Source: Clostridium sp. (lineage in GTDB: Bacteria; Bacillota; Clostridia; Lachnospirales; Lachnospiraceae). Taken from it: DNA of 46,189 bases. Below are positions 1 to 46,189 of this stretch, piece by piece. Numbering within the stretch: position 1 is the stretch's first letter; each line of letters begins with the position of its first letter. The position numbers and the translations under genes are program-made. The stretch is taken from contig JAMPFF010000019.1 in NCBI GenBank assembly GCA_023664605.1, positions 1 to 46,189 on the forward strand, read 5' to 3'. The notes under the pieces were generated by a model, which ran no database searches, was not told the DNA's origin, and worked only from the letters and a program-made list of their open reading frames with translations.

Positions 1-234
1 TTTCTGTTTTTTATGAATTTTCAGGGTTGCATTACTGTTGATTCGTCAAAGATAAATTTCTTATCATAGACAAATCTTTTGTCAAGGTGCAGTTGCTGTT
101 TTCACAGCTTTATAACATCTGTTTACATCAGCAACGATATAGAGTATATCACCATAAAATTGCCTTGTCAACAGAATTTTTGATAAATTTTGCAAATATC
201 TTTTGAGCGTTTTGGGCTGATGAACCGCTGGTAA
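1..234. other. AT-rich intergenic stretch, no gene seen
   Basis: I see no convincing open frame, RNA or operator here. There is a short GACAAA/TTTGTC inverted repeat around 68-82 with a 3-base loop, but no T-tract that would make it a clear terminator for the lipoprotein gene that ends at 235. Confidence 0.4.
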
Positions 235-957
235 TCAAAGACCGATAGTCGCACTTTTGTCATCGCTGCGCAGCGTCATGGACAGGCTTTGTACGGAGGT
301 TCCCGTCGGCACTTCCACAACCGCAACGAGTTCCGCCAGTTCATACGCGCCTACCGTACCACGGTATGTCTGAATATCATTCAAAAGCATTGTGGAAAGT
401 GCGCTCTTAGAGGTCTCTCCATTAATGGAAAATCTCATCTTTGTATTGTAATTGAGCATATTAAGTTCCGTCTCTGTGCTGCTTTGGTTAATCGCCTGAA
501 ATCTTAACACCATAAGCTGCATCCCCGGCGTTGCCTCCATGGCAAAAAACGCTTCTTCCGGATTCTGCGTCGCATCAGGATAAGAGGTCATCATATCATA
601 TCCCGTATACTGAAACGTAAATCCCGGTATCTCATAAAACTCTTCTATAGAAGATGCCTGCGCTTCCTCCGTGGCATCCACAACCTCCGTATCGGGTTCC
701 TGTGCATTTTCCTCCGGTTCGTTACTTTCCTCTTCGACTTCTTCCGGACTTTCTTCCTCTTGCGGTATTACCGGTTCTTCATATAAAGATAAGTCTACCA
801 GATGGTCATTATAATACTTATCATATTTTAACAACAGATTGACCGCGTACTCCGTAATCATTTCGCTTTCCGCTTCCGTCAATTCCAATGTTTCCCCACA
901 TCCTGTTAAAAGGCAGGCTGTTCCAAGACCGCATAATAAAACGTTTATCTTTTTCAC
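235..957 (-). CDS. Secreted lipoprotein of unknown function
   Basis: This 240-residue protein begins with a type II signal peptide: KK charge, a hydrophobic stretch and a lipobox ending in LLTGC, so it should be lipid-anchored on the outer face of the membrane. A Pro/Glu-rich acidic linker lies around residues 60-100. The C-terminal half (from the FYEIPGF segment) looks like a beta-sandwich of the kind seen in DUF4352-type lipoproteins, but I cannot assign the family firmly. I chose the GTG start at 957 because it gives a standard signal peptide and has GGGGAG about 12 bases upstream; the ATG at 981 has no ribosome binding site. The gene stands alone, with a 280-base gap to the kinase gene upstream. 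Function is unknown. Confidence 0.75.
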   Translation of the reverse strand: MKKINVLLCGLGTACLLTGCGETLELTEAESEMITEYAVNLLLKYDKYYNDHLVDLSLYEEPVIPQEEESPEEVEEESNEPEENAQEPDTEVVDATEEAQASSIEEFYEIPGFTFQYTGYDMMTSYPDATQNPEEAFFAMEATPGMQLMVLRFQAINQSSTETELNMLNYNTKMRFSINGETSKSALSTMLLNDIQTYRGTVGAYELAELVAVVEVPTGTSVQSLSMTLRSDDKSATIGL

Positions 958-1124
958 TGAACTCTCATTCTCCCCATACATACTATAATATTAGGTCAAA
1001 ATCCTGCCAGCCTCCATCAGTACCAGCATATGATTCCATCCTACCTGTTCATTATACTCTATAATTTGTTTTATGACAAATTATTTATTTACGATTTTTA
1101 TAACAATCCGGCCATGCGTTTAAA

Positions 1125-1284
1125 TAAGTTCCAATCCAAACCAACATTCCATGCCGTTTTTACGCAAGTTCTAATGCAAACCAGAATGCCACACTGTTTT
1201 CATGCAAGTTCCAGCTCAAGCCAGAATGCCACACTGTTTTCATGCAAGTTCGAGTTCAAACCAGAATTCTACGCCGTTATCATA
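1125..1284. repeat. Four tandem 40-bp repeats at the 3' end of the kinase gene
   Basis: Four exactly 40-bp units lie at 1125-1164, 1165-1204, 1205-1244 and 1245-1284. The unit at 1245 is the coding end of the histidine kinase (EFWFELEL); the other three lie past its stop. The two middle units are nearly identical, and the outer ones differ by several bases. Because 40 is not a multiple of 3, each copy is frame-shifted relative to the last. The stop TGA at 1240 is formed from bases of the first downstream copy. There are no spacers, so this is not a CRISPR array. Confidence 0.9.
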
Positions 1285-2709
1285 ATTTTTAACGCCGTAC
1301 TTTTGATTTAACGATTCCATAATGGCTTTAACAATGGACAGCCCGATTCCGCTTCCGCCATACTGCCTTGTCCTCGCCTTATCCACTTTATAGAATTTCT
1401 CCCATAAATGCGCAAGGCTTTCTTCCGGTATCGGATTCCCGGTATTGAAAACGGAAACTCTGACTTTATTTTCTTCTTTTTGTAATTTTACATCAATAAT
1501 TTTTTCATGCAGCGCATAGTTAATGGCATTGCTGAAATAATTCATAAAAACTTCTTCCACCTTAAATTCATCCGCCCAAACGTATATCGGCTCGTAATGT
1601 TCCATACGGACGGAAATTTCTTTCTGTCTCGTTAAAATCTCTGATGACTGAATATAATTTTGAATAAAAAAAACGATATCGAACCGCTCCATCGCTACCG
1701 TATCATTGCCAAATTCAAGTTGGTTGAGGGTTAAAAGCTTTTTCACCATGATATTCATCTTCGCTGCCTCGTCCATAATAACGTCGCAGTAAAAATCCCT
1801 GCTTTCGGCATCCTCGTTAATCCTCTCTTTTAATCCTTCCGCATATCCCTGTATCAGCGCAATCGGGGTTTTCAATTCATGCGATACATTGGAAAGAAAT
1901 TCTTTTCTCATCTCGTCAATTTCGTTTTTCTTTTCAATATCCCTTTGCAGTTCGTTATTCGCGCTCTTCAGCTCGGAAATTGTCTTTTCCAAAATGCCGG
2001 ACAGTTCATTGATATTATGTCCGAGCAGCGCGATTTCCGTCTTGCTTTTTCCACTGTATTTGGCGTCAAAGTCCAGATGTATCATGCGCTCGGATATTTT
2101 CGTCAGTTCCATGATCGGTTCCGTTATCTTACCGGACACCCACAAAGCCACCAGCGCGCCGACAAATGCTCCCGCAACGCCCACATATGCCAAAAAGCGA
2201 TTGGCAAGTTTAACGCTCTCTTTAATACTCTCTAACGGATTACGGAATAAAAAAAGATTTCCATTGTCCAAAAATCCCCACATCTCCACATATTCCGTCT
2301 TTGTCCAGTCATCCAGCATAATACTGATTTCGTATCTTTCACCCTTTTCCAATACCCGGATGTTAGAAGCGTTTCCATTATCAAATAAATTGTTTAAAAG
2401 CCGTTTGCTTAACATTTCATAATCGTTGGCCGATGCCTTTATGGTCTTCGTTTCCGCATCCAGTATAATAAAGCTGATATTGTACTTGCCGCTTATCTTT
2501 TGAAATTCAATATCAAAGTTCTCTGTGCTGATGCTTCCGTCGTTAGAGGCGGTATTTATATAGTTATAGGCATTCATCAACACATTCTGCTTATTTTTAA
2601 TATAATAATTTTCCAAAAAAGTATTGTTAATAAACCAGCAAAGAACTATCGTTCCCGCTATCAGGAAGCAAAAAACACCGGCAAACTGTTTTTTAATGGA
2701 ATATTTCAT
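1240..2709 (-). CDS. Membrane sensor histidine kinase (HAMP-HisKA-HATPase)
   Basis: This 489-residue sensor kinase should phosphorylate the response regulator at 3848-4534 in the same operon. A first membrane segment spans about residues 8-30, followed by an extracellular sensor region to about 170, a second membrane segment at about 172-192 and a HAMP linker. The HisKA H-box is NVSHELKTP with the phospho-acceptor His277, and the ATPase domain shows the N-box (FSNAINYA) and the glycine-rich YGGSGIGLSI. Its ATG lies 2 bases past the stop of the 77-aa gene, so the two are translationally coupled. The C-terminal residues are encoded in the last unit of a 40-bp tandem repeat, which suggests that the end of the protein has been remodelled. 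The ligand is unknown. Confidence 0.93.
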   Translation of the reverse strand: MKYSIKKQFAGVFCFLIAGTIVLCWFINNTFLENYYIKNKQNVLMNAYNYINTASNDGSISTENFDIEFQKISGKYNISFIILDAETKTIKASANDYEMLSKRLLNNLFDNGNASNIRVLEKGERYEISIMLDDWTKTEYVEMWGFLDNGNLFLFRNPLESIKESVKLANRFLAYVGVAGAFVGALVALWVSGKITEPIMELTKISERMIHLDFDAKYSGKSKTEIALLGHNINELSGILEKTISELKSANNELQRDIEKKNEIDEMRKEFLSNVSHELKTPIALIQGYAEGLKERINEDAESRDFYCDVIMDEAAKMNIMVKKLLTLNQLEFGNDTVAMERFDIVFFIQNYIQSSEILTRQKEISVRMEHYEPIYVWADEFKVEEVFMNYFSNAINYALHEKIIDVKLQKEENKVRVSVFNTGNPIPEESLAHLWEKFYKVDKARTRQYGGSGIGLSIVKAIMESLNQKYGVKNYDNGVEFWFELELA

Positions 2710-2711
2710 AA

Positions 2712-2945
2712 TCAGTCCTCTAATACGTCAAAAGCGCTGCCCTTTGCCCATGGACTGCCGATATCGCAGCGGCCATGATGGTACTGCCTTTTGACCTCTC
2801 CCTGCATATACTCATCCGACACATCAATTTTTAATCTGCCCGCATCAGAGGCGGCAAAATTATCCAACATAGCAACTACCTGTTCCAGATTCGCATCATC
2901 CATATTTTCTACGGCCATATCGGGGCCTTTTTGTTTTCTTTCCAT
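2712..2945 (-). CDS. 77-residue cytoplasmic protein of unknown function in a two-component operon
   Basis: I do not recognise this small acidic protein. It has no signal peptide or membrane segment; the middle (NLEQVVAMLDNFAASDAGRLKIDVS) looks helical, and the C-terminal half carries HHGRCDIGSPWAKG. The start at 2945 has GGGAG about 10 bases upstream. It sits between the leucine-rich protein gene (ends 2965) and the sensor kinase (starts 2709), with 19-base and 2-base gaps, so it is surely co-transcribed with them. A role as an accessory or modulator of the two-component pair is inference from position only. Confidence 0.75.
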   Translation of the reverse strand: MERKQKGPDMAVENMDDANLEQVVAMLDNFAASDAGRLKIDVSDEYMQGEVKRQYHHGRCDIGSPWAKGSAFDVLED

Positions 2946-2964
2946 ACTTTACGCGCTCCCTTTA

Positions 2965-3867
2965 TTATTCCCATTTTAACGCATCCCATAAGGAATGCGT
3001 CTGTTGCCTTCTCTGCCTCTTATTTAATAGGTAAGCTTTTAACTCAACGTTATCTTCGCCCAAATCATCCAGCGCGGCATTGATATTTTCTTCACAAATG
3101 CCGCCGGCTTCATATAAAATATCACAATACATAAGCTGCTCATGGCGGCGTTCCTTTACCGCTTCCCATGCCGATTCATCACCGCGGCCCTTTGTTCTTT
3201 GCAGCAGATACTGCATCAACGTATGCCGCACATCATCTGCCATATTATCCGAATAGCACAGACGTAAAAAAGCAATATCCGCCTTTTTCTTCGCCAGTTC
3301 TTTTAAGCATATCGCCTGTTTATCCGCCATGTCCTCCTCGGCACAATAGACCAGATTTTTCAATGCGCTCTCCTCGGATTCTTTTAAAACCGTCATGATA
3401 CGCGCATCCAGATTTCGATACCAGCTATCGCTCCCCACAAGAAGCGGCGTAAGCAGGTACTCCGCCTCCAGCATCGTCACGGCACAAGCTAAAAGCCTGT
3501 CTGTTTCTTTTTCATTTCCTGCAATGCAGACTTCATATAAGCGCTGCGCTTTTTGAAATACCTGTCTGCCAAAGGCTATCTCCTTTTTCGGAAGCGTAAT
3601 TTTCTGCAGTTCATGGCAGCCTAAAAGCGCCCAGTCTCCAACCGTTTCTATTGTACTTGGAAAAATAATATGGTTTATATGCCGATTACCCAGAAATGCT
3701 TTCTTTCCGACCGTCTTTACCGGATAGGAATCTATCCGGTCAGGAAGCATAAGCGTCCGGGCATCGCCCTCATAGGCCGTAATGCAAAGACCCGCACCCA
3801 ATCCGGCATCTTTTTCACCGATATAGTAAAAAACGCCGTCCGACGTTTCATAGCGCTTCGTTAGCAT
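2965..3867 (-). CDS. BspA-type leucine-rich-repeat protein
   Basis: The N-terminal 120 or so residues contain LRR_5/BspA-like repeats, visible as YPVKTVGKKAFLGN, HIIFPSTIETVGDWALLGC and LQKITLPKKEIAFGRQVF. The remaining part is helical, Glu/Lys/Ala-rich, and resembles ankyrin or HEAT-like packing without a recognisable motif. There is no signal peptide, although most BspA-like proteins are secreted, so this one probably acts inside the cell. The ATG at 3867 lies 20 bases inside the response-regulator gene, and its GGGG ribosome binding site is within that coding region, so translation is coupled. A TTG at 3870 is a weaker alternative. Its place between regulator and kinase suggests a role in the same signalling pathway; this is inference. 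Confidence 0.8.
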   Translation of the reverse strand: MLTKRYETSDGVFYYIGEKDAGLGAGLCITAYEGDARTLMLPDRIDSYPVKTVGKKAFLGNRHINHIIFPSTIETVGDWALLGCHELQKITLPKKEIAFGRQVFQKAQRLYEVCIAGNEKETDRLLACAVTMLEAEYLLTPLLVGSDSWYRNLDARIMTVLKESEESALKNLVYCAEEDMADKQAICLKELAKKKADIAFLRLCYSDNMADDVRHTLMQYLLQRTKGRGDESAWEAVKERRHEQLMYCDILYEAGGICEENINAALDDLGEDNVELKAYLLNKRQRRQQTHSLWDALKWE

Positions 3868-4534
3868 CAAACTTATACCCCATCCCCCAGATTGTCTTAA
3901 TTAGTTCTCCTTTATCGCCCATCTTGCTGCGCAGTTTTTTGACATGGGTATCAATGGTTCTGGCGTCGCCGAAATAATCATAGTTCCATACGCTGTTTAA
4001 TATTTTCTCTCTGGATAAGGCGATTCCCTGATTCTCTATAAAATAGGATAACAGTTCAAATTCCTTATAACTTAAATCCACCTGTCTGCCGTCTATGGTT
4101 ACGATATGAGCCGCCTTATCGATTGAAATGCCGCCCGCTTCTAAAAGGGAATCCTCGTATGCCTGACCTGTCCGTCTTAAAATCGCTTCTACCCGCGCTA
4201 CCAGTATTTTCGGGCTGAACGGCTTGGAAATATACTCGTCAACGCCCAGCTCAAATCCCTGCAGCTCGTCACGCTCGTCCGACTTGGCGGTCAGCATGAT
4301 AATCGGCACTTTAGAATAAGCGCGTATCTCCCTGCACACCTGCCATCCGTCTACCTTAGGCATCATCACATCCAGAATGATAAGCGCGATATCGTTCTGG
4401 GCAAAAAATATATCCAACGCCTGTGAACCGTCCTCCGCCTCCAGCACGTCATAATTATTTTTAACAAGAAAGTCTTTTACCAGTTTGCGCATACGGCTTT
4501 CATCATCCACTACCAGTATTTTCCGCTTATCCAT
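3848..4534 (-). CDS. OmpR/PhoB-family response regulator
   Basis: This is a 228-residue DNA-binding response regulator. The receiver domain (about 5-118) has the acidic pocket Asp10/Asp11, the phospho-acceptor Asp55 (LIILDVMMPK), Thr82 and Lys104. The winged-helix domain (about 130-226) includes the typical DARTIDTHVKKLRSKMG recognition helix and the GMGYKF wing. It is the first gene of a four-gene operon ending with its probable partner kinase at 1240-2709. GGAGG stands 3 bases before the ATG. A TATACT -10 element is visible upstream at about 4589-4594 on the minus strand, but I could not find a convincing -35. Confidence 0.95.
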   Translation of the reverse strand: MDKRKILVVDDESRMRKLVKDFLVKNNYDVLEAEDGSQALDIFFAQNDIALIILDVMMPKVDGWQVCREIRAYSKVPIIMLTAKSDERDELQGFELGVDEYISKPFSPKILVARVEAILRRTGQAYEDSLLEAGGISIDKAAHIVTIDGRQVDLSYKEFELLSYFIENQGIALSREKILNSVWNYDYFGDARTIDTHVKKLRSKMGDKGELIKTIWGMGYKFDANEAL

Positions 4535-4634
4535 TATCCTCCGCCTTTCTTTCCGATATCATAGACATCTTTCAAGCATCAGTATAACCTTAAAATATGA
4601 AAAAATTGTGACGAAAGCATAGAAAATACAAAAT

Positions 4635-5183
4635 TTACGGACTGCCCAGTTTCCGCTCCGCCTCGCGCACTGCCTGCTCCCTTTGGGTCAATTCCTGCTC
4701 CCACTGTGAATATTCATTGACAATCTCTCTTCTATAATTGATGATATTGGGCGTATCGCTCTTTAAACAAATGGAAAACATGGCTATAATCACAAACACC
4801 ATCAACACATTTAAGCAGACCGAAGTTATGAACCTTCCCTTATATTCCGGCTGTCTTGCCGCAATGCTGCGTTTGATGGAACGGTTTGCTTCCGTTTTAT
4901 TACTAAACGTTGTATATAACGGAATAGGTCTGATTTTATCCTCCTGTATGCCGCAGCGTTTCAAATGCTCCTGTATCTGCAAAAGATAGGCAAATCCTAT
5001 CGGCGTCTGTAAAATTCTGGTGTCTAACGCCTTATGATAGAGCATAAGAACATTCTGCGGTTTTTTATAATCAAGATTGTCCTCCAGATTTTGTATACGC
5101 TTGGCGTCCAGCCTGGCCGTTTCCGCATCCGCTACCGTGGCAAAATGATAACCTCCTACAACCAAATCGTCTTTTGTTTCCAT
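4635..5183 (-). CDS. Membrane protein of unknown function with one TM segment and C-terminal coiled coil
   Basis: I do not recognise the family. The 182-residue protein has a soluble N-terminal region (DLVVGGYHFATVADAETARLDAKRI and a helical LLQIQEHLKRCG segment), then a basic stretch, one membrane helix (residues about 120-142, LNVLMVFVIIAMFSICL) and a C-terminal Glu/Arg-rich helix likely to form a coiled coil (QWEQELTQREQAVREAERK). The ATG at 5183 was preferred to the GTG at 5195, which sits directly against the only AAGG. It stands alone between the response-regulator operon and the GT-C gene. Function is unknown. Confidence 0.75.
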   Translation of the reverse strand: METKDDLVVGGYHFATVADAETARLDAKRIQNLEDNLDYKKPQNVLMLYHKALDTRILQTPIGFAYLLQIQEHLKRCGIQEDKIRPIPLYTTFSNKTEANRSIKRSIAARQPEYKGRFITSVCLNVLMVFVIIAMFSICLKSDTPNIINYRREIVNEYSQWEQELTQREQAVREAERKLGSP

Positions 5184-5265
5184 TATAATAACCACGCCTT
5201 TCTGCCTGCATAATATACAGGCGTCACATTCGGTTCTATTTTAGCAAGATTCAAACGCTAATGCA

Positions 5266-5298
5266 ACAAAAAGTACTCTGCCGGATCCGCAGAGTACT
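5266..5298 (-). terminator. Rho-independent terminator after the GT-C gene
   Basis: A perfect 10-bp stem (AGTACTCTGC at 5272-5281 and its complement at 5289-5298) with a 7-base loop is followed on the minus strand by five T residues. It begins 3 bases past the stop codon at 5301. Confidence 0.9.
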
Positions 5299-5300
5299 CT

Positions 5301-7346
5301 TCACCTAGAAGGTACGATGCCGACTGCGATAGTAACTATGGCAAGCGCCGCCATCGCGCCAAACCATACCTTATCGTAAAACGCCTCGCGGTGGTATTTT
5401 TCCACCGTCTCGGCAATAAATTTCCCCTCTTTGGCGTTATCCGCCATTTCCTCGTCCAGTTTCGCTATGTCCGTTTCCTGTATGTTTAAAGACTCTGTGG
5501 GTATATCCGTCAAGAAAAGCACATAATGGTTCGCCCTGACACATTCCGTATAATTTTCCTCCAATTTTTCCAAATAAGCGCTGCCCTTATCGGCAATCAA
5601 AAAGCTTTCCGTTTTAGGAAGCTGCTCTAAAACCGTCCAATCAGGATTTTGGCCATTATCATACGCTTCTTTTATGACGGCAATCGGCTTTTCTTTTAAC
5701 GCAAACTGAAACAGTCCGACATAGGCGCTCTTTCTGCCGTTGTCAAGATAATAGACGTCTATATCTTTTCCATCCTCTTGGGCGTAATCATTGATATAAT
5801 CATAGATTCGCAGATTGTAATAGGCAAGGTCGCTGCTATAATCAATATATTTCTGGCTAAGCCTTACCGAAAGCAGAACCTCTATGAAAAGAAACACGCC
5901 CATGATAACGGCGTCCTTTTTGAACCTTATTGCCATAACGATACATATGGTCAGGACAAACATTAAGAAAATCCCGAATCCATATGCTTTGCAAAACTCC
6001 GGCGCCGCTTCATAACCATATCTTTCATTGGAAAGATAATTTAACGCCGCCGCATGGCTGCCCACCATTTTACCATTGCCATTATGTAACGCCTGCCAGA
6101 GTACCGCCAGAAAGAGAATCGTGGAAATGCCCGCATTCATAAAAAATATCTGCAGACGCCGCCCGCTTTCCATCATAATAATTAACCCGACGGCAATAAA
6201 AACCGGCAGAAAATATTCATTGTATCTGCCATAAATGATAAAGTCCAGTCTTTTGGAGCCGCCCGTCGCAATCGCCGTAACCGCAAACTGTCCCGCCATG
6301 GAAACGCTCAAAAAAAAGTAAAAGCAGTTTTCTTTGGTAAACGCGCCGCGAAATGTTTGAAACGCACGCTTGATGGAAAACATCGCCGCCGGATAGAATA
6401 ATCCGAAAGAAGCCATTCCCAGATAATAAAGTTTTCCCTCGCAGCTTTGTAAAAACCTGATAATGCCCGTTAGCGTAAACATCGCCTTTAGCTGTTCTAA
6501 GTGTCCCGCATAGCTGTTTTTCGCCATCCGCTCTGCGTCCGCCGCTATATAGGCGGTTTCTTCTATGATATTTTGCAGATACAGACCAATTCCCATACTG
6601 ACAATAAAAATCACAAGCCCCGCCAGAATCTTTTTTCTGCACTCCGGCGTTTTCCATCCATAAAAAAGCAAGGTCACTACCGCGGCAAGCACGACTCCCA
6701 GCGTGCGCATATGCACAAAATACAAATAGGCAAGTGTAACTGACAATACTGTCATTTTTATCATGCCGGGCTTTTCCAAAAAACGAAGCATCTGCCAGCA
6801 GATAAAAAGATACAAAAAACTTAACAGCGCTTCCGACAATGTCGTCTGCGTATAAAAAGTCCAGACCGGATATAAGACCGCCACACCAACGCCGGTCAGC
6901 ATTTTTATTGTTCCTTTGCCGCTATCATCCATAGACGCGCATTCACGGTGCAGACCTTCATACAGTCTCGTTATGATTCCCCATAGTAAACCGATGGAAA
7001 TACACTGAAACAGCATATTGACGGCAACCGCCATCCGGTACGCCTGTACGGAATCCGCGCTAAAGCGCAGTATCGGCGTCAATATCAGACTGTATCCGAA
7101 AGAATAATACATGGAACTTGTCGCCATAACGCCCGACCAGTCATACCCGTTCCACGCCGCCGCGCTCACCCAGTAGCCAAACTCGTCCGGATAGATATGG
7201 AAACCGTAGATTCTATTGATACTCCTCCAGAACATAGCGAAAATAAGAACTGCAAACAACAGAAAATACCAAGAGAAGAAAAAATTTCTTCTCCCGGTTT
7301 TTTCATTTTGATTTTTTTTATGAAAATTAATATTTAATAATTGCAT
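5301..7346 (-). CDS. Polytopic GT-C-type glycosyltransferase-like membrane protein
   Basis: This 681-residue protein has about a dozen hydrophobic segments and a soluble region between about 520 and 650, followed by a last membrane helix. The first extracytoplasmic loop contains YPDEFGYW (Asp54-Glu55), the position and form of the acidic catalytic motif in lipid-phosphate-sugar dependent GT-C enzymes such as protein O-mannosyltransferases and ArnT. The reaction would be transfer of a sugar from a polyprenyl-phosphate carrier to an acceptor outside the membrane; the donor and acceptor are unknown. The ATG lies 20 bases inside the upstream Ser/Glu-repeat gene, with GGGAG just before it, so the two are translationally coupled. 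The neighbour could be the acceptor, which is inference. Confidence 0.8.
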   Translation of the reverse strand: MQLLNINFHKKNQNEKTGRRNFFFSWYFLLFAVLIFAMFWRSINRIYGFHIYPDEFGYWVSAAAWNGYDWSGVMATSSMYYSFGYSLILTPILRFSADSVQAYRMAVAVNMLFQCISIGLLWGIITRLYEGLHRECASMDDSGKGTIKMLTGVGVAVLYPVWTFYTQTTLSEALLSFLYLFICWQMLRFLEKPGMIKMTVLSVTLAYLYFVHMRTLGVVLAAVVTLLFYGWKTPECRKKILAGLVIFIVSMGIGLYLQNIIEETAYIAADAERMAKNSYAGHLEQLKAMFTLTGIIRFLQSCEGKLYYLGMASFGLFYPAAMFSIKRAFQTFRGAFTKENCFYFFLSVSMAGQFAVTAIATGGSKRLDFIIYGRYNEYFLPVFIAVGLIIMMESGRRLQIFFMNAGISTILFLAVLWQALHNGNGKMVGSHAAALNYLSNERYGYEAAPEFCKAYGFGIFLMFVLTICIVMAIRFKKDAVIMGVFLFIEVLLSVRLSQKYIDYSSDLAYYNLRIYDYINDYAQEDGKDIDVYYLDNGRKSAYVGLFQFALKEKPIAVIKEAYDNGQNPDWTVLEQLPKTESFLIADKGSAYLEKLEENYTECVRANHYVLFLTDIPTESLNIQETDIAKLDEEMADNAKEGKFIAETVEKYHREAFYDKVWFGAMAALAIVTIAVGIVPSR

Positions 7347-8172
7347 AGGCTCCCTGTCCGCCTGTCGTATGAAAGGTTACCGTATCCGGATTGGAATCCA
7401 CATCTTCCAAAACCGTTACCGCGCCGCCCGGACGTACGCAGATTACCGCAAATGTCTTACCGCTCTGTGCAAAGGATTTCGGAATACCGAATTTCAAAGT
7501 AACTTCCGCTCCGTCGGAAGAAAGCAGGGAGAACTTTCCGCCGCCCATCTTACCGAGTTCCACATTCACATAAGGACCTACCGACGCGCCCATTTCCTCT
7601 GCCGCCTGATTGATAGCAGACGCCGCCTGGCTGCTTTTCTTAACGTCCATATTATAGATTCTTGCATACGGTTTTTCACCGGATGATAAGTTATAGCTGT
7701 CGGCAATACTGGAAAGACTTGTGGTAATTGCCGCACCGTCTATGCTCGTTGCCACATAAACGCCGTTTACGCTTGATTTTACGCCCGCTACCGTACTACT
7801 GGTCGGAATCTGCGCAATACTGCTTACCGCCGCGTCTGCGTTGCTTTCTTCGGATGCGCTGCTGATGGACTGATTTACGGCGCTTACTACCTCTTTTTCA
7901 GACACGGAAGGTTTTTCCTCCTTGCTTTCCGTTGTGCTGCCGCCTTCTTCCTCACTGCTGCTTCCCTCTTCGCCGCTGCTCTCTTCCTCGCTGCTGCTTT
8001 CCTCTTCACTGCTGCTTTCTTCCTCGCTGCTGCTTTCCTCTTCGCTGCTGCTTTCCTCTTCGCTGCTGCTTTCCTCTCCGTCAGCGCTTACGGTCATCGC
8101 CATCGACGGCGCCGCTACCAGCATTGCAGCCAGTGCGAATACCAGCATTTTTTGAATTACTTTTGCTTTCAT
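7327..8172 (-). CDS. Secreted protein with acidic Ser/Glu repeats
   Basis: The 281-residue product has a clear Sec signal peptide (KAKVIQKMLVFALAAMLVAAPSMA, cleavage near AMA or VSA). It is followed by about seven tandem SSSEEE hexapeptides (residues about 33-78), encoded by 18-bp DNA repeats at about 7950-8075. A Ser/Ala-rich segment and a C-terminal globular domain of about 130 residues follow. I cannot name the C-terminal domain; the SFAQSGKTFAVICVRPGG segment and the aromatic end suggest a beta-rich fold. GGAGG lies 8 bases before the ATG. The repeats are likely to vary in number between strains. Transcription probably begins in 8173-8225, after the secDF terminator. It is translationally coupled to the GT-C gene. 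Confidence 0.85.
   Translation of the reverse strand: MKAKVIQKMLVFALAAMLVAAPSMAMTVSADGEESSSEEESSSEEESSSEEESSSEEESSSEEESSGEEGSSSEEEGGSTTESKEEKPSVSEKEVVSAVNQSISSASEESNADAAVSSIAQIPTSSTVAGVKSSVNGVYVATSIDGAAITTSLSSIADSYNLSSGEKPYARIYNMDVKKSSQAASAINQAAEEMGASVGPYVNVELGKMGGGKFSLLSSDGAEVTLKFGIPKSFAQSGKTFAVICVRPGGAVTVLEDVDSNPDTVTFHTTGGQGAYAIIKY
7950..8078. repeat. 18-bp tandem coding repeats (SSSEEE)
   Basis: On the plus strand the region repeats GCTGCTTTCCTCTTCGCT-like 18-mers about seven times, with scattered synonymous changes (CTTCCTCG, CTCTTCAC) and a few changes that yield SSGEEG near the left end. Perfect 18-bp periodicity preserves the reading frame, so slipped-strand changes would alter protein length without a frameshift. 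Confidence 0.85.
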
Positions 8173-8227
8173 CTTTTTCCTCCTCTTATCAGCCGATTTT
8201 CTCTATTGTTATTTTATGAAAGGACAA

Positions 8228-8272
8228 TTAAAAAAGACCGATGAACAGTAAAATTTCTTTCATCGGTCTTTT
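8228..8272 (-). terminator. Terminator after secDF
   Basis: A 14-bp perfect inverted repeat (AAAAGACCGATGAA at 8232-8245 and its complement at 8259-8272) with a 13-base loop ends in six T residues on the minus strand. It follows secDF by about 40 bases and separates it from the Ser/Glu-repeat gene. The flanking A/T runs make it potentially bidirectional. Confidence 0.9.
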
Positions 8273-8311
8273 ATCATTCAATTCTTATTTTATCTTTCCG
8301 GCAATTTCATT

Positions 8312-10576
8312 TCACGCTTTCTTCTGTTCTATCTTCGTCCTAAGCAGATACCAGAACGCACCTGCCAGACAAATAGAAGAATACGTTCCGCAGATGATGC
8401 CCGCGATTAGCGGCAATGCAAATTCCCTGATAGAAGAAACGCCGAATACCTCCAACGCCGCTACCATAAAGAACGTCGTTAAGGAAGTGAAAACACTTCG
8501 CGACAAGGTCTGTGAAATACTTCTGTTGACAACCTCTTCCAGACTGTCTTTTCTTCCCATTTCCCGCATATTCTCACGGATACGGTCAAAGATAACGATT
8601 GTCGCATTGATGGAATAACCTACAATCGTCAGCATACAGGCAATAAACGTATTGCCGACAGATACTCTCGCCACCGCATAAAAAGCAAGTACCACGAGAA
8701 TATCATGTAACAGCGCGATAACCGCGCTTGCGCCGAAACGGATATCCTTAAACCGCAGCCAGATATAAATTAACATGCAGATGGTCGCCATCACAATCGC
8801 GATAATCGCGTCCGACTTCATTTCTGAGCTTACGGTTGCGCTGATTGTTTCCGCGATGATGGAACTTTCTTCCACGCCGAAATTCGTTACCATGACATTG
8901 GCAAACGTTTCTCTCTCCGCTACATCAAGCGTTCTTGTCTTAATGATAATCTGATTGGAACCCGCTACTTTCGTTGTCTGTACGTTGCCGTCATTAGTAA
9001 TATTTTCAATTAACGGAACAACCTGTGCATCGATTTCCTCTATCGACATATCCGTCGGCATCGTAACCGTTGTAGATGTACCGCCTACAAATTCCAGGCT
9101 GTAATTTAACGGTGAAGAACCGGACGCCGAATTTACTCCCATCACCACAAAACCAACAAGTATTACCGCTGCGGATATGGCAAAAAAGATTTTCCTTCTG
9201 GACAATATCGGCAGCGTTTTTCTTTCCTTTGCCACACCGTATGCCTTAGGCGACTGTACGCCGACCGCAAACAGCGCGTTTAACAGAAACTTCGTTACAA
9301 CAAGCGCCGTAAACATGGATAAGATAATACCCAACATAAGCGTCTGCGCAAATCCCTTAATGCTTCCCGTTCCTCTTGCCATCAAAACCAATGCGGCAAT
9401 CAGTGTCGTAATGTTTCCGTCAAAAATAGCGGAAAACGCCTTGGCAAAACCGATTTTCACCGCCGACTGCACCGTCTTTCCCGTCGCCAGTTCTTCTCTG
9501 ATACGGGCAAATATAATAACATTGGCATCCACCGCCATACCGATTGATAAGATAATACCGGCAATACCGGGCAGTGTCAGCGTAATTTCAAAAGCATCCA
9601 GTAAAATAATCATAAGCGCCGTATATAAGCAAAGGGCAAAGCTTGCCGCAACGCCCGGCACATAATAAACGACAATCATAAAGATAACAACAAGCGCAAA
9701 TCCGACAGCCGCCGCCATTAAACTCGTCCTGATAGCGTCGGAACCAAGCTGCGCACCCACAACATTAGAACGTAGTTCTTCTAACTCTAATTTCAGACCG
9801 CCGATACGAATGGTAGAGGCAAGCTGCTGCGCTTCTTCAATGCTGCTTTGTCCGGTAATAATCGCATTACCGTCCGTAATTACCGCCTGTACATTCGGCG
9901 CACTGACAATCTCACCGTCATAATAAATCGCGATGGTCTCCCCTGCGTTATACGCTTTCTCCGTCGCCTTGGCAAACGCCTCGGTTCCCGCATCCGTTAA
10001 GGTAAGCTGCACAACGTATTCCGTATTATTCATCAGGCTGTCCTGCTGTGAACGCGCCTGTGCGCCCGCTACATCCGTACCGGTCAATATAACGGAACCG
10101 TCCGCCATTAATTCATCGATTGTCTTATTTAACTGGCGCACCGGAATCAGATTACCGTCCGCATCAATACCGTAACCTGCCGTGTAATTCTCATTACCCG
10201 CACTGTCTGTCTGGGAAATAAAATATAAGGTTCCCGGCTGTCCCAATTCCTCTAAAATCGCATTGGCGTCGGTAACGCCCGGAATCTCGATATTGATTCT
10301 GTTACTGCCCTCCTGATAAACCTGCGCCTCCGTACTGTAATTTTGCACACGCTGCTGCAGTTTATAGATAGTATCGCTCATATCCTCCTTGTCCGGTTCT
10401 TCATCCCCGACAACCTGATAGGTAATACTAACGCCCCCCGCAAGGTCAAGCCCCAGATTAATGCTGGAGGCGGAACCTGACTTGTCCGCGCCGACGCCAA
10501 AGACTGCAACATATCCCAATCCGACAAGCGCCAGTACATAAATAATCAGGCTGATAATGGCTCTGCTTTTTTTCAT
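8312..10576 (-). CDS. secDF: Fused protein translocase subunits SecD-SecF
   Basis: This 754-residue protein joins SecD and SecF, which assist the SecYEG channel and use the proton gradient to pull secreted proteins across the membrane. The SecD half starts with one membrane helix, the signature NLGLDLAGGVSITYQV, a large periplasm-side domain and five further helices with SIGMAVDANVIIFARIREE. The SecF half begins near YSLEFVGGTSTTV and carries TIVGYSINATIVIFDRIREN. I set the start at the ATG at 10576, which has GGAAGAGGAAG just upstream; the open frame runs back to 10627 but there overlaps scfB and lacks a ribosome binding site. It lies 17 bases after the SCIFF maturase and a terminator follows at 8232. 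Fused secDF is common in Firmicutes. Confidence 0.97.
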   Translation of the reverse strand: MKKSRAIISLIIYVLALVGLGYVAVFGVGADKSGSASSINLGLDLAGGVSITYQVVGDEEPDKEDMSDTIYKLQQRVQNYSTEAQVYQEGSNRINIEIPGVTDANAILEELGQPGTLYFISQTDSAGNENYTAGYGIDADGNLIPVRQLNKTIDELMADGSVILTGTDVAGAQARSQQDSLMNNTEYVVQLTLTDAGTEAFAKATEKAYNAGETIAIYYDGEIVSAPNVQAVITDGNAIITGQSSIEEAQQLASTIRIGGLKLELEELRSNVVGAQLGSDAIRTSLMAAAVGFALVVIFMIVVYYVPGVAASFALCLYTALMIILLDAFEITLTLPGIAGIILSIGMAVDANVIIFARIREELATGKTVQSAVKIGFAKAFSAIFDGNITTLIAALVLMARGTGSIKGFAQTLMLGIILSMFTALVVTKFLLNALFAVGVQSPKAYGVAKERKTLPILSRRKIFFAISAAVILVGFVVMGVNSASGSSPLNYSLEFVGGTSTTVTMPTDMSIEEIDAQVVPLIENITNDGNVQTTKVAGSNQIIIKTRTLDVAERETFANVMVTNFGVEESSIIAETISATVSSEMKSDAIIAIVMATICMLIYIWLRFKDIRFGASAVIALLHDILVVLAFYAVARVSVGNTFIACMLTIVGYSINATIVIFDRIRENMREMGRKDSLEEVVNRSISQTLSRSVFTSLTTFFMVAALEVFGVSSIREFALPLIAGIICGTYSSICLAGAFWYLLRTKIEQKKA

Positions 10577-10593
10577 TTTCTTCCTCTTCCTTT

Positions 10594-11994
10594 CTAAGCT
10601 AATGCCGCTTTTATCATAATCGCGCATTCGATACGCTTTCTCTGCAACTGACAGCCAAGGTCATACGCATCATGGATATTCCCATGAAACTGATAAGAAT
10701 TAGCAGCACAGCCGCCGCTGCAATAAAATTTTGCAAAGCAGTTTTTACATTTTTCTTTCGTATATACATTACAATTATGAAAAGTATCTCTAATGTCCGT
10801 ACGGGTGATGCCCTCGTCCACGTTGCCCATTAGAAACTCTTCATTGCCGACAAACTGGTGGCACGGATACAAATCGCCCCAGGGCGTAACCGCCAGATAC
10901 TCCGTTCCCGAACCGCACCCCGAAAGTCTTTTTGCCACACATGGCCCGCCCTCTAAATCTATCATAAAATGGAAAAATTGAAAAGCTTTTCCTTCTTTTC
11001 TTCTCTTAATATATTCCATGGCAAGCTTATCGTACTCTTCTAACAGCGCGGGAATATCCTCCTCGCGAAACGCATAGTCCTCGCTTTCTTTTGCAACGAC
11101 AGGCTCCACGGAAATCTGTTTAAAGCCAAGGTCGGCAAGATGTATTACGTCTTTTGCAAAATCCTTATTGTATCTTGTAAAAGTTCCCCGCACATAATAA
11201 TTCATCTGCTTTCTGCTATCCGCCGTTTTCTGAAATTTCGGAACAATCTCGTCGTAGCTTCCCTGTCCGCCACGGTGCGGGCGCATCCTGTCATTTACTT
11301 CCTTACGCCCGTCTATGCTTAATACAATATTGCCCATTTCACGGTTTGCAAACTCTAAAATCTCATCATTTAAAAGGACGCCGTTTGTCGTTAAGGTAAA
11401 ACGGAATTTTTTATGATACGCCTCTTCGATGCTTCTGCCGTATTCGACCAGTCTTTTGACAACATCCCAGTTTAGCAGCGGTTCGCCGCCGAAAAAATCC
11501 ACCTCCAGGTTCACTCTGTTTCCGGAGTTTGCCACCAGAAAGTCCAGCGCTTTTTTACCAACCTCAAAACTCATCAGCGCGCGTCTGCCGTGATACTCTC
11601 CCTCTTCGGCGAAGCAGTACTTACAGGCAAGATTGCAGTCGTGCGCGATGTGCAGGCACAACGCCTTGACAACGGTTTCGCGGTTCGTAAAATCCGCAAT
11701 ATAGTTTTCATAAATATCCTCTGTAAAGAGCATGTCCGCATCTTTTAATTCCAGAATCTCGCCGACTGCTTCCTGAAACGTTTCTTCCGATATCTCCCGT
11801 TCCGCGAAAATCTCTTTCTTTTCATACATCTGCATGATATGGGAAAGCATGTCCTCTTGCCCGGTTATCTGCTCTGCCAGCAGTTTTTCCACCACAGGAA
11901 TCATATCATAAACAATATCGTCTACCACATGAACGCTGCCGCTGTTTACATCCAGTACGATATTGTAGCCGTTATTTTTATATTGATGTATCAA
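10594..11994 (-). CDS. scfB: SCIFF ranthipeptide maturase, radical SAM/SPASM enzyme
   Basis: The enzyme uses S-adenosylmethionine and iron-sulfur clusters to form thioether (Cys S to carbon) crosslinks in the SCIFF precursor encoded just upstream. The N-terminal part is a RiPP-recognition-like region (IHQYKNNGYNIVLDVNSG). The radical SAM CxxxCxxC motif is HDCNLACKYCF (Cys120, 124, 127). The C-terminal SPASM-type region has many cysteines (PCHQF, CNVY, CKNCFAKFYCSGGC, GCQLQ). I prefer the TTG at 11994, which has GAAAGGAAG 6 bases before it and matches the family N-terminus; an in-frame ATG at 12030 would add 12 residues without a ribosome binding site. The order scfA-scfB-secDF suggests a shared link with export. 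Confidence 0.95.
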   Translation of the reverse strand: MIHQYKNNGYNIVLDVNSGSVHVVDDIVYDMIPVVEKLLAEQITGQEDMLSHIMQMYEKKEIFAEREISEETFQEAVGEILELKDADMLFTEDIYENYIADFTNRETVVKALCLHIAHDCNLACKYCFAEEGEYHGRRALMSFEVGKKALDFLVANSGNRVNLEVDFFGGEPLLNWDVVKRLVEYGRSIEEAYHKKFRFTLTTNGVLLNDEILEFANREMGNIVLSIDGRKEVNDRMRPHRGGQGSYDEIVPKFQKTADSRKQMNYYVRGTFTRYNKDFAKDVIHLADLGFKQISVEPVVAKESEDYAFREEDIPALLEEYDKLAMEYIKRRKEGKAFQFFHFMIDLEGGPCVAKRLSGCGSGTEYLAVTPWGDLYPCHQFVGNEEFLMGNVDEGITRTDIRDTFHNCNVYTKEKCKNCFAKFYCSGGCAANSYQFHGNIHDAYDLGCQLQRKRIECAIMIKAALA

Positions 11995-12075
11995 ATACTT
12001 TCTTCCTTTCTTATATCCGTATCTAACCATACCAGCCGGGTTTTCTACATCCGCCGCCCGGACGCACTATAATAA

Positions 12076-12190
12076 GCGCAAGCTCCGCAGCTTGCGCTCC
12101 AAGAATTTACTGCGTAAATTCTTGCTTAAATTCCACCATGATTACAGCAATTTCCTATCAGATAAATAAGCAGCGATTCGCATCGCTGCT
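12076..12190 (-). promoter_or_regulatory. Three hairpins between scfA and scfB, possible attenuator
   Basis: Three perfect 9-bp stem-loops lie in the 226-base gap: 12169-12177/12082-type positions 12169-12190 (AGCAGCGAT stem, 4-base loop), 12101-12123 (AAGAATTTA stem, 5-base loop) and 12076-12097 (GCGCAAGCT stem, 4-base loop). On the minus strand the first is followed by TTATTTAT, a weak terminator-like tail. Such a site would let the short peptide gene be expressed above its maturase. The second and third form a close pair like the paired hairpins at 30340-30455 and 45178-45315. Confidence 0.65.
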
Positions 12191-12220
12191 TTTATACTCA
12201 TCCCACAAGAACTTCTGTTT

Positions 12221-12367
12221 TTATTTTTGTACCTGTTCGCAGCTCTGGTTGCCAACCGTGCAGGACGTCTTGCATGCTGACTGGCAGGACGTCTGGCACT
12301 CGCCGCAGCCGCCTTTTTTCATGGACTCTTTCAAATCTCTTGTCGTTAATGTTTTAATATGTTTCAT
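12221..12367 (-). CDS. scfA: SCIFF ranthipeptide precursor (six cysteines)
   Basis: This 48-residue peptide is the precursor of the SCIFF (six cysteines in forty-five residues) ranthipeptide. The leader MKHIKTLTTRDLKESMKK is followed by GGCGECQTSCQSACKTSC and a last cysteine in NQSCEQ. The six cysteines are at positions 21, 24, 28, 32, 36 and 43. The core CGECQTSCQSACKTSC is the strongly conserved signature of the family in Clostridia. GGAGGATTAGAC precedes the ATG with ideal spacing. The maturase is at 10594-11994. Ranthipeptides have been linked to quorum sensing and population-level control in clostridia, but the job of this one is unproven. It is easily missed because of its size. Confidence 0.97.
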   Translation of the reverse strand: MKHIKTLTTRDLKESMKKGGCGECQTSCQSACKTSCTVGNQSCEQVQK

Positions 12368-12439
12368 GTCTAATCCTCCATCCTATCGTAATCTGAAAAA
12401 CAGCCTACGCACTTTGTCTGCGTTTTCATAACTTGAACC

Positions 12440-12468
12440 AGTATACCACATATCTTTCCATATGAAAA
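12440..12468 (-). promoter_or_regulatory. Promoter of scfA
   Basis: On the minus strand a TTTTCA -35 (12463-12468), a 17-base spacer and a TATACT -10 (12440-12445) stand upstream of scfA, leaving an untranslated leader of about 65 bases. The -35 is only moderate. Confidence 0.6.
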
Positions 12469-12495
12469 GCATTTTTCTACAGGAAAAGTATTTTT

Positions 12496-12870
12496 TCAGC
12501 TCAACATTCCGCCTAACATACCGCTGCCGCCGCAGAGAAGAAAGACTGTGGCTAAATTGCCCACATCCTCCCCCATTCCTTTATTGACGGCAAATGACAC
12601 CGCTGTCAGAATCAGAAAATAAATACATCCCATGGCAAGACCCCATAAAAATTTTTTCTCCCCCGCCCTTTTCCCGGCGATAAAACCGGCAAGAAAAGTA
12701 ACTATTATGTATATCAGAATAATGCAGACCGATACTACTTTTTCCGACAGTCCGAAGCGGTAGAGCATAAGCGCTAAAAGCAGTAAAAGCCCCGCCGTCA
12801 CCGCATATGCCGCCAGCATACATTTCAAAACGAAAACCACTTTCCCGCTGTCTATCATTTTTTTCTCCAT
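12496..12870 (-). CDS. TIGR04086-like four-helix membrane protein
   Basis: The 124-residue protein has four predicted membrane helices (about 13-36, 44-65, 73-94 and 104-123) separated by short charged loops, including AGKRAGEKKF. Length, topology and the GxxxG-rich last helix fit the TIGR04086 family of small clostridial membrane proteins, which is known to travel with SCIFF and secDF genes. The start ATG at 12870 has GGGAG 8 bases upstream. It lies 128 bases before scfA, which has its own promoter in between. Its function is unknown; the neighbourhood suggests a role in ranthipeptide export, processing or immunity, which is inference. Confidence 0.8.
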   Translation of the reverse strand: MEKKMIDSGKVVFVLKCMLAAYAVTAGLLLLLALMLYRFGLSEKVVSVCIILIYIIVTFLAGFIAGKRAGEKKFLWGLAMGCIYFLILTAVSFAVNKGMGEDVGNLATVFLLCGGSGMLGGMLS

Positions 12871-12942
12871 AAAACGCTCTCCCTTCCATTTTTTATAATT
12901 CTTAAAAAGATATTAAATATATATTCACGGCGCAGGAAAAAC

Positions 12943-12971
12943 TTGACACAATATTCTCTATCATGTATATT
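12943..12971 (+). promoter_or_regulatory. Sigma-A promoter of the CNNM/CBS gene
   Basis: A consensus TTGACA -35 (12943-12948), a 17-base spacer and a TATATT -10 (12966-12971) drive the plus-strand gene. The predicted transcript start near 12978 rules out the in-frame GTG at 12991 as a comfortable start. Confidence 0.8.
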
Positions 12972-13041
12972 ATAATCATTTCCTGATATAGTGGGAATTT
13001 CCATCACATTGATACATACAAAAAGGAGAGTGAATTTTTCA

Positions 13042-14334
13042 TTGGATACCACCGGTGTCATACAACTTATTTCATTACTGATTCTTGTTTTATTATCAGC
13101 GTTCTTTTCTTCGGCTGAAACTGCCTTTACGACGGTAAATCAGGTGCGGCTCCGCACACTGGCGCAGGAAGGTTCCAAACGTGCCAGCCGGGTTCTTTCC
13201 ATCCTTGAACAGTACAGCAAGATGCTCAGTACCATTTTAATTGGCAATAACATTGTCAATATCAGCGCATCTTCTGTTATCACAACTTTTACCATTCGGG
13301 TATTAGGCAGCCGTATGGTCGGTATTATGACGGGCGTTTTGACGCTTATCATTCTGCTGTTTGGCGAGATTGTTCCCAAGACATGGGCAATGTGCAACGC
13401 GGAAACCATTTCGCTTCTCTACAGCGGCATTATCCGTTCTCTGATGAACATACTCACTCCCGTTATTTTCATTGTTGATAAATTATCGCTTGGCATTCTG
13501 CGTCTTTTACATATTGATGCCAACGGCAAAAACAACAGCATTTCGGAAAATGAGTTAAAAACGTATGTCGATGTCAGCCACGAGGGCGGCGCGATTGAAT
13601 CCGAGGAGCGGGAAATGATTTACAACGTGTTCGATTTTGGCGACGCCGTGGCAAAAGATATTATGGTTCCCAGAATCCATATGACGAGCCTGCCGCTTAC
13701 CTCCACTTATAAGGAAGTATTATCCACATTCCGCGCCTCCATGTTTACACGGATCCCTATTTACGAGGACGACCCTGATAATATTATCGGCATTATCAAT
13801 ATCAAGGACTTTATTTTGGTAAAAGACACCGAAAAATTCCAGCTTAAGAAAATACTGCGAAACGCCTATTATACATATGAATATAAGAAAATCGCCGATT
13901 TGATGATGGAGATGCGTGAAAAATCCCACAATATTACATTCGTACTCAGCGAATACGGCGCAACCGTGGGCATGATTACAATGGAAGACTTAATCGAGGA
14001 AATCGTCGGTGAAATCAGGGATGAATATGACGAGGACGAAGAAGAATTAATCGTAGAAACCGAACCCGGCACATTCCTTGTGGAAGCCGGCATGAAGCTG
14101 GACGATATCAACGACGCCCTAGAGACGGATTTAAGTTCCGAAGACTTCGATTCCATCGGCGGTCTGATGATTGAACAGTTAGAGAGGCTTCCGGAAGATA
14201 AGGAATGTATCACATTGGAAAACGGTATTTTCATGCAGGCACAGGGCATTGCGAAAAACCGCATTTTAAAAGTATTGATTACGCTCCCGCCCAAAGAGTC
14301 CGAAGAGGGTGCGGAAACGGAGCAGGAAGCATAA
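13042..14334 (+). CDS. CNNM-CBS-CorC domain membrane protein (hemolysin/magnesium transport family)
   Basis: This protein of about 430 residues has a DUF21/CNNM membrane domain (three to four helices; FFSSAETAFTTVNQVRLR is the family hallmark). A CBS pair follows (around DIMVPRIHMTSLPLT and ITMEDLIEEIVGEI), then a CorC/HlyC C-terminal domain (from about EPGTFLVEAGM). Members are implicated in magnesium efflux or divalent-cation homeostasis; the hemolysin name is historical. The start is uncertain: AAGGAGAG at 13023-13030 fits best with the TTG at 13042, while a GTG at 13030 abuts the site and one at 12991 lies 13 bases from the predicted transcript start. It is a single-gene unit with its own promoter and terminator, transcribed against its neighbours. 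Confidence 0.9.
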   Translation: MDTTGVIQLISLLILVLLSAFFSSAETAFTTVNQVRLRTLAQEGSKRASRVLSILEQYSKMLSTILIGNNIVNISASSVITTFTIRVLGSRMVGIMTGVLTLIILLFGEIVPKTWAMCNAETISLLYSGIIRSLMNILTPVIFIVDKLSLGILRLLHIDANGKNNSISENELKTYVDVSHEGGAIESEEREMIYNVFDFGDAVAKDIMVPRIHMTSLPLTSTYKEVLSTFRASMFTRIPIYEDDPDNIIGIINIKDFILVKDTEKFQLKKILRNAYYTYEYKKIADLMMEMREKSHNITFVLSEYGATVGMITMEDLIEEIVGEIRDEYDEDEEELIVETEPGTFLVEAGMKLDDINDALETDLSSEDFDSIGGLMIEQLERLPEDKECITLENGIFMQAQGIAKNRILKVLITLPPKESEEGAETEQEA

Positions 14335-14359
14335 AGAGGGCTTATAAGCCCTCTTTTTT
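14335..14359 (+). terminator. Shared terminator between convergent genes
   Basis: A perfect palindrome, AGAGGGCTTATAAGCCCTCT at 14335-14354, is followed by six T residues on the plus strand. It starts directly after the stop of the CNNM/CBS gene and overlaps the stop codon of the convergent kinase-GNAT gene. Confidence 0.93.
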
Positions 14360-16904
14360 ATGTCAGTTCCAGTACCATCAAATAATCATCTTCACGCACC
14401 TTAATCACCTGAAAGCCCAACTTAGAGTACATACGGTACGCATAATTGTCTTTATTGACGCTGAGGGAAACTTTTTCATATCCCTGCTCTTTTAAAAGCG
14501 CCAGCAGCTCTTTCATCAGTTTCGTGCCGATTCCCTGTCTGCGGTAATGTTTTTTGACGGAAATGGCAAGTTCCGGTATGCCGCCATCAATATTGCCATA
14601 TCCTTTCACATCTCCGTCCAGAATACGCGCCCAGGCCGCGCCAATCGGATGCCCCTCAAATTCCGCCACCAGACACAAATCGTCCGCCCTGCCGAAATCC
14701 TCCATATAAATTACAAGTTCCGGATTTTTGATAATATCTTTAGGCGGCATCTTCTGCCCCTGCGCAATGTAGAGCGCGTCATACAAAAAATCACCTAACA
14801 GGTCGTATTCGGCTCTCAACATCGGTCTTATCCCTACTTTTTCCAGACTGACAATACGCTTATCCTCTTTTAAAAACTGCCGGATAACTTTATATAAATG
14901 ATGCGTGTCCAAGGGTTTGGGCAAATGCGCGTTCATACCGCTTTCCAATGCCCGTTTCCGGTCTTCCTCAAAGGAATTGGCCGAGACGGCAATAATCGGA
15001 ATCCCTGACAGTTTTGCGTCTTCCATGGCGCGGATAGCTCTCGTCGCATGATATCCGTCCATAATCGGCATCTGGATATCCATCAGAATCAGGTCATAAT
15101 CGCCGGGCTTGGAATGCTTAACTTTCTCGACCGCAATACTGCCATCATCAGCAGTATCAACAAGATAGCCTGCGTCTTTTAACACCTCGTTTTCAATCTC
15201 CAGATTTATTTCGTTATCATCTACAATCAAAATCCTCTTCGGCCTGGAAAAGCCCACCGGCTCGTCATCAAAATCCGTCACATCCGCAGACTCCGTCCGC
15301 ATATAAAGAGGAAGCGTCACAATGAATTTACTGCCCCTGCCGACAACGCTCGTCACGTCTATCGTTCCGCCTATCATCTCCACCAGTTTCCTTGTAATCG
15401 TTAAACCGAGACCGGTTCCGTAAATACCGCTGCGGGTCGTATTCTTCTCACGTTCAAACGGTTCAAAAATATGTGCCAAAAACTCCTCGCTGATACCGAT
15501 GCCGCTGTCCTCTACAATAAACTGATAGGTCGCATGGTTACTCTGCTCATTCTCTTTTTGCGCCTCCATAACGGTAATCGTAACCCAGCCGCCCTCTTTC
15601 GTATATTTGACGGCATTGTCCACCAGATACATTAAAAGACGGGTCAGTTTTTCACGGTCTGTAAAAACCATATCATGCTTTAAATTGGATATATCCAGCG
15701 AAAAGGTAATATTCTTTGCCGCCGCTTTGGAAATCATATTCATCTGCACCTGATGCGCAATATCCATCAGACTGCATTCCGATTCTTCCACATGCACGTT
15801 TTCCGACTCCAGCTTGGATATATCCAATACATCGTTTAAAAGCTGCAACAACTGGTCGCTGGAAAGGGAAATCATATCCAGATAGGAATTCACTTTCTCC
15901 TCGTCTTTTATATGTTTCCTAATCAAGGATGTAAAGCCGACAATCGCATTCATCGGCGTCCTGATATCGTGCGACATATTGGACAGAAACAGATTTTTAG
16001 CCTTATTGGCTAAAGTCGCTTCGTTTAAAGCCGCAGCCAGCACGCGCTTTTGCTGCATTTCCTGTATAATCTCATCATCTATATTGCGGTATCCCATAAC
16101 AACCTGGGAAATATGCTCTTCGCTCCCCACGTTGACAATGCGCAGCTGTATGTAAGTCACCTTGCCGTTTCTGTATATCCGGTAACTGATATGATATGTT
16201 TTGTTTTCGGCTAATTTCCGGCGCAAAAAATCGGGATTGGAAATACCCTTTACCAGCTCACGGTCATCCGGATAAACCCATTCTCTGATATACTCCGCAT
16301 CAAATCCCGTAAATTCACGCATCATATGTTCTTCGGGAAACGTCTTGGCAAACCGGGAGCTGACGCGGTACGCCTTTATCCAGTTTTTATCCAGATCCGC
16401 ATAAAAAATGGATTCATAGTCGATACTTAACCCCTCTATGATATCCAGACGCCTTAACTGTTCCTGAACCAACTGTTCTTTTTCGTTTTGGTTACGCTGG
16501 TTTTTTTCCGTAGCGTCGCCTACGAACACATAGAAAATATCCCCCATGCCCTCGCTACGGACAAAATGTCCATAGTCTTCAATCCAGCGTATCTCTCCAT
16601 CTTTACGGATAATGCGGTATTCCACATAATCCATATCATACTGGTTATGCGCAATCTGCTCCTTAATGCTTAATTCTATCTCATCCAAATCATCAGGATG
16701 TACGATGCCTCGAAAAGAATTGCCGGTCAGTTCTTTAAATTCCTCCATCGTGTCGCAGGCAAATATCCTAAGCATTGCCTGATTAGCGTAAATAAGTTCT
16801 TCCGCCCCGTCCGCATGATAGATGAAAAAACCGCCCGGCATCCCATCCATGAAAGGCCTTAACTGTTCCAGTATATTCTGGTCGATTTTCATTTGCTTTT
16901 CCAA
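14358..16904 (-). CDS. Hybrid histidine kinase (PAS-PAS-HisKA-HATPase-REC) fused to a GNAT acetyltransferase
   Basis: This 848-residue soluble protein has two PAS-like domains (about 15-135, with the PAC-type YRIIRKDGEIRWI, and about 150-280). HisKA follows with SNMSHDIRTP (His312), then an HATPase domain (YLVDNAVKY, VEDSGIGIS, YGTGLGLTI). A receiver domain at about 556-680 has the acidic pair in VDDNE and the phospho-acceptor Asp609 (LILMDIQMPIMDG). Residues about 690-848 form a complete GNAT fold with the acetyl-CoA loop RRQGIG (788-793) and the typical YRMYSKLGFQVI end. It has no membrane segment. The TTG start at 16904 has GGGGGA 7 bases upstream; the ATG four codons later is an alternative. 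The acetyltransferase output is unusual for a hybrid kinase. Confidence 0.93.
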   Translation of the reverse strand: MEKQMKIDQNILEQLRPFMDGMPGGFFIYHADGAEELIYANQAMLRIFACDTMEEFKELTGNSFRGIVHPDDLDEIELSIKEQIAHNQYDMDYVEYRIIRKDGEIRWIEDYGHFVRSEGMGDIFYVFVGDATEKNQRNQNEKEQLVQEQLRRLDIIEGLSIDYESIFYADLDKNWIKAYRVSSRFAKTFPEEHMMREFTGFDAEYIREWVYPDDRELVKGISNPDFLRRKLAENKTYHISYRIYRNGKVTYIQLRIVNVGSEEHISQVVMGYRNIDDEIIQEMQQKRVLAAALNEATLANKAKNLFLSNMSHDIRTPMNAIVGFTSLIRKHIKDEEKVNSYLDMISLSSDQLLQLLNDVLDISKLESENVHVEESECSLMDIAHQVQMNMISKAAAKNITFSLDISNLKHDMVFTDREKLTRLLMYLVDNAVKYTKEGGWVTITVMEAQKENEQSNHATYQFIVEDSGIGISEEFLAHIFEPFEREKNTTRSGIYGTGLGLTITRKLVEMIGGTIDVTSVVGRGSKFIVTLPLYMRTESADVTDFDDEPVGFSRPKRILIVDDNEINLEIENEVLKDAGYLVDTADDGSIAVEKVKHSKPGDYDLILMDIQMPIMDGYHATRAIRAMEDAKLSGIPIIAVSANSFEEDRKRALESGMNAHLPKPLDTHHLYKVIRQFLKEDKRIVSLEKVGIRPMLRAEYDLLGDFLYDALYIAQGQKMPPKDIIKNPELVIYMEDFGRADDLCLVAEFEGHPIGAAWARILDGDVKGYGNIDGGIPELAISVKKHYRRQGIGTKLMKELLALLKEQGYEKVSLSVNKDNYAYRMYSKLGFQVIKVREDDYLMVLELT

Positions 16905-16969
16905 GTGTATTTCCCCCGGTTGTATAGACTTAATAATGTAATAACACTTTTGGAAGTATTCCCGTTTTC

Positions 16970-16999
16970 AGTATAGCACGAAAACAGGGCAGTATGCAA
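16970..16999 (-). promoter_or_regulatory. Promoter of the kinase-GNAT gene with overlapping palindrome
   Basis: On the minus strand TTGCAT (16994-16999), an 18-base spacer and TATACT (16970-16975) form a promoter. An imperfect inverted repeat, CCCGTTTTC near 16961 and GAAAACAGGG near 16980, brackets the -10 box and could be an operator. Confidence 0.6.
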
Positions 17000-17035
17000 T
17001 CGTTTTCCAACCGGAATCGCCATTCCATCATTCCA

Positions 17036-19474
17036 TCACCATTCAATCACCACTTTAAATAAATCTCCATCCGTCTCTATCATAAATTTTCCGCCCTGTA
17101 ACTGCGTCAGGTTCTTGGCAATCGCAAGCCCAAGTCCGCTCCCCTCGGTATTTCTGGAGGCGTCTCCCCGCACGAATCTTTCGCTCAAATCTTCGGGGTT
17201 TCCGATAATCTCCTGCGCGGATATATTTTTCAGTTCAATATGAACGCCGTCCTGGCGGCTTTTTTCCCTTGCTATTTTCCTGGCCACGATAAAGACTCTT
17301 GTATCCGGCAGGGCGTATTTTAAAATATTGACATATAAATTCTCAAAAATCCGATAGGTCTTTTGGCTGTCCAAATCCAGAATGATTTTTTCCTCCGGCA
17401 TGGTAAAGCGCACCTGCAGCCCCATCTGCTTCATTTTATCCTCATGTTCCAAATAGACCTGGCGTAACAGGTTGCAGATATCCACCGGAACCGGCTCTAA
17501 ATTCACGCTCCCGCTGCTTGTTTTACTGACCTCGAATAAATCCTCAATCAAAATCTTTAAGCGCAGCGCCTTACGCTCCAATGTGTTCACATATTCTTTC
17601 CTCTGCTCGTCGGTAATATTTTCCTCCTTTAATAAATCCGTATAGGTGATGATTGCCGTAAGCGGCGTCTTTAAATCGTGGGAGACGTTCGTAATTAACT
17701 CCGTTTTCATCCTCTGGCTTTTTACCTCCTCTTCCACCGCTTTTTTAAAACCGTCCTGCACCTTGTAAAGCTCCTCCTTATAGGATTCAAAAATACCGAA
17801 GTCCCCCTCAAAGTCATTCTGAAAATGCCCCTCTGCTATGGCGTTTGTCGCCTCCAATAAAAGCGCGTACTGTTCCTGCATTTTATGAATATATTTTTTC
17901 AAAAAATAGTATAGCGCCATCACATAGACCAGTACGCCTATAATCCCGAAATACCAGCACAGACACGCCGTCGCTAACAGGCAGAAACTAATAAAAAGAA
18001 GCTTTCGCAACAGTTCGTTCATATCCTTTCCCAAATCGACGTCCAAAACCTCCGCCTTATACTTGCGGTATATCTTTTTGCCGACGCCGCAGACTTTTGC
18101 GCCCGCCCGGTAAAGAAGGCTTCTTTTTTGTATATAATCTTTTAGTCCGTACACGATATCCGAAAATTCCAGACAGCAGAAATACCAGACTCCGAATAAA
18201 GCCGCAAAAAAGGCAAAACAAACGCTATTTTTAATGATTTCATACTCCTGTCCGTCGCTTAACGTAACCGGAAAATTCTCATTCAGCCATTCCAGGATGC
18301 CGTAATTTTCCATACTGAAAACAAAAGCCAGAATCACTTCGCTGCCGACAACAAAGAGGATAAAAGCCGCTATTGCCGCAATGACTTCAACCGGCGCTTT
18401 TCTTTCCCTTTTTCCTCTAAGCAGACGCGGCATACACAGGGCAAGAAACAGCACCAGCGCGAAAATAGCGGCTAAAAACAGCAGATAAACGCTTATGACT
18501 CCCGCCTGCGCATAGCTGTAAATCAACGGAACCGACCCGAAATTATAACTCGGATAAGCCGCGGTATAGCCCCAGTTTTTTATTATATTCATCTGTTCTT
18601 TTGTCATCGCATAGATAAAAACGGCGTCCGTGGGTTTTTTCTGACGCAGGGTAAGCAGTTTTTCCACGTTATCCGTATCCTCATAATAAAAAGCGTATGT
18701 CTCCTGCGCCTTTCGTCCGCTTAACAGATAACCGTACTGCGAGCGTTCCGCGGTCTGCAGCGTTTTTAACAGTTTATCGGCGTCCTGTCCTTTTACGCCA
18801 AGCGCCTGAAAATTGCCCGCCTCGTCATAATCCATGATAAGATAGTATTCATATATATCCTCCATGTGAGCTTTCTCTTCTACATTTCCGGCGGATAGCA
18901 GATTCTCTATCGGACGCGTGGTATTTTTGATTTCCGTCTGTGTCTTTTTATCAAGCACATAGTAATCCATGCTATCCTCAATGTCCGGCAGAAGGGATTT
19001 CTGGATTTCCCATGCCATCTCTTCCATTTGGTTTACATAAATCTCCAAAACGCTCTGAAACTGCGCTTCGTTTAAAAAACTTGCATTTTTCAGCGTGGCA
19101 TTTTCCAGCAGATATTCTTTCATTTCCGCCTGTTCTTTCGCAGGCGTATTGCTATCCAGTCCGCTGTCCGATTCCAGTTCTTTATCCAGATACAGTTCCT
19201 CATAAGAATAGGTTTTGGAACCGCTTTTATCCAGTGCCTCCTTATAAAGCCCATAATTGCCGAGTATTAACGCACTGACAAACTCCTCGCTTTCAATGCT
19301 GCCGCTGCCTTTCGTTTCATAATGTTCCTGCGCTTTTTTATGAAACTCGGGCATTAACGCCGTAAAAAGCGCCGCCGCCGCAAATGCAATCGCAATCCCT
19401 GTCCACTTCGCGCCGTTTCCTCTTCTTTTTTTATCTTCACTATCCTGATTACCATTTTTCAATTTTGTATCCAA
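17036..19474 (-). CDS. Large membrane sensor histidine kinase
   Basis: This 812-residue kinase should partner the regulator encoded just upstream (19449-20156). A first membrane helix (about 24-42) is followed by an extracellular domain of about 270 residues. Three or more helices (about 322-347, 362-387, 417-433) come next, and a helix pair (about 490-525) precedes a HAMP-like linker. HisKA has NVSHDLKTPLTAI (His599), and the ATPase domain ends with GSGLGLAIAKNL. The start is ambiguous: TTG at 19474 overlaps the regulator gene by 26 bases and its GGGG lies only 2 bases away, while another TTG four codons later has better spacing; no ATG is available. The layout resembles the large VanS/GraS-type kinases of Lachnospiraceae. 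The signal is unknown. Confidence 0.92.
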   Translation of the reverse strand: MDTKLKNGNQDSEDKKRRGNGAKWTGIAIAFAAAALFTALMPEFHKKAQEHYETKGSGSIESEEFVSALILGNYGLYKEALDKSGSKTYSYEELYLDKELESDSGLDSNTPAKEQAEMKEYLLENATLKNASFLNEAQFQSVLEIYVNQMEEMAWEIQKSLLPDIEDSMDYYVLDKKTQTEIKNTTRPIENLLSAGNVEEKAHMEDIYEYYLIMDYDEAGNFQALGVKGQDADKLLKTLQTAERSQYGYLLSGRKAQETYAFYYEDTDNVEKLLTLRQKKPTDAVFIYAMTKEQMNIIKNWGYTAAYPSYNFGSVPLIYSYAQAGVISVYLLFLAAIFALVLFLALCMPRLLRGKRERKAPVEVIAAIAAFILFVVGSEVILAFVFSMENYGILEWLNENFPVTLSDGQEYEIIKNSVCFAFFAALFGVWYFCCLEFSDIVYGLKDYIQKRSLLYRAGAKVCGVGKKIYRKYKAEVLDVDLGKDMNELLRKLLFISFCLLATACLCWYFGIIGVLVYVMALYYFLKKYIHKMQEQYALLLEATNAIAEGHFQNDFEGDFGIFESYKEELYKVQDGFKKAVEEEVKSQRMKTELITNVSHDLKTPLTAIITYTDLLKEENITDEQRKEYVNTLERKALRLKILIEDLFEVSKTSSGSVNLEPVPVDICNLLRQVYLEHEDKMKQMGLQVRFTMPEEKIILDLDSQKTYRIFENLYVNILKYALPDTRVFIVARKIAREKSRQDGVHIELKNISAQEIIGNPEDLSERFVRGDASRNTEGSGLGLAIAKNLTQLQGGKFMIETDGDLFKVVIEW

Positions 19475-20156
19475 CGCCCCACACCACCTTTAAATATTTT
19501 GGTTCTTTCGGGTTGATTTCTATTTTTTCCCGAATCCTCCTGATATGCACCATAATCGTGTCCGTATTGATTGCCTGCTCGTTCCAGACACGTTCATAAA
19601 TCTCCTCCGCCGAAAAGACTCTGCCCGGACTTTTCATAAGCAGTAAAAGAATCTTAAATTCCAACGGCGTCAGCTTAACCGGACTGCCGTCTACCGTCAC
19701 TTCCACGGTCTCTTCATTTAATTCCAGGCCGCCTGTCACATAGACCTTATCATTTTCCTGTCCTCCGTCCACCGCGTCCAAATATTTCCTGTAACGGCGC
19801 AGATGGGAATTGACTCTTGCTAAAAGCTCCATCGTAGTAAAGGGTTTCGTCACATAGTCGTCGGCTCCCATATTCAGCCCCATAATCTTATCCACTTCCT
19901 CGGATTTTGCGGAAAGCATGATAACCGGAAAGTCATATCCCCTCTCCCTGACTTTCATCATCATCGTAATGCCGTCCATACGGGGCATCATCACGTCTAC
20001 GATAGCAAGATGTATCTGCCTTGTCTCTATCTGTTCAAGCCCCTCTATGCCGTCCGCCGCCAGAGATACCTGATATCCCTGATTTTTCAGATAGATTTCA
20101 ATCCCCTCCCGGATTTCCTTATCATCTTCCACGATTAAAATATGAAACGCTTCCAA
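19449..20156 (-). CDS. OmpR/VanR-like response regulator
   Basis: This 235-residue regulator has a receiver domain with acidic Asp11/Asp12, phospho-acceptor Asp54 (AIVDVMMPRMDG), conserved Ser/Thr near LSAKS and Lys near VTKPF. A C-terminal winged helix has TDTIMVHIRRIREKI as recognition helix and VWGVGYKIE as wing. The start is a TTG at 20156 with AGGAGG 9 bases upstream. The gene overlaps the partner kinase by 26 bases. A short 7-codon frame with its own good ribosome binding site lies upstream at 20207-20230. Confidence 0.94.
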   Translation of the reverse strand: MEAFHILIVEDDKEIREGIEIYLKNQGYQVSLAADGIEGLEQIETRQIHLAIVDVMMPRMDGITMMMKVRERGYDFPVIMLSAKSEEVDKIMGLNMGADDYVTKPFTTMELLARVNSHLRRYRKYLDAVDGGQENDKVYVTGGLELNEETVEVTVDGSPVKLTPLEFKILLLLMKSPGRVFSAEEIYERVWNEQAINTDTIMVHIRRIREKIEINPKEPKYLKVVWGVGYKIEKW

Positions 20157-20324
20157 CCCTGACTTCCTCCTGTCCGCTATGGCTTTGTATAGCTATCTTA
20201 TAATAATCAGCCGCCTAATTCAATCTTCATCTTTCCCCCTTCCTTTCCGCGTCTGCCTATATGATAAAGGATAAAACCAAATATGCGCCGGATAAAAAAC
20301 GAAAGAATTTCTTACGAAAGAAAG
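20157..20324. other. Upstream region of the VanRS-like pair
   Basis: Most of this gap has no gene. On the minus strand a frame of seven codons (MKIELGG, 20207-20230) follows a purine-rich AAGGAAGGGGGAAAG, and TTATAAGAT beyond it could be a -10 element for the regulator. I could not place a -35 with normal spacing. Confidence 0.3.
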
Positions 20325-20352
20325 ACAAAAAAGAAAAGCCCCGCAGGGCTTA
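20325..20352 (-). terminator. Terminator after the SseB-like gene
   Basis: AAGCCC at 20336-20341 pairs with GGGCTT at 20346-20351 around a CGCA loop. On the minus strand it is followed by TTTTCTTTTTT, directly after the stop at 20353. Confidence 0.85.
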
Positions 20353-21225
20353 TCAGTATGATTCATTTTGCGCGGCAAGATTCATAACCGTTTCAATCTC
20401 CGCTCCGTTGTCCGGCGCTTCTTGTATCTGTTCGTGCTTTTTATCCGCAAGCACTCTGCCTATTTTATCGCCGTCCTTTGTCTGCTCTATCGTATAGTAG
20501 TCTATCTGCTCCACATCACGTTTCCAAACCGCATAGATACGGCGGCACAAACCCTCGCCGCTGTTTTTCTCCGGCATATCAATCCGCGTTATCTGCATAT
20601 TCTCGGTTACGTTTAACGTCATAAGGGAAAAATCGTCCTCCGTATAAGGCACTTTGATTTCCTTTGGATAAACGGCGGCTAAAAGTGAGATAAGAAACGC
20701 GCCCTCTTCTTTTTGCAGTTTCTCCAAGCCCTCTTTTTTCTTATCATATAAAAAAACAGGCAGAAGTTCATAGGCAAGCCGTCCGTGCGCAAACCTATGA
20801 AACTGCGGCTGCGTCATTTTTACTGCCTTGGGCTTTAGCATAGCGCCTCTTTTTTGCGCTACTTCCAAAACCTGCTTCGGCAGAATGATATTATGCGTAA
20901 ACGGGTTTAAAACGACAGCCTTCACCGTCTGTTCATTCGCCATCGCCATGGACACGCAGTTTAAAAACGGCAGTGTGGCAACGGCGGGGCTTTTCTGGCT
21001 GTCCGGTATCTGTGCGGGCGAAGAAAAAACGGGAAGCGCCTGTTCTCCCTTTTCATTTTTTATCAGGCAGGGAACGATTTTATTTTTATCCGCTTTATCC
21101 GGCAGCATCGCCGGTAAGTATACTACCGTCTTTTCAAGCTGTTCCATAACCTTTGTAAAGTTTTCATTGCTTCTTTCCTGCATAAAATCCGCTATCAGGG
21201 TTTCCAATTTGCTGTTATCTACCAT
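20353..21225 (-). CDS. SseB N-terminal-domain protein
   Basis: The 290-residue cytoplasmic protein fits the SseB family (PF07179): an N-terminal helix followed by ENFTKVMEQLEKTVVYLPAML, a central LPVFSSPAQIP and FLNCVSMAMANEQTVKAVVLNPFTHNIILP. A second half may be an SseB C-terminal-like domain. In enterobacteria SseB names an unrelated-context protein, and the role in Firmicutes is not known, so I assign no function. The ATG at 21225 has AAAGGAG 12 bases upstream; an out-of-frame ATG lies in between. A TATACT -10 is visible about 40 bases upstream. The gene is monocistronic with its own terminator and diverges from the RNA leader promoter at 21302. Confidence 0.8.
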   Translation of the reverse strand: MVDNSKLETLIADFMQERSNENFTKVMEQLEKTVVYLPAMLPDKADKNKIVPCLIKNEKGEQALPVFSSPAQIPDSQKSPAVATLPFLNCVSMAMANEQTVKAVVLNPFTHNIILPKQVLEVAQKRGAMLKPKAVKMTQPQFHRFAHGRLAYELLPVFLYDKKKEGLEKLQKEEGAFLISLLAAVYPKEIKVPYTEDDFSLMTLNVTENMQITRIDMPEKNSGEGLCRRIYAVWKRDVEQIDYYTIEQTKDGDKIGRVLADKKHEQIQEAPDNGAEIETVMNLAAQNESY

Positions 21226-21301
21226 AGACTGCCATAACTCCTTTATTCAAGTTTGTCTGTATTAGTATAGCAGAATTTACGCTTATGGGAAAGTGGGAAG
21301 A

Positions 21302-21330
21302 TTGCGCATTCCCCGGATAAATGTTACAAT
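21302..21330 (+). promoter_or_regulatory. Promoter of the structured leader
   Basis: TTGCGC (21302-21307), a 17-base spacer and TACAAT (21325-21330) form a promoter pointing into the stem-loop region. The transcript would begin near 21337, just before the first hairpin. Confidence 0.65.
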
Positions 21331-21339
21331 ATGTTATAG

Positions 21340-21508
21340 ACAGCCTATAAATCAGCTATCAGGGAGGCTGTGTACGGGTAACATATACAGTCCAACACGG
21401 GTCCGCTCCCGCTACAGTTCAACCGTAGCGGTGCATAAGACGCTAAAGAACAGCGTCTAAACACCGACGGTCTCACAGTACCCGCTTATGGACTGTATAT
21501 GTTACCCG
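21340..21508 (+). ncRNA. Unidentified structured RNA / 5' leader
   Basis: The region folds by eye into a compact multi-branch structure. A first hairpin has a 7-bp stem, ACAGCCT at 21340-21346 with 21365-21371. A perfect 20-bp stem (21375-21394 with 21489-21508) encloses a 94-base core. The core has a CGGGT/ACCCG closing helix (21398-21402/21480-21484), a 7-bp hairpin CCGCTAC/GTAGCGG (21409-21431) and a 7-bp hairpin AGACGCT/AGCGTCT (21438-21458). No T-tract follows, so it reads as a leader of the gene at 21555. I could not match it to a riboswitch class I know; a cruciform or mobile-element origin is possible because of the long outer repeat. Confidence 0.6.
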
Positions 21509-21554
21509 CTTCACAACGCTGCCAAAAGTATTTCAAGGGAAAGGATGAAAGCTA

Positions 21555-22049
21555 ATGAGAAAATTGAAATGCGGTCTCGCTGTCTGTCTGTGTTTTCTGC
21601 TGCTGTTTTCCCACGCTTCAGTATGTCTTGCCGGAGATATTCCGGAAACGCTGCTGCAAAAAGACTATCCTGTCTACTTTGGGGAAGTAAAAAGCGTGGA
21701 CGATGAGCGCATTACCATCATACAACGCCAGCCCATCAAAGGAAACTATATGCAGGATCGGGAAATTTCTTATGATTCTTTTATATTTACCGATTCGCCT
21801 GTGGTGGGTGACATTTATCTATGCGCTTATATAAATGAAAATAATCCTTTATATTTGTGGGAAGTAGATTGTTATGATACTTCCATTCTTACCATTGCCA
21901 ATACCGATAATATGTCCAAACGAATGGAACAATATTTAAACGACGGTTTATTCGATGAATGGAAAAATATGGAAAATATGAAAGCCTGCGCTATACAGGC
22001 ATCATTGATAGGCTTTGTATTTTTCTATCAGTTTTTCATAACTGCATAA
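21555..22049 (+). CDS. Secreted protein of unknown function behind an RNA leader
   Basis: The 164-residue protein has an N-terminal signal peptide (RKLKCGLAVCLCFLLLFSHASVCLA). A beta-rich region follows (VYFGEVKSVDDERITIIQRQPIKG), with conserved-looking YLCAYINENNPLYLWEVDC and a helical NMSKRMEQYLNDGLFDEW segment, then a short hydrophobic C-terminal tail that could be a membrane anchor. The tail overlaps the convergent DUF1284 gene by 48 bases, and the sequence ends right after the hydrophobic stretch without the usual basic stop-transfer residues, so the 3' end may be truncated. AAAGGA lies 9-10 bases before the ATG. The family is unknown to me. The structured leader at 21340-21508 probably controls its expression. 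Confidence 0.7.
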   Translation: MRKLKCGLAVCLCFLLLFSHASVCLAGDIPETLLQKDYPVYFGEVKSVDDERITIIQRQPIKGNYMQDREISYDSFIFTDSPVVGDIYLCAYINENNPLYLWEVDCYDTSILTIANTDNMSKRMEQYLNDGLFDEWKNMENMKACAIQASLIGFVFFYQFFITA

Positions 22050-22448
22050 TCCTGTTTGGTACCACTCGCAATTATGGCAGGATGTTTCAAAAATCTCTTC
22101 TGTCATATGTGCGGCAGTATGCCGTAATAATTCATCTACCGGATAGCTTCGATTGACTTTCAGGTCTAATCTTTGTGCGAGTTTTTCATCTTTTGAGACA
22201 ACGTTATTGGCGTCTAAGCTGCATCCATCCGTTGTCAGGTTCGGACATTGCGCGCAGATACAATCCGGTTCTGTTATCAGTTCTATCTGCGTATTTTCTT
22301 GTCTTTTTTCGTTATGAGCGGAGTTATCGTGCGGACTTTCCGTCCATAATTTTCGTACGACACTATCCATATTTTCACAGAATTTGTCGCTATAGCCTTT
22401 TCCAACGAATAAAGCGCTGCAAAACAGATGGTGAACACGCAGCTTCAT
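22002..22448 (-). CDS. DUF1284 family cysteine-rich protein
   Basis: This 148-residue protein begins MKLRVHHLFCSALFVGKGYS, the hallmark N-terminus of DUF1284. It carries cysteine pairs CICAQCPN, DGCSLD and, near the end, SCHNCEWYQTGLCSYEKL, suggesting an iron-sulfur cluster or zinc site. Biochemical function is not known. Its ATG overlaps the stop of bioY (ATGA, 22445-22448), so it is translationally coupled to bioY and shares its BirA-controlled promoter. That makes a link to biotin metabolism possible, though only by context. The 3' end overlaps the convergent secreted-protein gene by 48 bases. Confidence 0.88.
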   Translation of the reverse strand: MKLRVHHLFCSALFVGKGYSDKFCENMDSVVRKLWTESPHDNSAHNEKRQENTQIELITEPDCICAQCPNLTTDGCSLDANNVVSKDEKLAQRLDLKVNRSYPVDELLRHTAAHMTEEIFETSCHNCEWYQTGLCSYEKLIEKYKAYQ

Positions 22449-23044
22449 GATAAAAGCCCCGCTTTCAAAAGACGCGCCCGAATCTGCGCCCCTACGATAT
22501 ACGCTAAAATGACGGAAATAATATCCTTTATCAGATACGGTGCCGACGATAGCAGGAAAGATTCCATAAGACCCATATCCATCACCAACATAAACTGCAA
22601 AACGCCAAGCAGATGACAAAGAACCAGTCCCACCATGCCAAGCAGGATGCCGGATACTCTGTTTTTCATCATAATGCCGATACCGCTGCATAATATCAGA
22701 AACAGAAAGCCCCAGATAAATCCTCCCGTATAACCGATAAGGATATGCAGACCTCCTGAAAATTCGGAAAAGACCGGAACGCCGACAGCTCCTAATAAAA
22801 TATAGGCAGTCATGCTTAACAGCCCCAGTTTCCAAGACAGCACCACGCCGGTTAAAACCACGGCAAAAGTCTGTAAGGTAATCGGAACGCCAGACGGCAT
22901 CGGGATGGAAAGCTGGGAAAGGACAGCCAAAACCGCCGTGAACATACCTGCGCATATTACTTCTTTTGTGGCAATTTTCGCTTCCCTTTCTCTCTTCCCA
23001 AACGTGTCTGTCTGCTGAGTGAACTGATTCATCGTATCGCTCAT
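22445..23044 (-). CDS. bioY: BioY biotin transporter substrate-binding (S) component
   Basis: This 199-residue protein has six membrane helices. BioY signatures are visible: ICAGMFTAVLAVLSQLSIPMPSGVPITLQTFAVVL in helix 1-2, LGAVGVPVFSEFSGG and the GYTGGFIWGF segment. BioY is the membrane S component of an energy-coupling-factor transporter and binds biotin; it depends on a shared EcfAA'T module, which is not in this window. AAGGGG stands 10 bases before the ATG. A BirA operator overlaps the -35 box at 23118-23148, so expression should fall when biotin is plentiful. The DUF1284 gene follows with a 4-base overlap. Confidence 0.96.
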   Translation of the reverse strand: MSDTMNQFTQQTDTFGKREREAKIATKEVICAGMFTAVLAVLSQLSIPMPSGVPITLQTFAVVLTGVVLSWKLGLLSMTAYILLGAVGVPVFSEFSGGLHILIGYTGGFIWGFLFLILCSGIGIMMKNRVSGILLGMVGLVLCHLLGVLQFMLVMDMGLMESFLLSSAPYLIKDIISVILAYIVGAQIRARLLKAGLLS

Positions 23045-23095
23045 GATATAAAAACCCCTTTTTACTACATTCAGATGCCTGCATCCGATAATTAT

Positions 23096-23124
23096 AGTAT
23101 AAAGGGGGTTCTCTATTTTGTCAA
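23096..23124 (-). promoter_or_regulatory. bioY promoter
   Basis: On the minus strand a consensus TTGACA -35 (23119-23124), a 17-base spacer and TATACT -10 (23096-23101) drive bioY. The -35 lies inside the BirA operator half-site. Confidence 0.88.
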
Positions 23125-23148
23125 CCTATTTTCTTATTGGGTTTACAA
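23118..23148. promoter_or_regulatory. BirA operator upstream of bioY
   Basis: TTGTCAACC (23118-23126) and GGTTTACAA (23140-23148) form an inverted repeat with a 13-base spacer, matching the TTGTTAACC/GGTTAACAA form and spacing of Firmicute BirA operators. One half covers the bioY -35, which explains repression by biotin-loaded BirA. Confidence 0.9.
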
Positions 23149-23166
23149 TATGTTTTTAATACGACT

Positions 23167-23207
23167 CGCCTTGAAAAATAATTCGCCTTGAAAAATAATT
23201 CACCTTG
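23167..23207. repeat. 17-bp tandem repeat at the 3' end of the 78-aa gene
   Basis: CGCCTTGAAAAATAATT occurs twice in tandem (23167-23183, 23184-23200) and a partial, CACCTTG, continues to 23207 inside the coding end. The stop codon of the 78-residue gene lies in this partial unit. Confidence 0.85.
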
Positions 23208-23436
23208 CCATATCCTTGAACTGTTCTATCAGCTCCATATCTGACGCGCTGATTTTCAAATTGGAATTTAAGCTCTGCCCGTCCGCCGTCGTCACGTTAA
23301 TTTCAATAATGCTGCCCTCCTTGATGCCGTTTTGATATACCGCCGTCATAAATTTGGGAAACTTGGGGTGGTTTTGCTTAAACTGGTTCCATAAATTCAT
23401 CATCTGCAAAATGGATGCCGGATTCTGTAAACTCAT
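23200..23436 (-). CDS. Small cytoplasmic protein of unknown function
   Basis: This 78-residue protein has a helical start (NPASILQMMNLWNQFKQNHPKFPKFMTAVYQNG), a strand-rich centre (GSIIEINVTTADGQ) and a last helix (ASDMELIEQFKDMAR). I do not recognise a named family; similar small proteins are common in Lachnospiraceae. The start at 23436 has GGCGG 4 bases upstream. It lies 35 bases after the aspS stop and is probably transcribed with hisS and aspS, ahead of the separately controlled bioY operon. The stop codon sits in a tandem repeat. Confidence 0.75.
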   Translation of the reverse strand: MSLQNPASILQMMNLWNQFKQNHPKFPKFMTAVYQNGIKEGSIIEINVTTADGQSLNSNLKISASDMELIEQFKDMAR

Positions 23437-23471
23437 ATTACCGCCTGCCTCTCTTTTATGATTGCACCTGC

Positions 23472-25283
23472 TTATTCCGACTGCGCTGTTTCCGCTTCTG
23501 TTTTCCTGACAATCGCTATCTGTAATTCCTCTAACTGCTTTTCATCCACGCCTCCGGGCGCCTGCGTCATCAGACAGGAAGCATCTTTTATCTTCGGGAA
23601 AGCAATCACCTCACGGATATTATCCGCGTGAACGAGCAGCATCACGAAACGGTCCAGACCGTAAGCCAATCCCGCGTGAGGCGGCACGCCGTACTTGAAC
23701 GCATTTAACAAAAAGCCGAACTGCTCCCATGCCTGCTCTTTGGTAAACCCAAGCACTTCAAACATTTTTTCCTGAATATCATTCTGATGGATTCTGACCG
23801 AACCGCCGCCAAGCTCCACGCCGTTTAAGACGATATCATACGCTTTCGCGCGGACGCGTCCCGGGTCGGAATCAATGTAACCCCAGTCCTCCTCCATCGG
23901 CATTGTAAAAGGATGGTGCGTCGCCATAAAACGGTTTTCCTCATCGCTCCACTCCAAAAGCGGGAACTCCACTACCCATAGGAAGTTAAATTTCGATTCG
24001 TCAATCAGCCCAAGCTGTCTGCCAAGCTCTACCCTAAGCGCGCCCAGCACACTGTATACAATCGTATTTTTATCCGCCGCAAATAAAAGCAAATCTCCCT
24101 TTTCGCCTTTCATTGCCTGTACCAGTTTATCTAACTCATCCCCGCTCATAAATTTCGCAAAGGAGGATTTGTATGTGCCGTCCTCCTGCACGCACAGATA
24201 GGCGAGCCCTTTCGCGCCGTAGCCTTTGGCAAAATCTATGAGAGCGTCAATTTTTTTACGGGGCATCGCCGCCTGTCCTTTCACGGTAAGACCCCTGACG
24301 GAACCGCCGTTTTCCAGCGCAGAGGTAAAGACACCAAAACCGCAGCCCGAAACCACATCCGATACGTTGACAAGCTCCATCCCAAAACGGGTATCCGGCT
24401 TGTCGCTTCCGAACCGTTCCATCGCCTCTTTCCATGTCATACGCGGCAGCGGCAGCGATATATCAAGCCCGACCGCCTCTTTACAGACATGCTGAATCAG
24501 TCTTTCGTTGACCTCAATCACATCATCCACATCCACAAACGACAGCTCCATATCCGCCTGTGTAAACTCAGGCTGTCTGTCGGCACGCAAATCCTCGTCC
24601 CGAAAGCACTTGGCAATCTGGAAATAACGGTCATAACCGGAACACATTAAAAGCTGTTTATATAGCTGCGGCGACTGCGGCAGCGCATAAAAACTGCCCG
24701 GATGCACACGGCTGGGAACTAAATAGTCCCTTGCGCCCTCCGGCGTCGATTTACACAAAATCGGCGTTTCTATTTCCAGAAAACCTTCTTTTGCCATAAA
24801 GTCCCTCATTTCAGAGACAATTTTACTGCGTAACATCATTTTCTGCTGTAAATCAGGGCGTCTTAAATCCAGATAACGGTATTTTAAACGGATTTCCTCT
24901 TTTGTCTTGGAATCCGCCTCTATCGGAAACGGCGGCGTATCGGACTCCGATAAAATACGAACTTCATGCGCGCGCACTTCTATTTCCCCGGTTGCCAGAT
25001 TTTCATTGACGGCGCCGGAACGTTTCTCCACTTTCCCCACCACCGCAATAACAAACTCGCTGCGCATCTTTTCCGCCTTGGCAAAGCTTTCGCCGCCGCA
25101 GTCGCTCTCTTCAAAAATTATCTGTAAAATGCCGGAGCGGTCTCTTAAATCAACAAATATAATGCCGCCTTTATTTCTCTGTTTCTGCACCCATCCCATC
25201 ACGGTCACTTCTTCTCCCGCATTGGCTAAAGAAAGCTCCGCGCACCGATGGGAACGCTTCCATCCTTTCATAGACTCCGCCAT
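23472..25283 (-). CDS. aspS: Aspartyl-tRNA synthetase, bacterial type
   Basis: This 603-residue class II synthetase charges tRNA-Asp (or both Asp and Asn tRNAs in non-discriminating forms). The N-terminal OB-fold has EVTVMGWVQKQRNKGGIIFVDLRDRSG. Class II motifs follow, including FRDEDLRADRQPEFTQADMELSF (motif 2) and AGLAYGLDRFVMLL (motif 3). The bacterial GAD insertion is present between about 290 and 425. The length is typical of bacterial AspRS. GGAGG lies 8 bases before the ATG at 25283. It follows hisS with a 34-base gap, the usual hisS-aspS order in Firmicutes. Confidence 0.97.
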   Translation of the reverse strand: MAESMKGWKRSHRCAELSLANAGEEVTVMGWVQKQRNKGGIIFVDLRDRSGILQIIFEESDCGGESFAKAEKMRSEFVIAVVGKVEKRSGAVNENLATGEIEVRAHEVRILSESDTPPFPIEADSKTKEEIRLKYRYLDLRRPDLQQKMMLRSKIVSEMRDFMAKEGFLEIETPILCKSTPEGARDYLVPSRVHPGSFYALPQSPQLYKQLLMCSGYDRYFQIAKCFRDEDLRADRQPEFTQADMELSFVDVDDVIEVNERLIQHVCKEAVGLDISLPLPRMTWKEAMERFGSDKPDTRFGMELVNVSDVVSGCGFGVFTSALENGGSVRGLTVKGQAAMPRKKIDALIDFAKGYGAKGLAYLCVQEDGTYKSSFAKFMSGDELDKLVQAMKGEKGDLLLFAADKNTIVYSVLGALRVELGRQLGLIDESKFNFLWVVEFPLLEWSDEENRFMATHHPFTMPMEEDWGYIDSDPGRVRAKAYDIVLNGVELGGGSVRIHQNDIQEKMFEVLGFTKEQAWEQFGFLLNAFKYGVPPHAGLAYGLDRFVMLLVHADNIREVIAFPKIKDASCLMTQAPGGVDEKQLEELQIAIVRKTEAETAQSE

Positions 25284-25317
25284 TATTTCATCCTCCTCGT
25301 TCCATATCTTATCTTCT

Positions 25318-26580
25318 TCAATTTTTTAAAGGTTCCTTATAAAATTCCTTAAACTCTTCATATCCCTGCGCCGTCAACTGCTCTTTCTGGAACTTCTTAT
25401 TCTTATTCATACGCGCTACAAGAATCTGATTACCCTCTTCTCTTTCTTTCTGCGCCTGTGCCATCACTTCGCAGAGTTTATCCGCAGACAGTCCTTTTTC
25501 TATCAGATAGGCTGTTTTTTTGCCCTTATTCGGCACTTTAAAACCGCTCTCCATCAGCAATAGAATAATCCGCTCAAAACCAATCGAAAAACCGCACGCC
25601 GGTACGTCGTTTCCCGTAAACTTACCGACCATCTTATCATATCTGCCGCCTCCGCCGCAGCTTACGCCCAATTCCGGCATGACGATTTCAAAAATAGTGC
25701 CTGTATAATAGGACATGCCGCGCACAAGCGTAGGGTCAAATTTCAGTTCAAAAAAATCGCCTTTCGTCGCTTCCACACTGTCTATAATCTCTTTGAAGCC
25801 GTCTTTTACTTCTGCCGGCAGCTTGTCCGCTAAAATATCCATAATATAAGAAACAGCGTCCTGTGCCTCTTCCATCTTACTAAAAAGCGCAAGATACTTC
25901 TCGACCTGTGCGCTTGTATAACCGCTTTCTAACAGTTCTTCCTTTACGCCGTCCATTCCTATTTTATCCATTTTATCCAGAATGATAAATACCTGGTCGT
26001 AATCCTCTTCTGCAAACCCACTGTAAGAAGCCATCGCCTTTAAAATCCGCCTGTCATTAATATGAATCCGAAAATCGTGGAAGCCAAGTTTTCCAAGCGT
26101 TGTCGTTGTCGCTAAAATCAACTCGATTTCAGCAAGATTGGAAACCTCTCCCAAAATATCAATATCACACTGCATAAACTGGCGGTAGCGTCCGCGCTGC
26201 GGTCTGTCCGCCCTCCATACATTTCCCATCTGCAGCGCCTTAAACGGCATGGGAAGTTCATTCGCATGATTAGAATAATAGCGCACAAGCGGCACCGTCA
26301 AATCATAACGGAGTCCGCCGTCCACTAAATCCTCTTCCGACTTTGCTTCTTCTAACTTCAATTTCTCTCCTCTTTTTAAAATTTTAAAAATAAGTTTCTC
26401 ATTCTCTCCGCCCGCCTTACAGTTTAAATTCGCAAGATTTTCCATGCAGGGCGTTTCCATGGACGTAAAGCCGAAACTTGCATAAGTTTCTTTGATAACG
26501 CTTATTACATAATCGCGTATTTCCATCTCTTCCGGTAAAATATCTTTCATACCGGTAACCGGTTTTTTGCTTAATGTCAT
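25318..26580 (-). CDS. hisS: Histidyl-tRNA synthetase
   Basis: This 420-residue class II synthetase charges tRNA-His. Motifs seen are VTGMKDILPEE at the start and RYDLTVPLVRYYSNH. Motif 2 is ALQMGNVWRADRPQRGRYRQFMQCDIDILGE, the histidine-binding loop is LVRGMSYYTGTIFEI and motif 3 is CGFSIGFERIILLL. The C-terminal anticodon-binding domain (about 335-418) is present though slightly short. It heads the hisS-aspS operon. AAAGG lies 12 bases before the ATG, a weak site. Confidence 0.97.
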   Translation of the reverse strand: MTLSKKPVTGMKDILPEEMEIRDYVISVIKETYASFGFTSMETPCMENLANLNCKAGGENEKLIFKILKRGEKLKLEEAKSEEDLVDGGLRYDLTVPLVRYYSNHANELPMPFKALQMGNVWRADRPQRGRYRQFMQCDIDILGEVSNLAEIELILATTTTLGKLGFHDFRIHINDRRILKAMASYSGFAEEDYDQVFIILDKMDKIGMDGVKEELLESGYTSAQVEKYLALFSKMEEAQDAVSYIMDILADKLPAEVKDGFKEIIDSVEATKGDFFELKFDPTLVRGMSYYTGTIFEIVMPELGVSCGGGGRYDKMVGKFTGNDVPACGFSIGFERIILLLMESGFKVPNKGKKTAYLIEKGLSADKLCEVMAQAQKEREEGNQILVARMNKNKKFQKEQLTAQGYEEFKEFYKEPLKN

Positions 26581-26709
26581 ATCAATAACTCTGCCTTTCT
26601 ATCAGTATGCCTTGGGATAATAATCTGATTTTTACTATAACATATTCATAAATCCATTTCAAGAAAACGCGTCATGCCAAATGCCAGCCTAAAATCTGCA
26701 AGCGGACAC

Positions 26710-28755
26710 TTATTTTCTGAATTTGATAATAACGTCTTTCAATTTCTGTGATAACGCCATATTTTCATTCGACGTCTTGCAGATATCGTCTGAAATATTG
26801 GAAGTTACCCCGCTCTTTTCTATAATAATGTTGATGGCATTCTCATTTTCCGCCGATATGTCTTTCACATTAGTTGCACTGCTTGAAATTTCCCTTACCG
26901 AATGAGCAAGTATCTGTGTGGATTTATTAACGCTTTCGATTTCTTGTTGTATCTGCAAAATCGCCTCGCTGTAACGCTGTGCATCCTCTGCAAATACTTT
27001 TATTTTTTCCATAACGTCTTTATCAATAAATGTCATAATGTCATCAAAGCATTTTTGAACAATTTCAATACTGCTATTTGCATCATCACAGACACTTTGT
27101 ATGTTGGAGCCGGTTTCCGTTGAAGTTTCAGCAAGCTTCCCGATTTCTCCGGCAACAACGGCAAACCCTCTTCCGGCTTCTCCCGCTCTTGCCGCTTCAA
27201 TCGAAGCATTTAAGGATAACAGATTCGTCTGCGATGCAATTTCCAATATCTGCTGCGTCATTTCATTAATGCTGGACAGGCTTTTTAACGATTCTATTGC
27301 AGTCTCTACAGCGCCTTTGGTCTGGGCAAATGTTTCCTGGCTGCTTACATAAGTAGCCTGTGCCGAATCCCGCATATCCAATGCACTCTGCAGCATCGTT
27401 TCTGTTTTTTCATTGCTCGAAGATATATGGGTAACGATTTCTTCCGTTAAAGAATTTATATTTACAATCTCTCCGTTTACATTGCTGAGTGCATCATGAG
27501 TTCCCTCAAGACTAGCTAAAAGTTCTTCCGTAGTCGCGGTATTATCATTAACACAATCTACCAGACTAGTCGCCGAGTTATTCATAGCCGCACATTTATC
27601 CTCAAGAATGTTGCTGCTCTGTTCCAATATCGAAACGATTTCCCGCAAAGCTTCGGAAAGAAGGTCTGTTGCGGCTGCAATATTCCCGACTTCGTCTTTC
27701 CTGTTCATAATTTTATCCAGTTCCTCATTATGTGAGATATCGTATCCTTTTAACTTTAAAACGGCGTTTTCAACTTTGTGCAGCGGGTTCATCATACGAT
27801 TGATAATCACATACACAAACACTAACAAAAATATCGTCGCAACGACACATATAATAATAAGATTATTCTGCATCGCCTTAACGGAAGCAAAAATTTCATC
27901 CGTATTGTCCGACATAATAAACAGCCAGTCACGGTCGGGTATATACTGATAGCTTGCTAAATACGTTTCTCCATCCACGGCATATTCTATGTATGAATTT
28001 AACTCCGTGCTGCTGCCGGACACGGCATCTATCATTTTATGAATATGTTCTTCTTCGGCGACAGTTGCCACCAGTTCGGGATTAGCGTTAAATATATATT
28101 CACCGGTCTTAACATTCACCATACAGTATTCAGCGCTTTCCATTCCGGTAATCGGCAAACTGTCCAGCGTGGCAAGAATACCATTAGTCAAAACTCCGCC
28201 TCCTACCAGTCCAATCGGATTCTGATTCCCATCAAAAACCGCCGCATACATGGAAACTGTCTGCATCCCGCTTGCCGGTGATATTATAATACCTGTATTA
28301 TACACGCCGTCCGCGGCAAGCATCGCATCCTGCAAAGCCTTTAACGGGTCACCCTCCCTTGTGGTAATACCTACTACACCCGCATTCGTATGTGCGAGAA
28401 CGTGCGTGTTCCATTCACTGACATAGATGCCCTCAAGATTTTCTATATCCGCACTGTACTTTTCCGTATATGCCTGCGCCGCATCCACATACTGCTGATT
28501 CGTCACATCCGATAAAAGGTTCTTAATTTCTCCCGCTCTGCTATACGCTAAGAGCAGCCCCTCAAACTCATTAATATAATTTTCTATAATCTGCGTCCTG
28601 TCGTGCGCTATCGTTTCCAGATTATCAATCGCCGTCTGCCGCATATTATTCGTTAAAAATGAACTGACAAACAGATAAAAAAGTATCATAATAATAATCT
28701 GCATAATAGCAACCATTGCCGTGATTTTGGTACTCATTCTTTTCTTCATAGCCAT
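26710..28755 (-). CDS. Methyl-accepting chemotaxis protein with dCache sensor
   Basis: The 681-residue receptor has a first membrane helix (about 9-33), an extracellular dCache-type sensor (about 35-285) and a second helix (about 294-316). A HAMP domain and a long cytoplasmic methyl-accepting domain follow, containing [31 protein letters not shown], the CheA/CheW-binding hairpin tip. There is no CheR-docking pentapeptide at the C-terminus. The ATG at 28755 has only a short spacing to GAGAG, and an ATG two codons later (28749) has better spacing. It stands alone, far from any flagellar or che gene in this window, so the sensed ligand is unknown. Confidence 0.94.
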
Positions 28756-28850
28756 GCTCTCTTTCTTTTTACAATTTTGTTAAAACAATAGCAAATGTTT
28801 CTTTATTCATCATATTCTATTTTGATAAAAACTGCAATAAATACTTACAT

Positions 28851-28881
28851 AAAAAAGGCTATCCATTTGATTGAATAGCCT
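28851..28881 (-). terminator. Terminator of the 32531-29002 operon
   Basis: AGGCTAT (28856-28862) and its complement ATAGCCT (28875-28881) form a 7-bp stem with a 12-base loop, followed on the minus strand by six T residues. Confidence 0.85.
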
Positions 28882-28887
28882 CTTTAT

Positions 28888-29001
28888 CCCTATTTTGGCA
28901 GTCAGACTGCGCAGTTTTTTAACATCATCCGCATCACTGTCCAGAACAATCATAATATCTATGTCAGATTCTTCCGTATTATCCCCGCGGGCATAGGAAG
29001 C
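28888..29001 (-). pseudogene. Fragment of a minimal nucleotidyltransferase
   Basis: Directly after the stop codon of the preceding gene, and in the same frame, lie 38 codons reading ASYARGDNTEESDIDIMIVL and then DSDADDVKKLRSLTAKIG. This is the active-site core GSYARG-x-SDIDI of an MNT-type nucleotidyltransferase (the toxin or antitoxin partner of HEPN proteins), but with no start, no upstream part and no downstream part. It continues into the terminator. It is a recombination remnant, not a gene. Confidence 0.8.
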
Positions 29002-29463
29002 TTAGTCAAGAAAAAGCACTACCTCTGTTTCCTCCCCGCTCAAAATCTTTGCCAGTTCCGCTTCATCCATATCCGATACTTTCCCGATTCTTGTATATGC
29101 CCATGAATTAGAACCATAAAAAATAACTATCTGATTGCCATTATACAGACAAATATCTCCGGCATGGGTAGTTGTCTGATGGTCGTTTCTCGGAAGCGTC
29201 GTTCCCAGTGAACACACCTTTTCAAATCCGCCATAATTGGACGCCGACATAGACAGTTCCCCGTCTTTCAAAAGTTCCATTAAGGCTTCCACAGACTCGT
29301 TATTCTCCAAAACCGCTGTTAATGTGGTTTCGCCCACTTTTATATACATTTCATTCGTTTCCACTACGTTATCCTCCGCTTCTTTTCCCTTTGTCTCATT
29401 CCCGCAAGCCGCAGCGCCAAGCGACAAAAGCATTGTGAAAATAATGGCTGTATACCTTTTCAT
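29002..29463 (-). CDS. Cyclophilin-like-fold lipoprotein
   Basis: The 153-residue protein starts with a lipoprotein signal (LLSLGAAACGN; lipobox GAAAC). It then shows the cyclophilin-like fold of PF18050: MYIKVGETTLTAVLENNESVEALMELL at the start, a central HAGDICLYNGNQIVIFYGSNSWAYTRIGKV and a final strand. Family members are often found beside flavoproteins and aldo/keto reductases, but a catalytic role has not been shown. The ATG at 29463 has GGAGG 8 bases upstream and overlaps the stop of the DUF3737 gene (ATGA), so the two are coupled. A nucleotidyltransferase fragment follows immediately after the stop. Confidence 0.9.
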   Translation of the reverse strand: MKRYTAIIFTMLLSLGAAACGNETKGKEAEDNVVETNEMYIKVGETTLTAVLENNESVEALMELLKDGELSMSASNYGGFEKVCSLGTTLPRNDHQTTTHAGDICLYNGNQIVIFYGSNSWAYTRIGKVSDMDEAELAKILSGEETEVVLFLD

Positions 29464-30314
29464 CCCGCGTTCCTCCACTGTCTGCCGACAATAATTTCCC
29501 CTGCTGCCTTTTCATCGTCCATGATGATTTCCTCCACCCTGGGCACGCAGATTCTTCCCGACAAAGGATTTTTAATGCTGATAACAGGCGTTGTCACGAC
29601 CGCTTCTACCTGTGATTTTTCAAAGGCAAGGTCCGCATCAATCATTTCACAGTCAATCAGCTTCAGATTTTTACAATAACAAAGCGGCTGCGTTCCGATA
29701 ATCTTACAGTTAATCAGCGTCAGCCCGTCGGAATACCAGGCAAGATACTCGCCTTTTACCACGCTTCTTTTTACCGTTACATTTTCGGAGTGCCAGAAAG
29801 CGTCTTTCGTGTCGAAGATGCAGTTTTCAAATACGGCGTTACGGATATACTGGAAAGAATATTTGCCCTTAAACTGCACATCCTCAAAATGCAGGTTTTC
29901 GGAACGCATCATAAAATATTCGCTCTGTGCCGTAGTGTTTTGCATCTCTATATTATTGACCGACCAGCCAAATTCCGGCGAAATGATATCGCAGTTTTCT
30001 ATCACAACGTTATTGCATTCCCTAAGAGCCTTAATGCCGTGCATCTTCGTATCCGTAATTTTAATATGGTCAGAATACCACAACGCCGCCCTGCATAATT
30101 CGGTCATCTTAGAATCCCGGATGGTTAAGCCGTGGTCGTGCCAAAACGGATAGCGCAGATTGAAAAAACAATGTCTTGCTTCTATATCTCGACTCTCTTT
30201 AAACGCGCTTTCCCCGTCAGCCTCACCGTCAAAAGAACAGTTTTGCGCAATCACTCCATTACTTCCATAAAGCGCCCTTTCCATATCAAAAGTCTGATTC
30301 TCTATCACTTTCAT
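29460..30314 (-). CDS. DUF3737 family beta-helix-like protein
   Basis: The 284-residue protein is built of short repeated strands rich in Asn, Cys and Asp (for example MTELCRAALWYSDHIKITDT and NAVFENCIFDTKDAFWHSEN), typical of a right-handed parallel beta-helix and of DUF3737 (PF12541). The ATG at 30314 with GGAGG 5 bases upstream is the true start; the open frame continues back to 30461 through a non-coding hairpin element. It lies in the LysR-controlled operon behind the aldo/keto reductase. No enzymatic function is known for the family. Confidence 0.92.
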   Translation of the reverse strand: MKVIENQTFDMERALYGSNGVIAQNCSFDGEADGESAFKESRDIEARHCFFNLRYPFWHDHGLTIRDSKMTELCRAALWYSDHIKITDTKMHGIKALRECNNVVIENCDIISPEFGWSVNNIEMQNTTAQSEYFMMRSENLHFEDVQFKGKYSFQYIRNAVFENCIFDTKDAFWHSENVTVKRSVVKGEYLAWYSDGLTLINCKIIGTQPLCYCKNLKLIDCEMIDADLAFEKSQVEAVVTTPVISIKNPLSGRICVPRVEEIIMDDEKAAGEIIVGRQWRNAG

Positions 30315-30339
30315 TTTAACCTCCATTTCGGAGCGTTTT

Positions 30340-30455
30340 CGCGACGGGGCGACGCAAATCTCCAATTTGCGTCTGCCATCAAGGCATATTTGTGACGCTC
30401 CGGCACAAATTGCCGTGTGAAAAATCAGCACATCAGTGTGATTTTTCACACTAAC
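30340..30455. repeat. Intergenic paired-hairpin element between operon genes
   Basis: Three hairpins lie in the 146-base gap before the DUF3737 gene. GACGCAAAT/ATTTGCGTC is at about 30351-30373. A TTTGTG/CACAAA stem-loop is at about 30390-30410. A 13-bp GTGTGAAAAATCA/TGATTTTTCACAC is at about 30414-30450. Their order and loops resemble the elements at 12076 and 45178. No gene is contained here. Confidence 0.7.
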
Positions 30456-30460
30456 CTCCA

Positions 30461-30712
30461 TTATTCCATGTTATTTTTGTTCCGCTCCATCTGATAGACA
30501 AGATAGTCCAGACAGTCTATCTTTTTTTCTTCCTCATGCACTTTATTTAACAGGCATCTTCTGTGTTCTTCCATCAACTGCATCTGCCCGCTTACATCAT
30601 CCTGCTCCATACATTTCATAAAACATTGAATTGTTTCCTGATTGCATCCGGCATCTTTCAGATTTTGAATCACATCTTCCTTAGAGTGATAACCTATCGC
30701 CTGTGCCAACAT
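30461..30712 (-). CDS. Small helical protein of unknown function
   Basis: This 83-residue protein is all-helical, with a HTH-like start (AIGYHSKEDVIQNLKDAGCNQETIQCFMKCMEQ) and a coiled-coil-like end (LMEEHRRCLLNKVHEEEKKIDCLDYLVYQMERNKN). Proteins of this shape often accompany reductase and MerR/LysR loci in Clostridia, but I cannot name the family. GGATAG and GGCGG stand just before the ATG. It lies 30 bases after the cyclophilin-like lipoprotein gene and 146 bases before DUF3737. Four cysteines could be redox-active; this is inference. Confidence 0.75.
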   Translation of the reverse strand: MLAQAIGYHSKEDVIQNLKDAGCNQETIQCFMKCMEQDDVSGQMQLMEEHRRCLLNKVHEEEKKIDCLDYLVYQMERNKNNME

Positions 30713-30741
30713 TATCTATCCGCCATCCTTTCCCCTGCTTC

Positions 30742-31386
30742 CTACTCCCCGGGGCTGATACTGATAATCTTATTTCCCCAGCCCTCTAACACCGGATTAT
30801 TTTCAACCGCATCCACAAATTCTTCACTATTGTCAAAATATCCGACCGGCGTATACTCGGCGCTAACCTCTGCATCCTGATAAAATAAGATGATACGGTT
30901 CGGCTCGGAGTAATAAACCTCTCCCGCCTTTTCTGCCGTAACCTCTTCCGGCGCCGACGGGATTTCATAGCGGCTCGGTATATCGTAATACTGCATGACT
31001 TCCCAATTATCGAAGTCATCATAATGGTAGATTGGCAGATTCCAATCGCTGCTGCCCACATGCTTTGCGATTGCTGCCGCCGTATCGTTATCATAAAGAT
31101 GTAAAATAAACGCTTCTCCCTCATACCCGAAACGGGCGGTCAATTCTTTCGTCTGCGAAGAGTCAGTTTCCTGAACGGCACTATCACTTGTAGAATCTCC
31201 TGCCGAAGTATTTTCCTCCAATGCAGCAGACTCATTACTGTTTTCTGCCGAATCATTCTGTATAGAAACGGCAGAACCGCCAACACTGTTATCGGTAACG
31301 CTCTTCTCTGCAGAACTGCCACAGTCTGTAAATACTATCATGGATGCCGCAAGCAGACCTGATACTGCAATTAATCTTTTTTTCAT
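30742..31386 (-). CDS. Cyclophilin-like-fold secreted protein with Ser/Glu linker
   Basis: The 214-residue protein has a hydrophobic signal peptide ending in VFTDCGSS. A lipid anchor is likely, but the lipobox carries Asp at -1 instead of Gly or Ala, which is unusual and may block lipidation. A low-complexity Ser/Glu/Ala linker (about 25-75) leads to a cyclophilin-like domain (PF18050) with ELTARFGYEGEAFILHLYDNDTAAAIAKHV and GEVYYSEPNRIILFYQDAE and a conserved YTPVGYFDN. GGAGAG lies 9 bases before the ATG. It follows the aldo/keto reductase by 29 bases. A paralogue is at 29002-29463 in the same operon. Confidence 0.88.
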   Translation of the reverse strand: MKKRLIAVSGLLAASMIVFTDCGSSAEKSVTDNSVGGSAVSIQNDSAENSNESAALEENTSAGDSTSDSAVQETDSSQTKELTARFGYEGEAFILHLYDNDTAAAIAKHVGSSDWNLPIYHYDDFDNWEVMQYYDIPSRYEIPSAPEEVTAEKAGEVYYSEPNRIILFYQDAEVSAEYTPVGYFDNSEEFVDAVENNPVLEGWGNKIISISPGE

Positions 31387-31415
31387 AATATATCGCTCTC
31401 CTTAGATACTGAAAT

Positions 31416-32531
31416 TCAGTCAAAATGCTTTGAAACCGTCTGTAAATGCTTGATAATAGGCAGATGCTGCGGACATACCCTTTCACATTGCCCACACTGC
31501 ACACAGTCCGCCGCTTTGCCGAAATTCTGTGTCAAAATGTCGTACTGCGTCAGATTAGACGTCCAGCCCTTTCCCTCTGTCTCTCTGGCATCTTCATTAT
31601 AAAGGGAAAAATACTGTGGAATCGCGATATGCTTAGGGCATCCCTCCGTACAGTAGGAACAGCCGGTACAGGGAATCGCTATCCGGAAACGGATAATGTC
31701 CGCCGCCTGCTCCACCAACCTGTATTCCTCTTTAGAAAACGGCTGAAAATCCGCCATATATCCGGTATTATCCATTATCTGCTCCACATTGCTCATGCCG
31801 GATAATACTACCATGACATTATCAAGGGAAGCGGCAAAACGGATTGCCCATGATGAAACGGATGCTTTAGGCGCATACCCTTTTAAAAGTTTTTCCGCCT
31901 CTGCAGGAATATCCGCGAGCGTTCCGCCCTTGACAGGCTCCATTACAATGACCTGCTTCCCGTGTTTAACGGCGGTTTCATAACAAGCCTTTGCCTGAAT
32001 CCATGGACTCTCCCAGTCCAGATAATTGATTTGAAGCTGTACAAACTCCATTTCAGGATGCTCCGTAAGTATCTTATCAAGCAGCTTTGCGCTGTCATGA
32101 AAGGAAAAACCAATATGTTTTATCAGACCTTGCGCTTTCTTCTGCTGTAACCATGTAAAACAGTCAAACTGCTCAAATTTCGGCAGACTGTCCGCCTCAA
32201 TGCCATGCAGCAGATAATAATCAAAATAATCTACACCAGTCTTTTGCCGCTGGGCATTGAAAATTTTATCCCTATCCTCAAAACTGTTAAAAAATGCCGC
32301 GTGCAGCTTGGATGCCAATGTATAGCTCTCACGGGGATAACAGTCAACCAGCGCCTCTTTAGCCGCGCTTTCACTGTTAAATCCGCAGTACATCCATGCA
32401 GTATCAAAATAAGTAAATCCTTTCTCTATAAAAGCATCCACCATTTTCTTTGTCTGTTCCATATCAATACTTCCCGCATCATTTTTATCAAGCAGCGGAA
32501 GCCTCATAAGTCCAAATCCTAATTTTTTCAT
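31416..32531 (-). CDS. Aldo/keto reductase with C-terminal ferredoxin domain
   Basis: The 371-residue protein has a TIM-barrel AKR domain (about 1-280; FTYFDTAWMY with the catalytic Tyr, LASKLHA with the Lys, YYLLHGI with the His). A C-terminal bis-4Fe-4S segment follows with CTGCSYCTEGCP and CVQCGQCERVCP. Such predicted oxidoreductases of Clostridia reduce carbonyl compounds and may exchange electrons with the ferredoxin domain; the substrate is unknown. The ATG at 32531 has AGAGG 7 bases upstream; the ATG at 32537 sits too close. It is the first gene of an operon behind the LysR-type box at 32591-32636. Confidence 0.95.
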   Translation of the reverse strand: MKKLGFGLMRLPLLDKNDAGSIDMEQTKKMVDAFIEKGFTYFDTAWMYCGFNSESAAKEALVDCYPRESYTLASKLHAAFFNSFEDRDKIFNAQRQKTGVDYFDYYLLHGIEADSLPKFEQFDCFTWLQQKKAQGLIKHIGFSFHDSAKLLDKILTEHPEMEFVQLQINYLDWESPWIQAKACYETAVKHGKQVIVMEPVKGGTLADIPAEAEKLLKGYAPKASVSSWAIRFAASLDNVMVVLSGMSNVEQIMDNTGYMADFQPFSKEEYRLVEQAADIIRFRIAIPCTGCSYCTEGCPKHIAIPQYFSLYNEDARETEGKGWTSNLTQYDILTQNFGKAADCVQCGQCERVCPQHLPIIKHLQTVSKHFD

Positions 32532-32564
32532 CGTCATACCTCTTTTCCTGTTTTCTTGCTTTTT

Positions 32565-32593
32565 ATTATAGGAAACGTTCCTTTATATATCAA
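32565..32593 (-). promoter_or_regulatory. Promoter of the aldo/keto reductase operon
   Basis: On the minus strand TTGATA (32588-32593), a 17-base spacer and TATAAT (32565-32570) form a strong promoter. The -35 overlaps the LysR-type box by 3 bases, exactly as at the second site. Confidence 0.85.
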
Positions 32594-32636
32594 ATACTTA
32601 TTTTAAATCAATATGTATAGTTAAAACCTATACAAA
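32591..32636 (-). promoter_or_regulatory. LysR-type box, operon copy 1
   Basis: This 46-bp element matches the one at 36942-36987 apart from its 9-base inner stretch and two purine changes. On the plus strand it begins CAAATACTTAT, then 9 variable bases, then a part with the palindrome TATAG-N7-CTATA (32616-32632). This is a LysR recognition site with an activation half next to the -35. Confidence 0.85.
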
Positions 32637-32638
32637 TC

Positions 32639-34990
32639 TTAATCCATCAAAGTAATCAGTCTGCATCCTTTTATTCTCCTTCCCGCCAACCACGAAAAAA
32701 TAACAGAAAGCCCAATAACCGCCGCTGCCGGAAGCAGGACATTGGACAGCGTCATATGGGATGAAAAATTACTGATGCCAAACATCCTAAGAAGCGCTGC
32801 CACCAGCGGGTCGGTAAGCAACTCGCTAAATACGATGCCTAATACAGCGCCAATCATGGAAACAATACCAAACCGTAATACAAAAGAAAATCTGAGTCTT
32901 GCCGATGTAAAACCAAGCGTTTTATAGATTCCCAAATCTTTCTGTTCCATAACAAGCAGTTTGCTCTCTGTAAGTGATATAACGACAAACACCACTACCG
33001 CCACAACCCCATACATAAAATACATTAAAAGTTCCATCGCGGAAAGAATCCCATATAACCCCGGCCACGAATTTTCATGCAGATACACATCCCCGCCGTA
33101 TGCCTCATCCAAAGCCTGCATGATTTCCTCCTGCATCCCGGCATCCTCCAGAAAATAATGCACGCACCACATATGCGCGGTTTCCTCTCCTATTTTCTGA
33201 TACCCCTCACGGCTTAAACCCACATTCGCTCCCATATCGTTTGCACACTGATAAATCCCGGAAATTTTATAGGCAAAAGAGCCAAATTCCGCACTGACAA
33301 AAACCGTATCTCCAATATCCACGCCCAAATCGGCGGCAGCAAATTCCGTCAGTACAATCTCATCATCACCGATGCAGCTCTTGCCCCGCAGCATATGGAA
33401 ACGTTCCGGCTGTGTAATGACATTCGCCGTATAATCTATGCCCTCCACCGAAATGCCCGGCATGGCGAGCATATACTTGTCTGTGATATCCGTATAAGTG
33501 CGAATCAGATTCTCCACATCCTCACTTGTGGTTTCTCCCATTGGCTGCGCGGCAATGTGTAAATCAGACGGATTAAAAGCGTCCATCAGCCCCTCGCCGT
33601 TTTTTCCCAGCCAGGAATCCATGCGCCCAATCAAAGAGGCAAAAAATACAAGCAGCATCGCAACAAGACAGGCTCCCATATAACGCATCCTGCCTGCGGC
33701 AAGCTGACGAATAGCCATCCAAAATCCCAGCCCCTCCCGCGCTATCGGCAAAAAAAGCATTCTTTTCTGCTCCCCATTTTCCTTATTCCCGCGGATTGCT
33801 TTCATAGGCGTAATCTTGTCTATCCGTGCCGTTTTCAGATATACAAATCCGGTCAATATCAGGAATACGATTAATAGAACCGACAAACAAATCCCTATCG
33901 GAATCCCGGAGGGAAATAAAAGTCCGCTAGTCGTCAAAGTCATGCGGCTTACCGCCCGCGCCGCCGGCAATGTTAAAATACCTCCCAATATCATGCCGTA
34001 TAAAACAGGTTCAAGGAATAGGCGCATCTGTATACTTTGTAATTTTTTCGTCGTAAAACCGATTGTTTTTAAAATGCCCGTATCTGTCATATCCTGTTCT
34101 ATCGCACTGTTAATGCCATGTTCCATCACTATCAGCGACACCACGGCTAAAATAAGGGCAAACGCCAGAAAAAGTCCGGTAAATACATTTTGCAAAGTCA
34201 GCATGAAACCGGAAATGGCACTGTCCGAATGACTAAATTCCGCATATTGTACAAGTTTGGTACTGTTATTTAAAAGCGCGTTAAACTCCGCCGTACTTAA
34301 CCCGGAATCTTTCTTAAAAATATGCAGCATATAACCGTCACGGGCAAGCCCGTCAATCCCCGCCTGCATGGTCATCCGGGCAATCTCCTCATGGTCCTGT
34401 CCGCAAATGAGAAAACTTTTCATGCCAATCATGGAACTGCCCATAAAAGGGTCCTCAAACCATCCTTTGACAACAAAAGTCTTTACCACACTGTTTCTCG
34501 CAATGGGAAAACTGATTTCATCCCCAATCCTAACGCCAAACATGGACTGCATAGACGGCGATAGATAAATTTCCCCTGTGCCAATCCCTGCATTTTCCAC
34601 CTGATAACCCGTCAGATTATCCGTAAAAATCTTATAGGGATATTTTTCCGGCTCATAGGTAATAAGCTGCCCTTCACTGTCCGACTTTTGTCCGTTTATC
34701 TCATACTCTGAAAAAATAAGCTGCTGTATGCCCGTATGCTCCGTTTCCGAAAGCGCGTTTATTTCATCCGCCAGACTTTCGATATCAGAAACGCCGGACA
34801 CCCATGCCGTAATATTTCCAAATCCGAGCCGCTCCATTTCATCATGCACATAGTTTCCGGCATTTTGCCATATCGTTAAGGCGGATAAAAGGGTCAGCGA
34901 CAAAACCAGAAGCAAAATAAAAATCCCGATTAAACTTCCCCTATGCCGTTTTCGCTCCGCCAGCCATAATGTTCTGATTTCCATTTTCAT
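32639..34990 (-). CDS. FtsX-type ABC transporter permease, ten membrane helices
   Basis: The 783-residue protein carries two FtsX/MacB-like permease domains, each with an extracellular loop and three to four helices. The first pair starts at about 18-40 and about 285-400, the second at about 430-455 and 650-780 (LGIYKTLGFTSARLRFSFVLR is the conserved coupling motif). Such permeases are the membrane part of exporters for lipids, peptides or antibiotics. The ATG at 34990 has AAGG 6 bases upstream. Its ATPase is encoded 35 bases before it at 35026-35787. The stop lies 2 bases from LysR-box copy 1. The substrate is unknown. Confidence 0.92.
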   Translation of the reverse strand: MKMEIRTLWLAERKRHRGSLIGIFILLLVLSLTLLSALTIWQNAGNYVHDEMERLGFGNITAWVSGVSDIESLADEINALSETEHTGIQQLIFSEYEINGQKSDSEGQLITYEPEKYPYKIFTDNLTGYQVENAGIGTGEIYLSPSMQSMFGVRIGDEISFPIARNSVVKTFVVKGWFEDPFMGSSMIGMKSFLICGQDHEEIARMTMQAGIDGLARDGYMLHIFKKDSGLSTAEFNALLNNSTKLVQYAEFSHSDSAISGFMLTLQNVFTGLFLAFALILAVVSLIVMEHGINSAIEQDMTDTGILKTIGFTTKKLQSIQMRLFLEPVLYGMILGGILTLPAARAVSRMTLTTSGLLFPSGIPIGICLSVLLIVFLILTGFVYLKTARIDKITPMKAIRGNKENGEQKRMLFLPIAREGLGFWMAIRQLAAGRMRYMGACLVAMLLVFFASLIGRMDSWLGKNGEGLMDAFNPSDLHIAAQPMGETTSEDVENLIRTYTDITDKYMLAMPGISVEGIDYTANVITQPERFHMLRGKSCIGDDEIVLTEFAAADLGVDIGDTVFVSAEFGSFAYKISGIYQCANDMGANVGLSREGYQKIGEETAHMWCVHYFLEDAGMQEEIMQALDEAYGGDVYLHENSWPGLYGILSAMELLMYFMYGVVAVVVFVVISLTESKLLVMEQKDLGIYKTLGFTSARLRFSFVLRFGIVSMIGAVLGIVFSELLTDPLVAALLRMFGISNFSSHMTLSNVLLPAAAVIGLSVIFSWLAGRRIKGCRLITLMD

Positions 34991-35025
34991 TCTTCACCTT
35001 CCACTATTAGAAAATCTTTTTGTCT

Positions 35026-35787
35026 TTACCACGCTAGAGAAGCCAGCCAGTCATTTATCCTCTTTTCCCTGTCTTTTGCTTCCTCCGCGCGGTATACGCC
35101 CATGAGCATCTCATCCAGTATTTTTCCGTCTTCCAAATATAAAATCCTCGTTCCATGGATTGCCGCCTTTATATCATGCGTTACCATTAAAATGCTCTGC
35201 CCGTTATCGGCAAGCCTTGTCAAAAGCGAAAGCACCTCGTCCGTATTCCGTTTATTTAAAGCCCCTGTCGGTTCATCCGCAAATAAAAGCCCCGGCCCGT
35301 TAATAACCGCCCTGGCGATTGCCGCCCGCTGCGCTTCTCCGCCCGAAACCTCGTGGGGAAGTCTGTCCTTCGCCTTTTCTATATCCATCTGCTTTAACAG
35401 TTCCTCCGCTTTTTCGCGCACATCCTTTGTAGTTTTCCCGGAATCTAGATATCCTGCCACCGCCACATTCTCAAACAGGCTTAAATGACTGACCAGATGT
35501 GTCTGTTGAAATACAAATCCAAACTCGCGGGAGCGCAGAAGCGCCATCTGCCGTTCTTTATATCTGCTGATTTCCGCCCCCTTATATAAAACCTTTCCAT
35601 CCGTAATCTCATCCATGCCGCTTAAAGCATACAGCAGAGTAGATTTTCCCGCCCCGGACGAACCCATAATCACGGTAAAATCTCCTGCGTAAATATCCAC
35701 ATCAATATTTTTTAAAACCTGTTCTTTATCTGCTCCCTGAGAAAACTGTTTACACAGTCCTTTTGCGGAAAGCAATATTTCTTTCAT
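35026..35787 (-). CDS. ABC transporter ATP-binding protein (LolD/MacB type)
   Basis: The 253-residue ATPase has Walker A GSSGAGKST (42-50), a Q-loop FQQTHLV, the signature VSGGEAQRAAIARA, Walker B LLFADEPTGALN and the switch His in VTHD. It powers the FtsX-like permease downstream. It follows the hydrolase gene by 54 bases, so the three genes form one operon behind the LysR-controlled promoter. Confidence 0.95.
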   Translation of the reverse strand: MKEILLSAKGLCKQFSQGADKEQVLKNIDVDIYAGDFTVIMGSSGAGKSTLLYALSGMDEITDGKVLYKGAEISRYKERQMALLRSREFGFVFQQTHLVSHLSLFENVAVAGYLDSGKTTKDVREKAEELLKQMDIEKAKDRLPHEVSGGEAQRAAIARAVINGPGLLFADEPTGALNKRNTDEVLSLLTRLADNGQSILMVTHDIKAAIHGTRILYLEDGKILDEMLMGVYRAEEAKDREKRINDWLASLAW

Positions 35788-35841
35788 ACAGCCGCCTCCT
35801 TTTTATCCGCCGCACAATTCTTTATGAACCAACGGCTTTTC

Positions 35842-36882
35842 TTATTCATGAATCGTAAACACATATTCCTGTTCATAATTTTCACGATGATAATAGACCG
35901 CCTGTCCGTCCGTCTGGTTAAATACTATGCTCCATTCCGTGGATTCAAACTCGCCAAAGTTTCCTTTACTCACGCTGCTTAACGCATCCCGCACATCATC
36001 TTCGCTCATTGTTTCGTTTTGTGCCAGCCGCTCCATCAGCATGTCATAGCGGGTATGGGACTGCGCCGTTCCGATTCCGTTCTTTTCTCCCCCGGCAAGA
36101 TAAAAATTGGTTAAAACCGGCGTTTCTATTACCACCATTTCATTGTCTATATATTCAACCGCCACGCTTCTTCCCCCGGCGTCCGCTATGGCAAAATGAA
36201 CCATCATGCCCATGGACGCGTGCATATCGTACTGTCCAAGCAGTTCCAAGGCTTCGTCTACCGTAGCCGCCTTATCAAGCAGTAAACGGATGGCAGTTGT
36301 CGTTGTAATATCCGGCTTATCCGTATCCTGCTCAATCGTTGCCGAATCCTGAATCATATTGACAGACACTACAAGCCCCTTTTCATTCATGCCATCCAAA
36401 GGCGCATATAAGGCGGCAATCGTTTTTATTTCATCCTTTTTAAGCGCCATGCCGACTATGCCGCCCTGACTGATAAAATTCACATTCACGGTGGAAATGG
36501 AAGCATAACCGTTTTCGGGATAGGATAAAACCGCCATGGCTTCACAATGATTCCAGTCAAAGTTACGGCCGAATAATGATTTTCCGTCTGCAGTCTGTAC
36601 CGCAATCGTACTGCATCCATACGGGCTTTCCATAAATGCCAGGTCTATGCCGGAAAGCAGATTATCCGTTAAAAATTCAACCACTTCTTTATCGGAAGAA
36701 GCGCCGCCGCGCAAAAGGAATTCATCAAATCCGTAATCTCCCTCATAGCGGACGGCAGAAAAGTCTTTTTCCAATTTTACAATTTCATTTGTTGAACTAA
36801 TATTCTCTGTTGCTTTATTTCCGCAGCCGATAAATGATATGGCAATGAAAACAGCCGCCGCACAAAAGACAGCCTTTCGCAT
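35842..36882 (-). CDS. Lipoprotein with linear-amide C-N hydrolase (C59/C45-like) domain
   Basis: The 346-residue protein has a lipoprotein-like signal (VFIAISFIGCGNK). A leader of about 60 residues precedes an Ntn-hydrolase domain of the choloylglycine hydrolase/acyltransferase group. The catalytic Cys is in SPYGCSTIAV (Cys90), followed by LFGRNFDWNHC with the supporting Arg and Asp, and NEKGLVVSVNM later. These enzymes cleave linear amide bonds such as in N-acyl amino acids, bile salts or penicillin V; the true substrate is not visible. The ATG at 36882 has GAGGAGG 8 bases upstream; that at 36888 sits too close. The gene diverges from the LysR gene and heads the ABC exporter operon. Being on the cell surface is unusual. 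Confidence 0.88.
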   Translation of the reverse strand: MRKAVFCAAAVFIAISFIGCGNKATENISSTNEIVKLEKDFSAVRYEGDYGFDEFLLRGGASSDKEVVEFLTDNLLSGIDLAFMESPYGCSTIAVQTADGKSLFGRNFDWNHCEAMAVLSYPENGYASISTVNVNFISQGGIVGMALKKDEIKTIAALYAPLDGMNEKGLVVSVNMIQDSATIEQDTDKPDITTTTAIRLLLDKAATVDEALELLGQYDMHASMGMMVHFAIADAGGRSVAVEYIDNEMVVIETPVLTNFYLAGGEKNGIGTAQSHTRYDMLMERLAQNETMSEDDVRDALSSVSKGNFGEFESTEWSIVFNQTDGQAVYYHRENYEQEYVFTIHE

Positions 36883-36915
36883 AAACATTTCCTCCTCATC
36901 TCCATTTTCAGTTTC

Positions 36916-36944
36916 ATTATAGTAATCCGTATCAAAAATAACAA
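36916..36944 (-). promoter_or_regulatory. Promoter of the hydrolase-ABC operon
   Basis: On the minus strand TTGTTA (36939-36944), a 17-base spacer and TATAAT (36916-36921) form the promoter. Its -35 overlaps the LysR-type box by 3 bases. Confidence 0.85.
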
Positions 36945-36987
36945 ATACTTATACTTTATGCATATGTATAGTTGAAACCTATGCAAA
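36942..36987. promoter_or_regulatory. LysR-type box, operon copy 2 (divergent control region)
   Basis: This 46-bp box is nearly identical to that at 32591-32636, with the palindrome TATAG-N7-CTATG at 36967-36983. It lies between the hydrolase operon and the LysR gene. The divergent lysR promoter has its -35 TTGAAA (36972-36977) inside the palindrome, so the regulator should repress itself. Confidence 0.88.
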
Positions 36988-37000
36988 CTCATGTTATACT
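36972..37000 (+). promoter_or_regulatory. Promoter of the LysR gene
   Basis: TTGAAA (36972-36977), a 17-base spacer and TATACT (36995-37000) lead into the regulator gene. The -35 is part of the LysR-type palindrome. Confidence 0.82.
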
Positions 37001-37060
37001 GTACAAACAGATGATTGCGAAACGCCTGAGCAAAACACAAAACGAAAGGAACGGTACCAG

Positions 37061-37957
37061 ATGGAACTGCGTGTACTTCAATATTTTCTAGCCATTGCCA
37101 GGGAACAGAGCATTGTCCGGGCAGCGGACTCCCTGCATCTTTCCCAGCCGACACTCTCCACACAGATAAAGGGCTTGGAAGAAGAATTAGGAAAACAGCT
37201 TTTAATCCGGGGAACAAAGGGTTCACGAAAAGTTACCCTTACGGAAGAAGGGATGATTTTACGCAAAAGGGCGGAGGAAATTCTGAACTTAGTGCAAAAA
37301 ACAGAAAAAGAGATTACGCTGTCCGACCAGGTCGTGGTCGGCGACGTTTATATTGGAACAGGTGAAACGGATGCCGTCCGCCTGATTGCCAAGACTGCCC
37401 ACAGCCTGTATGAAACCTATCCTGGCATTCACTACCATATTGCCAGCGGAAACGCCGGATTTGTGCTGGAGCAGTTAGAGAAAGGCTTAATTGATTTCGG
37501 CATTATATTCGGCCCGGTAGACCAGACAAGATATCACTCTATAGAAATGCCCTATAAAGATATTTGGGGCGTTTTAATGAGGCGCGATTCTCCCCTTGTC
37601 GGAAAGGATTCTATTACTCCTAAGGATTTGCGGGATAAACCGCTGATTATATCGCAGCAGGAACAGGGAAACGGCGAACTGGCTAAATGGCTGGGCTGCG
37701 AATTATCGGAAATGGAAATTACCGCCACTTATAACCTGCTCTTTAACGCTTCTTTAATGGTCGAGGAGGGTTTAGGCTATGCTATCGGCTTTGATAAAAT
37801 CATTAACACTTCCGGTAACAGCAATCTCTGTTTTCGCCCGCTTTCCCCCAAAAGAGAAAGCGGCATGAGTATCATATGGAAAAAATATCAGGTTTTGTCC
37901 AAGGCGTCAGAAAAATTTATGATGAAATTGAAGGATATGCCGGAAATCGCACTGTGA
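37061..37957 (+). CDS. LysR-family transcriptional regulator
   Basis: The 298-residue regulator has an N-terminal winged helix (MELRVLQYFLAIAREQSIVRAADSLHLSQPTLSTQIKGLEEELG) and an effector-binding domain from about residue 90. The LysR fold is typical, with the LEQLEKGLIDFGIIFGP ligand-binding strand. The start ATG has AAAGGAA 9 bases upstream. It is divergent from the hydrolase-ABC operon and shares its control region, and a second copy of the same box stands before the aldo/keto reductase operon, so it probably controls both. The inducer is unknown. Confidence 0.95.
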   Translation: MELRVLQYFLAIAREQSIVRAADSLHLSQPTLSTQIKGLEEELGKQLLIRGTKGSRKVTLTEEGMILRKRAEEILNLVQKTEKEITLSDQVVVGDVYIGTGETDAVRLIAKTAHSLYETYPGIHYHIASGNAGFVLEQLEKGLIDFGIIFGPVDQTRYHSIEMPYKDIWGVLMRRDSPLVGKDSITPKDLRDKPLIISQQEQGNGELAKWLGCELSEMEITATYNLLFNASLMVEEGLGYAIGFDKIINTSGNSNLCFRPLSPKRESGMSIIWKKYQVLSKASEKFMMKLKDMPEIAL

Positions 37958-38013
37958 GGCATTCCTCTTAGGTTTAGGAATATATATTTTCCTCCATTTC
38001 TCCCATTTCATGG

Positions 38014-39498
38014 TTACAGCCCGTAAGAAGTAAGAAGTTTTCGTTTCCTCTCAATCATTTCATCAATTCTCTCGATATACCCCGCAACATCCTTTACCGT
38101 ATCGCACCGCTCTATCCGCCCGTCGCCATACACTCTCTTTGTCACGGTTCCCGCACCAAGCGCGATGATACTTTGTTTTTCCTCCATGATTAAAATATTA
38201 TAAATGCCGTATTTGCCCTCTCTGGCGTAGCCAACGTTCTCAAAATTGCCGGACATATTCTTCTGTCTGTACAGATAATACGGCGACATTCCCATCCGCC
38301 TTGCGCCCTCTTCGGCAGTTTTCATTGTTTCATCTGTGTTATGTAAACCATCTATGCCGTTTTCCAAAATCCACTGTGACAATTTCGACGCCCTCTTCAC
38401 GGCAAGCGAATGTACAGTCAGGCTATCCGGCGATAATGCTTCTATCGCCTCAATGGTCGCCTTTACATCTTCCTCTTTTTCTCCGGGCAGTCCGAGAATA
38501 ATATCCATATTGATATTGTCAAAACCCGCTTCTCTTGCCATATAAAATGCGTCGATAACCTGCTCTACCGTATGCTGCCTGCCGATAAACTTTAACGTCT
38601 CCTGCTTCATCGTCTGTGGATTGACGGAAATTCTCGTCACACCATGCCGGTGCAGTACGTCCAGCTTTTCTTTCGTGATGCTGTCTGCGCGTCCCGCCTC
38701 TACCGTAAATTCCTGCACCGTGGCAAAATCAAAAGATGCCTTAATCCCGGATAAAAGCCTGTCCAGTTCATCCGCCGACAACGACGTAGGCGTACCGCCG
38801 CCGATATACACCGTATCCAGCATTTTATCCTTATAAAGCTTTGCGATAAAATCAATTTCCTTTTCCAGTGCATCCAGATATTTTGAAACCTGTTCTTTCC
38901 ACAGACTGATAGGAAAAGAGGTAAAAGAACAGTACAGACAAGTCGTCGGGCAAAAAGGAATCCCTATGTATAAGCTGTAGCCGTTTTCATAGTGGAGCGG
39001 TCGTAAGATTTCCATTTCCCGTTTCGCTATTTCTATATTCAGCAAAGCTTTTTCCCTGCTGACAAAATGCTCATTTTGCAAAAAAAGCATAATCTCTTCT
39101 TCACTTTTTCCCTGCTCTAACAATGCCATAGGAATCTTCGTCGGGCGGATGCCCGTAAGGTTCCCCCAGGGAAGAGAAACGCCCGTCTCTTCCCGTAAAG
39201 AATTATAAAGAAAACGCTTGAACGCATTTTTATAATCTGCACTTTTATCATCTGCATTCTCATCCTGTGCAGCGTTCCATATGTAATTTCCGGCAGCTTT
39301 TTTTTCATTTCCAAACTGCAAAGCCACACTGCCTTCTATAAAATCAATCTGCAAGGACGCCGGATATTCCAACAGCTTTTTATCTTTTACAACTGAATCG
39401 GGCGTTAATACCCTGACATCCTTTTCCGGGTAAAACGCCTTGACAAGAGAATGAATATCGTATTCATATTGTGCTTTGTTGGATTTAATAATAAACAT
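38014..39498 (-). CDS. hemZ: Coproporphyrinogen dehydrogenase HemZ, radical SAM
   Basis: The 494-residue protein is a HemN-like radical SAM enzyme of heme biosynthesis, of the HemZ type known in Firmicutes. The N-terminal 170 residues are HemZ-specific. The radical SAM core starts at LYIGIPFCPTTCLYCSF, with Cys183, 187 and 190, and continues with VYIGGGTPTSLS, VEAGRADSITKEKL and DNINMDIILGLPGE. The role in Lachnospiraceae, which rarely make heme, is unclear; some HemZ/HemW-like members act in heme handling. It is monocistronic and convergent with the LysR gene. Confidence 0.93.
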   Translation of the reverse strand: MFIIKSNKAQYEYDIHSLVKAFYPEKDVRVLTPDSVVKDKKLLEYPASLQIDFIEGSVALQFGNEKKAAGNYIWNAAQDENADDKSADYKNAFKRFLYNSLREETGVSLPWGNLTGIRPTKIPMALLEQGKSEEEIMLFLQNEHFVSREKALLNIEIAKREMEILRPLHYENGYSLYIGIPFCPTTCLYCSFTSFPISLWKEQVSKYLDALEKEIDFIAKLYKDKMLDTVYIGGGTPTSLSADELDRLLSGIKASFDFATVQEFTVEAGRADSITKEKLDVLHRHGVTRISVNPQTMKQETLKFIGRQHTVEQVIDAFYMAREAGFDNINMDIILGLPGEKEEDVKATIEAIEALSPDSLTVHSLAVKRASKLSQWILENGIDGLHNTDETMKTAEEGARRMGMSPYYLYRQKNMSGNFENVGYAREGKYGIYNILIMEEKQSIIALGAGTVTKRVYGDGRIERCDTVKDVAGYIERIDEMIERKRKLLTSYGL

Positions 39499-39661
39499 AA
39501 TTTTTTCTCACCAATGTAACGTTATCACCTAAAACCACATTATCATACTATACTTTATTACCTTATCATACACTATATAGAATCTGATGTCTAATTGCAA
39601 TTATATAAACATATTATGCCTTTAAAGGGAAAACTCATTTAGATTATCCATTCTGATTATA
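39499..39661. other. AT-rich gap between hemZ and the PIN gene
   Basis: No gene or clear terminator is visible. Several TATA-rich stretches on the minus strand (TATGAT, TATAGT) could be the hemZ -10 box, but no -35 stands out. Confidence 0.3.
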
Positions 39662-40069
39662 TTATATATGAGAATTTAGAAAATCTGATGCTGTCATGAC
39701 TTTAAGATTTGTAATATTAGCTTCTAAAAAATCTTTATCTCCGGTCAAGAGAATATCTGCATGTGCTTTCACTGCCGCCCGTAAAATTGGTCTGTCCGAC
39801 GGGTCGCGTACCGCCTGCTCATCATCAATCTCTTTCTCAGGCATATCTACCAATTCCATTACCGTGAGCGCATATAATAGGAAACGCTCTAATAAGTATA
39901 ATTTATCAGGAAATTTCCTATGGAAAATCCTATGTATCTCTTTCACATTCTGCTCGCAGATAATTCCCTTATTAGGATACGCAACCGCTTTTAAAAACGC
40001 CTTGTAAGGAGTTCCCCTGGGATTGTATGCTGCCGATATCAGAATATTGCTGTCTATCAGTATTCTCAT
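39662..40069 (-). CDS. PIN-domain toxin
   Basis: This 135-residue protein is a PIN-fold ribonuclease of the putative type II toxin family. The conserved acids are Asp7 (ILIDSNIL), Glu near NVKEIHR, Asp in RDPSDRPIL and Asp in LTGDKDFLE, which would bind the catalytic metal. The gene overlaps its antitoxin gene by 4 bases (ATGA, 40066-40069), so translation is coupled. Toxic activity is expected from the family, not shown. The module is inserted after enolase. Confidence 0.9.
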   Translation of the reverse strand: MRILIDSNILISAAYNPRGTPYKAFLKAVAYPNKGIICEQNVKEIHRIFHRKFPDKLYLLERFLLYALTVMELVDMPEKEIDDEQAVRDPSDRPILRAAVKAHADILLTGDKDFLEANITNLKVMTASDFLNSHI

Positions 40070-40338
40070 CTTCCTTCTATTTCATTCCTCACTTCCTTCA
40101 CAATTTCGTCGATACTCTCTTCCGATGTCAAACCGCCTTTCTCCCACTCTCCTTCCATATCTTTCTGAAACATTTTCATTGCATATACAGCCGCATTCAT
40201 CATAATCACCTGCTCTCCTTCACATATCAAGGTAACTCTGTCTCCGGTATTAACGCCCAATTTGGCTCTAATTTCTTTCGGCAGAGTAATCTGCCCTTTC
40301 GACATCACCTTTGCACTATCCACAATCAATGGGTTCAT
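40066..40338 (-). CDS. AbrB/SpoVT-like antitoxin
   Basis: The 90-residue protein has an N-terminal SpoVT/AbrB DNA-binding domain (VMSKGQITLPKEIRAKLGVNTGDRVTLI) and a C-terminal acidic helix (EESIDEIVKEVRNEIEG) that should block the PIN toxin. GGGAGG is 10 bases before the ATG. It is expected to bind the palindrome at 40359-40392 that covers its own transcript start and to repress the operon. Confidence 0.92.
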   Translation of the reverse strand: MNPLIVDSAKVMSKGQITLPKEIRAKLGVNTGDRVTLICEGEQVIMMNAAVYAMKMFQKDMEGEWEKGGLTSEESIDEIVKEVRNEIEGR

Positions 40339-40358
40339 TGCCTTGACCTCCCGTATAT

Positions 40359-40392
40359 GTAGGGAAAGTAGTCATATTCCTACTTACCCTAC
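40359..40392. promoter_or_regulatory. Operator palindrome of the toxin-antitoxin operon
   Basis: A 13-bp inverted repeat, GTAGGGAAAGTAG (40359-40371) and CTACTTACCCTAC (40380-40392), has one mismatch and an 8-base centre. It covers the predicted transcript start of the operon, an excellent site for autorepression. Confidence 0.85.
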
Positions 40393-40396
40393 TTTT

Positions 40397-40425
40397 AGTA
40401 TATTGGTCATGCTGCAAAAAGTCAA
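40397..40425 (-). promoter_or_regulatory. Promoter of the toxin-antitoxin operon
   Basis: On the minus strand TTGACT (40420-40425), a 17-base spacer and TATACT (40397-40402) drive the module. The -35 starts 11 bases past the enolase stop codon, and no terminator lies between. Confidence 0.85.
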
Positions 40426-40436
40426 GCGATAATTTC

Positions 40437-41756
40437 TTAAATTTTATTAAACGGCTCCTTATAACACGCCACGCTTCCCAACTCCTCTTCAATCCGCAGC
40501 AGCCTGTTATATTTAGCGATACGGTCGCTGCGGCAGGGCGCGCCCGTCTTAATCTGTCCTGCATTTACCGCCACGGCAAGGTCTGCGATAAACGTATCCT
40601 CCGTTTCACCGGAACGGTGGGATATGACCGCCTTATATCCGTTTTTGTGCGCCATCTCTATCGCCTCCATCGCCTCCGATACCGTACCGATTTGATTGAC
40701 CTTGATAAGAATCGCATTCGCCACCTGTAATTTAATCCCTGCGTCCAGACGCTTTGTATTGGTTACAAAAAGGTCGTCGCCGACAAGCTGGATTTTTTCT
40801 CCAAGCGCTTTTGTTAAAAGCTGCCATCCATCCCAATCATCTTCAAACAGACCGTCTTCAATGGAAACAATCGGAAACCGTTCTACGAGATTCTCATAGT
40901 AAGCAACCATCTCGGATGCGCTTCTTCTGATTTCCTCACCCCGCATCTGTGATTCTCCCGGAAAATAATAGGTATCGGACGTTTCATCATATAACTCACT
41001 TGCCGCGGCATCCATGGCAATCTTAATATCCTGTCCCGGCGTATATCCCGCCGCCTTGATGGAATCCACAATCAGTTCCAGCACTTCTACGGCGTCCGCT
41101 AAAGACGGCGCAAATCCGCCCTCGTCTCCAACGCCCGTAGAAAGCCCTCTCTGGTTACAGATTTGTTTTAAGTTATGGTAAATTTCCGCACAAATTCTAA
41201 GCCCGTCGGCAAAACATTCCGCCTGCACCGGCATAATCATAAATTCCTGAAAATCCACGGTATTATCCGCGTGTTTGCCGCCATTTAAAATATTCATCAT
41301 CGGAACCGGCAAAAGCCTCGTATGCGCTCCGCCAAGATAACGGTACAACGGTATGGCAAGAGCCTGACTGGCGGCTCTGGCGCACGCCATGGACACGCCC
41401 AACATCGCATTGGCTCCCAAATTGCTCTTATTATCGGTTCCGTCCTGGTCGATTAAAACACGGTCAATCATCCCCTGCTCTAACGCATTCAATCCAAGGA
41501 GCGCCTCCCGTATCTTGGTATTGACGTTTCCTACCGCCTTAGTCGTTCCCAGCCCGAAATAACGGGTTTCCCCGTCGCGCAGTTCCACCGCTTCAAAACG
41601 TCCCGTACTGGCGCCGCTTGGCACGGCGGCTCTGCCCGTTACCCGGTATCCGCCCGGCTCTTTTTCTACCGTCACTTCCGCTTCCACGGTAGGGTTCCCG
41701 CGGGAATCCAATATTTCCCTTGCATGTACTTCCACAATGCGCAGCATTTTTTCCAT
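40437..41756 (-). CDS. eno: Enolase
   Basis: The 439-residue glycolytic enzyme converts 2-phosphoglycerate to phosphoenolpyruvate. It shows [18 protein letters not shown] at the start, [15 protein letters not shown], the metal ligands and catalytic residues around [14 protein letters not shown] and [13 protein letters not shown], and [17 protein letters not shown]. The length is that of other bacterial enolases. The ATG at 41756 has AAGGAGG 7 bases upstream; the open frame extends to 41789 with no such site. The gene is apparently single and constitutive; a TATAGT -10 is visible upstream. Confidence 0.97.
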
Positions 41757-41839
41757 AAAAAAACCTCCTTTAAACATACCTTTTAGCATTCTGCTTTTCT
41801 AGTATGTCCAAAGAAAGGTTATTTTACTATACGAAGTTC

Positions 41840-43201
41840 CTATTCCGTACGAATCGCCGCCAGCGGGCTAAGACGCATGGCGCGAAGCGCCGGAAAAAAT
41901 CCCGCCAGCATACCGACCAGCACTGCAAAAACTAAAGCCAGACCGGCAAGCCACAGCGGAATATAGGAAATAGACGATCCCGTCATCATCATACCGCCGT
42001 CCGCGCCTGCCGCCACTTTATTAATCACAATGGAAAGCGTATAACTTAACGCCAGCCCGATAACGCCGCCGATAAACCCGATAAATCCCGCTTCCAGTAA
42101 AAATAAGGAACGGATATTGCGCAAGTCGCACCCTAACACTTTCATAACGCCGATTTCTTTCGTTCTTTCATAAATAGACATCATCATGGTATTGGTAATG
42201 CCGATTGCCGCCACGAACAAGGACACCGCGCCGATACCGCCTAAAACCATCTGTACATAGCCAAGCGTTGTCTGCTGGGACTCTATCCATTCCGCATTGC
42301 TGTTCGCCTGATATCCCATCTCGTTAATCAACGCCTGCACCGCGGTCACATTGTCCATATTGTCAATATCCACGATTAACTGATTATAAAAAATCTCCTT
42401 ATATGGTTTGCCCGTTTTCGTCGAGGGTTGTCCGGGAATCACTTTATTCTTGAAAATACGTTTCAGTTCCGGAATCAGCTTCTCAATATCGCAGAAAGTG
42501 CGCCAGCCCCAGTTCGTTCCTCCCTCTTCCGGCGTCATCTCTATACCGCATGTCTTAATCATATATTTTTTCGGCGGCGCGACTGCCGTCCCGCTCTCCG
42601 ACGGATACTGCGCATTCCAGTATGCTTCCCTGTCGAATATCACAAAAACAGGATCTTTCATCAAATCAATATCCGGCAGTTCTCCGGTACTGTAATAACC
42701 GTCCCCTCTGCTGTTGGTAAAATCCCTTATATTCTGGCATCCATAAAAAAATGTAAGTTCATCATCCGCCGCTGACGGCAGGCTGCCGTCTCCTACCTCC
42801 ATGTTCAGTCCTTCTATTGCCTCAATCGGCATAGCGTACAGATTCAAATATTCGTTTTGATATGCGCCGCATTTGGCAATGACGCCCGTTTCCAATACAG
42901 GATACACCGCCTTAACATGGTCCATATGCGAAATCGTCTCAATCAGTTCATCATCCAGTCTTTTTTCCTCCTGTGAACTGCTGTCGCCGCCGTAATAATA
43001 GGACTCATAAACCTCAATCTGCGTCACGCTCCCATACGATTCATACCGCTCTAACAAAGAGCGGCTCAGACCCAGTCCTAAAGAAATCATAACCACGATG
43101 GAAGCGACGCCGATAACAACGCCTAAAACCGTTAAAATTGTCCTGACTTTTCTTTTCCACAGACTGCTGCTGCTCATACGCAGCAAATCCAGAAATTTCA
43201 T
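41840..43201 (-). CDS. MacB-type ABC transporter permease
   Basis: The 453-residue protein has the classical MacB fold: an N-terminal membrane helix (about 17-42, RTILTVLGVVIGVASIVVMISLGLG), a large extracellular domain (about 43-320) and three helices at the end (about 322-450) with the TKEIGVMKVLGCDLRNIRSLFLLEA coupling motif. It works with the ATPase at 45303-46022. The ATG at 43201 has AAAGGG 7 bases upstream. The third operon member is the surface protein at 43242-45122, 40 bases before it. Confidence 0.93.
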   Translation of the reverse strand: MKFLDLLRMSSSSLWKRKVRTILTVLGVVIGVASIVVMISLGLGLSRSLLERYESYGSVTQIEVYESYYYGGDSSSQEEKRLDDELIETISHMDHVKAVYPVLETGVIAKCGAYQNEYLNLYAMPIEAIEGLNMEVGDGSLPSAADDELTFFYGCQNIRDFTNSRGDGYYSTGELPDIDLMKDPVFVIFDREAYWNAQYPSESGTAVAPPKKYMIKTCGIEMTPEEGGTNWGWRTFCDIEKLIPELKRIFKNKVIPGQPSTKTGKPYKEIFYNQLIVDIDNMDNVTAVQALINEMGYQANSNAEWIESQQTTLGYVQMVLGGIGAVSLFVAAIGITNTMMMSIYERTKEIGVMKVLGCDLRNIRSLFLLEAGFIGFIGGVIGLALSYTLSIVINKVAAGADGGMMMTGSSISYIPLWLAGLALVFAVLVGMLAGFFPALRAMRLSPLAAIRTE

Positions 43202-43241
43202 GGCAATACCCTTTCTTTCCAATCCACATCAGTTACTGCTT

Positions 43242-45122
43242 TTATTTGTTCAAATCATCATCTATGGACGATAAATCTTCCGCTAACAACAGCGCCGCTT
43301 TTTTCTTTTTCCTAAAATATAGAAACAGATAGATGCCGACGCCCACCGCCACAATAACAATCACTACAATGGCAACAATAAGCCCTGTATGGGATTTGCC
43401 CTCTTCTTCCTCCATCCCCATCATCATATCCTCATCCATCATAAAGTCGTCAAAATACTCCTCCGAAACATACAGCGTAACCGTCTTGGTTTCGGTTGTC
43501 ACGTTTCCGGCGTCATCCTCATAGGAAATATCGACATTGACCGTACCGTCGTCCATCGTCGCCGCGATTCCGGTCAGCATCACATCGACATTGCCGGTTG
43601 CGCCGGAATTAAGATTGCCGACAAAAGCGGTCGCCTCGTCGATGGAATCCGCTATAAATTTAACCTGCACATTATATAAAGTCGTTTTACCCGTATTATA
43701 GATGCTGAACATCACGTTCGACTGGGAACCGACCGTAATATCTGTCGGCACTACCTCCGGCGTACTGATATCGAAACGGCTCTCCTGATTGATTGGAATC
43801 GACACGCTTGCCGTATCCGTTAAATCGAACATTGCGCCCGCATCATATTTCATGCTCACTTCCAGTACATAGGGTTTCTGCGCCAAATCCGCTTTCGCCG
43901 TCATCTCTATCACAATATCCGCGGGCGTATCCGCCGAAATTCTGTCCATATAGACGGAACTGGATCCGGAAGTCGGCAAAAAAGCCGCATAGGTATTCGT
44001 TTTATCCTCTCCCTCTACAGCCGCCTGCATATCGAACAATACGTTTGTAACCGCCATCTCTTTTGAGGTGTTCTGCACATGTATCGTTAAGACAAAAGTA
44101 TCTCCCGCATACACCGTCGCCGGATTCGTCTCAAAACCGGTAACGACAATTCTCGGCTTCGCTCCGCTCGTCTCTTCGCCGTTTCCGCCTATCGTGCCGC
44201 TTCCGGGTTTACCGATGGTGCGCACATAGACCGTCACTTCCGCCGGTTCCTCACAGCGGATGCCCGACTTTGTGTACCAGACATTGAACTTCAACGGATA
44301 ATATCCGCTCATCACATCATTTCTTGCCGTAAAATAAAAGGTAAACTCCCTGCGGTTTTCCATTGCCTGCGCATAAGTCTGATTGCCCGGAATATAGGGT
44401 TCGGTCTGTAAATAACTTGTTTTATCCGGCGCAAAAGGCCACTCCGATACCACGGTCGAAGTCTGCGGCTCGATAATCAAATCCGTCAGTTTCTCCGTGC
44501 CTAAATTGATAATGGGAAGCACGATAGCCACATTCTGCCCGTAACTTACCGTAGGCGTTTCCCAGTTGTCGCCGACCTGCAAAAACTCGCTCGTCGTCAC
44601 ACTCACATTAGAAACCGCAGCAGATTCCATATTCCCTTTTGTCGCCGCTACATAAGACTGCAATTCCGCGACCGTCATATCCGTATTGGCAATATAATAG
44701 ACCGCGCTGTCAAAAACCTTATGTAGGTTCTCCATCACTTTTGCATCCAGACGATAGCGTACTTCCAGACTTTGCATATAGTAAAGCAAATCCTCGTCTG
44801 CGTCAAACCTGTCGTCATCATTAATGATACGGCTGCTGTCGTCTACCACGGACTGATAAACTACCTGTGTACTGGTTGTCGATGTCGGTGCCGGGTCTGT
44901 TTCCTTAGTCTCTGTGCTGGTAGATGACGTACTTGTCGGAGCATCCTTCGAGTCTAATGCCACTTCATTTGCTACTTGTTCCACTCCTACTACAGATGTA
45001 GGTATCTCTACATTAGCAACAGTACTCTCAGTAGCATATGCACTGACCGGAACAGTCAAAAAGCACAGCGCCGCCAGCCCCGCGCCAAGTATTTTCCTTT
45101 TCCACATTCTTCCCTTACACAT
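43242..45122 (-). CDS. Surface-exposed CARDB/COG1361-like protein with C-terminal anchor
   Basis: The 626-residue protein has a Sec signal peptide (ILGAGLAALCFLTVPVSAYA) and a Ser/Thr/Pro-rich low-complexity region (about 35-75). It then has several immunoglobulin-like beta-sandwich domains of the CARDB/COG1361 type (such as GDTFVLTIHVQNTSKEMAVTNVLFDMQ and VGSQSNVMFSIYNTGKTTLYNVQVKF). It ends with one membrane helix (LIVAIVVIVIVAVGVGIYLFLY) and a basic tail. It takes the position of a periplasmic adapter in MacAB-like systems, so it may connect the exporter to the wall; this is inference. AGGAGG lies 9 bases before the ATG at 45122. Confidence 0.85.
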   Translation of the reverse strand: MCKGRMWKRKILGAGLAALCFLTVPVSAYATESTVANVEIPTSVVGVEQVANEVALDSKDAPTSTSSTSTETKETDPAPTSTTSTQVVYQSVVDDSSRIINDDDRFDADEDLLYYMQSLEVRYRLDAKVMENLHKVFDSAVYYIANTDMTVAELQSYVAATKGNMESAAVSNVSVTTSEFLQVGDNWETPTVSYGQNVAIVLPIINLGTEKLTDLIIEPQTSTVVSEWPFAPDKTSYLQTEPYIPGNQTYAQAMENRREFTFYFTARNDVMSGYYPLKFNVWYTKSGIRCEEPAEVTVYVRTIGKPGSGTIGGNGEETSGAKPRIVVTGFETNPATVYAGDTFVLTIHVQNTSKEMAVTNVLFDMQAAVEGEDKTNTYAAFLPTSGSSSVYMDRISADTPADIVIEMTAKADLAQKPYVLEVSMKYDAGAMFDLTDTASVSIPINQESRFDISTPEVVPTDITVGSQSNVMFSIYNTGKTTLYNVQVKFIADSIDEATAFVGNLNSGATGNVDVMLTGIAATMDDGTVNVDISYEDDAGNVTTETKTVTLYVSEEYFDDFMMDEDMMMGMEEEEGKSHTGLIVAIVVIVIVAVGVGIYLFLYFRKKKKAALLLAEDLSSIDDDLNK

Positions 45123-45177
45123 AATTGTACTCCTCCTCAATAATCCCCTGATAGCATTCCCATTATTTCTCAGACTG

Positions 45178-45316
45178 CGAGTTTGCTCCTTTCAGGTGCA
45201 AACTTGCGGTCGAAAGAATTTTATTCTTTCAACTTAATAACCATGTCTTTCTCTTAGCCTGCGATATTTGTGACTGAAAGGCACAAATTCGCGGTTGAAA
45301 AATCAAAGATTTTTCA
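45178..45316. repeat. Two tandem paired-hairpin elements in the ABC operon
   Basis: Element a has GCGAGTTTGC/GCAAACTTGC (one wobble) and GAAAGAAT/ATTCTTTC. Element b has GATATTTGTG/CACAAATTC and GGTTGAAAAATC/GATTTTTCAACC with a 3-base loop (45291-45317 region). The two elements share the order stem, GCGG spacer, stem and similar loops (CTTTCAGG or CTGAAAGG). The TGA stop of the ATPase gene and its last codons (RLKNL) lie inside the second stem of element b. Confidence 0.75.
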
Positions 45317-46022
45317 ACCTGTTATCCTCTATCTGCACAATCTTCCCATCCTTGATATGGAAAATAATATCCGCAAATCCCGCCAGATAATTATCGTGCG
45401 TTACCATCACAAGCGTCTGGTTTTTCTCCCTGACAACTTTTTTCATCAAATCCATGACCTCGACGGAAGTATTGGAATCCAAGTTTCCCGTCGGCTCGTC
45501 CGCAAAAATAATCTCCGGCTCCACTACTAACGCCCTTGCGACGCCGACCCTCTGCTGCTGACCGCCGGACATCTGGTTCGGTCTGTGCTTCTTATGTTTT
45601 GTAAGACCGACCAAATCGAGCATATCCTCCGCCTTTTTGTTGCGGCTCTTTTTATCCATGCCCTGAAAAGTAAGCGGCAGCGCCACATTCTCTATTGCAT
45701 TCATCGTACCGAGCAGATTAAAAGACTGGAAAATAAAACCGATATGTTCCCTCCTGAACGCCACAAGCTGGTTCTCCGTCTTTTGCTCCATATGCTCCCC
45801 GGCTATGATAATCTCTCCCTTGGTCGGCTTCTCCAATCCGGCGAGCATATTAAGGAGCGTCGATTTACCGGAACCGGACGTTCCCACGATAGAGCAGAAA
45901 GTTCCCCTGTCTATCGTAAAATCCACGCCGTTTAGCGCGCGCACCCTCGTTTCTCCTACGCGGTAGATTTTATATAAATCTTTCACCTGAATGACCGGTT
46001 GTGCCTGTTGTGTCTGCTCCAT
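45303..46022 (-). CDS. ABC transporter ATP-binding protein (MacB/LolD type)
   Basis: The 239-residue ATPase has Walker A GTSGSGKST (47-55), the Q-loop FQSFNLLGT, signature MSGGQQQRVGVARAL, Walker B IIFADEPTGNLDS and switch VTHD. It powers the permease encoded two genes downstream (41840-43201). AAGGA precedes the ATG at 46022. The last residues are encoded inside a hairpin element, which suggests that the natural C-terminus was replaced by insertion of the repeat. A TATAAT-rich stretch lies upstream at about 46090-46100. Confidence 0.95.
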   Translation of the reverse strand: MEQTQQAQPVIQVKDLYKIYRVGETRVRALNGVDFTIDRGTFCSIVGTSGSGKSTLLNMLAGLEKPTKGEIIIAGEHMEQKTENQLVAFRREHIGFIFQSFNLLGTMNAIENVALPLTFQGMDKKSRNKKAEDMLDLVGLTKHKKHRPNQMSGGQQQRVGVARALVVEPEIIFADEPTGNLDSNTSVEVMDLMKKVVREKNQTLVMVTHDNYLAGFADIIFHIKDGKIVQIEDNRLKNL

Positions 46023-46189
46023 ACTAATCCTTCTTTTATTGACCTATTGATTCTTCCCCACAAATTTGCCGCTTTCCACAAATTTTTGATATTATTATAT
46101 ACCATAACCCTGTAAAAAGATACTTAATATTTTCCTAATCTACAAAATCAATTTTTAATCATCATTTACGGTTAAAACATAAAACGCGA
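46023..46189. other. Upstream region of the ABC operon, no gene
   Basis: The stretch is AT-rich. On the minus strand GGTATATAATAATATC, near 46090-46103, could be the -10 of the ABC operon; I found no -35 at normal spacing. Confidence 0.35.

Follow-up and report, generated by a model that had tools for sequence, protein, structure and literature searches.

Can one operator, present in two copies, let a single LysR-type regulator (LTTR) control both itself and two operons? The question is raised by a 46,189-nucleotide stretch of Clostridium sp. DNA (hereafter the window), for which an earlier note had proposed one regulon reading a shared box. On comparative sequence evidence, we consider it very probable that the regulator controls its own gene and two same-strand operons in this way.

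Gene content of the locus

The gene content given in the earlier note agrees with Pfam, and the features of the locus are collected in Table 1. The p83 protein is without a match in Pfam, NCBIfam or PADLOC. Its family (52 sequences) is invariant at N16, G21, R50, L54, H58, L67, D68 and L70 and nearly so at C22 and C66, and its three-helix model may loosely resemble HTH-less ZntR/MerR, in a comparison with a MerR-type sensor fragment.

Table 1. Genes, promoters and operator elements of the locus, in window coordinates.
Feature	Position	Strand	Remarks
LysR-type regulator, 298 aa	37061..37957	+	PF00126 and PF03466
C45/choloylglycine-hydrolase-family Ntn hydrolase	35842..36888	-	N-terminal lipobox C22 (by eye); predicted nucleophile C92
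ABC exporter ATPase, LolD/MacB-like	35026..35787	-	
FtsX-type ABC permease, 783 aa	32639..34990	-	
Aldo/keto reductase (AKR)	31416..32537	-	C-terminal 4Fe-4S domain
Cyclophilin-like lipoprotein Cyp1	30742..31386	-	PF18050
p83, 83-aa helical protein	30461..30712	-	commonest first divergent gene in relatives
DUF3737, predicted beta-helix	29460..30311	-	start taken at 30311
Cyclophilin-like lipoprotein Cyp2	29002..29478	-	PF18050
lysR promoter, TTGAAA-17-TATACT	36972..37000	+	-35 within RBS of box 2; columns conserved
C45-ABC operon promoter, TTGTTA-17-TATAAT	36916..36944	-	geometry kept in relatives
AKR operon promoter, TTGATA-17-TATAAT	32565..32593	-	
RBS of box 2, ATAGGTTTCAACTAT	36968..36982	-	T-N11-A type; core contains lysR -35
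ABS of box 2, ATAAGTATTTGTTAT	36938..36952	-	overlaps -35 TTGTTA
RBS of box 1, ATAGGTTTTAACTAT	32617..32631	-	ends kept, TCAA core lost
ABS of box 1, ATAAGTATTTGATAT	32587..32601	-	overlaps -35 TTGATA

The hydrolase scores 107 against a cut-off of 85 for the C45_proenzyme subfamily model, and a cysteine is its predicted nucleophile. Among 24 homologues from the cluster, 23 or more retain this residue, C92, and C92, R108, D111, N168 and N261 are each kept with at most one exception in the 24. Because these residues are kept and a lipobox is present, the protein is likely to be an active surface amidase, as predicted from its sequence. A bile salt hydrolase identity was rejected, the equivalog score being 48.7 against 350.

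Between p83 and DUF3737 lies a 136-bp repeat (30325-30460), bordered by AATGGAGGTTA direct repeats, with 37 matches in its own genome at E <= 0.001 and an RNA fold of -60.2 kcal/mol (z -6.45). It is missing at the corresponding site in two relatives' loci (L140 and L033), and similar copies are found in 12 of the 31 genomes searched, its own counted. Its features suggest a short mobile or REP-like element that has landed on a ribosome-binding site. Elsewhere in the window, a small minus-strand ORF pair (39662-40069 and 40066-40338) resembles, by eye, a PIN-domain toxin with an AbrB-type antitoxin.

Two copies of one two-part operator

The two 46-bp boxes (box 1, 32591-32636; box 2, 36942-36987) are identical at 38 of 46 bases on the minus strand, and the runner-up 46-mer match to box 2 on either strand of the window reaches 26/46. 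Their likeness is far above chance, although at 83% the earlier description of the boxes as nearly identical was slightly strong. The sequence positions do bear out the geometry described there: both minus-strand -35 elements overlap their boxes by 3 bases with a spacer of 17, and the -35 of the divergent lysR promoter falls inside box 2.

The operator consensus drawn from relatives consists of a recognition half (RBS) of the form ATA-N9-TAT, 15 further bases, and then an activation half (ABS), ATAAGTATTTG(C/T)TATT, which runs into the -35. In an alignment of lysR upstream regions these appear as two 15-base elements whose starts are 30 bases apart, RBS ATAGGTTTCAACTAT and ABS ATAAGTATTTG(C/T)TAT, both of the ATA-N9-TAT (T-N11-A) form. 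With the transcription start placed 7 bases past the -10, the predicted RBS centre is at about -66 and the ABS centre at about -36. Taken from this inferred start, the box positions agree with the LTTR layout described in the excerpt of PMC8407307, namely a T-N11-A RBS near -65 and an activation site at -35.

Promoter-like matches alone carry no weight here, because the region 28700-38100 holds 20 of them against a mean of 19.8 in shuffles and is thus at chance level; what is taken to carry weight is the fixed geometry across relatives.

Uniqueness in the genome and the LysR paralogues

When up to 3 mismatches are allowed, the two-part pattern matches boxes 1 and 2 only across the own genome (3,585,022 bases in 78 contigs), and the backwards control gives 0. 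The exact string ATAGNTNNNANCTATNCATAT is likewise confined to boxes 1 and 2 in this genome. Over 12 genomes, the pattern at 3 mismatches gives 24 matches against 3 in the control. At 1 mismatch, further ABS matches occur in the own genome at C11:82828, which lies within or beside a coding frame, and at C37:23091.

The same genome encodes two further LysRs, both on contig C14 and 40–42% identical to the divergent one, and these too could recognise boxes 1 and 2. The divergent LysR might then be just one of several regulators that bind here. In keeping with this, the promoter of a flavodoxin lipoprotein beside the 40%-identical LysR (L141, G000:C14, about 6695-6760) carries an ABS-like CTAAGTATTTGATAT with TATAAT at the same spacing. 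However, the RBS differs at C14, where another dyad, ATGCTTTTTGAGCAT, stands 31 bases upstream, and across species the ATAGGTTT(C/T)AACTAT form of the RBS tracks orthologues of the divergent LysR. Binding of the boxes by the paralogues is, on balance, unlikely.

Conservation of the operator in relatives

LysR matches at E <= 1e-60 were found in 43 of 98 genomes searched, paralogues counted, and the best 80 loci among the matches listed were taken as the named set. An ABS lies between lysR and the divergent gene (within 260 bases, at most 3 mismatches) in 65 of the 79 usable loci of these best 80, exactly in 25 cases and with one mismatch in another 25; the reversed ABS pattern, used as a control, is found in 0/79. 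Anchoring on an exact RBS instead, which leaves out the 35 of 80 loci that are without one, places an ABS at a fixed +30 with at most 3 mismatches in 43/45 loci. Exact matches to the two-part pattern number 22, spread over 20 of the 295 genomes of the order (none in the backwards control), and a combined scan of 109 loci (1.67 Mb) returned 108 matches, compared with 0 in the reversed sequence. A box beside lysR is absent at up to 3 mismatches in 15 of 101 distinct LysR loci, some of them at contig edges. The layout is common to many relatives.

The activation half changes less than the recognition half

Constraint within the operator was gauged at 86 loci as parsimony changes per site on a tree of the 86 LysRs. 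The ABS underwent 4.7 changes per site, the RBS 9.0, the linker 20.3 and the flanks 24.9–35.4; the ABS rate is favoured by the anchoring of these loci on the ABS, which the RBS-anchored count offsets only in part. Two linker positions are exceptions, A-7 (1 change) and T-6 (3 changes). The -10 at 17 bases is kept, as is the lysR -10 on the opposite side. The lower rate in the ABS than in the RBS is new here, as judged from these reconstructed changes.

Also new is that the RBS core, TCAA, is complementary to the TTGA of the lysR -35. Of 80 distinct boxes that adjoin a divergent lysR, 67 have this core, as opposed to 2 of 27 other boxes, and one of these two has a lysR within 520 bases; counted with duplicates and without the window, the figures are 69/82 and 2/26. 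Because boxes without lysR mostly lack the core, the regulator appears to make its contacts at the ATA and TAT ends. The core in box 2 probably doubles as promoter, which fits autorepression.

Regulators with T34 and a wing insertion in the DNA-binding domain pair with an RBS ending in TAT at 54 of 55 loci, whereas among the 26 with R34 and no insertion the end is of the CAT type in 23 (clean in 21, shifted or altered in 2) and TAT in the other 3. As a case of coevolution this was rejected: once the DNA-binding domain is left out of the tree, 1 independent pair has support (2 if every branch is counted), which amounts to no test. The difference in the RBS core may also stem from how strong a -35 the overlapping lysR promoter has, TTGAAA versus TTGACA.

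It is possible, though we would not favour it, that the ABS ATAAGTATTTG(C/T)TATT acts as an activation module that hardly varies and has the -35 built in, common to orthologues and perhaps to paralogues within one genome, while each regulator has in the RBS an address of its own, which changes along with it. If so, regulons would grow by setting a new address ahead of a ready-made module, which would also account for re-promoters inside long operons. Three further ABS-containing promoters (L042 3540, L162 949 and L165 6471) have an odd first half ending in TTTCCTTG and share TCTTGTTAAGATA downstream.

The second box and gene order in relatives

A box follows the FtsX permease gene, the position of box 1 in the window, in 11 of the 17 relatives' loci that include the end of FtsX (L038, L046, L140, L150, L185, L198, L200, L208, L211, L215 and L220; that of L198 is weak, score 4). 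It is absent in 6 of the 17 (L036, L040, L049, L050, L167 and L174). The near relative G034 has a box ahead of AKR-Cyp1-p83-DUF3737-Cyp2, at 90–97% identity, and its post-FtsX box shows 1 mismatch to the two-part pattern, with a changed core. In G034 locus L031 (G034:C50, 11664-11726) there is a 21-aa FtsX start, the full gene ending another contig (L140); this is probably an assembly break.

These loci bear on whether box 1 is a recent, accidental and functionless duplicate of box 2, as its 38/46 identity to that box might imply. We regard this as highly improbable: boxes in this position are found in relatives, each with an RBS that has diverged in its own way, the G034 box has a changed core, and the promoter and ABS of box 1 are intact.

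Within 700 bases of lysR, the first divergent gene was recognised in 54 of the best 80 loci (p83 in 36, C45 in 10, DUF3737 in 4, Cyp1 in 2 and Cyp2 in 2) and not in the remaining 26. Long same-strand runs of C45..ABC..FtsX..Cyp1..p83..DUF3737 occur in L150, L200, L208, L215 and L220, and in all of these except L220 a PaaK-like AMP-binding protein follows C45. L036 has C45-ABC-FtsX-Cyp1-p83-Cyp2 behind a single box, with no internal box. Genes for MATE, LysE, CMD, alpha/beta hydrolase and flavodoxin-lipoprotein products are found near some relatives' loci. Support is weakest for the aldo/keto reductase as a member of the regulon; it stands behind a box only in the window and G034, and other matches to it are few and mostly elsewhere.

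Because the cargo genes are shuffled behind these boxes, the case for one regulon is a good one. The boxes, their geometry, their conservation and their association with cargo can all be seen in the sequence, and the conservation in relatives strongly supports the earlier claim of one LysR regulon with a shared box and an autoregulated lysR.

A model for the regulon and its possible role

In the model that we favour, a LysR tetramer would be anchored on the RBS (ATA-N9-TAT, about -66) and reach the ABS (about -36, into the -35). With inducer bound, it would switch on C45-ABC-FtsX through box 2 and AKR-Cyp1-p83-DUF3737-Cyp2 through box 1. Bound LysR should also repress lysR itself, whose -35 falls within the RBS of box 2. 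Box 1 would be a re-promoter inside what was formerly an uninterrupted series of genes. What we infer here is binding, action as a tetramer, activation, autorepression and the inducer.

The earlier note also suggested that the regulon detoxifies or exports an acylated compound. While the regulatory part of that reading is upheld by conservation in relatives, this part is compatible with the gene content, which includes an intact-looking lipoprotein amide hydrolase and an ABC exporter, with a PaaK-like AMP-binding enzyme adjoining in relatives. Our best guess, weakly held and quite possibly wrong, is an inducible envelope response that would cleave, reduce and expel a foreign or self-made amide-type small molecule, because an exporter adjoins C45 and redox proteins lie behind box 1.

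Control of the textbook LysR type is thus joined to a regulon that limited searching did not find described in the open-access PMC literature. In open-access PMC papers, DUF3737 had no match, ATAAGTATTTG gave none that by title concerned bacterial regulation, and choloylglycine, LysR and Lachnospiraceae together gave none. Other searches there gave no title on this regulon, and a paper that one of them returned, PMC7464077, deals with chlorine stress in the part consulted. For a LysR group that is widespread in gut clostridia and unstudied, the locus provides an operator and a set of targets that can be put to the test, and it links DUF3737, p83, cyclophilin-like lipoproteins and lipoprotein C45 hydrolases to one switch. 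It also supplies natural examples of an LTTR operator whose recognition and activation halves evolve at unequal rates, and this uneven conservation is the part that deserves specialist attention.

Comparison with known systems

The hydrolase resembles the choloylglycine hydrolase/penicillin V acylase/C45 family in that PF02275 and C45_proenzyme are above cut-off and its Cys-first Ntn core aligns to 3pva. It differs in being a lipoprotein with a long N-terminal stretch ahead of C92, and in falling far under the cut-offs of the bile salt hydrolase and penicillin V amidase equivalogs.

The regulator belongs to the LysR type on its domains (HTH_1 76.7 and LysR_substrate 76.2 bits, against cut-offs of 26.6 and 28) and, as predicted, on its operator layout. 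Its best NCBIfam match is CidR (NF047520), to which it is similar as an LTTR over the whole length at 130.6 bits, but it misses the cut-off of 415 and the cluster as annotated has no cid-like genes.

A redox regulon of the OxyR kind is suggested by the 15-mer of box 2, which fits the ATAGntnnnanCTAT consensus quoted in the excerpt of PMC10580950. The 4Fe-4S reductase in the regulon and the flavodoxin lipoproteins in relatives point the same way. This reading is nonetheless quite improbable, as the OxyR equivalog scores are 87.5 against a cut-off of 329 (NF008361) and 66.7 against 500 (NF050018), and the LysR alignment has no conserved cysteine pair at what we take to be the OxyR positions. The OxyR rule of two ATAGntnnnanCTAT units 7 bases apart also fails: one RBS fits, but the second element comes 15 bases on and reads ATAAGTATTTGTTAT.

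As an LTTR system, the locus matches the divergent promoters described in the excerpts of PMC8407307 and PMC11739112, with a T-N11-A RBS near -65, an ABS meeting the -35 and a divergent autoregulated gene. Unlike the general LTTR layout, however, the ABS here appears to be kept more strictly than the RBS, and the internal promoter has a second full operator of its own.
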